DNA of 64,000 nucleotides from Sedimenticola thiotaurini (lineage in GTDB: Bacteria > Pseudomonadota > Gammaproteobacteria > Chromatiales > Chromatiaceae): the NCBI GenBank assembly GCA_007713595.1, contig VMRY01000009.1:123237-187236 (forward strand), written 5' to 3'. A program made the position numbers and the translations under genes. Every line of letters starts with the position of its first letter. Position 1 is the first letter of the stretch. This document shows, piece after piece, positions 1 to 64,000 of this stretch. The notes below the pieces were generated by a model. It did not search any database and had not been told where the DNA came from. It saw nothing but the letters and a program-made list of their open reading frames with translations.

Positions 1-58
1 TTTAAATTCAAAATCGAGGGGCAGCTTCCCACTGCCCCTGTGGTATTCCCAGTCAGTT

Positions 59-2044
59 TCAGAGCGTCTCTTCCACTGCCTTGACAACATTTTCAACGGT
101 GAAGCCAAACTCTTTGAAGAGCTGATCAGCTGGTGCAGACTCACCAAAGTGATCAATGCCCACTACCTTTTGCGCATACTTGTACCAGCTGGCGGTAACG
201 CCTGCTTCGACTGCCACCCGCGCCGTTACTGCTGCTGGCAGTACTGATTCACGATAGGCCGCATCTTGTGACTCAAAGGCATCAACAGAGGGCATGGAGA
301 CAACGCGGATCTTTTTACCTTTGCCTGCCAGCTCAGCCGCTGCATCAACTGCCAGTCCCACCTCGGAACCGGTAGCAATGAGGATGGCGTCTGGTGTGCC
401 ATCACAGTCACGCAGCACATAGCCGCCCTTGGTAATATCGGCAATCTGCTGCTCTGAACGCTGCATGAAGGGCAGACCCTGACGGGAGAAGATCAGTGAA
501 GTTGGTCCCGCCTGCCTCTCAATGGCGGCTTTCCACGCTACGGCCGTCTCTACGGTGTCGCAAGGTCGCCACAGCGCCATGTTAGGGATCATGCGCATGG
601 TGGCAATCTGCTCAATCGGCTGATGAGTCGGTCCATCTTCACCCAGACCGATTGAGTCGTGGGTATAAACAAAGATAGAACGCTGCTTCATCAGTGCCGC
701 CATACGCAGGGCATTACGGGCATATTCGGAGAACATCAGGAAGGTTGCGCCAAACGGAATCAGACCACCGTGCAGTGCAACACCATTCATAATGGCTGAC
801 ATACCAAACTCACGTACACCGTAGTTGATGTAGTTGGATTGGGGTGTTTCAGCACGCATCGGCTTGTATCCTGACCACTCGGTGAGGTTGGAACAACCCA
901 GGTCAGCTGAACCACCAAACAGCTCAGGCAGCATCGCTGCATAACCTTCAATAGCTGCCAATGAAGCCTGACGAGTTGCAGGGCTCTTGGCTTCCGTGTT
1001 CATCTGGGCTACAAAATCAGCTGATTTTGCACTCCAGTCTTCCGGCAGGTCACCGGCCATGCGACGCTTAAACTCAGCCGCCAGCTCGGGATGGGCGTCT
1101 TGATAGGCGGCAAATTTACTGTTCCAGTTAGCCTCTGCTGCAGCGCCTTTCTCTTTTGCGTCCCAGCCTGCATAGACATCCGCTGGCACTTCAAATGCCG
1201 CGTGATCCCAACCCAGCGCCGCCTTGGTCAAATTAATCTCTTCCTGACCCAGTGGTGCTCCATGACAGGCGTGACTGCCTGCCTTGTTGGGCGAACCAAA
1301 ACCGATGGTGGTTTTACAGCAGATCATAGTTGGTTTATCGGTCATTGCCTTGGCAAATTCCAAGGCCTTGTTGATCGCTTCCGGATCATGTCCGTCCACA
1401 TCAGGAATGACATGCCAACCATAGGCCTCAAACCGCTTGGGCGTATCATCAGAGAACCAGCCATCCACATGACCATCAATTGAGATGCCGTTGTCATCCC
1501 AGAAGGCGATCAGCTTACCCAGACCCAGCGTTCCAGCCAGGGAACAGGCCTCGTGCGAAATGCCCTCCATCAGACAGCCATCACCAAGGAATACATAGGT
1601 GTTGTGATCAACCACTGTATGCCCATCGCGGTTGAACTCAGCCGCCAGTGCACGCTCAGCAATCGCCATGCCCACCGCATTGGTGATGCCCTGTCCGAGT
1701 GGCCCGGTCGTGGTCTCTACGCCTGGGGCATAACCATATTCCGGGTGGCCCGGGGTCTTGGAGTGAAGCTGACGAAACTGTTTCAGATCATCAATACTCA
1801 GGTCATAGCCGGTCAGGTGCAGCAACGAATAGATCAGCATGGAGCCATGACCGTTGGAGAGCACAAAGCGGTCCCTGTCGGCCCATTTAGGGTTTGACGG
1901 GTTATGCTTCATATAGTCGTTCCAGAGCACCTCGGCGATGTCAGCCATTCCCATAGGGGCGCCCGGATGTCCGGAGTTGGCTTTCTGGACGGCATCCATA
2001 CTGAGTGCACGAACGGCGTTGGCAAGATTTCTGCGTGAGGACAT
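59..2044 (-). CDS. tkt: Transketolase
   Basis: Transketolase motifs ([50 protein letters not shown]). ORF track extends to 2152; start [10 protein letters not shown] at 2044 with AGGAGAG upstream is more likely. Confidence 0.97.
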
Positions 2045-2384
2045 ATGTCTCTCCTGTCTAAGGATGGTTAAGTAATTCTGTTTTCTTGTCGAAGCAATCG
2101 ATTTGTTCGCCTGTTCGACTGAAACCGCACACCAAATCCGGGGCGCTTTCACACTATTCTTTGACCAACTTCTTTGGCTCTACTCGCCAGAAAGCAGGTC
2201 GATAAGCAACACCCGCATTGACCCTGCAGATGAAGCAAGCTGGATGTCATTCTTGCGCCATCGACCCTGCGGGGCAAGCCAGATCCACTTATGGGGGTAA
2301 AAAAAACCCCGGAAAAAAATTGCAACCAATTGATTTACTGGTAATTAATTACGCACCAAGCGAAGCGGGACGTCCTATTTCAGC

Positions 2385-2948
2385 TCACGCTTTCCATTTG
2401 ATTGAGCACCCCATACTGGGAATCTGCTCCTCCGGTCCCTTTCCCGTCTCGGCTACTTGCCGCATCGCCTCAAACAGCTCTCGCTTTACGCCAGCAGCGG
2501 CTGCCTCCTTTCGTCTGGCATCCAGTCGACCGCGATACTGCAATCGCAAGTTCGCATTGTAGCCAAAGAAATCAGGTGTACAGACAGCACCATAGGCCTT
2601 GGCACTGGCTTGACTCTCATCCAGTAGATAGGGAAAAGGAAACTGATACTCTTCAGCGATCCGAATCATATTTTCAAAAGAGTCCTCTTCATAGAGTGAT
2701 GGGTCGTTTGACATGATTGCCACGCTGTTAATACCAAGCATCTTCAATTCCAACGCATCACGCACAATTCGGTCGCGCACTGATTTTACATAAGGACAGT
2801 GATTGCAGATAAACATAACCAGCAACCCACGGTCTCCCCTGCAATCCGCCAATAACCACTGCTTTCCATCCACTCCGGGAAGCGCGAAGTCCACAGCAGG
2901 TGTTCCAAAGTCACAGACCGGTGTTTCCAGAGAGACCACGGCGCTCAC
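2385..2948 (-). CDS. Thioredoxin-like/AhpC-TSA family redoxin
   Basis: 187 aa with redoxin fold signatures (DFALPGVDGKQW, FICNHCPYVKSV, TPDFFGYNANLRLQYRGRLD). Confidence 0.8.
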   Translation of the reverse strand: MSAVVSLETPVCDFGTPAVDFALPGVDGKQWLLADCRGDRGLLVMFICNHCPYVKSVRDRIVRDALELKMLGINSVAIMSNDPSLYEEDSFENMIRIAEEYQFPFPYLLDESQASAKAYGAVCTPDFFGYNANLRLQYRGRLDARRKEAAAAGVKRELFEAMRQVAETGKGPEEQIPSMGCSIKWKA

Positions 2949-3080
2949 TCCTATTAAGTTGGCGCAAAATCAACGGAACATAATCCTACCTTAAAAAAAT
3001 GGCAAGAATCATATAAAATTCTTATAGAAGCTATTACCGTGGATTAATTGACTTTCTGTTTGCTTGGGGCTACCTTTGCC

Positions 3081-3136
3081 TTGCGCCAATTTGAACTCAG
3101 ATTGCGGGCGCTCAATAAATGCAGCTAAAGCGAGGG
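3081..3136 (+). ncRNA. SAM-II (SAM-alpha type) riboswitch aptamer, metK leader
   Basis: TTGCGCCAATTTGAACTCAGATTGCGGGCGCTCAATAAATGCAGCTAAAGCGAGGG aligns well with the SAM-II core recalled from memory (GCGCU...AUUGCAAGCGCGUGAUAAAUGUAGCUAAA..AGGG). P1 GCGCC/GGCGC present. Directly upstream of metK. Confidence 0.85.
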
Positions 3137-3153
3137 ATCAGCAAATAGCTGTG

Positions 3154-3190
3154 AACCCGTCTTTAGCATTGGCTAGACGGGTTTTCTATT
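3154..3190 (+). terminator. Intrinsic terminator in metK leader (riboswitch expression platform)
   Basis: AACCCGTCT (3154-3162) / AGACGGGTT (3175-3183) 9-bp stem followed by TTCTATTTTC. CTTTAGC at 3161-3167 is the exact reverse complement of the aptamer segment GCTAAAG at 3124-3130. Confidence 0.8.
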
Positions 3191-3209
3191 TTCCGGACGG
3201 AATAAAATT

Positions 3210-4382
3210 ATGGGCGATTACATCTTTACTTCTGAATCGGTCTCCGAAGGGCACCCTGACAAGGTAGCCGATCAGATCTCTGACGCTGTACTGGATGCCA
3301 TTCTGGCTCAGGACCCCAATCCGGAACATGCCCGCGTGGCCTGTGAAACGATGGTCAAGACAGGGGTGGTCATCGTCGGCGGAGAGATCTCCACCAATGC
3401 CTGGGTCGATCTTGATGACCTGGTACGCAAGGTGATCTGCGACATCGGCTATACCAGCTCAGATGTTGGCTTTGACGGCAGCACCTGTGCCGTCATGTCA
3501 CTGATTGGGAAGCAATCCACTGATATCGCCATGGGTGTTGATCGCACTGCGCCTGAACTACAGGGTGCTGGCGATCAGGGTCTGATGTTCGGTTACGCCA
3601 CCAATGAGACCGAGGTATTGATGCCGGCCCCGATCACTTACGCCCATCGACTGGTGGAGCGTCAGGCCGAGATGCGTAAAAAACGGGTACTGCCCTGGTT
3701 GCGCCCAGATGCCAAGAGTCAGGTGACCCTGCGCTATCAAAATGGCGTGGTCACCGGTATCGATGCTGTCGTGCTCTCCACCCAGCATGACCCCGACATC
3801 AAACAGAGTGATCTGGTCGAGGCGGTTATGGAGAACATTCTACAACCAGTGCTCCCTAAAGAGTGGCTGGACAAGTGTCCACAGAACAAGATTCATATCA
3901 ACCCGACCGGCTCCTTTGTTATCGGTGGTCCCGTGGGTGATTGCGGCCTGACCGGGCGCAAGATTATTGTCGACACCTACGGTGGCGCGGCACGGCATGG
4001 TGGTGGTGCATTCTCCGGCAAGGATCCTTCGAAGGTAGACCGCTCTGCCGCCTATGCCGGGCGCTATGTGGCGAAGAATATCGTCGCCGCTGGTTTGGCC
4101 GACCGCTGCGAAATCCAGGTATCCTATGCCATTGGTGTGGCCGAACCGACCTCTATCTCCATTGAGACCTTCGGTACCGCCAAGATTGACGAAGAGAGGA
4201 TCGCGCAACTGGTACGCGAACATTTTGACCTGCGACCTTATGGCATCATGCAGATGCTAGACCTGATCAAACCGATCTATCAGAAAACCGCCGCCTATGG
4301 ACACTTTGGCCGTGAAGAGCCAGAATTTACCTGGGAGCGAACAGACAGGGCAGAAGCATTGAGGGATGCCGCAGGTCTCTAA
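3210..4382 (+). CDS. metK: S-adenosylmethionine synthetase
   Basis: Canonical MetK motifs ([56 protein letters not shown]). Confidence 0.98.
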
Positions 4383-4454
4383 TCTATGTAGAGTACATCC
4401 AAAGTCTGAGTGCAGCAGGTAGTTTGGTTGCTCACCTTACTTCGGATCCAATAA

Positions 4455-4532
4455 CCCCTCCTCCTGAGAAGCGCTGCAACAGGTTTTCCTGCCAGGCTCA
4501 GGAGGGGGATTCGATCAACATGAACGGCGCTT
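4455..4532 (+). ncRNA. S-adenosylhomocysteine (SAH) riboswitch
   Basis: P1 CTCCTGAG (4461-4468)/CTCAGGAG (4497-4504); conserved AAGCGCTGCAAC and GCCAGGCTC; pseudoknot AGCGC (4470-4474)/GCGCT (4527-4531) with AACGGCGCT. Immediately 5' of ahcY, the classic location. Confidence 0.92.
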
Positions 4533-4552
4533 AGTTTTTTCGGAGACTAATC

Positions 4553-5968
4553 ATGAATGCCGTTGTTGATAACAACTTTACCGACTACAAGATTGCTGAT
4601 CTCTCATTGGCCGCGTGGGGCCACAAAGAGATCGCTATCGCCTACACAGAAATGCCTGGCCTGATGGCCCTGCAAGAGAAGTACGGCGACAGTAAGCCCC
4701 TAAAGGGTGCCCGAATTGCCGGCAGCCTGCACATGACCATCCAGACCGCCGTTCTGATTGAGACCCTGATAAAACTCGGTGCCGAAGTGCGCTGGGCATC
4801 CTGTAATATCTTCTCAACCCAGGACCATGCCGCCGCCGCCATAGCCAATCAGAATATTCCGGTATTTGCCTTCAAGGGTGAGAGCCTGACCGAATACTGG
4901 GAGTACACCCACAAGATTATGGAGTGGCATGATGGTGGTACTCCGAACATGATCCTGGATGACGGTGGCGATGCAACCGGCCTATTGATCCTTGGTACCA
5001 AAGCGGAAAAAGATATCAGCGTACTGGACAACCCAGGCAGCGAAGAAGAGAAGGTGATGTACGCGGCCATCCGCGCGCGGCTGGCCGCCCAACCCGGCTG
5101 GTACTCCAACAATCTGAAGAACATCAAGGGTGTCACCGAAGAGACCACCACCGGCGTGCACCGCCTGTACCAGATGGCGGCCGCAGGTGACCTTCCCTTC
5201 CCTGCTATTAATGTCAATGACTCAGTCACCAAGTCAAAATTCGACAACCTGTATGGCTGCCGTGAATCCCTGGTGGACGGCATCAAACGGGCTACCGATG
5301 TAATGATCGCCGGCAAGATTGCGCTGGTTCTTGGTTATGGTGATGTTGGCAAGGGCTGCGCTCAATCGTTGAAGGGCTTGGGCGCTACCGTCTGGGTCAG
5401 TGAAATCGATCCAATCTGTGCCTTGCAGGCCGCCATGGAAGGATTCCGTGTCGTTGAGATGAATACCGCCTGCGCCGAGGCAGACATCTTTGTCACCACC
5501 ACCGGCAATTACCATGTCATTCAGCACGATCATATGATCCGCATGAAAGACCAGTCTATTGTCTGCAACATCGGGCACTTTGATAACGAGATCGATGTGG
5601 CCAGTCTGGAACAGTATGAGTGGGATAACATCAAACCCCAGGTTGATCACATCATCTTCCCCGATGGAAAGCGCATTATCCTGCTGGCTGAAGGCCGACT
5701 GGTTAATCTCGGCTGCGCCACAGGCCATCCCAGCTTTGTCATGTCAAACAGCTTTACCAATCAGACACTGGCACAAATGGAGATCTGGAACAGTACCGGC
5801 CAATACGAGAACAAGGTCTACACCCTGCCAAAGAAGCTGGATGAAGAGGTAGCACGCCTGCATCTGCAGAAGATCGGCGTCAAGCTCACGACATTGACGC
5901 AAGAGCAGGCGGACTATATCAGTGTGCCAGTAGAAGGCCCCTACAAACCAGAGCACTACCGCTACTAA
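4553..5968 (+). CDS. ahcY: Adenosylhomocysteinase
   Basis: SAHase motifs ([64 protein letters not shown]-terminal KPEHYRY). Confidence 0.98.
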
Positions 5969-5972
5969 AATG

Positions 5973-5996
5973 CAGCCCCTCGCTTTAAAGGGGCTG
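5973..5996 (+). terminator. Hairpin after ahcY (possible terminator or processing hairpin)
   Basis: CAGCCCCT-CGCTTTAA-AGGGGCTG, perfect 8-bp stem right after the ahcY stop; weak U-tract. Confidence 0.55.
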
Positions 5997-6076
5997 TATC
6001 GTTCTCATACCACCCCCGAATGTATTAATTGCATGAGGGGGTGATTAATCCTGTCAGTGCCTGACCGAAGATAACC

Positions 6077-6946
6077 ATGACTGCCAATCAAACCGATAAA
6101 AAATTGTTCAGCTTTGAACTGTTTCCTCCAAAAACAGAAGAGGGAATGCTCAAGCTGCAGACGCATGTTAAGAAACTGAATCGGATAAACCCCCAGTATG
6201 TTTCTGTCACCTTTGGGGCCGGAGGCTCTACCCAGCAGCGCACATTCCAGAGCGTGGAATGGCTGGTATCCCAAGGCATCGAGGCGGCACCTCATATCTC
6301 CTGCATCAGCAGTAGCGCAGATGAAATAATAACCATGCTCAACAGCTACAAGAGCCAGGGAATAAAACGGATTGTCGCGCTGCGCGGTGACCTGCCCTCT
6401 GGCACGGGGCTGGCCGGGCGCGGGGAGCTCAACTATGCCAATGAACTGGTGGCGTTAATTCGTAGCACGTTTGGAGACCACTTCCACATCGAAGTGGCGG
6501 CCTATCCAGAGTTCCATCCACAAGCCGCCAATGCGGATGCAGATCTGAATAACTTTAAGCGAAAGGTAGAGGCTGGTGCGAATGCAGCCATTACCCAGTA
6601 TTTCTATAACGCAGACGCCTATTTCAAGTTTATTGAGAGTTGTGAAAGGCTCAATATCAACGTTCCCATTGTTCCCGGTATTATGCCTATCACCAACTAC
6701 AGCAGTCTGAGTCGCTTCTCGGATGCTTGTGGTGCAGAGATTCCGCGCTGGATTCGCAAACGCCTGGAAGCCTATGCGGATGATGTGGAGAGTATCCGCG
6801 CCTTTGGTCTCGATGTAGTCAGTGAGCTATGCCAGAGACTGCTCGACAATGGCGCACCGGGACTCCATTTCTATACTATGAACCAATCTGGGCCAACGCT
6901 GAAGATCTGTGACAATCTCAATGTGGCTGAGCAGAATAGAGCGTGA
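6077..6946 (+). CDS. metF: 5,10-methylenetetrahydrofolate reductase
   Basis: FSFELFPPKTEEG, VSVTFGAGGSTQQRT, ALRGDLPSG, GANAAITQYFYNADAYFKF. Confidence 0.97.
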   Translation: MTANQTDKKLFSFELFPPKTEEGMLKLQTHVKKLNRINPQYVSVTFGAGGSTQQRTFQSVEWLVSQGIEAAPHISCISSSADEIITMLNSYKSQGIKRIVALRGDLPSGTGLAGRGELNYANELVALIRSTFGDHFHIEVAAYPEFHPQAANADADLNNFKRKVEAGANAAITQYFYNADAYFKFIESCERLNINVPIVPGIMPITNYSSLSRFSDACGAEIPRWIRKRLEAYADDVESIRAFGLDVVSELCQRLLDNGAPGLHFYTMNQSGPTLKICDNLNVAEQNRA

Positions 6947-6957
6947 CTCCATGCCCT

Positions 6958-6988
6958 TCACCCCTGGAAACAGATCACCTAGGGGTGA
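6958..6988 (+). terminator. Hairpin downstream of metF
   Basis: TCACCCCT...AGGGGTGA inverted repeat 3' of metF; short T-run. Confidence 0.5.
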
Positions 6989-7060
6989 TTCCTGACCTGC
7001 CATCTATTATCTGTTACGTATCTTGGTATACTGAGTCTAATGTCCTGTAAATAAATTCCC

Positions 7061-7663
7061 ATGCCGCATTTAATGAAACAGACCGTAACCCCTGAGCCAA
7101 TTGATACCCGTATACTCAACTCGGCCTTAGACCTGTTTGTTGAGCGCGGTTATCACAATGTCTCTGTTCATGACGTACAGAGACAGGCCAATGTCAGCAT
7201 CGGGTCAATCTACAACCACTTCGGAGGTAAGGAGGGCATTGCCAAGGCTCTCTACTACCATGTGCTGAACGAGATGGAAGTACTGGTTAACAGTGTGGCC
7301 GAAAAAAATCTTGGTGCTATCGAAAGCTGCAATCAGCTCATCTTGCAACTGTTTGAGCAGACGGAATCGCGCCGCAATATCATCGCCTTTGCCCTGCATG
7401 CCAAGCATCGGGAGTTTTTGCCGGAAGAGCCACCTATCTGTAGCGCAGTCCCTTTCAAGGCCATGCGCGACATCGTACAGAAGGGGATGGCACAGGGTGA
7501 AATTCGCCCATCAGACCCGTGGGTTGCTGCTGCAACGGTATTTGGCGGGGCCATTCGCATGATTCACTTGCGCCTTGATGGTGTCATTGAGCAGCCCCTT
7601 CCTACCTTCTATGAAGCATTACTGGAGAGCACCTGGCAGGGAATGGGTGTGAATCAGGAGTGA
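7061..7663 (+). CDS. TetR/AcrR family transcriptional regulator
   Basis: N-terminal HTH (ILNSALDLFVERGYHNVSVHDVQRQANVSIGSIYNHFGGKEGIAKALY). Confidence 0.9.
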   Translation: MPHLMKQTVTPEPIDTRILNSALDLFVERGYHNVSVHDVQRQANVSIGSIYNHFGGKEGIAKALYYHVLNEMEVLVNSVAEKNLGAIESCNQLILQLFEQTESRRNIIAFALHAKHREFLPEEPPICSAVPFKAMRDIVQKGMAQGEIRPSDPWVAAATVFGGAIRMIHLRLDGVIEQPLPTFYEALLESTWQGMGVNQE

Positions 7664-8805
7664 AAGGACTCCCTCTGCTCATTACGCTCCTGCTTATTAC
7701 CCTGACTGTTTTCGTGTCAGGTCTCCTGCTGCCGCAGTTTATTCCTGCCCGCCCCTCAGCACCGCTTCACCTGATATTTGCCCTCGGCATCATGCCGCTT
7801 ATCCTTGGCGCCATGACCTACTTCGTGCCGGTCCTAACCCGTACTCGCAACGCTTCTTTTCTGGCATTGGCTCCGGCTCTATTGGCACTTGTTGCTGGCG
7901 GCCTGGTGAGTTTCAGCCTGTTTTACGCTTTCAGTGTCTATCCCTTTGCCGCCGTAATTGGATTGATGGCCGTTATCTGGCAGATAAGCTGGATTGGCCA
8001 GCGTAAAAAAGAGATGCTCGGCAAGCCTCACCCAGGACTGCTCTGGTATCAGCTGGCTCTCGGCGCATTACTCCTGGGTCTGACCGCCATATTGGCAGGC
8101 TATTTTTTACCTGACCACTGGACAGCCATACGGCGACTCCACCTGCACATCAACACACTTGGCTTCATCGGTTTCACCGCGCTGGGTACACTGCGGGTTC
8201 TGCTCCCAACCACGGGGCACTACGCCGATCCACAGGCAGGCGAATGGCTGATCCGGCAATGGCCATGGCTGATGAGTGGTACGCTGCTTATTGCAGTCGG
8301 CGCGGCCTGGTTTACAACACTCGCCTTTCTTGGTCTGATATGTTGGCTGCGACCACTCGTACCACTATTAAAGGGACTGCTAATAAACCACCGCCAAGCA
8401 GTCTGGCAGACCAATGGGGCAACAACGCCCTTGGCCGGGGCAGTGCTTGGATTACTCCTATTGATCTTGAGCGGGGGGGCGCATAGCCTCGGCTGGATAG
8501 CCCCATCCCAAACCACCCTGGCCTTTATCCCTCTCTTTCTACTGCCTCTTGTAACCGGTGCGGCCACCCATCTGTTGCCACTCTGGATCACAAAGGCACA
8601 ACAACGTGATAGAGAACAGCTGCTACGTATAATATTGGGACAATACAGCATCTGGCGTACTGCTCTGTTCATGCTGGGTGGCCTGTTCATTCTACTGGGG
8701 CATACAGCAGGTCTGTTTTTTATTCTTGTCGGCCTGGGACACTTTATTCTTCTTGTATTGAAGATCTTTTTAACAAGCAACCCGATGGCAGCAAAGAGCG
8801 AATAG
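7660..8805 (+). CDS. Polytopic membrane protein with conserved-looking histidines (NnrS-like?)
   Basis: 381 aa, about 10-12 hydrophobic segments; HLHINTLGFIGFTALGTLRVLLPTT; overlaps TetR stop by 4 nt. Confidence 0.6.
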   Translation: MKGLPLLITLLLITLTVFVSGLLLPQFIPARPSAPLHLIFALGIMPLILGAMTYFVPVLTRTRNASFLALAPALLALVAGGLVSFSLFYAFSVYPFAAVIGLMAVIWQISWIGQRKKEMLGKPHPGLLWYQLALGALLLGLTAILAGYFLPDHWTAIRRLHLHINTLGFIGFTALGTLRVLLPTTGHYADPQAGEWLIRQWPWLMSGTLLIAVGAAWFTTLAFLGLICWLRPLVPLLKGLLINHRQAVWQTNGATTPLAGAVLGLLLLILSGGAHSLGWIAPSQTTLAFIPLFLLPLVTGAATHLLPLWITKAQQRDREQLLRIILGQYSIWRTALFMLGGLFILLGHTAGLFFILVGLGHFILLVLKIFLTSNPMAAKSE

Positions 8806-8824
8806 AGGAATTCACCAAACAGTC

Positions 8825-10177
8825 ATGAGCAGCAATCAGATAATTTCAGAGAGGGATCTATCAGTACTTTGGCACCCCTGCACTCAGATGAAAGACCATG
8901 AATGGTTACCCATGATTCCAATCAAGCGGGGTGAAGGAGTCTGGCTGGAAGATTTTGACGGCAAACGCTATATCGATGCCGTTAGTTCCTGGTGGGTCAA
9001 CCTGTTTGGTCACGCCAACCCGCGTATCAATGCCGCTCTCAAGTCACAGGTGGACTGTCTGGAACATGTCATGCTGGCGGGCTTTTCCCATGAGCCAGCA
9101 ATTCAACTGGCCGAGCAGCTGGTTGAGATCACCCCAGCGGGACTGGACCGCTGCTTCTATGTGGATAATGGATCCTCTGCCGTTGAAGCGGCATTGAAGA
9201 TGAGTTACCACAGCTGGCGAAACCAGGGCCACAAGGGTAAACACCATTTTGTCACTCTATCCAACAGCTACCATGGGGAGACGCTGGGCGCATTGGCCGT
9301 AGGTGATGTATCACTCTATAAAGAGACCTATGAACCACTGTTGATGGAGGTTTTTACCGCACCTTCCCCTGACTGCTATGAAAGGGAATCCGGAGAATCC
9401 TGGGAGGATTACTCTACCCGTCAGTTCGCAGAAATGGAGCAACTGCTTGCAACGCATGGTGATGAGATCAGCGCGGTCATCGTTGAGCCTCTGGTGCAGT
9501 GCGCCGGTGGTATGCGCATGTACCACCCGGTTTATCTAACACTGCTACGGAAAGCTTGTGACCGTTACCAGATACATCTGATCGCCGATGAAATCGCAGT
9601 TGGTTTTGGACGAACCGGGAGCATGTTTGCCTGTGAACAGGCATCCATAACACCGGATTTTCTCTGTCTCTCTAAGGGATTAACGGCAGGCTACCTGCCA
9701 CTCTCTGTGGTCATGACCAGTGAACAGACCTATCGCAACTTCTATGACGATTATGAAAATCTAACCGCCTTTCTGCACTCCCACAGCTACACCGGCAATC
9801 CGCTGGGCTGTGCCGTTGCCTTGGCCAGCCTGAATATTTTCCGGGATGATAATATTATTGAAAACAACCGAAACCTGGCCCAGGTAATGAGCGAGGCCAC
9901 TGCCCATCTTGTTGATCATCCGCATGTGGCTGAGGTACGCCAGCACGGCATGATACTGGCGATTGAGATGGTGAAGGAGAAGAAAAACCGAGTGCCCTAC
10001 GACTGGCAAGAGCGCCGCGGACTGCGGGTCTATCAACACGCCCTGAAACAGGGTGCGCTATTGCGCCCATTGGGCAATGTCACTTACTTTATGCCGCCCT
10101 ATGTCATCACACCGGACCAGATAAAGACACTGGCCAGGATCGCCACAGAAGGGATTGACCTGGCTACCCGGAACTGA
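8825..10177 (+). CDS. bioA: Adenosylmethionine-8-amino-7-oxononanoate aminotransferase
   Basis: LWHPCTQMKDHE, DAVSSWWVNLFGHANPRINAAL, PLP lysine region CLSKGLTAGYLPLS. Confidence 0.97.
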   Translation: MSSNQIISERDLSVLWHPCTQMKDHEWLPMIPIKRGEGVWLEDFDGKRYIDAVSSWWVNLFGHANPRINAALKSQVDCLEHVMLAGFSHEPAIQLAEQLVEITPAGLDRCFYVDNGSSAVEAALKMSYHSWRNQGHKGKHHFVTLSNSYHGETLGALAVGDVSLYKETYEPLLMEVFTAPSPDCYERESGESWEDYSTRQFAEMEQLLATHGDEISAVIVEPLVQCAGGMRMYHPVYLTLLRKACDRYQIHLIADEIAVGFGRTGSMFACEQASITPDFLCLSKGLTAGYLPLSVVMTSEQTYRNFYDDYENLTAFLHSHSYTGNPLGCAVALASLNIFRDDNIIENNRNLAQVMSEATAHLVDHPHVAEVRQHGMILAIEMVKEKKNRVPYDWQERRGLRVYQHALKQGALLRPLGNVTYFMPPYVITPDQIKTLARIATEGIDLATRN

Positions 10178-10178
10178 C

Positions 10179-10913
10179 ATGCAACTCCGCCGCATCCATA
10201 CTCATCAACTACTCATAGCAGACCAGGAGCTGTTACTTGAGGAGGGACCAGCCCGTCACCTGACACAGGTGCTCCGATTGAAACCCGAGACAGAATTCAT
10301 ACTCTTCAATGGCGATGGCTACGATTATCAAGCCAGGCTGATCCGGGTTTCTCGTCGTGAGGTATTAGCACAAGTCATCGTACGACTTGAGCCCATAGAA
10401 CCCAATCCGGCCTTCGGTATTCATCTTGGTATCGGCATCTCCAAGGGGGAACGGATGGACTTCGCGATTCAGAAGGCCGTCGAACTGGGTGTCACCTGTA
10501 TCACGCCACTCGTTACCGAACACTGCGTGGTGCGTATCAACAATGAGCGGCAGGAGAAGCGACTCAGCCACTGGCTGCAGGTGATTATTGCCGCCTGTGA
10601 GCAGTCACAGCGACGTCGAGTGCCGACTTGCCGGGAGATATCAACTCTGGACGATTGGATAAGACAGGATGCAACTTCATTGAGTATTCTGCTCGACCAT
10701 CGCTCCGAAAAGTCGCTACACGACCTGCAACCACCCAAAGATAGCGTTCGTTTACTGGTTGGTCCCGAGGGAGGATTCTCGGAGGCAGAGCGTGATCAGG
10801 CTAATAATTGCGGATTCAGCGGTATCCGTCTGGGGCCCAGGGTGTTACGCACAGAGACCGCACCACTAACAGCGATTGCCGCGATACAGACACTGTGGGG
10901 TGACTTTCGCTAG
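10179..10913 (+). CDS. rsmE: 16S rRNA (uracil1498-N3)-methyltransferase
   Basis: MRRIHTHQ-type N-term, KAVELGVTCITPL, LLVGPEGGFSEAE, RLGPRVLRTETAPLTAIAAIQ. Start at 10179 preferred over ORF-track 10155. Confidence 0.95.
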   Translation: MQLRRIHTHQLLIADQELLLEEGPARHLTQVLRLKPETEFILFNGDGYDYQARLIRVSRREVLAQVIVRLEPIEPNPAFGIHLGIGISKGERMDFAIQKAVELGVTCITPLVTEHCVVRINNERQEKRLSHWLQVIIAACEQSQRRRVPTCREISTLDDWIRQDATSLSILLDHRSEKSLHDLQPPKDSVRLLVGPEGGFSEAERDQANNCGFSGIRLGPRVLRTETAPLTAIAAIQTLWGDFR

Positions 10914-10920
10914 GGCCTGT

Positions 10921-11811
10921 TCAACCAATCTTGTAGATACCCAATGCAGGCGTTGGCGAATCGATGTCAGGAGAATCAAATACCGTATCCTCTTCCGCTG
11001 CAACAGTGCCAAGATTCTTGAAGTCGTACAGATTCAGATCTGCCAGGTGGGATGGCACTACATGGGAGATCGCATTGAAAATGCTGGTCATGCGGCCGGG
11101 ATACTGCAGCTCCCAGTCCGCCAACATCTGTTTGATATGCTTGCGCTGCAGATTTTCTTGCGAGCCGCAAAGATTGCAGGGAATGATTGGAAACGCCCGT
11201 TGATTGCTATATCGGATGATATCTCTTTCCGAACAGTAGGCCAGCGGTCGAATGACAACATGCCGACCATCATCTGTGTGTAACTTTGGTGGCATTGCTT
11301 TCAACTTGGCACCAAAAAACATATTCAGGAACAGGGTCTCTACCATGTCATCCCGATGATGCCCCAACGCAATCTTTGTTACACCCATCTCACTGGCCAC
11401 CCGGTAGATAATACCTCTGCGCAGCCTGGAACAGAGCGAACAGGTGGTCTTCCCCGCAGGAATCTTATCCTGAACAATGGAGTAGGTATCCTCTTCGATA
11501 ATACGGTACTCAATCCCAAGTTGCTCAAGATAGGCCGGTAACACATGCTCAGGAAAGCCGGGCTGTTTCTGATCAAGATTCATCGCCAGCAGACTGAAAT
11601 CTATCGGTGCCCGTGACTTGAGTGTTAACAAAATATCCAACAGCGTAAATGAGTCTTTGCCTCCGCTGAGGCAGACCATGACCCGATCACCCTCCTCGAT
11701 CATGTTGTAATCGCCAATAGCCTTACCTACTTCACGCTCAAGACGTTTCTTTAATTTATTAAAATTACTGGAGGTTTTTGGCTTGACGTTACTATCAGAC
11801 ATGATCGGCAC
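10921..11811 (-). CDS. ttcA: tRNA 2-thiocytidine biosynthesis protein TtcA
   Basis: PP-loop [40 protein letters not shown]. Confidence 0.96.
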
Positions 11812-11919
11812 ACAGGAGCTGTCAGAAAAGGGCAGATACTACACGCGCCCCCTGAAAATTAACAGGGGCGACGTGATAGGCCGGCAACAAAAAGGAACTA
11901 GAAGACTAGGGCGAAAGGA

Positions 11920-12390
11920 TTACAGTTGGACGTCAGAAAGCATCAGTTCCAGCACATCTAGATCAGGAATCAATGCATCCACCCCATTAACAATAACGCG
12001 ACTGGCAACTACTTCACTCAGCTCTTCATCACCGGCAAAAGGGGCAATGGCCTCCTCTGTAACGCGTACCAGATGAGGCGCTGAACGCAAAAGGATGCCG
12101 ATATAGGGTTGAGCTTCATCACCATTCAACGTGTTGCAGATGGCTACGCGGGCGCGATGCCCCACCTCACCTGCATCCCGCTGCAATAGCGATTCGAAAG
12201 AGATCAGAGGAATCCGATGATTACGCCAACTGAACAGGCCCAGCAGCCAATCCGGCGTTCCATTCTCCGTAGTATCTGGCACCCGATAGCTGACCACTTC
12301 GCATACAGCTGCATTGGGAAGCAACAACTGTCCTTCCTGCAGTGGCAGCAACACACCCCTTACTTCAGCGGAGGTTTTATTAGCACTCAT
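11920..12390 (-). CDS. CheW-domain protein (ChpC-like)
   Basis: CheW-like fold (LLPNAAVCEVV, WLLGLFSWRNHRIPLISFE); overlaps chpA by 4 nt. Confidence 0.8.
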   Translation of the reverse strand: MSANKTSAEVRGVLLPLQEGQLLLPNAAVCEVVSYRVPDTTENGTPDWLLGLFSWRNHRIPLISFESLLQRDAGEVGHRARVAICNTLNGDEAQPYIGILLRSAPHLVRVTEEAIAPFAGDEELSEVVASRVIVNGVDALIPDLDVLELMLSDVQL

Positions 12391-15300
12391 CTTACTACCT
12401 CACCCAATACTGAGTAGATGTTATCCAGCAGCTCGCTCTCTTGATAGGGCTTTCCCAGGTAGCGTTTAACACCCAGCTCCATGGCCAGATTTCGGTGTTT
12501 CTCACCCGTACGCGAGGTAATCATGATAATCGGAATCGACTTCAGGGCGTCAGAGCTACGCATGTGGCGCGCTAGCTCATAACCATCCATGCGCGGCATC
12601 TCGATATCCAACAACATGATATCAGGGCGCTGCTCTTGCAGTGTTGCCACCGCATCGACACCATCTTTCGCGGTAATCACATTCATGCCGTGCCTTTCAA
12701 GCAGTCGGCCGGTCACCTTACGCACCGTAATCGAGTCATCCACGACCATAACTGTGCGTCCAACACCCGGTTCTGGCATGGCTGTTTCAACTGTCGCCAA
12801 TTCAGGCTTAGGCGCAGCAGCATGAGCTACATCAGATCTGACCAGGGCCGTTACATCCAGAATCAGGGCCACCCGGCCATCACCAAGAATTGTTCCACCC
12901 GATATCCAACGTACGGTTGCTACCTGAATACCAACCGACTTCACAACGATCTGTCGGTTACCCAAGAGGCCGTCGACTTGTAGTGCTACATGATGTTCAC
13001 CCGCTCTCACCAGCAGAAGGGGATACCACTTTCTCTGATCGGACAGATTCACCTGTCCCACATTCAGCATGCTGCCAAGATAGCGAACCTGATAATCCTG
13101 TCCCGCGTAGTTGTAGAGCGCCTGTTGACCACTGTAACAGGCCTCCAATTCCTGGAGTGATACCCGCACCACACCTTCGATACTGGTATGAGGTATTGCG
13201 TAGATCTCACCACTTAACTCGACCAACAGCGCATCAGTAATGGCCAGGGTCAGCGGCAGGCGGATGATAAATTTGGCGCCTTCACCTGGCTGTGAAGTAA
13301 TATCCAGTGAGCCACCGAGCTGCTTGACCTCGCTCACCACCACATCCAAGCCAACACCCCGACCGGAGATCTGAGTAATCTCCTGGGCCGTGCTGAAGCC
13401 ATGCTCCAGTACAAATGGCAACACATCTGTATCCGATACGTCCGCATTGGGATCAAGCAACCCACTCTTGATCGCACGCTCGCGGATTTTGGCCATGTTT
13501 ACGCCAGCGCCATCGTCAGAGATAACCAACTGAACATCTGAGCCCTCACGAGACAGATCCAGCCTGATGGTACCCGTTGCAGATTTAGCTGACTGTTGGC
13601 GCTCTGCTGGTGTCTCTATTCCATGGGCAATCGCATTTCTAAGGATATGTTCCAGCGGTCCGATCATTCGCTCCAGAATGCCACGATCAATCTCACTGCC
13701 CTCACCCCGAATAACCAATTCGGCTTTTTTATCCAATTGATTACAGGTCTGTCGTACGACACGATGCAACCTGGGAACAATCTGGGCGAACGGCACCATA
13801 CGGGTGCGCATGAGGCCATCCTGCAGATCCGTGGTAATACGTGACTGCTGTAGCAGCAGTGTATCCGTATCTGACTGCAGGTCTTCCAGGAATCCGTTGA
13901 TATTGGCAAGGTCGTTAACCGTCTCCATCAAACTTCGAGAAACCTGCTGCATGGCGGAAAAGCGATCCAACTCCAATGGATCAAAAGTGGCATCATGTAC
14001 CGCTTCATCTCCACGATCCTGTTCGTAACGGAATAAGATTTGTGCTTCAGTCTCGATTTCCAACTGCCTGAGCTGTTCACGCAAACGACTAATTGTCTGC
14101 TCGAGCTCGGTAAGGTTAAAGCCTAACTGGCCATTCTGCTGTTCAATGCGGGTACGATAGATACTCACCTCACCCGCATAGTTGACCAACCGGTCGAGCA
14201 GGTCAGAGCGCACACGCACCTGCTCCCGCTGCCCACGAGAGGCAGTGAGAATGTTACGTGGTTCATCTGAAGTAAGATTCAGACTTGTCTCTGGGGACTC
14301 CGCATCCTCAGTAGACGCTGTTTCAGTTTCGCTTTCTAACGTCGGTGCCGCTTCTTCAATAGCCGGTTGCTCAAAAACGGCTTCTGCCAAAAGATCCGCC
14401 ACGACCACTGGCTGTTCTTGTTCTTCTGGCTCTGGCGCCAACGCCAGATCTTCATCGCTCTGTTCTGGGGCATAAGCTTCAACAAGCTCAGACTCGGCAT
14501 CAATAGCTGCATCTGCTTCAGCCGGAGTCTCTTCCGGTTGCGGCTCGCCACCCTCTTTCAACCACTGATCGAGCTTACTGACAAGATCTTCTGCACTGCG
14601 CAGCTGTGGGCCATGTCCCAGATCATCAATCTGTTCCGCCAGTCGATCTATCACTTCATGAGTGAGAGTCGTTAAGGCGTTACCAGTTGGAATGCGTCCC
14701 TGATCAATGGCTGTCAGCAACGATTCAAAGCCATGGCTCAGATCACCGATAGGCATTGCACCTGCCAGTCTTGCACCGCCCTTGAGGGTATGCAATGTTC
14801 TTTGCAACTCTTCCGAAACATGCTTATCTGCCAGGTTGAAGTCACCCGACTGCAGGGTACCCTCAAGCGCTTCATGCAGCTCTCTGGCTTCTTCGAGGAA
14901 GATATCCACCAGTTCAGGATCGCCTTCCAGCTCGATCATCACGGGCAAATCAAATACAGGAGCCTGACGCTCTCCCTGACTGATTACTGAATCGCTATCA
15001 ACCGAATCGGCTAACTCGACCCGGTGGGCCACCCTGTCGAGCTCAACACCATTCGTTATAGATTCTGCAGCAGAATCCACCTCATCGCTCTGCTCATCTT
15101 TCGATTGATCCGGCGACTCGGTCGTGGCCAGTTCAGAAGCAGCAAGCTGCGATTCGGGAGACTCAGGATGTTCTTCCAGCTCATCCGGGTAACTTGAATC
15201 GGCTGTTTCAACCGGCTGTTTATCACCGATGAGCACTTCATCCAGCTCGATATCAATCTCGCTGATAGTATCAGCTTCAATCTCTTCAGCTATTTCATCC

Positions 15301-18300
15301 GCCAGATCAACCAGTGCCAAGTCATCGGATTGCGGCTGCTCTTCTGTAACTTCATCCAGTTCTTCATCTAGTTCAGGCAGATCAACTGTGACGGCTGAAA
15401 CATCATCCGAAAGCTTTTCTCCTGCTATGTCAACTTCAGCAGTCGCTTCTGATTCACTCTCAGAATCTCGATCACGTAATGACAGGCCTTCATCGGCGAT
15501 AGGCTCTGACGCAGGGAAATCATCCTCTTCAAGTTCAGGCGCCAGCTCAGGGTCACGCCGATACTGGTGGATCTCATCGATCAGCTCACGCCAATCAGGC
15601 AGTTCTGCGCCTGGCACATTTATAGAATTCAGCGTGGTTTCAAAAAGCCCTACACTGCGGTCAATCAAATCCAATGCCGCTTGATCTGCCGGTTTCCCCA
15701 AGCCATTCAACTGCGAAGACATCGCTTCCAGCGCGGTACTGACCTGCGCAATGGAGTCTACGCCTGCCATCTCTGCGCTGCCATGCAACGTATGCAGGGC
15801 ACGCACTAATTCCTTGTCAATACGACAAGCGAGTGGGCTGTCACTGCAATTCTGATAGAAATGCTTGAGTGTCTCTATATGCGTTTGGGATTCTGCTTCA
15901 AAGATCTCAAGCAGCGTCTCATCCATGGTTATAGGTGCAGAGGGAATCTCTTCCAAATCAGCAGCCATCTCTTCCGACTGGTCCATGGCATCAACCATGG
16001 CTTCATCTGCAAGTGGCTCATCGTCCAGTTCCTGATCAGAAACTTCTTCTGCAGCTGCCGTGAATGGACTCTCCTCATCCGAGCTGATCTCATCCTCAAG
16101 CGCGTCCAATCGACTCTCTGCTGACTGGCTATCTTGTGACGATGAATCCGCCACAGTCCCGCCTGGCTTTGACAGTGCCTCAGCTCGATCAATAAGCGGT
16201 TGAACATCAATGTCCGGGATTACCCCCTGCTTCTGGGATTCGATCAGAACCGGCAAAACCGTAATCGATTCCATCAACAGGTTCGTGATGTCAGGTGATA
16301 TTTCAACCGTTTCATCAATCACTCTATTAAGCAGGTTCTCTACAGACCATGCGTATTCGCCAATAACTTTTGCACCTACCAGTCGCCCACTCCCTTTCAA
16401 GGTATGGAATGATCGACGGAAAGTTGTCAGCGCATCGCGTTCGTCTCTATTGTCACACCAGCGGGGAAGATATTCCTGGATAACCGCCAGTTCCTCTTCC
16501 GCCTCTTCAATAAAGATCTCCAATATTTCAGGATCAATATCTTCAAGGGCGGGTTTATCAGCGGATGGTGTGCGGACCTCTGCAGGGGCAGCAGTAGTGA
16601 CCGGCTCTTCAATTGATTCACTAACTTCGACAACTTCTGCATTCTCTGCATTGTCGTCCGTTGTAACCACCATTGAGTCAGGCTCAACTTCAGGTTCAGA
16701 GAGAGCTACAACATCTGCCGTTTTAAGTTCAGGAACATGGAGTTGCGAAAGCGCATCCCGGGTAACATCCAGGATTTCAGGATGAATTCCACGTCCCTCC
16801 GTGACGGCCTCCATAAAGTATTCAATACCAGTAACTGCATCTGCAAAGACATCCAGATCAGCAACGGCTGGCACTGCATTTTCACCCAGCAGGCTCTGCT
16901 CTACATAACGATTCAGGCGCATCATGAGATCTGCTGCATCAGTCAGCGCGAGTACACTGAAGGCGCCGGCTATTCCATTGAATCGACGAGGCACATCCTG
17001 CAGCAAAGATTTATTCTCGGGCTGCTCAATATAGTTAAGTATGGCCTCTTTATTCCGGGCCATATCAATCCCTGCCTCATGCATGACAGAGTCAACCAGG
17101 CGCTCAAATTCCCCTGCAGGCAGGCTCGAAAGAACCTGATCACCTTTCTCCTCTTTGGTATAACGCCGAACCACAGAGAGATTATTCAAGGAGGTTTCGA
17201 TAAACAGGATATCACTGGCCATAGCCATTAAATCCTGCTCATCTGGATAGGTTTCCGCAGCGACAAGCTCAGCCACTTTATCGGCTTGGCGCATCAATCG
17301 ATTGCGCAGTTCACCTTGCCCCACCATAGCCAGAGTATCAGCCAGTTTTTTCAACGGCTCCTGCTGCGCTTGCAATCTATCCAGATCACCACTCTTGCTT
17401 CGAATAAACAGATCCAGCTGGTCTTTAATCGCCGTAAGATCTGCGCTGATCGCACTTCGCAGGGAGTCAAGCAGGTCTTTACCTGGTGCGTGCAGACTGG
17501 CTTCGTCACTGGCCTGTCCCGCCTGGCTAAAGAGGGATGTATCTAAACCAAACTCCTCTTTGACCCGCTTTACAGCTGGGCTGGAAGAGTCCGCACAAGC
17601 GGTATAATAGAGCAGGTTTTTTATCAGATCATTGGCTGGTGCCTGGGCTACCGCCAATTCTCCTTCATCAATGATTCGTTTGATCTCTCGATCAATCTTT
17701 CCGACCAGAAGTTTAGTGGCAATACCTGAATCGAGACTTCCATCATGCAGTGCACTGACTGATGACTGGCCGACTTGGAAGAGTTGCTGTACCTGGGTGG
17801 TCCAGGCACTCTCTTCAAGCGTCTTGAATATTTCGGCAATACGCTGTAAACCACCCAGCTTATCAACATCACGATACCAATCCAGTAACGCCTTGTGATA
17901 CTGATAACGAAGTTTCTTGGCCAGTTTGGGCAGTTCTGGATTCGCCTCTTCACTGCCATCGGCAGGTTTCAGTTTTTGATCCAGATTGGGTGCAAACAGC
18001 GCCACTTCTGAAAGCAGGGATGCATCACGCGCCGCCCTTAGCTCATTCATCAGCGGCAATAGCAATATTGGCGTGTCGTTGGCGCCGGACTCAATCTTCT
18101 CCAGATAATCCGGAAGTTGAGCCAGACCGACCATAAGGGCTTCGGCTGACTCTTTTCGTTTCTGCTCCCCTAAGCCTTTGAGTGCATTGGCTACCAGCTC
18201 CATCTCCTCAGCCAGCATTGCACCGCCATACAACTGAATCAATTGTAAGGTGCCGCGTACCTGGTGAAGGAGGGTAATGCAGCTGTCTAGCTCAGCCTCG

Positions 18301-18410
18301 GGAGCATCATCGTCCACATACGCTTCTAACGCATGCCGAGCCTTTTCCAGGGATGAATCAAGTTCTGCCTTAATCCATTTCAGTGCGCTATGATCGCGGG
18401 CGTCACTCAT
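12387..18410 (-). CDS. chpA: Pil-Chp hybrid chemosensory histidine kinase (CheA/PilL/ChpA type)
   Basis: 2007 aa: three clear Hpt boxes (HTLKGSGRLVGA, HTLHGSAEMAGV, HTLKGGARLAGA), CheA catalytic region (LEHILRNAIAHGIETPAER, GRGVGLDVV), CheW-like region and C-terminal REC (VMVVDDSITVRKVTGRLL). Confidence 0.95.
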   Translation of the reverse strand: MSDARDHSALKWIKAELDSSLEKARHALEAYVDDDAPEAELDSCITLLHQVRGTLQLIQLYGGAMLAEEMELVANALKGLGEQKRKESAEALMVGLAQLPDYLEKIESGANDTPILLLPLMNELRAARDASLLSEVALFAPNLDQKLKPADGSEEANPELPKLAKKLRYQYHKALLDWYRDVDKLGGLQRIAEIFKTLEESAWTTQVQQLFQVGQSSVSALHDGSLDSGIATKLLVGKIDREIKRIIDEGELAVAQAPANDLIKNLLYYTACADSSSPAVKRVKEEFGLDTSLFSQAGQASDEASLHAPGKDLLDSLRSAISADLTAIKDQLDLFIRSKSGDLDRLQAQQEPLKKLADTLAMVGQGELRNRLMRQADKVAELVAAETYPDEQDLMAMASDILFIETSLNNLSVVRRYTKEEKGDQVLSSLPAGEFERLVDSVMHEAGIDMARNKEAILNYIEQPENKSLLQDVPRRFNGIAGAFSVLALTDAADLMMRLNRYVEQSLLGENAVPAVADLDVFADAVTGIEYFMEAVTEGRGIHPEILDVTRDALSQLHVPELKTADVVALSEPEVEPDSMVVTTDDNAENAEVVEVSESIEEPVTTAAPAEVRTPSADKPALEDIDPEILEIFIEEAEEELAVIQEYLPRWCDNRDERDALTTFRRSFHTLKGSGRLVGAKVIGEYAWSVENLLNRVIDETVEISPDITNLLMESITVLPVLIESQKQGVIPDIDVQPLIDRAEALSKPGGTVADSSSQDSQSAESRLDALEDEISSDEESPFTAAAEEVSDQELDDEPLADEAMVDAMDQSEEMAADLEEIPSAPITMDETLLEIFEAESQTHIETLKHFYQNCSDSPLACRIDKELVRALHTLHGSAEMAGVDSIAQVSTALEAMSSQLNGLGKPADQAALDLIDRSVGLFETTLNSINVPGAELPDWRELIDEIHQYRRDPELAPELEEDDFPASEPIADEGLSLRDRDSESESEATAEVDIAGEKLSDDVSAVTVDLPELDEELDEVTEEQPQSDDLALVDLADEIAEEIEADTISEIDIELDEVLIGDKQPVETADSSYPDELEEHPESPESQLAASELATTESPDQSKDEQSDEVDSAAESITNGVELDRVAHRVELADSVDSDSVISQGERQAPVFDLPVMIELEGDPELVDIFLEEARELHEALEGTLQSGDFNLADKHVSEELQRTLHTLKGGARLAGAMPIGDLSHGFESLLTAIDQGRIPTGNALTTLTHEVIDRLAEQIDDLGHGPQLRSAEDLVSKLDQWLKEGGEPQPEETPAEADAAIDAESELVEAYAPEQSDEDLALAPEPEEQEQPVVVADLLAEAVFEQPAIEEAAPTLESETETASTEDAESPETSLNLTSDEPRNILTASRGQREQVRVRSDLLDRLVNYAGEVSIYRTRIEQQNGQLGFNLTELEQTISRLREQLRQLEIETEAQILFRYEQDRGDEAVHDATFDPLELDRFSAMQQVSRSLMETVNDLANINGFLEDLQSDTDTLLLQQSRITTDLQDGLMRTRMVPFAQIVPRLHRVVRQTCNQLDKKAELVIRGEGSEIDRGILERMIGPLEHILRNAIAHGIETPAERQQSAKSATGTIRLDLSREGSDVQLVISDDGAGVNMAKIRERAIKSGLLDPNADVSDTDVLPFVLEHGFSTAQEITQISGRGVGLDVVVSEVKQLGGSLDITSQPGEGAKFIIRLPLTLAITDALLVELSGEIYAIPHTSIEGVVRVSLQELEACYSGQQALYNYAGQDYQVRYLGSMLNVGQVNLSDQRKWYPLLLVRAGEHHVALQVDGLLGNRQIVVKSVGIQVATVRWISGGTILGDGRVALILDVTALVRSDVAHAAAPKPELATVETAMPEPGVGRTVMVVDDSITVRKVTGRLLERHGMNVITAKDGVDAVATLQEQRPDIMLLDIEMPRMDGYELARHMRSSDALKSIPIIMITSRTGEKHRNLAMELGVKRYLGKPYQESELLDNIYSVLGEVVR

Positions 18411-18583
18411 ACTAAGCCTTAATATACGCCAGTGGTTGATCCACGATTCCAGAACTCATCCGATAACCAACAGATGATCTATAGCCACAACCGTTATAGC
18501 GGTTTGTTGTTAAACCCATCAATTGACTCGCAGAATCAAAGGGAGCTATTTCTGGACATCCTTTCATTACTGGTCACAGTCCA

Positions 18584-20638
18584 TTAGTTATATTCAGGGA
18601 GACGGAAACCAGCAACCGAACGTTGCAGTTCGTCAGCCATATCCGCCAGGGCTCCAATAGAGGCAGCAGTCTGATTGGTACCATCGGATGTCTGAGTGGT
18701 AATCTCCTGGATAACACTCATTGTATCGTTAACCCTTGAAGCCTCTTCTGACTGTGTCTGCGCTGTATCTGCTACGCGCTGAATACGTTCAGAGATCTGA
18801 TTGGATACACTCTCAATCTCCTTCAACGCCTCACCCGCATCCTCGGCCAGTTGCGCACCCGCTACCACCTCAGTGGTTGTTGCTTCCATGGATGAAACTG
18901 CTTCATTGGTATCGGCCTGAATGGTTTTAACCAGCGCCTCAATCTGTTTCGTTGCGTTACCAGAACGTTCAGCGAGTCGCTGCACCTCATCCGCAACCAC
19001 CGCGAAGCCCCGACCAGCCTCACCCGCCATGGCTGCCTGCATAGCAGCATTCAAGGCCAGAATGTTTGTCTGATCGGCAATATCATCAATCAGCTCCACG
19101 ATATCTCCAATCTCCTGGGAGCTTTCGCCCAGTCGCTTGATTCGTTTGGAGGTTTCCTGAATCTGTTCACGAATCGTGTCCATGCCGTTAATCGTGCGAC
19201 GTACCGTTTCGTTACCTTTAGCCGCTATCTCAACCGAGTGCTGTGCAACTGATGCAGATTCATTCGCATCCGTCGACATCTGTTGAATAGTCGACGACAT
19301 GTTGTTAATCGAGGATGTAGCCGAGGCGATCTGATCGGCCTGATGCTCACTCGCCTCTGCCAGATGCATAGCGGTGGCACGACTCTCCTGAGCGGATGAC
19401 GATACCTGTTCAGATATTTCGTTAATGGTGGTTACCAGACTACGTAGTGCTTCAATTGCGTAGTTGATGGAGTCAGCTATTGCGCCCGTTACGTCTTCGG
19501 TTACGGTTGCGGTTACCGTCAAGTCACCATCAGCCAAGTCACCCATCTCATCCAGCAATCGCAAAATAGCTTGCTGATTTCGTTCATTCAACTGACTACT
19601 TTCAACCTCACGACGGCGGGCGGTCAGTAGCAGGATATATCCAAGCGCGACCAGCAGGGCGATCGATATACCACCGAGTATCGCAATAAGAACCGGACCT
19701 GCCTTGATTCCCATGATGGTAATCAGTCCCGGATTTTCTCCATAGGCAACTACCAGTTTCTCCGCCGCATGGTTCACACGGTCAGATACCGTCGTAATTT
19801 GACTCGCTGCTTCCAGGGCCGGGAGTACAGCTGGTACTGTGCCGATAATCTCTTCCGCGTGATCATTAATGGAACTGAAGAGCATGGCTGCTTCACGCAA
19901 TTTCTGCACAGCATCGGGGTTGGTGATCTTGTCGATTCCCAGAGACGGGCTTCCTTCAAGCATGCCATCAAGGACTCGTCCCAAGCGGTCTGAGTCACGA
20001 CTGAACTGATCAATAGCCGCTGCCGTTGCTTGTCCACCCGCGAGTACTTTATTCACGTTTTTATCAATTCGTTCTGATAGCATCAACTGACGGGACGCAA
20101 TGGATATCTGAGCAGGATCTGCCTTAGTGGCTACCAGATCATTGACTACCTGCTCTGAGAGCTCCTGGAGTTGCGGCATAAACTCGGTAATGACGCTGAT
20201 AAACTCCTGAACAGAGAGAATGGCGTCCGTATTGGTCAGGATGTCATCTGCATTCTGTCTTAGCTCCAGCCACGAATTTTCAACCTCTCTCAATTGATCC
20301 AAGACAGGCTCGGGTGAGGCAGGGAGATTAATCGAAGGGTCGCCCTGTTTAAGTTCAGCCATTATCCGCTCAAACTTATCTCGTGAATCACGCAATTGGG
20401 GAAACGCTGCCTTATTACCTGCTGCTGCAGAAAGCGCACTTTTGGCAATCTCCTGCGAGACCACTCGCTGCTCTTCTGAGCGTACGATATAGGCCTCATC
20501 ATTTGCCGCCCATTTGGCCACGTTGGCAAACGCCAACAATGTGCCAAGTAATGTGACGAGCAGTCCGATAGACAAAATAACTACAAGCTTATTTGAGGCA
20601 GCTCCACCACCTGTACGTTTGGTAGCCCTGGTATTCAT
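18584..20638 (-). CDS. pilJ: Methyl-accepting chemotaxis protein, PilJ
   Basis: MCP signalling hairpin [48 protein letters not shown]; located between chpA and pilI. Confidence 0.93.
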
Positions 20639-20725
20639 TTAGTCTCTCTCCCGCAAGAGGCTTGTTATTGTGAAAATCCGTTACAATAATGACGAAATCT
20701 CTTTCAAGAGTTCGCCCGTAAAAAA

Positions 20726-21268
20726 CTAAAGCGATGCAACCCTGAATTCAGTGTTTTCTGAAAGTAGATTCATACTGAACACCGGTCTTATGGCACCTTC
20801 ACTCTCATAGGCACCCTGTACAAACTGTCTAACGGTATCGGGCAAAGTAGGAACCTTGCTTCTCTGTTCTTCAAGGAAATGCCGCATGCCTTGTACATCA
20901 CCCACCAGCAGACCCGAGTAGAGTCCCTGATGATTGATAACCAGAACCCGACTGCGTCTTCCGATGACCACTGGCACCCCCCCTAAAAACTGCTGGAGAT
21001 CAATAAGTGGCAGAAGATTTCCGCGAATATTTGCCATACCCAAAAGCCATGCCTGTGTACCTGGCACACGGGTAACACCATCTGGATAATTGAGGATCTC
21101 CTTGACCTCTTCCAGCGGTGCAATCACACCCATTCCCGATATACTGAAAAGTACGCCTTCCCAATATTGCTGAATTTTTTGCTTTGGAAGTCCTACTGCG
21201 TATTGATGACTTCTATTTTCAATACTCTGTAACAGTTGCAGCAGTTCAGCCGATGTCTTTTCCGTCAT
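20726..21268 (-). CDS. pilI: CheW-like protein PilI
   Basis: CheW fold (TQAWLLGMANIRGNLLPLIDLQQFLGG) and gene order. Confidence 0.9.
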   Translation of the reverse strand: MTEKTSAELLQLLQSIENRSHQYAVGLPKQKIQQYWEGVLFSISGMGVIAPLEEVKEILNYPDGVTRVPGTQAWLLGMANIRGNLLPLIDLQQFLGGVPVVIGRRSRVLVINHQGLYSGLLVGDVQGMRHFLEEQRSKVPTLPDTVRQFVQGAYESEGAIRPVFSMNLLSENTEFRVASL

Positions 21269-21277
21269 GATTGGTAA

Positions 21278-21700
21278 TCAACCAGCAAGAACAGCCTTGA
21301 TCTTGCTAAGCAGCTCCTCTGCAGAGACAGGTTTGACAACGTACTCCTTTGCGCCCTGGCGTAGTCCCCAGGCACGATCAGTTTCCTGGTCTTTAGTTGT
21401 TACAACAATGACAGGTATATCCTGTGTTTCTGGTGCCTTACTTAATTGCCGGGTTGCCTGAAATCCATTCAGACCAGGCATCACCACATCCATCAAAACG
21501 AGATCTGGCTTCGTCTCTTTAGCCACCGTCACACCGGACTCCCCATCCACAGCGGTTATCACCTTGTAACCACCGCTTTCAACTATTCCTTTGAGAATGT
21601 GCGTCTCTGTTGGAGAGTCGTCCACGATCAGTATCGTTGCCTCTACTGCCGCCTCTTCACCGGTTTTTTCTGCACTACTTTTCTTAAAGAAACTTCTCAT
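21278..21700 (-). CDS. pilH: Response regulator PilH
   Basis: REC domain ILIVDDSPTETHILKGIVESGGYKVITAVDGESG...DLVLMDVVMPGLNGFQATRQL. Confidence 0.9.
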   Translation of the reverse strand: MRSFFKKSSAEKTGEEAAVEATILIVDDSPTETHILKGIVESGGYKVITAVDGESGVTVAKETKPDLVLMDVVMPGLNGFQATRQLSKAPETQDIPVIVVTTKDQETDRAWGLRQGAKEYVVKPVSAEELLSKIKAVLAG

Positions 21701-21764
21701 AATCTTTTCTCTAAATGACTCTGATAAAGTATTTTCAATAACCTGCTTTAATCATCAAGCAGCC

Positions 21765-22151
21765 TTAACCTACATGCTTACGTATGGCACCTAACAGCTC
21801 ATCTTTAGTAAACGGCTTAGTCAGATACTCTTCCGAACCTACTATTCGCCCTCGCGCACGATCAAACAGACCATCTTTAGATGAGAGCATAATTACAGGT
21901 GTTTTTTTAAACTCACTGTTATGTTTGATAAGAGCACAAGTCTGGTAACCATCCAGGCGCGGCATCATGATATCCACAAAAATGATATCCGGATTACTGT
22001 CTGCGATTACTGAGAGCGCCTCGAAACCATCGTTTGCTGTGAACACTTCGCAGCCTGCTTTTTTTAACAAGCTCTCTGCTGTCCTACGAATAGTCTTACT
22101 ATCATCGATGACCATCACCTTTTTACCGGAGATATCGATCTCTTCATTCAT
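21765..22151 (-). CDS. pilG: Response regulator PilG
   Basis: REC domain VMVIDDSKTIRRTAESLLKKAGCEVFTANDGF...DIMMPRLDGYQTCALIK; start MNEEIDISGKK at 22151 preferred over 22217. Confidence 0.9.
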   Translation of the reverse strand: MNEEIDISGKKVMVIDDSKTIRRTAESLLKKAGCEVFTANDGFEALSVIADSNPDIIFVDIMMPRLDGYQTCALIKHNSEFKKTPVIMLSSKDGLFDRARGRIVGSEEYLTKPFTKDELLGAIRKHVG

Positions 22152-22285
22152 TCCCAGCATCCTCTGATTCACACAATCCTTTACACTCGGGGTAAAGTGA
22201 CTCCTCGCCATTGACATAACTTATCGTTCCAATTCGCTTAAGCTTAAACATTTAGTTGATTGATCACCGCGCCAAATATGCCTGC

Positions 22286-23014
22286 TTAATTTACTGTTGT
22301 AAGCCCATACAGCTGCCAAACCTGCATGCCACCACGGTAATAATGGATTTTCTCAGGTGGATAGCCCACTTCCAACAATCCCATAATCGCCCTGGGGGAC
22401 TGTCCACATGCAGGACCGTTACACCAAAGTATCAACTCCTTACAATTGGTAAAGTCCCATTTATCCGTCATATTCTTATCACCCAGAACGCCCCACTGTT
22501 CCAATGTTTTAGTCATGGTACCCACCTTCTCGCGGGGCTTCCCACCAAACATCTCAAGCGCTTCTATCATCTCCAGATCATCAATACTTTTACTCAATGT
22601 GGTAAAAGGCACATTGATAGAGCCAGGGATGGTGCCCTTGGCATGCCACTCTGGCGTTCTGGCATCAATCAGTAAGCCGGTGCCATCGCGTAGTTGGTTT
22701 TCCATAAAGTGGAAGACCTCCAGCTCACCCACGGTCTTGACCAACGGATTCACTTCCATTGGCCCCAGACAGAAAGGAGGACACTGACGACTGGTCTTGG
22801 CGAAATAGCCATGCAGTTCAAAGTCTGTATCCTGAACCCGCTGAACCTTGACCGAACGTCCGTTATGGATGACATGAAGGTAAGGCTTATCCTTGTAGAG
22901 CGGGATCACCCCGCCCTCAGCACCTACGACCACCTCTTCATCTGCACCAAACAGCGGTCCCACTAGCACAAACATAACGGCGGACACTGCCGCCACGGTC
23001 TTAAACATGTTCAT
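22286..23014 (-). CDS. Secreted rhodanese-domain protein
   Basis: Signal peptide (MNMFKTVAAVSAVMFVLVGPLFGA), rhodanese segments (IDARTPEWHAKGTIPGSINVPFTTL; WCNGPACGQSPRAI); GGGAGG RBS before 23014. Confidence 0.85.
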   Translation of the reverse strand: MNMFKTVAAVSAVMFVLVGPLFGADEEVVVGAEGGVIPLYKDKPYLHVIHNGRSVKVQRVQDTDFELHGYFAKTSRQCPPFCLGPMEVNPLVKTVGELEVFHFMENQLRDGTGLLIDARTPEWHAKGTIPGSINVPFTTLSKSIDDLEMIEALEMFGGKPREKVGTMTKTLEQWGVLGDKNMTDKWDFTNCKELILWCNGPACGQSPRAIMGLLEVGYPPEKIHYYRGGMQVWQLYGLTTVN

Positions 23015-23124
23015 TATTTGCCTCCCACAAGATCTGGCCATCTGATGCAGCCTCGGTGAACATTCACTGTTATTTTGCTTTATATCGTCCAGTGAAGGGT
23101 TAACCTGAATTTTTTTTATATTTT

Positions 23125-23511
23125 TTATCGGTGAAGGAATCGATCCATGATCTTTTTACGCAGTACCGATATACTGACCCCATCCCGATAATCCAGATAA
23201 ATCTCTTCCTGAGTGGCTTCTGGTAATTTGCTGTAGAACAGCGAACTACCCGCATATTTCTCTTTTAACTCAGTCTCAAAAGTGTCACGACTTACTGTAT
23301 TACCTCTGCTTTCTCCGGTAGAAACGGACCCTTCAGGAGTAGCATCCTTTTCTCCAACCTTCTTCGCCTCCTGATTTAACGCGCTCAGATAATCATCGTC
23401 CCCGGCAGCCATCACTGAGAACGGGGTCACAAAAAAGGAAATAATTAATACCGTCATCACCCAAAAGGGATGCTTTTGATTGAATTTACCTCGATATGCC
23501 TGAAATACCAT
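23125..23511 (-). CDS. Hypothetical exported/membrane-anchored small protein
   Basis: 128 aa with N-terminal hydrophobic segment (FWVMTVLIISFFVTPFSVMAAG); GGGAGG upstream. Confidence 0.6.
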   Translation of the reverse strand: MVFQAYRGKFNQKHPFWVMTVLIISFFVTPFSVMAAGDDDYLSALNQEAKKVGEKDATPEGSVSTGESRGNTVSRDTFETELKEKYAGSSLFYSKLPEATQEEIYLDYRDGVSISVLRKKIMDRFLHR

Positions 23512-23776
23512 AACGAACCACGCCTCCCAACATGCAGTTGATAGAGATCCACATCCCTACACCAATAATCGGCTAAAGCCGCGTCCCGGTGCTCTTCCTG
23601 TGAGTTATAATAATAGTTAGGGTTCCTGAGTGAATCTGATTTTTTCTAGTGATAACACTTTATTACAGCTACAACCTAAGAGAAAATAGCAACAGATACC
23701 CTCTACTGCAACCTCAGACCTCCAAAGTTGCGCGAGAGCCACCGACAAACAGTTATACCTCAGGTATTATTAGAAA

Positions 23777-24727
23777 ATGACAATCACTCTCGGCGTAGTG
23801 ATGGATCCAATAGAATCCATCAACATCAAAAAGGACAGTACGTTTGCCATGCTTTTAGAGGCACAGCAGCGCGGCTGGAATATACGCTACATGGAACAGG
23901 GTGATCTCTATCTGGAGAATGATCGGAGCTATGCCAGAACTCGCAGCTTGCAGGTGGAAGAAAACCCTCTCGAATGGTTCCGCTTTTTGAGCGAGGACAC
24001 CCTTCCACTGGATGAACTCGATGTCATCCTGATGCGTAAGGATCCGCCCTTTGATATGGAGTATATCTATACAACCTACCTGCTGGAAAAAGCTGAAGAG
24101 CGTGGCGTGCTGATTATCAACCGCCCTTCAAGTCTGCGTGACTGTAATGAGAAGCTTTTCACGGCCTGGTTTCCGCAATGCTGCACTCCTACCCTGGTCA
24201 CCAGCAACAAAGAGCGCATCCTGAATTTCATTGAGCAGCAGAAAGATGTCATCCTGAAGCCGCTGGACGGTATGGGTGGCAGCTCCATCTTTCGCTCACG
24301 GCAGGGCGATCCAAATACCAACGTTATTATCGAAACCCTGACAAACCACGGTCACCGTTACGCCATGGTGCAGCGCTTTGTACCTGAAATCAGTAAGGGT
24401 GATAAAAGAATTCTGATGATTGATGGCGAACCTGTCCCCTATAGCCTGGCGCGCATACCCAAGCCGGGTGAGACGCGCGGCAATCTTGCTGCGGGCGGTA
24501 CAGGTCAAGGACTACCGCTTTCTGAGCAGGATCGCTGGATTGCCCTCCAGGTAGGTCCCAGCCTCAGACAACGCGGCATACTGTTTGCCGGGCTGGATGT
24601 GATTGGTGATTATCTTACGGAGATCAATGTCACCAGCCCAACCTGCATTCGGGAACTCGATAGTCAATTTGGACTCAATATCAGTGCCCAATTGATGGAT
24701 TGCATTGAAGAGAAGCTCTCAGCATGA
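23777..24727 (+). CDS. gshB: Glutathione synthetase
   Basis: GVVMDPIESINIKKDSTFAMLLEAQ, KPLDGMGGSSIFR, DVIGDYLTEINVTSPTCIREL. Confidence 0.97.
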   Translation: MTITLGVVMDPIESINIKKDSTFAMLLEAQQRGWNIRYMEQGDLYLENDRSYARTRSLQVEENPLEWFRFLSEDTLPLDELDVILMRKDPPFDMEYIYTTYLLEKAEERGVLIINRPSSLRDCNEKLFTAWFPQCCTPTLVTSNKERILNFIEQQKDVILKPLDGMGGSSIFRSRQGDPNTNVIIETLTNHGHRYAMVQRFVPEISKGDKRILMIDGEPVPYSLARIPKPGETRGNLAAGGTGQGLPLSEQDRWIALQVGPSLRQRGILFAGLDVIGDYLTEINVTSPTCIRELDSQFGLNISAQLMDCIEEKLSA

Positions 24728-25803
24728 AAAGCACGCGCGCCGTAGTATGGCTTCTACTCTCCCTCTTTCTCCTCTCCGGCTGCGACACAACCCCGCCCCT
24801 CTATAAGGGCCAGTTTCTTGCCTTCGGAACACTGGTTGATATCACTATTGCGGGACTGGACCCAAAGGATGCGCAATCTGCAACAGATATTATTGAGCAG
24901 GACTTCAAACGAATGCACCATGCTTGGCATGCATGGGATCCAGGTCCTCTGGGAAGGGTAAATCGCCTGATCCAGACCGGCTCGACCTTCTCAATTCCAC
25001 CGTCCGTATTGCCCCTGATTTTTAGGGGCAAGGCCTTGTCAGAACAGAGTGAAGGGCTCTTCAACCCAGCTATTGGCCAACTGATTGATGCCTGGGGGTT
25101 CCACCAGAATGATCCTGACGGGAAACGCGCCCCCCCCTCTCAGGAGAGCATTGAGACACTGTTGCAGCAGGCACCCAGCATGGATGATCTGCAGATCGAC
25201 GGCATTCAGATGCATAGCAAAAATACCGCGGTGAAACTCGATTTTGGCGCATTTGGCAAGGGTTACGGGATTGATCTTGCCATGGAACACCTCAAGGAAC
25301 TCGGTATCAAAAACGCCATCCTCAACGCCGGTGGCGATCTGCGTGCTATTGGGTCACGAAATGGCGAGCCCTGGCGCATTGCCATCCGCCATCCAAGCGG
25401 AGAAGGCGTCCTTGGTGTCATTGAAACTCAAGGCAGTGAGAGCATCTTTACCTCAGGCGATTATGAACGTAATTTCACTTGGCAAGAGAAACGCTATCAT
25501 CACATCATTGACCCAAGAACCGGCTACCCGGCGACAGGAACCCGGTCTGTAACCATTATCCACAATGACGCCACAACGGCTGATGCTGCCGCCACAGCAC
25601 TCTTCATTGCCGGTCCCTCACAATGGTATGAAATCGCTATGCGCATGGGATTAAGATATGTACTTTTGGTAGATAGCCATAACACCATTCACATGAATCC
25701 CGCCATGCAAAAACGCGTTCAACTGGCAGATGACAGTTTTCCAGTCAAATTGAGTCCACCACTCAACCATACAGAGAGAGATCGGGACCCGGCACAGAAA
25801 TAA
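24724..25803 (+). CDS. apbE: FAD:protein FMN transferase (lipoprotein)
   Basis: Lipobox LFLLSGC, KLDFGAFGKGYGIDLA, LNAGGDLRAIG, HHIIDPRTGYPA. Confidence 0.94.
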   Translation: MKSTRAVVWLLLSLFLLSGCDTTPPLYKGQFLAFGTLVDITIAGLDPKDAQSATDIIEQDFKRMHHAWHAWDPGPLGRVNRLIQTGSTFSIPPSVLPLIFRGKALSEQSEGLFNPAIGQLIDAWGFHQNDPDGKRAPPSQESIETLLQQAPSMDDLQIDGIQMHSKNTAVKLDFGAFGKGYGIDLAMEHLKELGIKNAILNAGGDLRAIGSRNGEPWRIAIRHPSGEGVLGVIETQGSESIFTSGDYERNFTWQEKRYHHIIDPRTGYPATGTRSVTIIHNDATTADAAATALFIAGPSQWYEIAMRMGLRYVLLVDSHNTIHMNPAMQKRVQLADDSFPVKLSPPLNHTERDRDPAQK

Positions 25804-26702
25804 TGAAGAGAGCTGGCATTATCACCTCCATTGACCGTCTGGGTCTTACGCTATTTATTGCAGTGACACTGCATGCCGTGGCTATTTTAGGCATCACCTT
25901 TGCCTTGGATAAACCGCAAAAAAGCCCACCCACAGACCGCACATTGGAAATAATGGTGGTGCAAAACCCCAAAAAGAGAGAGCAACAGAAGCCCGTTGAA
26001 AAAGCCGATTTCCTGGCACAATCAAGTCAGGAGGGTGGGGGCAACCAGGAAGAGAAGGTTCGCCCAACGACTGAGGCCACACCACCAACCCCGCCACGTA
26101 AACAAGAGAGTGTTCAGGCCACTGTCCAGTCCTCACCACCTACGCCAAAACCCGTCGCGAAACAGCCAAGAAAGGTGCTGACGAAACAACAACCTGATAG
26201 CAAAAAGGTTGAAACCGTACCGGAGAAACAGCCAACACAACCTAAAAAAGTGGTCACCGCGGCCCAACTTCTTGCCAGCTCATCTAAGGAGATTGCACGC
26301 CTTACGGCTGAGCTGGATCGAAAGACCCATGCCTACGCAAAGCGGCCACGACGAAAAACGCTGTCAGCAAGGACCCAAGAGTACAAATACGCCAACTACC
26401 TGGATGCCTGGCGACGGAAGGTAGAGCGAGTGGGGAACCTGAATTATCCCGACGAAGCAAAACGGCGCAAGCTCTATGGCAATCTGGTGATGCATGTCTC
26501 TTTACGTCCTGACGGCAGCGTCAAGGCCATCAACATCAGAAAATCCTCCGGGCACAAACTGCTGGATGATGCAGCGATGAGAATTGTCAAACTGTCGGCC
26601 CCGTTTGCACCTTTCCCCAGTGAGATACGCAAAGAGACTGATATTATCGATATCATCAGAACTTGGCAGTTCAGAAGCAACGATCAACTTTTCTCAAAAT
26701 AG
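25803..26702 (+). CDS. TonB-family energy transducer (TonB3-like by location)
   Basis: N-terminal TM anchor, Pro/Lys-rich spacer, C-terminal TonB domain (YPDEAKRRKLYGNLVMHVSLRPDGSVKAINIRKSSG..LD). Confidence 0.88.
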   Translation: MKRAGIITSIDRLGLTLFIAVTLHAVAILGITFALDKPQKSPPTDRTLEIMVVQNPKKREQQKPVEKADFLAQSSQEGGGNQEEKVRPTTEATPPTPPRKQESVQATVQSSPPTPKPVAKQPRKVLTKQQPDSKKVETVPEKQPTQPKKVVTAAQLLASSSKEIARLTAELDRKTHAYAKRPRRKTLSARTQEYKYANYLDAWRRKVERVGNLNYPDEAKRRKLYGNLVMHVSLRPDGSVKAINIRKSSGHKLLDDAAMRIVKLSAPFAPFPSEIRKETDIIDIIRTWQFRSNDQLFSK

Positions 26703-26751
26703 CCCCCGAGTGGTTGCGGACATACCCCTCCGCAACCGATACTATATAACC

Positions 26752-27315
26752 ATGAACAGCAGTGAATACCTGACAAACCAGTTTCTGATCGCCATGCCTG
26801 GACTGGAAGATGAGAACTTCTACCACACGGTGACCTACCTCTGCCAACATGGGGAAGAGGGGGCCATGGGTATTGTGATTAATCGCCCATCAGGATTGCA
26901 TCTGAACGATATTCTCGATCAGCTGGATATCAGTAACAGTGAACTTCCTTGTGCTGAGCAGACCATCTATATTGGTGGACCAGTCCAGACCGACCGGGGA
27001 TTTGTGCTGCACACCAACGGCGGCACCTGGGACTCAACACTACAGATAACACCCGAAATCAGCATAACAACCTCCAAAGACATACTCGCAGCCATTGCCC
27101 ATGGAAAGGGGCCAACGAAGAGCCTGATTGCCCTGGGTTACGCCGGATGGGGAGAGGGCCAACTGGAACAGGAGATCAGTGCCAACGCCTGGTTGAACGG
27201 CCCCGCCCCAGAGAAGGTGCTGTTTGACCTGCCGGCCGACGCACGCTGGGAGGCCGCAGCCAATGCCCTTGGGGTTGATTTAAACCTGCTGTCTGGTGAA
27301 GCCGGACATGCCTAG
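26752..27315 (+). CDS. yqgE: UPF0301 family protein YqgE
   Basis: FLIAMPGLEDENFYHTVTYLCQHGEEGAMGIVINRP; start MNSSEYLTNQ at 26752. Confidence 0.95.
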   Translation: MNSSEYLTNQFLIAMPGLEDENFYHTVTYLCQHGEEGAMGIVINRPSGLHLNDILDQLDISNSELPCAEQTIYIGGPVQTDRGFVLHTNGGTWDSTLQITPEISITTSKDILAAIAHGKGPTKSLIALGYAGWGEGQLEQEISANAWLNGPAPEKVLFDLPADARWEAAANALGVDLNLLSGEAGHA

Positions 27316-27334
27316 ACAGCAATAACCGGATAGA

Positions 27335-27736
27335 ATGGGTACACTACTTGGCTTTGACTACGGCACCAAAAAAATCGGTATCGCTGTCGGTCAAACACTG
27401 ACGGGCACAGCCACTCCACTAACGACACTTCGTGCCATTCAACAGAAGCCTGACTGGACAAAGATCAGCCTTCTGATTGAGGAGTGGCGACCAGAGGCCT
27501 TGATTGTAGGACTGCCCTATGACATGGATGATGCAGAAGCAGAGATCGCCCCATTGGCGCGACGCTTTGCCAGACAACTGGAAGGACGGTATCGGCTACC
27601 GGTCCATATGACCGACGAGCGGCTAACTTCCCAGATAGCTCGACAGGAGTTGGGTCGAGCTGCAAAAAATTATGAAGAACTTGATGCAATCGCAGCTAAA
27701 TTAATCCTGGAAACCTGGCTAAGTGAAAGACAATAA
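27335..27736 (+). CDS. ruvX: Putative pre-16S rRNA nuclease / Holliday junction resolvase YqgF
   Basis: LLGFDYGTKKIGIAVGQTLTGTATPL; DERLTSQIARQEL. Confidence 0.95.
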   Translation: MGTLLGFDYGTKKIGIAVGQTLTGTATPLTTLRAIQQKPDWTKISLLIEEWRPEALIVGLPYDMDDAEAEIAPLARRFARQLEGRYRLPVHMTDERLTSQIARQELGRAAKNYEELDAIAAKLILETWLSERQ

Positions 27737-28268
27737 ACCCTACATGCAGGCCGAGGCCATTGATGGACTCATCGCCGAGATGGTGCAAGCCATCAAAACA
27801 AGACTGGAAGTACAACAAGCCAACGATCCTGCCATGATCGGTATTCATACCGGCGGGGTCTGGCTTGCTGAAAGATTGCACCAGCTATTAGGTCTGAAAC
27901 AGCCGTTGGGAACCCTGGACATCTCCTTTTACCGGGATGACTTTACCCGGATCGGCGTCAATCCAAAGGTCAAGCCCTCGCAGATACCCTTTGAGGTTGA
28001 AGATCGACATATCATCCTGGTGGATGATGTCCTCCAGACCGGCCGAACCATCCGTGCCGCGATGAATGAGATATTTGATTACGGACGTCCGGCTTCAATA
28101 CTGCTGGCTACCCTGGTTGAGCGCAGTGGCCGGGAACTGCCCATACAGCCAAGTGTAGTGGGTGCACGCCCACCACTGACCAATGAGCAGCAAATAACAC
28201 TGGTTGGCCCCGATCCACTCAACCTGATTATCGGTACATCAAAACAGGAGACCAGGGGAACATCGTGA
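27723..28268 (+). CDS. pyrR: Bifunctional pyr operon regulator/uracil phosphoribosyltransferase PyrR
   Basis: [17 protein letters not shown] loop [24 protein letters not shown] start. Confidence 0.95.
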
Positions 28269-29242
28269 GCAAGCCCAATATCCAACTTGACAACAATGGC
28301 AGACTCAAGCATTTCCTCACCATCGATGGTCTCAAACGGGAGATGCTTACCGAAATTCTCGACATGGCAGAATCCTTTACCGGGGTTTCCGAACGGGTCG
28401 TCAAGAAGGTTCCGCTGCTGCGTGGAAAAACCATCTGTAACCTGTTTTTCGAAAACAGCACCCGCACCCGAACTACCTTTGAGGTCGCCGCCAAAAGACT
28501 CTCGGCGGACGTACTGAACCTGAACATCAGCACCTCATCAACGACCAAGGGCGAGACACTCCTGGATACACTGAGAAATCTGGAAGCGATGCATGTCGAC
28601 ATGTTTGTCATTCGCCACTCAGACAGTGGGGCAGCACACTTCTTTGCAACCCATAGCGCACCCCATATCAGCGTCATCAATGCCGGCGACGGCCAGCATG
28701 CCCATCCGACCCAGGCTATGCTGGACATGTTCACCATACGACGCCATAAGGGCGATTTCACCGGGCTTCGGGTTGCCATTGTTGGCGACATTCTTCACTC
28801 CCGGGTTGCCAGATCCCAGATCCTGGCACTCAACACCCTTGGCACTTCAGAGGTCAGGGTCATTGCACCACGTACTCTGCTGCCATCTGACCCCCGCACC
28901 ATGGGTGTACATGTCTTCCATGATCTGGAAGAGGGTATAAAGGATGTCGATGTCATCATGATGCTGCGGCTCCAGAAAGAGCGTATGACAGGCGCATTAC
29001 TGCCCAGTGAACATGAGTATTTCAAGCTCTATGGATTGACCGAAAAACGCCTGAAGGCGGCCAAACCTGATGCGATAGTCATGCATCCCGGCCCAATCAA
29101 CCGGGGCGTCGAGATGGACTCACAGGTTGCTGACGGTCCACGTTCTGTCATCTTGCAGCAAGTCAGCTTTGGTATCGCGGTGCGAATGGCCGTGATGTCT
29201 ATGACCATGGGAACACAAGCCCAGGGAGCAGCCGGACGATGA
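28265..29242 (+). CDS. pyrB: Aspartate carbamoyltransferase catalytic chain
   Basis: ATCase motifs ([45 protein letters not shown]). Confidence 0.97.
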
Positions 29243-30543
29243 GTGCCAGTACAACCATCCAGATCCTCGGCGGACGCCTGATTGACCCCGCCAACGGTAT
29301 AGATCGTATCTGCGACCTGTTCATACTTAATGGAAAAATTGCCGCCGTCGGGGATCGCCCCGAAGGCTTCGATGCACACCACACCATCGATGCCAGCGGC
29401 CAAATCGTCTGCCCCGGACTGGTCGATCTGAGTGCGCGCATGCGTGAACCCGGCCAGGAACATATCGCCACAATCAGCAGTGAGGCCAGCGCCGCCGCCA
29501 AGGCCGGAATCACCACACTCTGCTGCCCGCCGGATACCGACCCGGTGATTGATTCACCCGCCGTGGTAACCTTGATGGTGCGCCGAGCAAAACGGGCCGC
29601 CAAGGCACGTCTGCTACCCATTGGTGCCATGACACAGAAACTGGCCGGCGATCACCTTAGCGAGATGGTGGCACTAAAACGAGCCGGCTGTGTCGCCATG
29701 AGCAACGGCTACGCCCCGCTGGCCAATACCCTGGTAGAACGCCGGGCACTGGAGTATGCAGCCACATTTGGCATCACCGCCATCCTCCGCCCCGAAGATC
29801 GCCACCTGCGCAACAATGGCTACGCCCATGAAGGACCTGTCAGTGCGCGACTGGGTCTGCCGGGTATCCCGGAGGCGGCTGAATCGGTAGCCGTGGCACG
29901 GGATCTGGCCCTTGCAGAGCACACCGGCTGCCGCATCCATTTTCACCTGCTCTCCAGTGGTACAGCGACACGCATGATAGAACAGGCACAACAGCAGCGA
30001 CTGCCAGTCACGGCCAATGTAGCGGCACACCAGCTGCACCTGACCGAGATGGATATCGAAGATTTCGACAGCAACTGCCATCTCAATCCCCCTCTACGCA
30101 GCTTGGCTGACAGGGATGCACTGCGTCTGGCACTCGCCAAAGGGGTAATTGGAGCGATCTGCTCTGATCATCAGCCGCTCAAAGACGATGCCAAAGAGGC
30201 CCCATTCCCCTCGACAGCCACCGGCATGTCAGGCTTGCAGACGCTACTGCCTCTGACCCTTAAGCTGGTCGATGAAGGGGTTCTGCCACTCGCGGATGCG
30301 ATTGCACGCGTAACCTGTGGACCTGCCGATATACTGGATCTTCCCTATGGCAGACTCCAGGTGGGCAGCAGCGCCGATATCTGTATATTCGATCCAAACG
30401 AACACTGGGTACTCAAAAAGGATGAGATCCCAAGCGCCGGACATAACACCCCCTTTATTGGCTGGGAATTTCAGGGCAGAGTCACACATACCCTGTTTGA
30501 AGGACGCATCGTCTTCCAGCCTGACAGTTCAACAGCAGCGTAA
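29239..30543 (+). CDS. Dihydroorotase-like protein PyrC' (probable non-catalytic ATCase partner)
   Basis: DHOase family ([29 protein letters not shown]) but metal motif is [13 protein letters not shown] in place of D-x-H-x-H-x-REPG. Confidence 0.92.
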
Positions 30544-30551
30544 TACGAACA

Positions 30552-31433
30552 ATGACCAGAAATAAAAGCCATCGCGGCACCATTTTCATGGAAGAAGCAG
30601 AGATTCTCTCCCACCAGGCCTTTGAGGGGGAGCAGTTCATACTCCGCGTCCGCGCTCCAGAGTGTGCAGAAAAGGCACTGCCTGGAAGCTTTGTCCATAT
30701 CCAGTGCGATCGATCAAAACCGTTACGCCGGCCGATATCCATCATGCGGGTCTCAGCCAAAGCGGGCTGGGTAGACTTTCTGTACAAGGCAGTTGGCGAA
30801 GGAACACGCCTGTTATCGAAGAGAAAGCCGGGTGAGTTTCTGAGTATGCTAGGCCCGATAGGCGTACCCTTCAAGCTCAATCCTGAGCGTCCTAGACCCC
30901 TGCTGATTGGGGGCGGCGTCGGTATACCGCCAATGATTTTTATCGCTGAAACAGTGGCCAACAACAAAATCTATAAACCGATGGTGATTTTGGGTTCCGA
31001 GGTGCCGTTCCCGTTCAAACCACATCCCTCCAGCATTCTCATACCCGAAATGCCGGAAGGCGTGATAGCCAGCATGCCTCTGATGGATGATTGGCACATA
31101 CCGAACAGACTGGCCAGTTTGCAAGGCTTCCCTGGATGTTTTGAGGGTTATGTGACCGATTTGGCACGCCACTGGTTGAATGCCCTCCCTGCAGAGGCTC
31201 GCGCTGAGGTCGAGATATTTTCCTGCGGCCCCCATCCAATGCTTGAAGGGGTTGCCAAATTGGCTGCGGAATTCGATCTGCCCTGCCAGGTCTCCCTGGA
31301 GGAGTTTATGGCCTGTGGCGTCGGTGGCTGCGCCGGTTGTGTCGTAGAGGTTGAAACGGATACTGGTCCCGCCATGAAACGGGTCTGTGTAGATGGCCCT
31401 GTTTTTGATTCCAGGGCCGTATTCTCCAGCTAA
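30552..31433 (+). CDS. Dihydroorotate dehydrogenase electron-transfer subunit-like flavoprotein (PyrK type)
   Basis: FAD/NAD reductase fold (RRPISIMRVS, PLLIGGGVGIPPMIF) and C-terminal 2Fe-2S motif ACGVGGCAGCVVEV...RVC. Confidence 0.88.
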   Translation: MTRNKSHRGTIFMEEAEILSHQAFEGEQFILRVRAPECAEKALPGSFVHIQCDRSKPLRRPISIMRVSAKAGWVDFLYKAVGEGTRLLSKRKPGEFLSMLGPIGVPFKLNPERPRPLLIGGGVGIPPMIFIAETVANNKIYKPMVILGSEVPFPFKPHPSSILIPEMPEGVIASMPLMDDWHIPNRLASLQGFPGCFEGYVTDLARHWLNALPAEARAEVEIFSCGPHPMLEGVAKLAAEFDLPCQVSLEEFMACGVGGCAGCVVEVETDTGPAMKRVCVDGPVFDSRAVFSS

Positions 31434-31443
31434 AACCACACAC

Positions 31444-31463
31444 CCCATCAGCATGCTGATGGG
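31444..31463. terminator. Perfect palindrome between convergent pyrK and pilU
   Basis: CCCATCAGCATGCTGATGGG, 20-nt perfect palindrome in a short convergent intergenic. Confidence 0.6.
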
Positions 31464-31473
31464 TGATGAAAAA

Positions 31474-32598
31474 TTACATCTCTTCCTGATCCAGCAGTGT
31501 CACTGTATTCATCCTTGCGGCATAACGCTCAGCATCCGTCCCGCCTAATTTGATCATCAACCGCACCTCATTGGCCGAATCAGCATGCAGAATAGCGTCT
31601 TCGTAGGTAATCTCACCTTCGTTATAGAGCTTGTAAAGTGCCTGATCGAAGGTAATCATACCCTGCTCAGTCGAGCGCTTCATCAGATCCTTCAACTTAT
31701 GCACCTCACCCTTACGGATCAGGTCTGAGGCCAATGGGGTGTTGATCAGTATCTCGACCACCGGTCGACGACTCTTGCCATCCGGTCGTCGCACCAGTTG
31801 CTGCGCCACAATGGCACGAAGATTCAGTGACAGGTCCATGAACACCTGGTCCCGTCGATCTTCGGGGAAGAAGTTGATAACTCGATCCAGTGCCTGATTG
31901 GCATTGTTGGCATGCAGGGTGGAGAGTACCAGATGGCCTGTTTCGGCAAATGCTATCGCATGATCCATGGTCTCACGAGTTCTGATCTCGCCAATTAAGA
32001 TGACATCCGGGGCCTGACGAAGCGTATTTTTCAACGCCACCTGATAGGACTCGGTATCAATACCCACCTCGCGTTGGGTAATAATGCAGCCATCATGATT
32101 ATGGATGAACTCAATCGGATCTTCGATTGTGATTATATGACCAGAGCTGTTGCGGTTGCGGTAACCAACGAGTGAGGCCAGTGAAGTGGATTTACCGGTG
32201 CCTGTGGCCCCGGCAAAAATCACCAGCCCCCGTTTTGCCAGTGCCAACTCCTTAAGAACCGGCGGTAACAACAGATCCTGTATCTCGGGTATACGGGTCT
32301 CGATCCGACGCAGCACCATGCCAACTGAATCTCGCTGTACGAAGGCACTGACACGGAAACGCCCCGCCCCTTTAGAGCTGACAGCAAAGTTACATTCGTT
32401 GGTCTGGGCAAACTCTTCACGCTGGGCTGGCGTCATCAGGCCAATGACCAGCTCCCGCGCCTGCTCATCATTGAATTTGCTTTTTGCAACTGGCGTAATT
32501 CGCCCATTCACCTTAATACACGGCGGCATACCCGCCGTGACAAAAAGATCCGATGCCTTTTTCTGGGCCATTAAATTCAACAGTGCATTAAAGTCCAC
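31474..32598 (-). CDS. pilU: Twitching motility ATPase PilU
   Basis: Walker A GATGTGKSTSLASLVGYRN, ASP/HIS boxes, GHLVLSTLHANNANQALDR; C-terminal extension after pilT-like core. Confidence 0.95.
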   Translation of the reverse strand: MDFNALLNLMAQKKASDLFVTAGMPPCIKVNGRITPVAKSKFNDEQARELVIGLMTPAQREEFAQTNECNFAVSSKGAGRFRVSAFVQRDSVGMVLRRIETRIPEIQDLLLPPVLKELALAKRGLVIFAGATGTGKSTSLASLVGYRNRNSSGHIITIEDPIEFIHNHDGCIITQREVGIDTESYQVALKNTLRQAPDVILIGEIRTRETMDHAIAFAETGHLVLSTLHANNANQALDRVINFFPEDRRDQVFMDLSLNLRAIVAQQLVRRPDGKSRRPVVEILINTPLASDLIRKGEVHKLKDLMKRSTEQGMITFDQALYKLYNEGEITYEDAILHADSANEVRLMIKLGGTDAERYAARMNTVTLLDQEEM

Positions 32599-32646
32599 AT
32601 TTCCCTCGCTACCGAACTGATGCCGGTTCCATAAGCTAAGACTGCA

Positions 32647-33684
32647 TCAAGAGAATATCTCTTTATTGGCGGCCTTCATACGCGCATCCAACCGACTGAC
32701 CATGCCTTTTTTTACCAGCTCCTGAAGGTGCTGATCAAGCGTCTGCATGCCGGTAGCCTGACCGGTCTGAATGGCTGAGTACATCTGCGCCACCTTGTCC
32801 TCCCGGATCAGGTTCCGGATAGCCGGAGTACCTACCATGATCTCCCAGGCCGCCGTTCGACCGCCCCCCACCTTCTTCATCAATGTTTGTGCAATAACAG
32901 AGCGCAGTGATTCAGAAAGCATAGAACGAACCATGGATTTCTCACCCGCTGGAAACACGTCGATGATTCGATCAATGGTCTTGGCGGCTGAACTGGTATG
33001 CAGCGTGCCAAACACCAGATGGCCTGTCTCCGCTGCCGTCAACGCAAGACGGATCGTCTCCAGGTCACGTAACTCACCCACCAGAATAATATCCGGATCC
33101 TCACGCAGGGCTGAGCGCAACGCCTCAGAGAAACCGAGAGTATCACGGTGCACTTCGCGCTGATTGATCAGGCACTTCTTGCTGGTGTGAACAAACTCAA
33201 TCGGATCTTCGATGGTCAGAATATGGCCATACTCGGTATCATTCTTGTAATCCATCATCGCCGCCAGCGTGGTGGATTTACCGGAACCGGTCGGCCCTGT
33301 AACCAGAACCAGTCCTCGGGGTACATTAACGATATCCTTGAAGGTCTCAGGACAACCCAGATCCTCCAGCGTCAGTACCTTGGCGGGAATGGTACGAAAC
33401 ACTGCGGAAGCGCCGCGATCCTGATTGAAGGCATTAACACGAAATCGTGCAAGACCAGGGATTTCAAATGAAAAGTCTGTTTCCAGAAACTCTTCATAAT
33501 CCTTCCGTTGCTTATCGTTCATGATGTCGTACACCAAACCGTGTACGACCTTATGATCCAGTGCTGGCACATTGATCCTGCGAATATCACCATCTACCCG
33601 GATCATCGGCGGCAATCCCGCTGATATGTGCAAGTCTGAGGCCTCATGCTTAACGCTAAAGGCAAGAAGCTCAGCTATATCCAT
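32647..33684 (-). CDS. pilT: Type IV pilus retraction ATPase PilT
   Basis: GPTGSGKSTTLAAMMDYKND, LVGELRDLETIRLALTAAETGHLVFGTLHTSSAAKTIDRIIDVFP. Confidence 0.97.
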   Translation of the reverse strand: MDIAELLAFSVKHEASDLHISAGLPPMIRVDGDIRRINVPALDHKVVHGLVYDIMNDKQRKDYEEFLETDFSFEIPGLARFRVNAFNQDRGASAVFRTIPAKVLTLEDLGCPETFKDIVNVPRGLVLVTGPTGSGKSTTLAAMMDYKNDTEYGHILTIEDPIEFVHTSKKCLINQREVHRDTLGFSEALRSALREDPDIILVGELRDLETIRLALTAAETGHLVFGTLHTSSAAKTIDRIIDVFPAGEKSMVRSMLSESLRSVIAQTLMKKVGGGRTAAWEIMVGTPAIRNLIREDKVAQMYSAIQTGQATGMQTLDQHLQELVKKGMVSRLDARMKAANKEIFS

Positions 33685-33783
33685 AGACCACGTCTCCCAT
33701 TATTATGTTATTTGTATACGACACACCATCACATAGGCCATCTGGCATTTTGGGCGTCTTCCTCAACAGATTGCGACCGCAAT

Positions 33784-33837
33784 TGGTGAAACTGGCGTTT
33801 TTTGTTTTAATAGTAGAACAGTAAAACCAGTTCACCA
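33784..33837. repeat. Interrupted inverted repeat in pilT/yggS divergent intergenic
   Basis: TGGTGAAACTGG (33784-33795) and CCAGTTCACCA (33827-33837), 1-nt bulge, A/T-rich spacer. Confidence 0.6.
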
Positions 33838-33872
33838 CATCCCTATTATAGACACACAGGCCCACCAAGATC

Positions 33873-34565
33873 ATGCCCGCGATCAATAAGCGACTTGAAT
33901 CGGTCAATCAACAGATTCAGCAGGCTCTGCAGAACCATCATCGCACGAACGATTCGGTTAAACTCCTTGCCGTCAGCAAGACCCGGCCGATAGAAGATAT
34001 ATCGCAGGCCTACGCCGCAGGACAGCACTATTTTGGTGAAAGCTATATCCAGGAGGCCCTGACCAAAATAGCACAACTCAAGGAATTGAACATTGAGTGG
34101 CACTTTATTGGCAGGATACAGGGAAACAAGACACGATCCATAGCTGAAAACTTCGACTGGGTTCACAGTATCGATAACCCCAAGCAGATCAGACGATTAA
34201 ATGACCAGCGACCGAGCCATCTGGCGCCACTCAATATCTGTTTGCAGATCAAAATTGATGACGAAGAGAGCAAGGCCGGCTTTGCCCCTGACCAGGTAAA
34301 GGCCATTATTGATAAGATGGCAGACTATCCACGGCTATCGCTCAGGGGGTTCATGACACTTCCAGCACCAGCTGAGGGTCTGGTTGCCCAGCGAACTCCT
34401 TTCAGGAAACTTCGCCTGCTGCGTAATCAGCTCGCCACACCTGAAATACCGCTGGAGACGCTGTCCATGGGCATGAGTGACGACCTGGAAGCGGCTATTG
34501 CGGAAGGCTCCACTATTGTCAGGATCGGCACCGCCATCTTTGGTCCGAGAAACTATCCCACCTGA
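33873..34565 (+). CDS. yggS: YggS family PLP homeostasis protein
   Basis: LLAVSKTRPIEDISQAYAAGQHYFGESYIQEA, SMGMSDDLEAAIAEGSTIVRIGTAIFG. Confidence 0.96.
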   Translation: MPAINKRLESVNQQIQQALQNHHRTNDSVKLLAVSKTRPIEDISQAYAAGQHYFGESYIQEALTKIAQLKELNIEWHFIGRIQGNKTRSIAENFDWVHSIDNPKQIRRLNDQRPSHLAPLNICLQIKIDDEESKAGFAPDQVKAIIDKMADYPRLSLRGFMTLPAPAEGLVAQRTPFRKLRLLRNQLATPEIPLETLSMGMSDDLEAAIAEGSTIVRIGTAIFGPRNYPT

Positions 34566-34666
34566 ACTACCGCAGCAGGGATATAACAGCGCATACGAAT
34601 GCGATAGGATAGGGCCAATATCCTATCGGTATTAGGACAACTTAATAATATATTCAAGTAACTACT

Positions 34667-35494
34667 ATGAACAGTAAGAGCATCGCATTTATCGGCAGTG
34701 GAAACATGGCAACCAGCCTGATCGGTGGTTTGGTTGCAGATGGGTATAATCCAAAACAGATTATCGCCAGCGACCCTGACAGCGAAAAACGGGCAGATCT
34801 GGCGGCCCGCTTCGGCATCCTGACAGCGGAAGACAACCTGGCCGCCATTGCACAGGCAGACGTTGTAGTACTGGCAGTCAAGCCACAGGTTCTGGAGCAG
34901 ATCTGTCTCAGTCTGGCGCAAAGCATCCGGCAAACCCAACCCCTGGTTATCTCCATCGCAGCCGGTATCCGCGAATCAGACATGCAGCACTGGCTGGGCG
35001 GTAATGTTGCACTGGTACGCACCATGCCCAATACCCCGGCCATGTTGCAGGCAGGCGCTACAGTACTGCACGCTGGCAAGGGCGTTTCAGAGTCACAGCG
35101 TGATCTGGCGGAATCAATCCTGCGTGCAGTCGGCCTGACCCGCTGGGTGAACGATGAAAAACTTATGGACATCGCCACTGCACTCTCCGGCAGCGGTCCA
35201 GCCTACTTTTTTCTGGTTATGGAGGCGATGGAGACAGCCGCTATTGAAAACGGACTAACCCCTGAAACTGCCCGATTGCTCACCATTCAAACGGCCCTGG
35301 GGGCGGCGCGCATGGCAATAGAAAGCAGTGACGGACCTGCCACGCTACGTCAAAAAGTCACTTCGCCTGGCGGTACCACTGAGCGTGCCCTGGAGATACT
35401 GGAACAGGGAGATTTGCGAGCGCTTTTTGCAAAAGCCCTTGCCGGTGCCCGCAAACGCTCGGAAGAGCTGTCTGAAATACTGGGTAAGCAGTGA
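34667..35494 (+). CDS. proC: Pyrroline-5-carboxylate reductase
   Basis: IAFIGSGNMATSLIGGL, VRTMPNTPAMLQAGATVL, SGSGPAYFFLVMEAM, SPGGTTERAL. Confidence 0.97.
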   Translation: MNSKSIAFIGSGNMATSLIGGLVADGYNPKQIIASDPDSEKRADLAARFGILTAEDNLAAIAQADVVVLAVKPQVLEQICLSLAQSIRQTQPLVISIAAGIRESDMQHWLGGNVALVRTMPNTPAMLQAGATVLHAGKGVSESQRDLAESILRAVGLTRWVNDEKLMDIATALSGSGPAYFFLVMEAMETAAIENGLTPETARLLTIQTALGAARMAIESSDGPATLRQKVTSPGGTTERALEILEQGDLRALFAKALAGARKRSEELSEILGKQ

Positions 35495-36072
35495 TGGGTA
35501 GCAACTACCTAACCAATCCATTGACCTTTTTGATTCAGGTTATTTTCGACCTCTATATCATGATTGTCATGCTGCGCTTTATCCTGCAGCTGGTGCATGC
35601 CGATTTCTACAATCCAATCTCACAGTTTGCCGTAAAAGTGACCACGCCGGCCCTGCGTCCACTCCGGCGCTTCATCCCCGGCATTGCAGGTATCGATATC
35701 TCCTCAGTGGTCCTTATGCTCCTGCTCAAATCAATTGAGCTGACACTTATCATGCTGGTATCCGGCCAGGGTGCGCACCCCCTGGCGGCCATGGCATTTG
35801 CCATACCTGACCTACTTGAACTCGCTATCAATTTTTTCCTGTTTGCCATTCTGATACAGGTCATTCTTAGCTGGGTCAATCCAGGCCACTACAACCCTGC
35901 AACCGCCCTTTTATACAGCATCACCCAACCCATATTACGACCAGCACAACGATTAGTCCCACCGATTAGTGGACTCGATCTGTCACCCATGGTCGTATTG
36001 GTTGTACTGCAGCTACTAAAGATGCTGCTACTGCCTCCAATTCAGATGCTTGCGGCAAGTCTGTTTCTTTAA
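35491..36072 (+). CDS. yggT: YggT family membrane protein
   Basis: Two YggT repeats (VMLRFILQLVHADFYNPISQFAVKVTTPALRPLRRFIP; VILSWVNPGHYNPATALLYSITQPILRPAQRLVPP). Confidence 0.94.
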   Translation: MMGSNYLTNPLTFLIQVIFDLYIMIVMLRFILQLVHADFYNPISQFAVKVTTPALRPLRRFIPGIAGIDISSVVLMLLLKSIELTLIMLVSGQGAHPLAAMAFAIPDLLELAINFFLFAILIQVILSWVNPGHYNPATALLYSITQPILRPAQRLVPPISGLDLSPMVVLVVLQLLKMLLLPPIQMLAASLFL

Positions 36073-36085
36073 ATCTGACTACCCT

Positions 36086-36385
36086 GTGAATGAACACTGG
36101 TTTCAATGGGATGGTACAGACTTACTACTCTGGCTCAGAGTCCAGCCACGGGCGGGCAAAGATGAGTTTGTCAGCCCCTACGGTGAACAGTATAAGATCC
36201 GCATCACAGCCCCACCTGTGGATGGCAAAGCCAACAAACATCTGATTAGCTTTCTCGCCAAGTCCTTTGGTGTAGGCCGGGACCAAGTCACCCTTATCAG
36301 CGGTGAAAGCAGTAAAAACAAGGGTTTTCGCATCCAGCGGCCGGAAAAATACCCGATCCCTCTCACAAAATCAGAAGAAAAATGA
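36086..36385 (+). CDS. yggU: DUF167 (YggU) family protein
   Basis: LRVQPRAGKDEF, ITAPPVDGKANKHLISFLAKSFGVGRDQVTLISGESSKNK; GTG start at 36086. Confidence 0.92.
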   Translation: MNEHWFQWDGTDLLLWLRVQPRAGKDEFVSPYGEQYKIRITAPPVDGKANKHLISFLAKSFGVGRDQVTLISGESSKNKGFRIQRPEKYPIPLTKSEEK

Positions 36386-36495
36386 ACTTTTTTCTTAATA
36401 ATTCAAGGTAATAGCCAATATACTACCTATACTTTCTCGAAATATTGAGATATCCCTGTTAATAAGATCGGTAAATAAAACAGAAGGAAGTCCTG

Positions 36496-38478
36496 GTGGA
36501 GCCATCTCGATTAGAACAGAAGCTCAAGGCTTATGAGCAATGGAAGACCGATATTATTCGAACGGTCAAGCTCTATTTCAGTTGGCTCAGCAAGCACCGC
36601 CTGGCTACACCCGAGAGTGAAAAGCGCATCCGCGAGTGCCTCTCTGCCCTCTACAGTGACCGCTTGACCATCGCCTTTGTCGCTGAATTTTCACGCGGCA
36701 AGACCGAACTCATCAACGCCATATTCTTCTCCGATTATGGCCGCCGTCTGCTCCCCTCCACCGCTGGCCGAACCACCATGTGCCCGACCGAGCTGTTCTA
36801 TGACCAACAGGCTGACCAGGCCTATGTGCGACTGCTGCCGATTGAGACCCGACTGCAGGACACCGGCATACGGGAGCTGAAGAAAAAGCCGGCACTCTGG
36901 GTCACCTATCCACTGGATCTGGAGTCAGTTGACCAGGTCGAAGACTGCCTGCAAGAGGTGATCAAGACACGCAAGGTAACACTGGCGGAAGCCGTTCGCC
37001 TGGGCATGTATGACCCGCAGCAGCACCCCAACCAGAGCAAACCACCGGATTTTGTGGAGATTCCCAAATGGCGCCACGCCATGATCAGCTTCCCTCATCC
37101 ACTACTGAAACAGGGACTGACGATCCTCGACACACCGGGACTGAACGCCTTGGGTAGTGAGCCGGAACTGACACTGAAGATGCTCCCTTCCGCACAGGCT
37201 GTGCTGTTTGTGCTGGGTGCCGACGCTGGCGTTACCCGAAGTGATCTGGAGATGTGGCAAAACCATATAAAAGGCTTCCACCGCAGCCGCCAGCGCGGCT
37301 TGATGGTGGTACTCAACAAAATCGATACCCTATGGGATGAGCTGCAGGATCAGGAGAGCATAGACAACGCCATCAATCGTCAATGCAATCATACCGCCCA
37401 GATCCTCGGCGTCAGTCGCAAGGCCATTTTCCCGGTATCTGCGCATAAAGGGCTGCTGGCCAAAATCAAGCAGGACAGCGAACTGATGGAACAGAGCCGC
37501 CTGATGGATCTGGAACACTACCTCTCCAATGATATCCTCGATTCACGCCAGGAGATCATCAAAGATACCGTCACCGCCGAGATCAGCCAGATGGTTGAGA
37601 GCACCCGAAGCATTGTGGTGACCAAGCTGAATGGCATCCAATCCCAACTGGATGAGTTACGCCAGCTCAGCGGCAAAAGCCAGGATATGATCGAGCACAT
37701 GATGACCAAGACCCGCAGTGAGCAGGCGGAATACATGCGCAACGTCAACAGTTTCCAGGCAAGCCGCAAGATCCTCAAAGATCAGGCCACCACACTGCGG
37801 GAGGCGCTCGACCTGAAGAAGCTGGAACGCTCGATCAATGCCGCTCATAACAAAATGGCGGATAACTGGACCACCCTCGGCCTGCAATCCAACATGCGCT
37901 TGCTGTTCGATGATATGCGCAGCAACATGCAGATTGTGGTTGACCAGAGCGAACAGGCAAGGAAGTTGATCCGCAGTATTTACCGGCGCTTCCAAAATGA
38001 GCATGGCTTCTCGGCCGTGCAACCCAAGATGTTCTCAATTATGCGCTATCGGGTTGAGCTGGAGATGCTCTACCAGGAAGCGGAAATATTCCGCAAGAGC
38101 CCGGTTACCGCAATGACTGAGAAGCATTTCGTGGTAAAGCGCTTCTTCGTCGCCATGGTCAGTCGTGCCCGGGATATTTTCTTCCAAGCCAGGCAGGAAG
38201 TAGACACCTGGCTCAGCACTGCACTCGAGCCCCTCACCTTTCAGATCCGCGAACACAAAGAGTTGATGGAGAGACGATTATTTGACCTGCAAAAGATCAG
38301 CCGTTCGCGGGACACACTGGAGTCGCGGGTCAATGAGTTGGAAAGTCAGCATAATGCCGTTGCCAAGCAACTCACCATACTGCGTAACATTCACAATACC
38401 CTAAACGCTAACACCCCTCTGGATGGTGGGGCACGCCCAAAACCGAAACTGGTTTCAACCAGAAAGACGGGCTCCTGA
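36496..38478 (+). CDS. Dynamin-family GTPase
   Basis: 660 aa; P-loop AEFSRGKTELINAIFF, G3 ILDTPGLNALGSEPE, G4 LNKIDTLWDE, long helical C-terminus. Confidence 0.88.
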   Translation: MEPSRLEQKLKAYEQWKTDIIRTVKLYFSWLSKHRLATPESEKRIRECLSALYSDRLTIAFVAEFSRGKTELINAIFFSDYGRRLLPSTAGRTTMCPTELFYDQQADQAYVRLLPIETRLQDTGIRELKKKPALWVTYPLDLESVDQVEDCLQEVIKTRKVTLAEAVRLGMYDPQQHPNQSKPPDFVEIPKWRHAMISFPHPLLKQGLTILDTPGLNALGSEPELTLKMLPSAQAVLFVLGADAGVTRSDLEMWQNHIKGFHRSRQRGLMVVLNKIDTLWDELQDQESIDNAINRQCNHTAQILGVSRKAIFPVSAHKGLLAKIKQDSELMEQSRLMDLEHYLSNDILDSRQEIIKDTVTAEISQMVESTRSIVVTKLNGIQSQLDELRQLSGKSQDMIEHMMTKTRSEQAEYMRNVNSFQASRKILKDQATTLREALDLKKLERSINAAHNKMADNWTTLGLQSNMRLLFDDMRSNMQIVVDQSEQARKLIRSIYRRFQNEHGFSAVQPKMFSIMRYRVELEMLYQEAEIFRKSPVTAMTEKHFVVKRFFVAMVSRARDIFFQARQEVDTWLSTALEPLTFQIREHKELMERRLFDLQKISRSRDTLESRVNELESQHNAVAKQLTILRNIHNTLNANTPLDGGARPKPKLVSTRKTGS

Positions 38479-38580
38479 AGGTACAAACAATTTACACTCC
38501 ACTACCATAAGGGCTATTCTCTAATGCAGCACGACGTAGTATTGAACGGCGTGCCAGGCAAGCTTAAGAGAGGCCATACC

Positions 38581-39027
38581 ATGCACGCCCTGACAATTCG
38601 AATAGCCACCCTCCTTCTACTTCTGCTGTTTTCCACAAGCACGCTGGCGGAAAACAGCACATCATTCAACGGCTATACCATTCATCACAATGCCATTCCT
38701 ACCGCCATGCTGACGCCCCAAGTTGCCAGCAGTTACAAGATCATCCGCAGTAAATATCGTGGACTGCTGAATGTCAGCATAATCAAAGATGTTCCCGGAA
38801 CAACCGGAGAGCCGGTCACAGCCAGAGTCTCGGCCTATGCCACCAATTTAATAGGAAGACGGCATGACATTTCACTGAGAGAGATCAGGGAAGGAGAGGC
38901 CATCTACTATATTGGGGATTTTCCTATTGTGGATCGAGAGATGCTCACATTCACGCTGAGTGTCACACCTGAAGGATCAGAAAAAGCAACCACAACCACC
39001 CTGAAACAGGATTTCTATATCGATTGA
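38581..39027 (+). CDS. Exported DUF4426-like protein
   Basis: Signal peptide LLLLLLFSTSTLAE; YTIHHNAIPTAMLTPQVASSYKIIRSKYRGLLNVSI. Start at 38581 preferred over 38524. Confidence 0.75.
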   Translation: MHALTIRIATLLLLLLFSTSTLAENSTSFNGYTIHHNAIPTAMLTPQVASSYKIIRSKYRGLLNVSIIKDVPGTTGEPVTARVSAYATNLIGRRHDISLREIREGEAIYYIGDFPIVDREMLTFTLSVTPEGSEKATTTTLKQDFYID

Positions 39028-39028
39028 T

Positions 39029-39214
39029 ATGGCCACCATTCTTCCATTTAAAAAACCCAAAGCAAGCATCCGCCACAAAGGCAATACCCTGTGCCGAAAT
39101 GGCCATCATAAGTGGGCAATTGATAAATCCCGGGTGTTTGATGTCAAGCAAGGCAAGCTAGTCAATTGCTACCGCTGTAGCCGTTGTGGCGCAACGCAAA
39201 CCCGGACCGAATAG
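39029..39214 (+). CDS. Small zinc-ribbon-like protein
   Basis: 61 aa, LCRNGHHKW...NCYRCSRCGATQTRTE; begins 2 nt after the preceding stop. Confidence 0.6.
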   Translation: MATILPFKKPKASIRHKGNTLCRNGHHKWAIDKSRVFDVKQGKLVNCYRCSRCGATQTRTE

Positions 39215-39352
39215 CCTCCCCAGTCACCCTAACTGAATTGAAACGAACAACCCAATTAAGAAACTTGGACAATATTCGCCAGGTCTGAAACAATGCCTGC
39301 GCCGCGCATGGCCCATTAATCAACTGACGACTAACCCTTCAAAGCCCTCTTT

Positions 39353-40375
39353 ATGCTTTATGATATTCTCGCAATAATTATTGGTTTTGCCCTATTAGTA
39401 TGGGGTGCCGATCGTTTTGTGAGTGGCGCTTCAGCCCTCGCCAACAACTTGGGGCTATCCCCCATGATAATCGGTCTGACGATTGTCGGCTTCGGTACCT
39501 CTGCACCTGAGATCCTGGTCTCTACCATGGCAGCAATTCAGGGCAACGCCGGATTGGCGATTGGCAATGCATTGGGCTCAAATATCGCCAACATTGGACT
39601 TATCCTGGGTGCTACTGCCCTGATAACGCCTCTCCTGGTCAAATCAGAGACATTGCGCAGAGAGTACCCTATTCTGCTCGCTATCTGCCTTGGGACACTG
39701 CTTCTTTTACAGGATGGGGTATTAGGCGTTTGGGATGGAGTGATTCTCCTGATCGGATTAGTTGCCATGCTTTATGCCATGGTCAGGATCAGCATGCGCA
39801 GCCTGACAAGCGATCCCATGACGGCCGAGATACTCGCAGAGATGCCTGAGACCATGAGCACAGGCAAAGCGATAATCAACTTCACCCTTGGGCTGGGACT
39901 GCTGCTGTTCAGCTCGCGGATTCTGGTCTGGGGTGCCGTCAACATCGCCACAGCCTATGGGGTCAGCGATCTGGTGATCGGACTCACCATCGTCGCACTG
40001 GGCACCAGTCTTCCAGAGCTGGCTGCCAGCATCGTGAGTGCCTTGAAAGGCGAGCACGATATCGCTATTGGTAATGTCCTTGGTTCTAACATGTATAATC
40101 TGCTGGCCGTACTGGCCGTGCCCGGACTTATCGCTCCCGGGCCCTTTGACCCGCTAGTACTGACACGGGACATGCCCATGATGATCGGTCTGACACTCGC
40201 CTTGTTTGTTATGGGCTATGGATTTGGCGGTGTGGGACGCATCAATCGATTTGAGGGGGCGTTATTGGTAGTGGCATTCATCGCTTATCAGGCGGTACTC
40301 TTCATACACTCCGAGGAGGTCCCGGCCAGTGAGCCGACGGCCCTTTATCAGCCAGTAGAACAGCAATATCTATGA
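39353..40375 (+). CDS. yrbG: Calcium/sodium antiporter
   Basis: Two CaCA repeats (GFGTSAPEILVSTMAA...GNALGSNIANIGLILG; ALGTSLPELAASIVSA...GNVLGSNMYNLLAVL). Confidence 0.94.
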   Translation: MLYDILAIIIGFALLVWGADRFVSGASALANNLGLSPMIIGLTIVGFGTSAPEILVSTMAAIQGNAGLAIGNALGSNIANIGLILGATALITPLLVKSETLRREYPILLAICLGTLLLLQDGVLGVWDGVILLIGLVAMLYAMVRISMRSLTSDPMTAEILAEMPETMSTGKAIINFTLGLGLLLFSSRILVWGAVNIATAYGVSDLVIGLTIVALGTSLPELAASIVSALKGEHDIAIGNVLGSNMYNLLAVLAVPGLIAPGPFDPLVLTRDMPMMIGLTLALFVMGYGFGGVGRINRFEGALLVVAFIAYQAVLFIHSEEVPASEPTALYQPVEQQYL

Positions 40376-41370
40376 ACAAGGACTGCATACCCTCTCCTGA
40401 AGAGGCAATAAAACTCCAGAATCTCGGTCTTGCCGTAATCAAAAATGAAGCGGCCGCCATTCAAGCACTGGCCAGCCGGATTAATGGTGATTTCGCCCAC
40501 GCCTGTGGCTACATGCTCAAGTGCGAGGGACGAATCGTAGTAACTGGCATGGGCAAGTCAGGCCATATTGGCAGCAAGATTGCCGCGACTCTTGCCAGTA
40601 CCGGCAGCCCCGCCTTTTTTGTCCATCCTGGCGAGGCCAGCCATGGCGATCTGGGCATGATTACGGCTAAAGATGTCGTCCTGGCCCTCTCCAACTCGGG
40701 TGAAACAACTGAAATCCTTACCATACTGCCCTTGATCAAACGACTGGGCATTCCGCTCATTGCATTGACCGGCAATCCGCAATCAACACTGGCCAAGCAG
40801 GCCGATGTCCATATTGATGTCAGTGTAGAGCAGGAGGCCTGCCCCCTGAATCTTGCGCCCACTTCAAGTACAACAGCCACCCTAGCCATGGGTGACGCCT
40901 TAGCTGTCGCGCTGCTCGAATCCAAGGGCTTTACTGAGCAGGATTTTGCCCGCTCCCATCCCGGTGGAAGTCTTGGTAGAAGGCTGTTATTAATGGTAAG
41001 TGATGTGATGGTTACGGGTAGCAATATACCCCGTGTATCCGAGCAGGCAAGCCTGCGGGATGCACTCCTTGAGATGACCGACAAAGGACTCGGCATGACC
41101 GCCGTCATTGATAAGGGAGGCCGCATCAAGGGGATCTTTACCGATGGTGATCTCAGGCGCACGCTTGATCGGGATATCGATATACGCAACGCACTGGTCG
41201 CTGATGTCATGACACCGGGCGGTACCACGGCAACAGCGGATATGCTGGCGGCTGAAGTGCTGAAACTTATGCAGGAAAAAAAGATCAACTCACTGTTTGT
41301 AGTCGACCAGCAACAGATACCCATCGGCGCGCTTAATATGCACTCTCTGCTACTTGCTGGCATCGTCTGA
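40372..41370 (+). CDS. kdsD: Arabinose-5-phosphate isomerase
   Basis: SIS domain (GMGKSGHIGSKIAATLASTGSPAFFVHPGEASHGDLGM) plus CBS pair. Confidence 0.97.
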   Translation: MNKDCIPSPEEAIKLQNLGLAVIKNEAAAIQALASRINGDFAHACGYMLKCEGRIVVTGMGKSGHIGSKIAATLASTGSPAFFVHPGEASHGDLGMITAKDVVLALSNSGETTEILTILPLIKRLGIPLIALTGNPQSTLAKQADVHIDVSVEQEACPLNLAPTSSTTATLAMGDALAVALLESKGFTEQDFARSHPGGSLGRRLLLMVSDVMVTGSNIPRVSEQASLRDALLEMTDKGLGMTAVIDKGGRIKGIFTDGDLRRTLDRDIDIRNALVADVMTPGGTTATADMLAAEVLKLMQEKKINSLFVVDQQQIPIGALNMHSLLLAGIV

Positions 41371-41413
41371 CAGGCCCTGTGACCCATAATACGCAAGTTA
41401 AAGAAGTTGAAGG

Positions 41414-41947
41414 ATGTGTGAGATGGAAGAGATCTTGAAGCGGGCCCAGCAGATCGAGTTAATCATCTTTGATGTGGATGGCGTGTTAACGGACAGCACA
41501 CTCTACCTGGGCGATGATGGCCAGGAGTACAAGGCATTCAACTCGAAAGATGGTCTTGGCATGAAACTACTGCAGAAGAGCGGCGTGGAGATCGGCATTA
41601 TCACTGGCCGGACCTCAAATGTTGTCACCATTCGAATGGAGAGCCTCGGAATCAGGCATGTTTATCAAGGGCAACGCAATAAAATCCCTGCATTTGAATC
41701 TCTGCGTGACGAACTGGGGTTATCAAATGAGCAGATCGCTTTTGTTGGCGACGATGTAGTCGATCTCCCTGTCATGCGACAGGTAGGCTTGGCCATCACG
41801 GTACAGGACGCCCACTATCTAGTGAAACAACAGGCCCACTGGCAGACGCAACAACCAGGTGGCCACGGAGCTGCACGGGAAGTCTGCGAGCTGATCCTGC
41901 AGGCGCAGGGTAAGCTTGAGAGTGCCTTTGCAAAGTTTCTTCAATAA
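41414..41947 (+). CDS. kdsC: KDO-8-phosphate phosphatase
   Basis: HAD motifs FDVDGVLTDSTLYLG, GIITGRTSNVV, FVGDDVVDLPVMRQVGLAI. Confidence 0.96.
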   Translation: MCEMEEILKRAQQIELIIFDVDGVLTDSTLYLGDDGQEYKAFNSKDGLGMKLLQKSGVEIGIITGRTSNVVTIRMESLGIRHVYQGQRNKIPAFESLRDELGLSNEQIAFVGDDVVDLPVMRQVGLAITVQDAHYLVKQQAHWQTQQPGGHGAAREVCELILQAQGKLESAFAKFLQ

Positions 41948-42001
41948 TGAATACCCGGCAGTCGCTGAAACAGTGCGTCAGTTGCTAACAGAATCAAACA
42001 G

Positions 42002-42571
42002 ATGATCGAACAAAAAAACAGGGTAATCAGCGGTCTTTTACTACTACTGGTGGGTGGCTCCCTCTGGCTGTCCCAGTCGAGCCGGGATGATGATTCAAAC
42101 TTTACCTCACTGGAGCATCGACCGGACTACTATCTTGAGGCGGTAGACACCACCCTGATGGGCATCGATGGAAAACCCAGCAAACGCTTGATTGCAGAGC
42201 GCATGACGCACTTTATTGATGATGACAGTACTGAATTGAAGCTACCGCGCCTGACCTTGTATGACCAGGAACGCCCACCCTGGCGGGTAAAATCCGAAAC
42301 TGGCTGGCTATCTGGCGATGGTGAAGTGCTGTTACTGCAGGGTGCTGTTAAAATTGACCGGTCGGCAGCGCCAGGGATACGACCATTCCATATCACTACC
42401 CGTGATCTGCGAGTACAACAGAGAGACCATTACGTGGAGACAGATGCGGAAGTCCATGCTAGAAGCAATAAGGATCGCATCGACGCCAAAGGCATGCAGA
42501 TCTGGCTACAACAGCCGATGCGCATTAAATTACTTGCCAATGTTAGAGGACGCTATGAAGTCAATCCTTAA
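42002..42571 (+). CDS. lptC: LPS export protein LptC
   Basis: N-terminal TM, LptC-like beta pattern, position between kdsC and lptA. Confidence 0.92.
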   Translation: MIEQKNRVISGLLLLLVGGSLWLSQSSRDDDSNFTSLEHRPDYYLEAVDTTLMGIDGKPSKRLIAERMTHFIDDDSTELKLPRLTLYDQERPPWRVKSETGWLSGDGEVLLLQGAVKIDRSAAPGIRPFHITTRDLRVQQRDHYVETDAEVHARSNKDRIDAKGMQIWLQQPMRIKLLANVRGRYEVNP

Positions 42572-43070
42572 GCCCGACCTTATTTTGCGCCGATGCTGCG
42601 CTGTACTCCTGTTACTGGTGTTACCTGGCACCGCTTCTGCTCTCAAGTCTGACAAGGATCAGCCGGTCTATGTGGAGGCTGATGGAGTTGATATTGATGA
42701 CAGGAGCGGGATCAGCATCTACAAGGGTAATGTGGTACTGACCCAGGGCAGCATAGTGATCAAAGCTGACAAGGTCACAGTGACCCAAAAGGCCAATCAA
42801 ACTGATCACATTGAGGCAGTTGGTAACCCGGTTACATTCAAGCAGGATACCGAGGGGGAAAAAGGGGCGATCAAAGGCCGCTCGAAAAAAACCGAGTATT
42901 CAGCCAACAGTGAGATCATCTACATGACCGGCGATGCGGTGCTGAACCAGGGCAAGGATACCTTCAAAAGCGATAAAATCACCTATGACCGTGCCCGTGC
43001 TGTAGTAAAGGCGGGTGCCAGCGCCAAAGGGAAGGAACGGGTTCGGGTAACCATTGGCGGAAAAAAATAA
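42555..43070 (+). CDS. lptA: LPS transport protein LptA
   Basis: [39 protein letters not shown]; start [12 protein letters not shown] at 42555. Confidence 0.94.
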
Positions 43071-43077
43071 TCAACTA

Positions 43078-43803
43078 ATGACTCTCTTAGCTGCAGATAA
43101 TCTAGCCAAACACTACCGCCGTCGGGCTGTTGTCAACGGTGTCTCCCTGGAGTTATCCAGCGGTGAAATAGTCGGTCTGCTGGGGCCAAATGGAGCAGGA
43201 AAAACCACCTGCTTCTATATGATCGCCGGCCTTATACCCTCTGAAGGGGGAAAAATTACCATTGATGACCACGATATTACTGCACTCCCCATGCATGCCC
43301 GCGCCCGCCTTGGCCTGGGGTATCTGGCACAAGAGCCCTCTATTTTCCGCAAACTTACGGTTTTCAATAATATATTTGCCATACTCGAAACCAGAAAAGA
43401 GCTGAAAAGGCCCGAGCAGATCGCAGCTTGCGAAGCACTGCTGGTTGATTTCAACCTTACCCACTTGCGGAATAACCAGGCCATGAGCCTGTCAGGTGGT
43501 GAGCGCCGCCGCCTCGAGATAGCCCGTTCATTGGCTATGGAGCCCCGTTTTATCCTGCTGGATGAACCCTTTGCAGGAATCGACCCCATCTCTGTAAAAG
43601 ACATCCAGAATATCATCCGAAGCCTCTCCGCCCGTGGCATTGGGGTACTGATTACTGATCACAACGTACGCGAAACTCTGGGTATCTGTCAGCGCGCCTA
43701 CATTATTAGTGAGGGCAAAGTGCTGGCAGAAGGGGTTCCTGGCGATATCCTCGCCAATGAAGAGGTGCGCTCGGTCTACCTCGGAAAAGAGTTCAGCCTG
43801 TAG
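43078..43803 (+). CDS. lptB: LPS export ABC transporter ATPase LptB
   Basis: Walker [52 protein letters not shown]. Start may be 43054. Confidence 0.97.
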
Positions 43804-43929
43804 ACGAATTTTTTTCATTCAATTGATTCACAGCAATAAGCTATTTTCTCCTTGTGCGCCTATTCACTTTTTACGCTAGAATGAAGCTGTGAAAACTATA
43901 CAAATAACGTACCAGATTTAGATGCCCGC

Positions 43930-44142
43930 ATGAAGCAAACGCTCCAGCTTCGCCTCGGCCAGCACCTCACCATGACGCCGCAGTTGCAGCAAGCCATACG
44001 GCTACTGCAACTCTCGACGCTGGATCTTAAGCAAGAGATCCAGGATGCGCTGGACTCTAACCTCATGCTGGAGACCGAAGAGGATAAAGCGCCCGCGAAG
44101 ATGCCATACAATCCGACCAGCAAACGGCCATGGAAAGACTGA
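43930..44142 (+). CDS. rpoN: RNA polymerase sigma-54, region I fragment (frame 1 of split rpoN)
   Basis: [49 protein letters not shown] = sigma-54 region I, then TGA at 44140. Confidence 0.95.
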
Positions 44143-45431
44143 ATGGCGATGGTTTAAAGGGTGACAAGGCTACGAGCAATGATCAACATAACGAAAAAGA
44201 GGTCAATGGCGAAGCGGACACCATGCCTGAAGAGTTACCGGTAGACAGTGGCTGGGACGATGTTTACGACAGTACACTCCCTCCCTCTTCCGGCTCATCT
44301 ACAAGAGATTCCGGTGACAGCGATTACCTGGCACAGCGTCGATCAGCACGCACACTTTACGACTACCTGACCTGGCAATTAAACCTGACCCCCTTCAGTG
44401 ATATCGACCGCAATATCGCCTTTTCCATCATTGACGGCATTGATGAGGATGGCTATCTGCGAGCCGATCTCGAAGAAATCCTTGAAAGCCTGGACGATGC
44501 CGAGATTGAACTGGATGAAGTCGAGGCCGTGCTTCATCGGATACAGCAGTTCGATCCACCTGGAGTGGGTGCACGTAATCTGCAGGAGTGTCTGCTGATC
44601 CAGCTCAAGCAGCTGCCAGAACCCCATGCAGCAGCAGATATGACCACCCGACTGGTCAAGGATCACTTTGATCTTCTGGCACAGCAGGATCATAACCAGA
44701 TAAAACGTAAACTGAAGATTGATGATGAGGAGTTGAGTGCAATCAATCAGTTGATTCGCTCTCTGATACCTCGCCCCGGCAGCCTTGTAGCGGATTCAGA
44801 ACCGCAGTATGTCATCCCGGATGTCTTTGTCACAAGACGGAACGGTACATGGCATGTCGACTTGAATGCCGAGGCGGCCCCAAAACTCAGGGTCAACCCG
44901 GAGTATGCCCGACTGATTCGTCGTGCCGACAACAGCGACGACAATAACTATCTGAAGAATCACCTCCAGGAAGCGCGCTGGTTCATCAAAAGCCTGATGA
45001 GTCGAAACGAGACACTGCTGCGTGTTGCCACCAAGATAGTGGAGCTGCAGCGGGAATTTTTTGAGCATGGCGAAGAGGCGATGAAACCACTGGTTCTAAG
45101 GGACATTGCCGAAGCCCTGGAGCTCCACGAGTCAACCATCTCCCGTGTCACCACACAGAAATATATGCATACCCCCAGGGGTACACTTGAATTCAAGTAT
45201 TTCTTCTCCAGCCACGTAAGTACGGCGGGAGGAGGAGAGTGTTCCGCCACCGCGATACGTGCGCTGATCAAGAAGTTAGTCGCAGCAGAGAAGCCTAACA
45301 AGCCTCTCAGCGACAACAAACTGGCGAGCATACTCGCCGATCAGGGTATTCAGGTCGCCAGGCGGACTGTCGCAAAATACCGCGAGTCTATGGCGATTCC
45401 ACCGTCAAACGAGCGCAAGCGCCTCATCTAG
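44130..45431 (+). CDS. rpoN: RNA polymerase sigma-54, regions II-III (frame 2 of split rpoN)
   Basis: [17 protein letters not shown] through RpoN box [23 protein letters not shown]; frame is open upstream to 44088. Confidence 0.95.
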
Positions 45432-45455
45432 AGGTCAGTAACCAAGGAGCAAATC

Positions 45456-45791
45456 ATGCAAATCAGCATCACCGGTCATCATGTAGACATCACCGAAGCT
45501 ATGCACAACTACGTCGATACCAAATTCGAACGTCTTGAGCGTCATTTTGATCATGTCACCAAAATTCACGTTATCTTGAGTGTTGAGAAGCTGAGACAAA
45601 AGGCTGAAGCTACACTTCATGTGAATGGTGCTGATGTCTTTGCCGAGTGTGTAGAAGAAGATATGTATGCAGCCATCGATGGATTGGTGGACAAAATTGA
45701 TCGTCAGGTCAAAAAACTCAAGGAGAAGAGCACCAACCACCGCAATGGTGTTGGCATGAAGGGAATTGACCCTACCAACGCTGAAATCTAA
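45456..45791 (+). CDS. hpf: Ribosome hibernation promoting factor / sigma-54 modulation protein
   Basis: MQISITGHHVDITEAMHNYVDTKFERLERHFDHVTKIHVIL. Confidence 0.96.
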   Translation: MQISITGHHVDITEAMHNYVDTKFERLERHFDHVTKIHVILSVEKLRQKAEATLHVNGADVFAECVEEDMYAAIDGLVDKIDRQVKKLKEKSTNHRNGVGMKGIDPTNAEI

Positions 45792-45806
45792 TCGACAGGC
45801 AAAACC

Positions 45807-46283
45807 ATGTTCCCCGCAAACTTTATAAGTGTTGAACGAATAAGCGTAGCCAATCAGGCGGCTAGTAAAAAACGCATTCTTGAAGAGGTCGCCGGACTTT
45901 TAGCCACGGCATCTGAAGAGCTTAATCAAGGCGGCGTGTTTGACAAACTACTGGAGCGGGAGCGACTGGGTAGCACCGGGCTGGGGCATGGTATCGCATT
46001 GCCCCACGCCCGGGTTGCAGGAATAACCGAGGCACGGGGGGCCTTTATACAACTGCAAAGCGGGGCCGATTTTGATGCGATTGATCAACAACCCGTCGAT
46101 CTGGTATTCGGTCTCCTGGTACCTGAAGAGGCGACAGAAGTTCATCTCCAGCTACTCGCCAAGTTAGCCACACTGTTCAATGATTCGAGCTTTTGCAATC
46201 GACTCAGAAAAGCCAAGAGCAGCGATGCCCTGCTACATGAGTTCATCCTGATGGAGCCGATGCCAAAGAGTGCCAGCGCCTGA
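45807..46283 (+). CDS. ptsN: PTS IIA-Ntr
   Basis: LLERERLGSTGLGHGIALPHARVAGI; rpoN-linked. Confidence 0.95.
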   Translation: MFPANFISVERISVANQAASKKRILEEVAGLLATASEELNQGGVFDKLLERERLGSTGLGHGIALPHARVAGITEARGAFIQLQSGADFDAIDQQPVDLVFGLLVPEEATEVHLQLLAKLATLFNDSSFCNRLRKAKSSDALLHEFILMEPMPKSASA

Positions 46284-46373
46284 CTCGAGAATTAAGCGCG
46301 CATACAGAATCGATAAAGAACGGCTACTATCAGTCAGTAACGCTCACTAACAAATTTGAGGCAGCTACATCTT

Positions 46374-47246
46374 ATGAAACTGGCCATCATTACCGGACTT
46401 TCGGGTTCGGGTAAAAGTGTTGCACTCCATACACTGGAAGATGAAGGCTACTACTGCATTGATAATCTGCCGGTTTTTCTGCTGTCTGCATTGGCCTGCG
46501 AACTGGTCAACCGCCAGGACAAGCGGTTCCAACTCGTAGCCATTAGCATTGATGCACGCAATGCGCCTGATGAATTCGAGAGTATCGCTGCACTGCTGCA
46601 GCCGCTTAAGGAGCGTGGCATACGTTACGAGGTGATCTTCCTGGAGTCACAGGATGAGACACTCATTAAACGTTTCAGTGAGACGCGTCGCCGGCATCCA
46701 CTCACCGGGGGCCAACGCCCTTTATCAGAAGCGATCAGCTACGAACGAGAGTTGATGGCACCCTTTCTGAATGTAGCGGATCTGCGCATCGATACCAGCC
46801 AGACAACACTGCATGAGCTTCGCCATATTATCCGGTCCCGCATTAGCGAACGTCTGGACACTAAGATATCACTGCTGTTTCAATCCTTTGGATTCAAGCA
46901 AGGGGTACCACGAGACGCCGACTTTGTGTATGACGTCCGCTGCCTGCCCAATCCCCACTGGCAACCCGATCTTCGCCCACTCACAGGTCAAGACGCGGCC
47001 GTTTGTGATTTCCTTGGTGCAAGTGCTGATGTACAACGCTACAAAGAGGAGGTTATCCGCTTTATGGAACAGTGGATTCCCAGCTTTGAACGGGAAGGGC
47101 GCAGCTACTTGACCATCGCCATCGGCTGTACGGGCGGCCAACATCGTTCGGTGTTCATGGCCGAGCAATTGGCAGCCCACTTTAAAAACTGTGGCCGCCA
47201 GATTCAGACCCGCCATCGGGATATCCCCAAAAAACCAGCGAGCTGA
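46374..47246 (+). CDS. rapZ: RNase adapter protein RapZ
   Basis: LAIITGLSGSGKSVALHTLEDEGYYCIDNLP; IAIGCTGGQHRSVFMAEQLA. Start at 46374. Confidence 0.97.
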   Translation: MKLAIITGLSGSGKSVALHTLEDEGYYCIDNLPVFLLSALACELVNRQDKRFQLVAISIDARNAPDEFESIAALLQPLKERGIRYEVIFLESQDETLIKRFSETRRRHPLTGGQRPLSEAISYERELMAPFLNVADLRIDTSQTTLHELRHIIRSRISERLDTKISLLFQSFGFKQGVPRDADFVYDVRCLPNPHWQPDLRPLTGQDAAVCDFLGASADVQRYKEEVIRFMEQWIPSFEREGRSYLTIAIGCTGGQHRSVFMAEQLAAHFKNCGRQIQTRHRDIPKKPAS

Positions 47247-47317
47247 CACAGCTAACAGCTTTAATTCCTCTCTTGTGCTACGCTTTGCAAAGCTGCATTT
47301 CCTGGAGTGGGAAAAAT

Positions 47318-47404
47318 ATGGACATTACCCCTCATTTCATCAAAGGCATAGATTGTGAGATATTAATTTCACATGACACCCATGACTTGAGCACTCTATG
47401 GTAA
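47318..47404 (+). CDS. Putative 28-aa upstream ORF overlapping the HPr start
   Basis: ATG 47318 (GGAG 10 nt upstream) reads MDITPHFIKGIDCEILISHDTHDLSTLW; TGG TAA overlaps HPr ATG at 47398. Confidence 0.4.
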   Translation: MDITPHFIKGIDCEILISHDTHDLSTLW

Positions 47405-47667
47405 AGATACAGATAACAATTATTAATCGACTCGGGCTGCACGCCCGTGCAGCCGCAAAATTTATCACTGAAGCAGGCCAATACAGCTGCGAAATACTTC
47501 TGGCAAGAGATGACAAGCCAGTCAATGGAAAAAGTATCATGGAGGTGATGATGTTAGCCGCTAGCCAGGGAACCGAACTCACCCTAACCACCAGCGGTGA
47601 GGATGAAGTTGAGGCCGCCAATGCATTGGAGACATTAATCACCGACCGCTTTGGAGAGCCTGAGTGA
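47398..47667 (+). CDS. ptsH: HPr family phosphocarrier
   Basis: RLGLHARAAAKFITEA (active His), KSIMEVMMLAASQGTEL. Confidence 0.95.
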   Translation: MVKIQITIINRLGLHARAAAKFITEAGQYSCEILLARDDKPVNGKSIMEVMMLAASQGTELTLTTSGEDEVEAANALETLITDRFGEPE

Positions 47668-49385
47668 GCTTTGCCGGAAACGGCATAGGCATAACCCGCG
47701 GCATTGCCATAGGCGATGCCCATATACTGCAGCGCGGTATGCTGGAGATCTCCCCACGCAGCATTGAGCAGATTGAAATCCCGGATGAAATAGAGCGATT
47801 CCGTCAAGCCGTCTGCTGCGCCAGGCAGCGATTGCAGTCGATTCGAGAAAAAATCCCCAAAAATACCCGCTCAGACATCGTCGCCTTCATCGATACACAC
47901 ATGCTGATGCTGAACGATGCCGCCCTGGTTGAGGTACCGATTGATCTGATCAGACAACATGCCTATGCAGCAGAATGGGCATTACAGCTCCAGAAGACCT
48001 CCCTAGTGCAGGTGTTTGACACCATGGATGACCCCTACCTCAGAACCCGCAAAGATGATGTGGAACATGTGGTTAACCGAATACAGATGGCCCTCCATGA
48101 GCAAGATGAAGAGGCGGATCATGATCTGGCCGGTAAGGTGATTCTGGCACAGGATCTCACCCCCGCAGACACCATCGTTATGCGGCACCAGGGGATTGCT
48201 GCGTTTATCACAGAGTTTGGCGGCCCAATGTCACACACTGCCATCCTGGCCCGCAGTCTCGGCATTCCAGCCGTTGTAGGGGTACACGGAATCACTCGGA
48301 TTATTCAGCAGGGTGAACTGCTTGTCGTGGATGGCGAGCAAGGCATCATTCTCGCCGACGCAGATGATCGGACACTCCACCATTACAGACGACACATCCA
48401 TTCTGCTGCTGATCAGGCAACCCATCGCCTTAGGTTAATCGGACAACCCGCCACCACGAAAGAGGGTATACGGGTTGCATTGATGGCCAACATCGAACTG
48501 CCTGAAGATATAGAGGCAACCCGCGCACTTCAGGCTGATGCCGTCGGTCTCTACCGGACCGAATTTCTCTACATGAACCGGCAGGGCATGCCGGATGAGG
48601 AGGAGCACTACCAGACCTATAAGGGCGTAATAGAAGGACTTAATGGCATACCAATCACTATTCGCACCCTCGATCTGGGTGCGGATAAACAGGTCGATGG
48701 CTGTACTACTGCCAGCTGTAATCCAGCACTCGGCCTGCGCGCAATTCGGCTCTGCCTGAAAGAACCAAAGATGTTTCAACCGCAGATAAGGGCAATTTTA
48801 CGCGCGGCCATCCATGGCCCGGTCAGGATCATGATCCCGATGCTTTCCAATCTGCAGGAGATTAGAAAACTCAGGGCCATAATCACCGAAACCAAGCTCG
48901 CCCTGGCATTAGAGGGTATTCCGTTTGCCGACAACATCCCGATAGGCGGGATGATCGAGGTTCCTGCCGCCGCCCTCTCTGCCGATGCGTTCAGTAAGGA
49001 ACTCGATTTCCTCTCCATAGGAACGAATGATCTGATCCAGTACACGCTGGCCATTGATCGGGTAGACGATGAGGTCAACTATCTCTATGATCCGCTACAC
49101 CCGGCCATCCTGCGGCTGATCCAGATGGTAATCAATGCTGGGGAGAAGGCCGGCATTCCAGTCAGCATGTGCGGTGAAATGGCTGGTGACCCCCGTTACA
49201 TTCCCCTTTTGATTGGCATGGGACTGCGTGAATTCAGCATGCAGCCAGGCTCTTTACTGATTGCCAAAGAGTGTCTGCTGAAACTCAAATCAACCAAGCT
49301 GACGAAGCAGACGCGTAAGCTGATGAAACGACTGGGAGAGCCAAGGCACGAAGTCTTACTGCAGAAGATCTGCAAGTTGCATTGA
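47664..49385 (+). CDS. ptsI: Phosphoenolpyruvate-protein phosphotransferase (Enzyme I)
   Basis: EFGGPMSHTAILARSLGIPAVVG, DAVGLYRTEFLYM, LDFLSIGTNDLIQYTLAIDR; no N-terminal GAF domain. Confidence 0.95.
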   Translation: MSFAGNGIGITRGIAIGDAHILQRGMLEISPRSIEQIEIPDEIERFRQAVCCARQRLQSIREKIPKNTRSDIVAFIDTHMLMLNDAALVEVPIDLIRQHAYAAEWALQLQKTSLVQVFDTMDDPYLRTRKDDVEHVVNRIQMALHEQDEEADHDLAGKVILAQDLTPADTIVMRHQGIAAFITEFGGPMSHTAILARSLGIPAVVGVHGITRIIQQGELLVVDGEQGIILADADDRTLHHYRRHIHSAADQATHRLRLIGQPATTKEGIRVALMANIELPEDIEATRALQADAVGLYRTEFLYMNRQGMPDEEEHYQTYKGVIEGLNGIPITIRTLDLGADKQVDGCTTASCNPALGLRAIRLCLKEPKMFQPQIRAILRAAIHGPVRIMIPMLSNLQEIRKLRAIITETKLALALEGIPFADNIPIGGMIEVPAAALSADAFSKELDFLSIGTNDLIQYTLAIDRVDDEVNYLYDPLHPAILRLIQMVINAGEKAGIPVSMCGEMAGDPRYIPLLIGMGLREFSMQPGSLLIAKECLLKLKSTKLTKQTRKLMKRLGEPRHEVLLQKICKLH

Positions 49386-49495
49386 GCGGGTTTCATGACT
49401 TTTCTTGAACACTGTCTCCCGCTTGTCATCATCAACTGCTAGAATCTGCCCCGACCGAACACACCTTCACCCACTGGCGAGGTATCTCTGCAGTC

Positions 49496-50857
49496 ATGTC
49501 CAATCAGGCCTCCTTACAATTTGGTAACACCCGACTGGACCGACTTCATCTGGCACTGGAGAGTGGCGCCTTGCTGCAGGCGGGGAAGATGCTCAACGCC
49601 CTGCATCCGGGCGAGATTGCCCATCTGTTAGAGTCACTGCCAATGGCCCAGCGTGAGATCATCTGGGAACTGGTGAATGAAGATAACGGCGGTGAAGTAC
49701 TGACGCTGCTGGCAGATGAAGTTCGTGATGACCTGATCAGCAAGATGGACATGACTGAGCTACTGGCCGCCACAGAAGGTCTGGATACCGATGACCTGGC
49801 GGACCTGATCCAGGAGCTACCCCGCACCATCACTCAAGAGATCCTGGACTCACTGGATCAGCAACATAGGGAACGACTGGAAGCGATCCTCTCCTATCCG
49901 GAGGATACCGCCGGTGGCCTGATGAATCCGGACACCATCACGGTCAGACCCGAAGTGACGCTGGATGTAGTGATGCGCTATCTGCGTCACCTGAAGGACA
50001 AAATCCCCCCACAGACCGATAATCTCATGGTGGTCAATCGGAACGGGAAATATCTCGGCGTTCTCCCCCTGACCGTACTGGTCACCCATGACCTGGATGA
50101 TACGGTTGCCGAGGTGATGTCCCTGGATGCCCGCGCCATTCCAGCCAACTGGGATGATGGCAGGGTTGCCAATCGGTTCGAGCAGCATGATCTGATCTCT
50201 GCGGCGGTAGTTGATGATGAGGGCAAATTAATCGGACGTATCACCATCGATGACGTAGTCGATGTGATTCGAGAAGAGGGCGAGCATCAATTCATGGGAC
50301 AGGCCGGTCTCTCAGAAGATGAGGACATGTTTGCACCGGTGCTGGTCTCTACCCGACGCCGGGCTCTCTGGCTGGGGATCAATCTGGTCACTGCCCTGCT
50401 GGCCTCCTGGGTTATAGGACAGTTCGAGGCCACCATCGAAAAGGTCGTCGCATTGGCGGTGTTGATGCCCATCGTTGCCAGCATGGGCGGCATTGCGGGA
50501 AGCCAGACCCTGACACTCACCATACGTGGCATCGCCCTAGGTCAGTTATCCAGAAAAAATACCCGTTGGCTGATCCTCAAAGAGCTGGCAGTGGGATCGC
50601 TCAACAGTGTGATCTGGGCCTGCGTGGTCGCTGTGATTGCCGGTTTCTGGTTCAACGATATAAACATCGGGCTGCTGATTGCCACCGCCATGTGCATCAA
50701 CCTTATCCTCGCCTCACTGACCGGTACCGTGCTACCGATGGCGCTGGATAAACTCGGCATCGATCCCGCCCTCGCTGGGTCTGTGCTTCTGACCACGGTC
50801 ACTGATATTGTGGGTTTCCTCTCCTTTCTCGGACTCGCAACCCTGTTCCTTATCTAG
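49496..50857 (+). CDS. mgtE: Magnesium transporter MgtE
   Basis: MgtE N domain, CBS pair, five TM C-terminal region (MPIVASMGGIAGSQTLTLTIRGIALG). Confidence 0.95.
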   Translation: MSNQASLQFGNTRLDRLHLALESGALLQAGKMLNALHPGEIAHLLESLPMAQREIIWELVNEDNGGEVLTLLADEVRDDLISKMDMTELLAATEGLDTDDLADLIQELPRTITQEILDSLDQQHRERLEAILSYPEDTAGGLMNPDTITVRPEVTLDVVMRYLRHLKDKIPPQTDNLMVVNRNGKYLGVLPLTVLVTHDLDDTVAEVMSLDARAIPANWDDGRVANRFEQHDLISAAVVDDEGKLIGRITIDDVVDVIREEGEHQFMGQAGLSEDEDMFAPVLVSTRRRALWLGINLVTALLASWVIGQFEATIEKVVALAVLMPIVASMGGIAGSQTLTLTIRGIALGQLSRKNTRWLILKELAVGSLNSVIWACVVAVIAGFWFNDINIGLLIATAMCINLILASLTGTVLPMALDKLGIDPALAGSVLLTTVTDIVGFLSFLGLATLFLI

Positions 50858-50872
50858 CCAATGATCCGGCGG

Positions 50873-52747
50873 CTAAGAATCAGCAATTGGGGTAATCTTG
50901 GAAAGATCGGCTGGCGCCATGGCGTCTGGCCCACAGGTTTGCAAACAGATATCACAACCAGTGCAAGCCGCTGACTCGATACGCACCCAGGCCTTCATCA
51001 CCTCACGCCCACCCTTACGTACCTCTGTCTCACGATGCGTCACCAGAATGGCAGGACACCCCACACTGAGACAGTTGGCGCAGCCGTTACACTTATCAGC
51101 ATCGACCATCAACGGTCGACGCGCGGTAAAACGTTCGGTCAGCACACAAGGGCGCTTGGCCACAATGACCGAAGGAACCGATGCCACCATCTCCTGTTTT
51201 ACAGTTTTATACAGTACTGGCAGATCGTAGGGGTCAACGACATGCACCCTCTCCCGCGCCACACCCAGGGCGATGGCCAATTCAGCAAAATCAACTTTGG
51301 GTGCTTGCTTGCCCCGCAGATCTTTACCGTTTCCGTGGTTATTCTGCCCTCCGGTCATACCGGTGGCCGAATTATCCAGAATCATGACGGTTACGTTGCC
51401 CTGGTTATAGACCAGATCCAGCAGTCCCTGAATACCCAGATGCAGGAAGGTAGAATCGCCGATAATCGAGAAGATCCCCTTATCCTGGTCACTCTCTCCG
51501 CGCCCCAGATCCATGCCCAGACCAATACCTAAGGCAGAACCCATGCAGATACAGGTATCCAGGGCATTCCAGGGCTGCCCTGCGCCGAGTGTGTAACAAC
51601 CGATGTCACCAGCAAAATTGGCCCGCTTACGCAGCCGCGACAGGGTGTAAAAAACCGCCAGATGCGGACAGCTGACGCACATGGTCGGTGGACGGGGAAA
51701 CAGGGCTTCAACCGCAGGCAAGACCGGCTGGGGGGCCTGCTCAAGAGTCTCACCCTGCAGCGTGCAAATAGCACGACTCAGCACCTCGGGGGGCAGTTCA
51801 CCGGTAGCCGGGAGTAGATCCTTACCGACTACAGAGAGCCCAGCCGCTTTCAGCTCCATTTCAATCAGTGGCTCTGTCTCCTCAACCACCACCAGCGTTC
51901 CCACGCCCCCCGCAAAGGCGCGGATTGATTCAACGGGCAAGGGATGGGAAAAACCGATCTTATAGACCGGCGCGTCTGGAAAGGCCTCCTTTACATGGTT
52001 ATAGGCCGGGCCGGAGGTGACAAATCCGTACTGATTGTCCGAACCTGCCTGTGAATAGTTCAATGATGTTTTTTCACTGAAGGCACGCAGTGTCAGGTCA
52101 CGTTGATGCTGAATGTGCAGACGCTTTTTCGCATTTCCTGGCACCATCACCCACTGGGCCGGATTCGGCGTGAATCCTGCCGCCGCATGTGTCTGTCGCT
52201 CACCTACCGCGACGACCCCCTTCACATGACAGATGCGCGTGGTCATCCGCACAATCACCGGGCAGTCGAACTGCTCAGAGAGTTCAAATGCCTGCATCAC
52301 CATGCTATAGGCCTCTTGCGAGTCGGCCGGCTCCAGTATCGGCAGATGGGCAAATCGCCCCCAGTAGCGTGAGTCCTGCTCATTCTGTGATGAGGACATC
52401 CCCACGTCATCAGCAATCGCAATCACCAGGCCACCTACAACACCGGCCAGCGTCTGAGTCATCAGGGCATCAGCTGCCACATTCATACCGACATGCTTCA
52501 TCGCACAGAAGGCCCTGGAGCCGCACATGGAGGCTCCAATCGCCACTTCCAGTGACACCTTCTCATTCGGTGACCAGTTGGCATGGATGTCGTCGTAGGT
52601 ACCCAGATACTCCAAGATCTCTGTTGCGGGTGTGCCAGGATAGGCGGTAGCCACACGGACGCCAGCCTCCCAAACACCGCGGGCAATCGCCTCATTTCCG
52701 GACATAAACCGGCGGACAGGTTGGATCGCTTCAGCTATGGCATTCAC
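50873..52747 (-). CDS. iorA: Indolepyruvate ferredoxin oxidoreductase, alpha subunit
   Basis: TPP domain (GDSTFLHLGIQGLLDLVYN), C-terminal 2x[4Fe-4S] (CNGCANCLSVGCPA; CTGCDICLQTCGP). Confidence 0.94.
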   Translation of the reverse strand: MNAIAEAIQPVRRFMSGNEAIARGVWEAGVRVATAYPGTPATEILEYLGTYDDIHANWSPNEKVSLEVAIGASMCGSRAFCAMKHVGMNVAADALMTQTLAGVVGGLVIAIADDVGMSSSQNEQDSRYWGRFAHLPILEPADSQEAYSMVMQAFELSEQFDCPVIVRMTTRICHVKGVVAVGERQTHAAAGFTPNPAQWVMVPGNAKKRLHIQHQRDLTLRAFSEKTSLNYSQAGSDNQYGFVTSGPAYNHVKEAFPDAPVYKIGFSHPLPVESIRAFAGGVGTLVVVEETEPLIEMELKAAGLSVVGKDLLPATGELPPEVLSRAICTLQGETLEQAPQPVLPAVEALFPRPPTMCVSCPHLAVFYTLSRLRKRANFAGDIGCYTLGAGQPWNALDTCICMGSALGIGLGMDLGRGESDQDKGIFSIIGDSTFLHLGIQGLLDLVYNQGNVTVMILDNSATGMTGGQNNHGNGKDLRGKQAPKVDFAELAIALGVARERVHVVDPYDLPVLYKTVKQEMVASVPSVIVAKRPCVLTERFTARRPLMVDADKCNGCANCLSVGCPAILVTHRETEVRKGGREVMKAWVRIESAACTGCDICLQTCGPDAMAPADLSKITPIADS

Positions 52748-52916
52748 AAACAGGCTCCTTGGTTAGGGGGCAAATTGAATCCTGGCTTGGCAAACTGAAC
52801 AACAAGCTGAAACAACGAGCAGCTTTATCCAAGAACCCAAGAGAAAATCAGGCCGCAAGATTAGCACCAAAACGCTTCAATCTTTTTGCAAAATACCTAT
52901 AATTAATGCAGTTTGA

Positions 52917-52931
52917 TGCGAATTATTTGCA
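52917..52931. promoter_or_regulatory. Candidate Lrp/AsnC-type operator
   Basis: TGCGAATTATTTGCA: 15-bp near-palindrome (one mismatch) in the iorA/lrp divergent intergenic. Confidence 0.4.
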
Positions 52932-52957
52932 CAATTAATAGTTATTAGGCGATATTT

Positions 52958-53449
52958 ATGCATGACAAGCGACTTGATGCAGCTGACACTCGAATCCTCG
53001 CTCACTTATTAAAGAATGCCAAGGCCTCTAATCATGAATTGGCTGAGGTAGCCTTTCTTTCACCCTCCCAATGCCACCGCCGCGTCAAACGACTGGAGTC
53101 ACTGCAGATCATCCGCGGCTATACCGTGCAACTAGACCCACAGGCACTCGGACAGGAGATCACCCTGTTTGTAAATGTCTCACTGGATGCCCACGGACCT
53201 AACCCGGCCCTGCGTTTCAGTGAGGCTATTCGCGAGGTTCCCGAGGTGGTTGAGTGTTATTCATTAACCGGAGAAACCGACTACCTGATCAAGGCTCGCC
53301 TACCAAACCTCAAGGCGATGTCGGAGTTTCTGATGCATCGATTGATGTCAGTTCCGGGTGTCGGCAGCATCAAGACATCCGTTGTGGTGGATGAGATCGA
53401 GTGCCTGCCCACCCTTCCAACCGAACTGCTCACCCAGGGAAACAAGTAG
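52958..53449 (+). CDS. Lrp/AsnC family transcriptional regulator
   Basis: DAADTRILAHLLKNAKASNHELAEVAFLSPSQCHRRVKRLE plus RAM domain. Confidence 0.94.
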   Translation: MHDKRLDAADTRILAHLLKNAKASNHELAEVAFLSPSQCHRRVKRLESLQIIRGYTVQLDPQALGQEITLFVNVSLDAHGPNPALRFSEAIREVPEVVECYSLTGETDYLIKARLPNLKAMSEFLMHRLMSVPGVGSIKTSVVVDEIECLPTLPTELLTQGNK

Positions 53450-53524
53450 ACGCGATAATGATTGACGAAGGCGACTGAATCAGGTTTCCTACTGCGCTTT
53501 CAGATAACCGCCGGAGACACGTCG

Positions 53525-53806
53525 ATGTTCAAAACCAATCAGTACTTTGATGGCAAGGTGACTTCCATCGCCTTTCAGACGGCCACACTGCCTGCCACTG
53601 TTGGTGTCATGGCGATTGGCGAATACGAATTTGGCACCAGCCAGAAAGAGACCATGACGGTTGTCAGTGGCTGCCTGACAGTCAAGCTGCCAGGATCGGC
53701 AGAATGGCAAGATTTCAAACAGGGTGAGCAGTTTGTTGTTGAGGCAAATGAGAAATTCCAGCTCAAGGTCGCAGTAGAAACGGCCTATCTCTGTACTTAC
53801 GAATAG
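53525..53806 (+). CDS. ppnP: Pyrimidine/purine nucleoside phosphorylase (DUF1255/PpnP)
   Basis: [43 protein letters not shown]; start at 53525. Confidence 0.93.
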
Positions 53807-53820
53807 CCGTATCTCACCCG

Positions 53821-53857
53821 GCCTTTATCAGCCGGCCTTTATCAGCCGGTAAAGGCC
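53821..53857. repeat. 14-bp direct repeat x2 plus terminator-like hairpin
   Basis: GCCTTTATCAGCCG twice (53821-53834, 53835-53848) then GTAAAGGCC; GGCCTTTA/TAAAGGCC stem between convergent genes. Confidence 0.7.
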
Positions 53858-54390
53858 CGGTCCGAGACCAGATACTGCAACTCTTCCGGGCTGCTTGATC
53901 GACCAAGAATGGGATTACGGTGCGGGAAGCGCCCGTACTGACGCACAATCTCCCGGTGATGCAACGCAAAGGCCAGGTTATCGTCCAGCCCGGACTGTTC
54001 ATAGAGCGCCACTGAACACTCCTGATCATCCAGATCCTCGCTGTGCATATAGGGCATGTAGAGAAAAGCACGCTGCCGTTCAGTCAGCTCCTTATCAAAA
54101 CCCCGCTTGATGGCAAAACCGGCAACACTCCTGGATTGCGCCTCTGTCTGAAAGCTCTGAGGCTGTCCACGAAACATATTGAGCGGAAACTGGTCGAGCA
54201 GGATCACCAGGGCAAGACAACCCTCAGCGGAGGTCATCCAGTGATCCAGATGTCCTTCACTGGCCAGCCCCCAGATCGAGAGATATCGATCGCCGATCTG
54301 TTGATCCAGTTCAGGGGTAGATGAGAACCAGTGGCTGCAGACCGGTTCACTGAACCAGAAATTGAGGATCTCCTGTGGTTCAACAGCCAT
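53842..54390 (-). CDS. DUF924 family protein
   Basis: PQEILNFWFSEP...WLLILLDQFPLNMFRG-type motif (LVILLDQFPLNMFRGQPQSF), FLYMPYMHSEDLDDQE. Confidence 0.92.
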   Translation of the reverse strand: MAVEPQEILNFWFSEPVCSHWFSSTPELDQQIGDRYLSIWGLASEGHLDHWMTSAEGCLALVILLDQFPLNMFRGQPQSFQTEAQSRSVAGFAIKRGFDKELTERQRAFLYMPYMHSEDLDDQECSVALYEQSGLDDNLAFALHHREIVRQYGRFPHRNPILGRSSSPEELQYLVSDRAFTG

Positions 54391-54457
54391 CGCTCGTCTC
54401 CTTAATCATGCCAGCAATTCATTCTCAGAGGGCCGTATCAGCCCGTTTATATGATCG

Positions 54458-54982
54458 CTATTTCTGATGTCGATACAGATGCCACTCACCCCCACGAAAC
54501 GGCAGGCTCTTCTCAAATTGCGCACCCAGCCTCTTCGCCAATTCGATAGAGGGGAGATTATTTTCATTGATAAAGCTGATCAGATGCAATTCGGGTAAAC
54601 ACTCAATAGCCATCTGATTGACCGCCCTTGCAGCCTCACTGGCATAACCACGGCCCCAGTAGTCTCTGGCCAATGCCCACTTGATTTCGGGCTCGGGCCA
54701 GTCACAGGGATACCAGAGGCCTACCGGACCCACAACCCGGTTGGAACCGCGCTCGACCACGGCATAAGGGCCATAGCCTCGCAGCTGCCAATGGCCGATC
54801 ATAGTGGCCAAAACACGCCAGGTTCCACCTTCCGTAAGCGGTTTACCGACGGTGTAACGGGTGCAGACGGGATCGGAATAGTAGGCGTGCAGATCATGCC
54901 AATCCGTCTCCTGAAACATGCGTAACAGCAACCGCTCGGTCACTATCTGCTCAGGTATCCTGAAGCTCACTGAACCGCCCAC
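54458..54982 (-). CDS. GNAT family N-acetyltransferase (RimJ/RimL-like)
   Basis: TERLLLRMFQETDWHDLHAYYSDP, WALARDYWGRGYASEAARAVNQMA, NLPSIELAKRLGAQ. Confidence 0.92.
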   Translation of the reverse strand: MGGSVSFRIPEQIVTERLLLRMFQETDWHDLHAYYSDPVCTRYTVGKPLTEGGTWRVLATMIGHWQLRGYGPYAVVERGSNRVVGPVGLWYPCDWPEPEIKWALARDYWGRGYASEAARAVNQMAIECLPELHLISFINENNLPSIELAKRLGAQFEKSLPFRGGEWHLYRHQK

Positions 54983-55003
54983 CCGTCATTCCGAACCATC
55001 GTT

Positions 55004-55495
55004 TTAGTGAGTCTGGCAGGGCGCCCCGTCATGATGAACGTGTCCATGTTCAATTTCATCAGAGCTGGCATCACGAACTTCTATGATCTCCAGGTCAAAG
55101 TTGAGCACTTTGCCAGCCAGGGGGTGATTGCCGTCAACGGTAACCGACTCATCATCCAGATCCACCACTGTGACCATAAAGGGTACGCCCTCTTCCATCT
55201 CTGTCTGGAACTGCATGCCGACCTCTATCTGTTCAACACCAGGAAAATTCTCTCTCGGCACAGACTCGATGAGGCTCTCATCCCGCTCCCCGTAGGCATC
55301 ATCGCAGCTGATGGAGATGGAGAGTTTCTCTCCCTGCTGGTGGCCTGACAAGGCCTCCTCAAGGGCAGGAATAAGACTTTCTGTCCCGTGGATATAGGTC
55401 AGATAGCCATCATTTGCAGAGCTATCGATGATCTCTCCACTCTGATCTCGGGTCACATAATCAAGAATAACAGCCTTAAAATCGGTAATTTGCAT
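55004..55495 (-). CDS. slyD: FKBP-type peptidyl-prolyl isomerase, SlyD-like
   Basis: LDYVTRDQSGEIIDSS, YIHGTESLIPALEEALSGHQQGEK, VDGNHPLAGKVLNFDLEI; His-containing tail. Confidence 0.93.
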   Translation of the reverse strand: MQITDFKAVILDYVTRDQSGEIIDSSANDGYLTYIHGTESLIPALEEALSGHQQGEKLSISISCDDAYGERDESLIESVPRENFPGVEQIEVGMQFQTEMEEGVPFMVTVVDLDDESVTVDGNHPLAGKVLNFDLEIIEVRDASSDEIEHGHVHHDGAPCQTH

Positions 55496-55729
55496 GAAGT
55501 TTCTCAGCTTAATCGTCAGAAAGATTGCAGGCTATACCCGCAACATTATAGTTAGTGGAGGTTTGTTGAAATCTTATTAAAGAATCAGCAGTTATGGTCG
55601 AATACAATAATACACGGGAGCGAAACACACTGTACAGACTCGACCCATAACACCATAACAAACAGGCTGAAGGCAAGGCTTTGAGCTACCACCCTGTCGA
55701 AACAGGCACAACAACATAAAGGTGAAGAG

Positions 55730-58669
55730 TTGCACTGGTTTCAAGACCTGATCTGTCAAATCAAGATACGCCGACTCCTGCTGATGGTGCTTGGACTATT
55801 GAGCGCCGTGGCAATTGCAGCCCTCATCTGGAATGGCCTGACAGTTCTGGAGCAACACCGCATTGCCAGCCGACTCACCCTGAATAGCCAACTGGCGGAT
55901 CAGTCCCTCCATCTAACAACTGAACTGGCCATTGAGCGTGGACTGAGCTCCACCCTGCTCGCCACCAGAGAGCATCAGAACAGTGAACAGCTGCTGCGAC
56001 TCAGCGAACAGCGCAAACGGGTCGATGACAAGTTCCAGACCTTTCTAAGATCACTGAAAGCACGGCGCGATCCAAATAGTAGTGAGCCGCTGCATCTGGC
56101 CTACGACACACTGTTGGCACACTTTCAACATCTAACACGCCTGCGCAGTTATATCGACGCCATCTACATGGGCAAAGATGACCGGGACACTTCGCTGCAG
56201 TGGGTCGGTCTGGTGAGCGGAATTATCGATGATATCGCCCGGCTGCAGCGGCAGATCATGGTCCCAACCCAGGATCCTGGCTATGTAGTGGCGCAGGGAG
56301 AGCAACTGCGAACGCTCTTTTTCAGGATGACCGAGGCGGCTGGCAGAGAGCGTGCACTGATCGGTAGGGCTATTGCCTTGAAGGATGTATTCAGTGACGA
56401 TGAGCTCTCCCAGCTGACAGACTACCGCCTTGAGTTGAATAACGGCCAGAAGCAGATCGCCATACTGGCAAACCAATATCACAAGACCGAAAATCTGAAG
56501 AGCTCCCTGGATCGTTACGAAGAGATCTTTCTTGGCAGTTACGCAGAGATACGCAGACAAGTACTCCAGGCATCTGCCAACAGAGCCCCCTATCCTGTCA
56601 CTGAACTGGTCTGGTTTTCAGAGGCCTCCCGGGCCATTGACACGATAACTGATCTATCTGAGGCCTTTAATCAGCATATTCGCTCAGATATTGAGGCGAT
56701 CCAACAGCGTGCCAATAAAACCGTTGTATCACTGGTCTCCACTGTTTTGTTGGTACTGGTTCTTTTTGCTGCCACCTATTTGATCACTTACCGCCGCATA
56801 CTCGATCCACTCAATCACCTTGATAAGGCTGCCAAGACCATTCAAAGCGGCAACCTGAAACAACAAGTCATTGTCGATGCAAAGGATGAGTTCGGCACGC
56901 TGGGAAACAGCTTCGAATCCATGCGACTGAGCCTGCTGGAGGATCGCGAGCACCGCGAAATGGTAGAACAAGAGCTGCGCAAGCTGCATCAAGCCATCGA
57001 ACAGAGCGTCAGCTCCCTGGTCATTACTGATTCAGAAGGCGTTACTGAATACGTCAACCACCGATTTGAGTTGACCACCGGCTATCGCCAGGAAGAGGTT
57101 ATCGGAAGTAAATATAACCAGCTTCGATCAGGCCAGACACCGATCAAGATCTATGACGAGATGTGGTCAACCATCAAATCCGGGGATATCTGGGAGGGCG
57201 AGCTTCTCAACAGAAAAAAGAACGGCGAACTGTTCTGGGAACTGGTCAGTATCTCACCCGTAAGAGATAAATCAGGAGCCATTACGCACTTCATCGGTAT
57301 CCAACACGATATAACCCAGCGTAAGGCAATGGAAGACCGGCTCAATTTCCTGGCCTATCATGACGACCTCACCGGCCTGCCCAACCGTACCCTGCTCACT
57401 GACCGCTTCAATCAACTCACCAGTCAATCCAAACGGCGGGATAAGCAGATTGCCCTGCTGATGCTGGATCTGAACCGTTTTAAACTGATCAATGACAGCC
57501 TGGGTCACGAAACCGGCGACCAGGTTCTGGTTGAGATTGGTAATCGGCTACAGCGTATGGCACGGACTGGGGATACGATTGCTCGTTACGGAGGTGATGA
57601 GTTTGTTGTGCTGCTACCGGACATTGATTCGGTTACCGCTGTTACAGAAATTGCCAGGCGTATACAGCATAAACTGAGCAAACCGCTTGAGATCAATGGG
57701 CGTATTCTTCATGTCAGTTGTTCAATCGGTGTTGCCCTTTGGCCGCAAGATGGTCAAAGACTGGAAAATCTGCTGAGCAACGCAGACGCCTCCATGTACC
57801 AGGCCAAGACCCGCAGTGGCGAAAAGCTGCAGTTCTTCACCGAAGAGCTGAACAGTCAGGTTCAACAGCGCATGGATATGGAAAGCGACCTGAGAGCGGC
57901 CATCAACCACAACGAACTTGAACTGTACTATCAACCCCAGCTCAATCTGAAGACCCATACCATCACCGGTATGGAGGCGCTGTTACGCTGGCATCATCCC
58001 AACAAGGGCATGATTCCACCTGACTGTTTTATCCCCCTGGCAGAAGAGACAGGACTGATTCTACCAATTGGTGAATGGGTACTCGAGCAGGCCTGTCTCC
58101 AGGCAAAGCAATTCCAGGAGAATGGGTTCCCTGACCTGATCGTCGCGGTCAATGTCTCGGTCCGTCAATTGGAAGGCCAGGACATGACCAGCATGATAAG
58201 ACGTCTGCTGCAGCAAACAGGCATCCCTGCTGGCTCTCTGGAGATTGAGATCACTGAGAGTGTGATGATGGAAGACCCTGAACGCATGATCGAGTCTCTC
58301 ATCGATTTGAAACGGCTGGGTATTCGACTGGCCCTGGATGATTTCGGCACTGGACACTCATCCCTCTCCTACCTACAGCGTTTTCCGTTTGACAAACTGA
58401 AGATTGACCGTGCATTTATCCGCAACATCACAGAATCCTCAGATGATGCAGCCATTGCAATGACCATTGGAGCCATGGCCAAGAGTCTCAAGCTCGAAGT
58501 GATCGCAGAGGGTGTCGAAACAGAAGAACAGATGAACTTCTTAAAAAAGTGTGGCTGTAACGAGATCCAGGGTTATCTCATCAGCAGACCGATCCCGGCC
58601 ATTGAGTTTAGGCAGTTACTGGAAAAGCAACATAAGAGCAATCTCTTAACACTCGTCAAGAGGCCTTAA
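55730..58669 (+). CDS. NIT-like sensor-HAMP-PAS-GGDEF-EAL protein
   Basis: N-term TM and NIT-like helical region (ERGLSSTLLA; AAGRERALIGRAIA), HAMP, PAS, YGGDEFVVLL, MEALLRW, DDFGTGHSSLSYL. Putative TTG start. Confidence 0.9.
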   Translation: MHWFQDLICQIKIRRLLLMVLGLLSAVAIAALIWNGLTVLEQHRIASRLTLNSQLADQSLHLTTELAIERGLSSTLLATREHQNSEQLLRLSEQRKRVDDKFQTFLRSLKARRDPNSSEPLHLAYDTLLAHFQHLTRLRSYIDAIYMGKDDRDTSLQWVGLVSGIIDDIARLQRQIMVPTQDPGYVVAQGEQLRTLFFRMTEAAGRERALIGRAIALKDVFSDDELSQLTDYRLELNNGQKQIAILANQYHKTENLKSSLDRYEEIFLGSYAEIRRQVLQASANRAPYPVTELVWFSEASRAIDTITDLSEAFNQHIRSDIEAIQQRANKTVVSLVSTVLLVLVLFAATYLITYRRILDPLNHLDKAAKTIQSGNLKQQVIVDAKDEFGTLGNSFESMRLSLLEDREHREMVEQELRKLHQAIEQSVSSLVITDSEGVTEYVNHRFELTTGYRQEEVIGSKYNQLRSGQTPIKIYDEMWSTIKSGDIWEGELLNRKKNGELFWELVSISPVRDKSGAITHFIGIQHDITQRKAMEDRLNFLAYHDDLTGLPNRTLLTDRFNQLTSQSKRRDKQIALLMLDLNRFKLINDSLGHETGDQVLVEIGNRLQRMARTGDTIARYGGDEFVVLLPDIDSVTAVTEIARRIQHKLSKPLEINGRILHVSCSIGVALWPQDGQRLENLLSNADASMYQAKTRSGEKLQFFTEELNSQVQQRMDMESDLRAAINHNELELYYQPQLNLKTHTITGMEALLRWHHPNKGMIPPDCFIPLAEETGLILPIGEWVLEQACLQAKQFQENGFPDLIVAVNVSVRQLEGQDMTSMIRRLLQQTGIPAGSLEIEITESVMMEDPERMIESLIDLKRLGIRLALDDFGTGHSSLSYLQRFPFDKLKIDRAFIRNITESSDDAAIAMTIGAMAKSLKLEVIAEGVETEEQMNFLKKCGCNEIQGYLISRPIPAIEFRQLLEKQHKSNLLTLVKRP

Positions 58670-58747
58670 CAGATACGAAATATCAACGTCATATCCGGGC
58701 TTGATAATAACATAGTATTTTAGTAAGTTATTATGGAGAGATGAGTA

Positions 58748-58930
58748 ATGAGCCAGGAAAATGACATGAAAGAGAACAACACCAACATATCGAGACGTCA
58801 GCAACTCGCTGAATTCATAAACCTTTCTGCAGACTACATCGGGGTTAAACCGCCGTCTGAGCATACCTTCGCCCGCTGGACCACCCACTGCAGCTGCCAG
58901 CAAAACCGGGCTGAGACGCGCGCATCCTGA
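58748..58930 (+). CDS. Small hypothetical protein
   Basis: 60-aa ORF with GGAGAGATGAGTA-type RBS region upstream. Confidence 0.4.
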   Translation: MSQENDMKENNTNISRRQQLAEFINLSADYIGVKPPSEHTFARWTTHCSCQQNRAETRAS

Positions 58931-58940
58931 GCAAATAAGT

Positions 58941-59189
58941 ATGCGTATGCCAGAACAGACCAAACAATCGACTGGAAGGTTACAACTGAAACTGCAGTGC
59001 CTTATGAACGCCTTTAGAGCCTCCGGTAGACCGGTGCTCTTCCTCGTTCTTCTGTGTGTCACTTTGGGCCTACTGTTCAGCCTGCTGGGCTCTGAGGTTG
59101 GCCTGATCCTGATCACTGCCGGTCTGGGTGCATTGGTGCTATTTATTCTATTGGGAACAACACTGGGCTGTCGGCTACAAATAAAGTAG
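58941..59189 (+). CDS. Small two-TM hypothetical protein
   Basis: 82 aa with two hydrophobic segments (PVLFLVLLCVTLGLLFSLLG; GLILITAGLGALVLFILLG). Confidence 0.5.
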   Translation: MRMPEQTKQSTGRLQLKLQCLMNAFRASGRPVLFLVLLCVTLGLLFSLLGSEVGLILITAGLGALVLFILLGTTLGCRLQIK

Positions 59190-59268
59190 CTGAACACTGT
59201 CTACCCGCCTGCACATTGGGCGCGGCACCTTGATCTTACGACCCAATCTCCTGTAACTTGCTGCCACA

Positions 59269-60183
59269 ATGGCAGCACTTATAAACATCCACAATCTGAC
59301 ACACCACTATGGCGATCTCTGCGCCCTGGATAGCGTCAGCTTTGATTTGCAACCAGGTGAGATCTTGGGATTCCTCGGTCCCAATGGTGCAGGAAAATCG
59401 ACCACCATGCAGATTATCTGCGGGACACTCGCACCGACCAGCGGGCAGGTGATCATTAATGGATCTGACCTGCAGACCGACCCCATCAGCGCCAAGAGTC
59501 AACTAGGTTACCTCCCGGAATCACCACCGCTCTACTCTGACATGCGGGTGGATGAGTATCTCGGTTTCTGTGCCCGCCTGCGCAAGGTTGCCCCATCCAA
59601 GGTTGCACAAGCCGTTGAAACCACCAAACAGCGTTGTGGATTGACTGATGTTGCATCGCGCCTGATCGCCAATCTGTCAAAGGGATACAAGCAACGGGTG
59701 GGGATAGCTCAGGCAATAATACATAACCCCCACGTCATTATTCTGGATGAGCCCACCAGCGGACTGGATCCCAATCAGATCCAGGAGATACGAAACCTGA
59801 TCAAGCAACTGGCCAGTGACTGCGGCATTCTCATATCCACGCACATCCTCTCTGAAGTACGCGCAATCTGCGATCGTGTGCTGATACTCCATCAGGGGCG
59901 TATGGTCTACACCGGCCACATTTCAGCAGAGGATAAAAATGCCCTTATAATCAAGCTGGATGCAAATAGAGAGAGTGACTACCTGGCTGATATACCCGGT
60001 GTAGCCCAGGTGGAACGAGTCGATCAGCAGCATTTCAGACTGCGGCTTTCCGCAACAACTTCAGCAGCCGATATTGCAGCCGCGATCATATCGCAGGGCG
60101 AGAAGCTGTATGAGCTGCGACCTGACCACAGCAATCTGGAACAGATCTTCAGCCAACTGACAACGGGTGAGATGGGAACATGA
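59269..60183 (+). CDS. ABC transporter ATP-binding protein (GldA-like)
   Basis: [52 protein letters not shown]. Confidence 0.93.
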   Translation: MAALINIHNLTHHYGDLCALDSVSFDLQPGEILGFLGPNGAGKSTTMQIICGTLAPTSGQVIINGSDLQTDPISAKSQLGYLPESPPLYSDMRVDEYLGFCARLRKVAPSKVAQAVETTKQRCGLTDVASRLIANLSKGYKQRVGIAQAIIHNPHVIILDEPTSGLDPNQIQEIRNLIKQLASDCGILISTHILSEVRAICDRVLILHQGRMVYTGHISAEDKNALIIKLDANRESDYLADIPGVAQVERVDQQHFRLRLSATTSAADIAAAIISQGEKLYELRPDHSNLEQIFSQLTTGEMGT

Positions 60184-60917
60184 TCCTTACCCTGTCAGCC
60201 CGTGAGCTTCGATCGCTGTTTCAGTCACCCCTCGCCTGGAGTCTGCTGGGGGTAATCACCCTTATCCATGCCTGGCTGTTTCTGGTGCAGATCGAATCCT
60301 ATCTAAAGATCCAGGCCAGCCTGGTTGCCCGCTCTTCTGAACTGGGGGTCACCGACCTGATCATTGCCCCCCTGTTTGATTCAAGCGCCATGGTGATGCT
60401 GCTGATCACCCCCCTGTTGACCATGCGGCTACTCAGTGAAGAGTACCGTACCGGCACCATACAGCTGCTACTCTCATCTCCCATATCACCCCGCCAGATT
60501 ATTATTGGCAAATACCTGGCCCTGCTTGGCATCTTATCCGTCTCGCTACTGATCACCGCCATGCTACCCTTCTCACTGCTACTGGGTGCAGAGATCGACA
60601 TCAGCAGAGTGCTGGCTTCCCTACTGGGTTTATTCCTTCTACTCGCCAGTTACGGTGCCGTTGGCCTGCTGCTCTCCAGCCTTACAGAGCAACCGGCGGT
60701 AGCCGCAGTCAGCAGCTATGGCGTGTTACTGTTTCTCTGGATTATCAATCTCTCGAATCAGAGCAGTCTGTTTGACTGGCTCTCGCTTGCCAGCCACTAT
60801 CGACATTTTCTCAGCGGCCTGGTCAGCACAGGTGATATCAGTTACTTCCTTTTGATTATTGCCGCCTGCCTCATGATGACCCTTCAGCAACTGGAGCAAC
60901 GGTGTGGTAAAGGATAA
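60180..60917 (+). CDS. ABC-2 type permease (GldF-like)
   Basis: Six hydrophobic segments, LLTMRLLSEEYRTGTIQLLLSSPIS; overlaps previous stop. Confidence 0.88.
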   Translation: MILTLSARELRSLFQSPLAWSLLGVITLIHAWLFLVQIESYLKIQASLVARSSELGVTDLIIAPLFDSSAMVMLLITPLLTMRLLSEEYRTGTIQLLLSSPISPRQIIIGKYLALLGILSVSLLITAMLPFSLLLGAEIDISRVLASLLGLFLLLASYGAVGLLLSSLTEQPAVAAVSSYGVLLFLWIINLSNQSSLFDWLSLASHYRHFLSGLVSTGDISYFLLIIAACLMMTLQQLEQRCGKG

Positions 60918-62268
60918 GCCGATGCGGAACCTCATCATTGCAGGCTGGCTGCAACGGCTGAACGGCATGCTGTTTTACCTGTTACTGGCAATGGCTGTCG
61001 GGCTGGCAGGCTGGCTGACCCAGCGCTTTGAGCTGCATTTCGACTGGAGCAGCCAAGCCAGAAACAGCCTCTCTCCAGCCAGTCAACGACTTCTGAGCCG
61101 TCTGGAGGGGCCGCTGGCAATACGCTCATTTGCACCACGTAATGCCGAGCTGAGAAGCCGTATCAAGGCACTGCTCGAACCCTACCAGGCGATTCGTCCC
61201 GACATCACCCTTACTTTTATTGATCCTGCCAATCAGCCACAGTTGACCCGTGAGTCAGGCGTCCGACTCGCCGGCGAACTCCAGTTCAGTTATCAGGGCC
61301 GAACGGAAAACCTTGGCATACTTAACGAGCAGAGCATCAGCAACACCATCCAGCGCCTCATACAGCAAGGTGAGCGCTGGATCGTCAGTCTGGAGGGACA
61401 TGGTGAGAGAAAACTGACCGGCAAGGCCAATCATGATCTGGGCAGTTTGGGCCAGGAGTTGGTACGCAAGGGCTATCGGCTGCAGAGTCTGGATCTGACC
61501 CGGCAACCAACAATTCCAAGAAATACCTCTCTGCTGGTAATTGCTTCTCCACAGATAGCCTACCTGCCGGGAGAACTCGCGCTGATTCAGGACTATTTGA
61601 GCCAGGGGGGTAATCTGTTGTGGCTGACTGATCCGGGCAATCAATACAATCTGCCGGAGCTTTTCAAACAGACCGGCCTGCAGGTTTTGCCAGGTACTGT
61701 CGTTGATGCCAATGCGGCCCAGCTGGGCCTGGATAATCCCGCCATTGCCTTGGTCAACCAATTCCCCGACCATCCAGCCACCGCCAATTTCCACCTGCTA
61801 ACTCTTTACCCGTTTGCTGCCGCATTAAAAAGCACAGCCTCAGAAACATGGCAAGCAACCCCTTTATTGCAGACACAAACAGGAAGCTGGAACGAGACCG
61901 GGCCACTCACCGGAGAGCTGCAGCGGGATGAAACGTTGGGTGAAGAGCCAGGGCCTTTGACCCTGGGTATCGCCTTTAACCGAACGAACAATGACCAAAC
62001 CCAGCGACTATTAGTCATCGGAGATGGCGACTTTGTCTCCAACAGTTATCTGGGTAATGCCGGGAATATGAACCTTGGGCTTAACCTGATTCGCTGGCTG
62101 GCGGAAGATGACAACCTGTTGGACATACCGGCCAAAACGGCTTCTGATCTTGAACTGAATCTTAGTCCAACCATTGGGGCTGTTATCGGCCTGGGTTTCC
62201 TGGTTTTTCTACCTATTCTGCTCATCAGCACAGGAGTGGTGATTATGTGGCGCAGGCGTAGAGCGTAA
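60904..62268 (+). CDS. GldG-like ABC auxiliary protein
   Basis: TM-flanked extracytoplasmic protein, FDWSSQARNSLSPASQRLLSRLEGPLAIRSF, IVSLEGHGERKL, GDFVSNSYLGNAGNMNLGLNLIRWLAEDD. Confidence 0.88.
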   Translation: MVKDKPMRNLIIAGWLQRLNGMLFYLLLAMAVGLAGWLTQRFELHFDWSSQARNSLSPASQRLLSRLEGPLAIRSFAPRNAELRSRIKALLEPYQAIRPDITLTFIDPANQPQLTRESGVRLAGELQFSYQGRTENLGILNEQSISNTIQRLIQQGERWIVSLEGHGERKLTGKANHDLGSLGQELVRKGYRLQSLDLTRQPTIPRNTSLLVIASPQIAYLPGELALIQDYLSQGGNLLWLTDPGNQYNLPELFKQTGLQVLPGTVVDANAAQLGLDNPAIALVNQFPDHPATANFHLLTLYPFAAALKSTASETWQATPLLQTQTGSWNETGPLTGELQRDETLGEEPGPLTLGIAFNRTNNDQTQRLLVIGDGDFVSNSYLGNAGNMNLGLNLIRWLAEDDNLLDIPAKTASDLELNLSPTIGAVIGLGFLVFLPILLISTGVVIMWRRRRA

Positions 62269-62280
62269 GGTGTTTACAGC

Positions 62281-63120
62281 ATGAAGCGACAGACCCTGAT
62301 CAACCTGTTCCTGCTACTGAGCGTTCTGGTACTGGGTTTTTTCGCCTGGTTTAGTCCGGTAGAGCAGGAACAACCGAAACAGGCACCACTGACCGGATTG
62401 AATTCAGTTGAGATTAAACGCATCAAAATCCACAATAACAACGGCCCAGAATTTGAAATGCAGAGAGTGGTCGGTAAATGGCAGATGGTGAAGCCCTATC
62501 CTGTACCGGCAAATGGGCCACGTATTGATATTCTCATGGATCTACTCTCTACGCCCCAAGTCGATTCATTTCCCGTACCAACAGAGAGACTCGCTGAATT
62601 CGGTCTGGAAAAACCGCTGGCAGTGGTGACATTCAATGATACCCAGATCACCTTTGGTGGCACGCACCCCTACAACTATCGCCGCTATGTGCGCATCGAA
62701 AATCAACTCTACCTAATCAACGACATATTCCCCCATCACGTACTGGCCCGGGCTGAAGATTTCATCAGCCATGCACTGTTTCCAGAGAATAGCCAGATCA
62801 GTGAAATTGAGACCCCAGAGTGGCACATTTTCGAGACAGACGGTAACTGGCAGATGACGCCAGCAAGCCAGGAGACATCAGCAGAGGCCTTGCAGAACAA
62901 GCTCAATAGCTGGTTACACACCTGGGTATCCAAAGTGTCCAAAGCACCCGGCGAGGCACCCAGTGGTGAGATTGTTGTTCAGCTCAAAGGCGTAACCGAG
63001 CCAACTCGGTTTGCTATCATCCGCAACAAAACAGGAACCCTGTTGGTACGTGAGGAGTTGGGACTGGCCTACCACCTGACATCTGATAACTTGTTGCAAG
63101 CACCTGTAACCCCTGACTGA
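62281..63120 (+). CDS. DUF4340 domain-containing protein
   Basis: N-terminal TM; VEIKRIKIHNNNGPEFEMQRVVGKWQMVKPYPVPANGPRIDILMDLLSTP. Confidence 0.85.
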   Translation: MKRQTLINLFLLLSVLVLGFFAWFSPVEQEQPKQAPLTGLNSVEIKRIKIHNNNGPEFEMQRVVGKWQMVKPYPVPANGPRIDILMDLLSTPQVDSFPVPTERLAEFGLEKPLAVVTFNDTQITFGGTHPYNYRRYVRIENQLYLINDIFPHHVLARAEDFISHALFPENSQISEIETPEWHIFETDGNWQMTPASQETSAEALQNKLNSWLHTWVSKVSKAPGEAPSGEIVVQLKGVTEPTRFAIIRNKTGTLLVREELGLAYHLTSDNLLQAPVTPD

Positions 63121-63121
63121 T

Positions 63122-63934
63122 ATGCCTGAGCTTCCCGAGGTTGAGACCACACGCAGCGGGATTGCCCCGCATATTGAGGGACAGCGAATCACCGGGGTGA
63201 TTATTCGCCAACCCCGGCTGCGCTGGCTGATACCAAATGACCTTGCGCAACATCTGAAAGGCCGCAAGATTCAGTCAGTGGAAAGACGCGCCAAGTATCT
63301 GCTGCTTAACCTGTCAAACGGCACCCTGATTATGCATCTCGGGATGTCAGGCAGTCTGCGTATACTGCCCCGCGCGACAGAACCCGGTAAACATGATCAC
63401 TTTGATCTTCAGTTTAAAACGTGCTGTTTACGCTTTCATGACCCGCGCCGCTTTGGGGCCGTTCTCTGGACAGACCAGTCTGTCGCGGACCATCCCCTGA
63501 TCAGCCACCTGGGACCAGAGCCATTGTCAGCAGACTTTACTGGAGCGTACCTGCATCAACAGGCTCAAGGCCGACACGTTGCCGTAAAAAACCTCATCAT
63601 GGATGGCAAGGTTGTCGTGGGCGTGGGTAATATCTATGCCAATGAGGCGCTGTTTCGCAGTCGCATTCTCCCCTCACGTGCTGCCAACCGGATTTCCGCT
63701 GCGCGCTATCTTCAGCTTGCCGATGAGATTAAGCAGGTATTAGCCGCTGCAATAAAAAGAGGCGGTACAACATTGCGGGATTTTCAGCAGGAAGATGGCA
63801 AGCCCGGTTACTTCGCTCAAGAACTGCTGGTCTATGGCAAGGCAGGTGAACCCTGCCCAGGGTGTGGCGAGCCATTGAAGCAGAAGCGGATTGGTCAGCG
63901 GTCGAGCTTTTATTGCGGGAAGTGTCAGCGATAG
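63122..63934 (+). CDS. mutM: Formamidopyrimidine-DNA glycosylase
   Basis: MPELPEVETTRSGIAPHIEG, GVGNIYANEALFRSRILPSR, C-terminal zinc finger CPGCGEPLKQKRIGQRSSFYCGKCQR. Confidence 0.98.
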   Translation: MPELPEVETTRSGIAPHIEGQRITGVIIRQPRLRWLIPNDLAQHLKGRKIQSVERRAKYLLLNLSNGTLIMHLGMSGSLRILPRATEPGKHDHFDLQFKTCCLRFHDPRRFGAVLWTDQSVADHPLISHLGPEPLSADFTGAYLHQQAQGRHVAVKNLIMDGKVVVGVGNIYANEALFRSRILPSRAANRISAARYLQLADEIKQVLAAAIKRGGTTLRDFQQEDGKPGYFAQELLVYGKAGEPCPGCGEPLKQKRIGQRSSFYCGKCQR

Positions 63935-64000
63935 TTGGCTACATTGTTTTATTAATGTGAATTCCGGCGCATGAAAAAAATATTGCTTAACGATATAAAA

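Follow-up and report, generated by a model that had tools for sequence, protein, structure and literature searches.

The question raised by this locus is which RNA element precedes the SAM synthetase gene metK, and how it might control that gene. In the window (the whole 64,000-nucleotide stretch of Sedimenticola thiotaurini DNA that was analysed), a sequence-only reading had placed a SAM-II riboswitch working by transcription attenuation. The motifs on which it was built are correctly located (GCTAAAG at 3124-3130, CTTTAGC at 3161-3167, and the metK ATG at 3210). Judged from its sequence, the metK leader is a SAM-II aptamer, and we hold it very probable that it acts as a riboswitch by transcription attenuation, OFF with SAM. 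The leader and the downstream genes comprise:

3048-3076, plus strand: likely sigma-70-type promoter (-35 TTGACT at 3048-3053, 17-base spacer, weak -10 TACCTT at 3071-3076)
3083-3111, plus strand: P1 of SAM-II, a stem pairing 3083-3087 to 3107-3111, together with loop L1
within 3083-3111, plus strand: SAM-pocket bases U3090-U3092 and U3102-C3105, residue roles from PMC3764141
3096-3134, plus strand: P2b pseudoknot, CUC 3096-3098 with GAG 3132-3134, from the family alignment
3124-3129, plus strand: ligand-binding core GCUAAA, G42-A47 in 2QWY, which doubles as the antiterminator's 5' strand
3124-3167, plus strand: antiterminator in the predicted fold, 3124-3132 and 3134-3135 with 3161-3167 and 3156-3159, U3160 bulged
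3139-3151, plus strand: spacer hairpin CAGC-AAAUA-GCUG in the predicted fold, joining the two antiterminator strands
3154-3183, plus strand: intrinsic terminator predicted from fold energy, arms 3154-3162 and 3175-3183
3210-4382, plus strand: metK, SAM synthetase (TIGR01034 equivalog, 605.8 bits)
4460-4539, plus strand: SAH riboswitch between metK and ahcY (RF01057, 56 bits, cut-off 37)
4553-5968, plus strand: ahcY, adenosylhomocysteinase (TIGR00936, 624 bits)
6077-6946, plus strand: metF, methylenetetrahydrofolate reductase (TIGR00676, 335 bits)

The aptamer occupies 3083-3136 on the plus strand, upstream of metK. At gathering score, Rfam returned zero matches in the leader region, the SAH riboswitch being the sole RNA in the window. 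With relaxed thresholds, the SAM_alpha model (RF00521) matched 3073-3146 with 20.9 bits, below its gathering score of 36, which is a cut-off of the model and not a structural feature. The Rfam search suggested by the sequence-only reading was thus sub-threshold, but a covariance model of our own, R2, matched 3080-3141 with 74.4 bits (E 5.6e-20; second-best match in the window, 9.3 bits). R2 was made from 16 copies, all outside the window's family, to avoid the circularity of our first model, R1, whose 78.2 bits for the window are circular because the window sequence was among its inputs. R2 also recovers Rfam-level SAM-II members outside the class, taken as alphaproteobacterial (L320 and L321 with ~34 bits, L306 and L309 with ~16 bits). 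RF00521 itself reaches up to 42 bits in relatives, with three above the cut-off, one of which is a metK leader from the window's family (L003/L193, 39.9 bits); metK leaders above the Rfam cut-off include L003/L193, L169, L171, and L335. Independent covariance models and recurrence in many families support the SAM-II identity, as they do the attenuator layout and the competition of GCUAAAG with CUUUAGC.

The P1 stem GCGCC/GGCGC, as read earlier, lies at 3083-3087/3107-3111. Across 178 copies its closing pair covaries, being Watson-Crick in 118 versus 62 after shuffling (0 of 1000 shuffles reach this count); the window copy carries a T-T mismatch there. The P2 pseudoknot, which joins L1 to the 3' segment, is found in the window as CUC:GAG. 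Its P2b pairs 1, 2, and 3 are Watson-Crick in 171, 126, and 83 of the 178 copies, pair 1 being invariant with no excess over shuffles and pairs 2 and 3 standing modestly above them (2 and 24 of 1000 shuffles reach them). The core GCTAAAG is kept in 173/178 copies. By alignment, every pocket base listed in PMC3764141 is kept in the window copy (U10-U12, U20-C23, and G42-A47, with U44 and A47 among the SAM contacts in 2QWY).

The equivalent of G8, a member of a base triple, is A in the window copy (position 3088), as it is in 15/42 metK copies versus 0/98 metZ copies. This A may tune affinity. Together with the SAH riboswitch that comes next in the same cluster, it could also be taken as the mark of a related aptamer sensing something other than SAM, e.g. 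SAH or both. We regard this as very unlikely: the sulfonium-contacting U11 and U21 are kept along with the other pocket bases, and neither SAM_V nor SAM-SAH matched the window leader within E 10.

The minus strand of the leader matches RF02424 (Bp2_287) with 30.8 bits, which is below the cut-off of 70 and above the 20.9 bits of RF00521 on the plus strand. RT-PCR has picked up Bp2_Cand287 (PMC3521395), so that the leader could be proposed to hold a small antisense RNA of this family instead of a riboswitch. On the plus strand, however, the conserved features have the form of SAM-II, and the promoter, the terminator, and the met gene have the same sense. Moreover, SAM-II lies on the opposite strand in 30/30 loci fetched for weak RF02424 matches. 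At its cut-off, RF02424 was found in 0/274 genomes of the class sample and in 3/398 of the phylum sample. The three true members (L303-L305; 203.9, 157.2, and 107.5 bits) are all metZ leaders and have SAM-II opposite as well, with 45.5, 57.3, and 31.8 bits for R1 on the metZ sense strand and 40.5, 49.4, and 33.9 bits for R2, which holds no RF02424 sequence. We therefore give the antisense RNA almost no weight. From these matches, RF02424 is apparently SAM-II read on the wrong strand, i.e. a strand error in the Rfam family; a cis-acting methionine element had already been suspected for Bp2_287 (PMC3521395).

From the position of the likely promoter, transcription is expected to start just before P1. 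The -35 motif recurs: TTGAC is present within 60 bases upstream in 156/181 related leaders versus 9.8 expected from shuffling, and usually sits 32-38 bases ahead of model position 1. A simple consensus scan listed neither the candidate promoter nor the terminator of the metK leader. The sequence-only reading had described a strong terminator with a T-run; the hairpin has a predicted energy of -15.9 kcal/mol (z -5.7, 0/200 shuffles equally stable), with a UU bulge at 3163-3164 and an inner AGC/GCU. The U-tract, extending to about 3192, is interrupted (TTTTCTATTTT). A terminator is present in 42/43 metK leaders. At the spacer, relatives retain a hairpin whose pairs differ, for instance CAGUG-GAAA-CACUG in L023.

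The competition between GCUAAAG and CUUUAGC proposed earlier is seen in the predicted fold, and the complementarity recurs in related leaders. The antiterminator helix has 11 pairs, 3124-3135 with 3156-3167, and is longer than first proposed; the suggested AAT/ATT extension (3118-3120 with 3168-3170) is absent from the predicted fold, and the helix extends the opposite way instead, by 3131-3132:3158-3159 and 3134-3135:3156-3157. Its hairpin is predicted at -19.3 kcal/mol (z -4.0). In RNAfold predictions, whose model leaves the pseudoknot outside, the GCUAAAG helix has a pairing probability of 0.98-1.0 in transcripts ending at 3168-3178, and in truncated folds it is displaced by the terminator once the transcript reaches 3182. 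By prediction and conservation, antiterminator and terminator are mutually exclusive, 3156-3167 being common to both. In the full-length fold the terminator is favoured by about 6 kcal/mol, and therefore the switch must be kinetic.

Under the preferred attenuation mechanism, transcription would begin just before P1. With SAM scarce, 3124-3135, including the would-be SAM-binding bases, would pair with 3156-3167 once that arm is made; the antiterminator would delay the terminator, and RNA polymerase would read through into metK. With SAM plentiful, 3124-3134 would be locked in the P2 pseudoknot and the terminator arm left free, so that the terminator at 3154-3183 could form and transcription end before metK. 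What we infer for the window copy is that it binds SAM, that termination occurs, and that control runs in this direction, the direct evidence being the sequence, class membership by model, conserved complementarity, and predicted energies.

Translational control, in which P2 hides the ribosome-binding site, is the mode of the Sargasso Sea metX SAM-II and the best studied in the class (PMC10907184). In the window, however, 75 bases separate the end of P2 (3134) from the metK start, with the terminator between them, and the same P2-to-start spacing is common to metK leaders, which makes this mode extremely improbable.

Conservation of the pairing was scored by requiring 7 or more contiguous pairs that join GCUAAAGCG to the 5' arm and loop of the terminator. 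Such pairing is present in 95/163 related leaders, where about 8.6 are expected from dinucleotide shuffling; these leaders are related by descent and not independent events. Split by target, the counts are 13/41 for metK, 69/95 for metZ, and 13/27 for other leaders, against expectations of 0.9, 6.7, and 0.9. As a control, the same pairing was found in 15/771 unrelated hairpins followed by T-runs, taken from named metK loci and assumed to be terminators. Duplex energies agree (mean z -2.7 for metK and -3.05 for metZ), as do pairing probabilities computed on transcripts cut before the terminator 3' arm (0.71 for metK and 0.87 for metZ, versus 0.19 and 0.29 shuffled). No significant covariation was detected in the antiterminator flanks across related leaders. 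In L335, a metK leader of another family (f178), both strands have changed in step, and GCUAAACAG is fully paired with CUGUUUAGC. Since the core barely varies, the support consists of conserved complementarity and this one coordinated change rather than classical covariation. Loss of complementarity in close relatives, which would have spoken against the sequence-only reading, was not seen: metK leaders of the same genus keep it, exactly in most cases, while L008 has a single mismatch.

In about a fifth of metK leaders, core:arm pairing is slight or absent; examples are L003, L264, L005, L049, L169, L171, L201, and L202, in which aptamer and terminator are nevertheless kept. Another competing helix may serve in such leaders. 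They also bear on the possibility that the aptamer is real and the terminator unswitched, merely capping expression, with control exerted otherwise. A terminator reported to act in this way follows the metA riboswitch of S. meliloti (PMC9373788), and the greater stability of the terminator over the antiterminator points the same way. Against this, 3156-3167 belongs in full to both helices, and metK and metZ leaders keep the complementarity far more often than chance would give. We judge an unswitched terminator unlikely, and attenuation remains our preferred reading.

SAH riboswitches are ON with SAH, which implies control of ahcY opposite to that of metK. The order SAM-II, metK, SAH riboswitch (above cut-off) was found in 19/25 metK loci scanned, some of which may end too early and several of which come from close relatives. 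We put at roughly even chances that the group forms a distinct gammaproteobacterial SAM-II subtype, in which the SAM-binding core supplies the antiterminator so that the pocket doubles as expression platform, metK is the target in several lineages, a SAH riboswitch precedes ahcY, SAM OFF and SAH ON control share one transcript, and G8 to A tunes the sensor.

That SAM-II is mainly alphaproteobacterial, as assumed at the outset, is out of date. Earlier papers had already recorded SAM-II from Beta- and Gammaproteobacteria (PMC1273637, PMC2704228). R1 matches, a few of them weak, occur in 140/274 genomes of an even sample across the window's GTDB class; RF00521 exceeds its cut-off in 24/274 genomes of the same sample. 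In the window's family, 56/146 genomes have R1 matches. Of 195 distinct copies, a metZ-like cluster accounts for 106 and a metK cluster for 43, and the ORF caller misassigned a few more copies of each kind. The metK copies fall into about nine families (f1, f44, f54, f81, f103, f123, f133, f138, f178). By contrast, none of 80 named metK loci, mostly gammaproteobacterial and collected by protein similarity, carries the element (best 13.5 bits); SAM-II control of metK is therefore patchy. Rarer targets are metF and a methionine transporter (metN-like); on reading the translations, SAM-II precedes a metN-like ATPase in L223, L255, and L302 and a metF-like gene in L038, L217, and L232.

The window's genome has, on another contig, a second SAM-II copy before a metZ-like gene (L013 1501-1572, L033 4314-4374), in whose leader the terminator arm CCTGCTTTGGC pairs over 9 bases with the aptamer core. 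Possible tandem SAM-II copies, ~100-120 bases apart and with one of each pair scoring lower, were seen in L036, L037, L039, L208, L265, L284, L288, and L289; tandem SAM-II has been published (PMC9481103).

The literature already covers SAM-II, the terminators that go with it, and its occurrence in gammaproteobacteria. In a literature search covering mainly main texts of non-subscription papers, so that novelty is provisional, we did not find SAM-II on gammaproteobacterial metK, a SAM-II antiterminator built from the ligand-binding core, SAM-II/metK usually followed by SAH riboswitch/ahcY, or RF02424 as wrong-strand SAM-II. The locus would offer a known riboswitch class with a distinct and testable expression platform, whose competing helix is explicit and recurs in many families, in a class for which this search gave few systems studied since 2007. 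It also offers a possible answer for two orphan annotations, RF02424 and metXZ. Surveys using the Rfam cut-off miss most such switches.

Among known systems, SAM-II is the class with the most frequent link to terminators in alpha- and betaproteobacteria, its termination mechanism not being experimentally established as of 2007 (PMC2258182), and a promoter just upstream and a terminator downstream were described (PMC1273637). SAM-dependent sRNA and mRNA changes were reported for S. meliloti metZ (PMC9373788), and a terminator/antiterminator was predicted for Gluconobacter SAM-II (PMC5756330). Other riboswitches, SAM/SAH (RF01727) and SAM-Chlorobi, also sit before metK (PMC2864571); their structures differ, and they were not matched at the window leader. 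metXZ was described as a novel beta-proteobacterial element, with RF00521 found in Rhizobiales and Rhodobacterales only (PMC4239095). Its layout as described, a pseudoknot and then a terminator, is like that of the SAM-II leaders here, and we infer that metXZ, too, is very probably SAM-II. Unlike the window's group, metXZ/Bp2_287 has a longer joining region and, in the three loci examined, no core:arm pairing.

The window leader shares with SAM_alpha (RF00521) the P1 stem, the pseudoknot, the invariant L1/P2 pocket bases, a methionine/SAM gene downstream, the promoter, and the terminator. It differs in that P2b in the window's group has about 3 pairs, and the Rfam model underscores the group. 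Like the alphaproteobacterial metZ/metY/metA leaders, it combines an aptamer with a competing terminator. In 20 leaders that carry Rfam-level SAM-II and lie outside the class but within the phylum (taken as alphaproteobacterial), the favoured partner of the arm is the P2 3' strand (mean 0.77) rather than the core (0.32). In the window's group the core is the main partner (0.82 over 157 leaders; above 0.5 in 135). The contrast is indicative, several of the 20 being near-duplicates.
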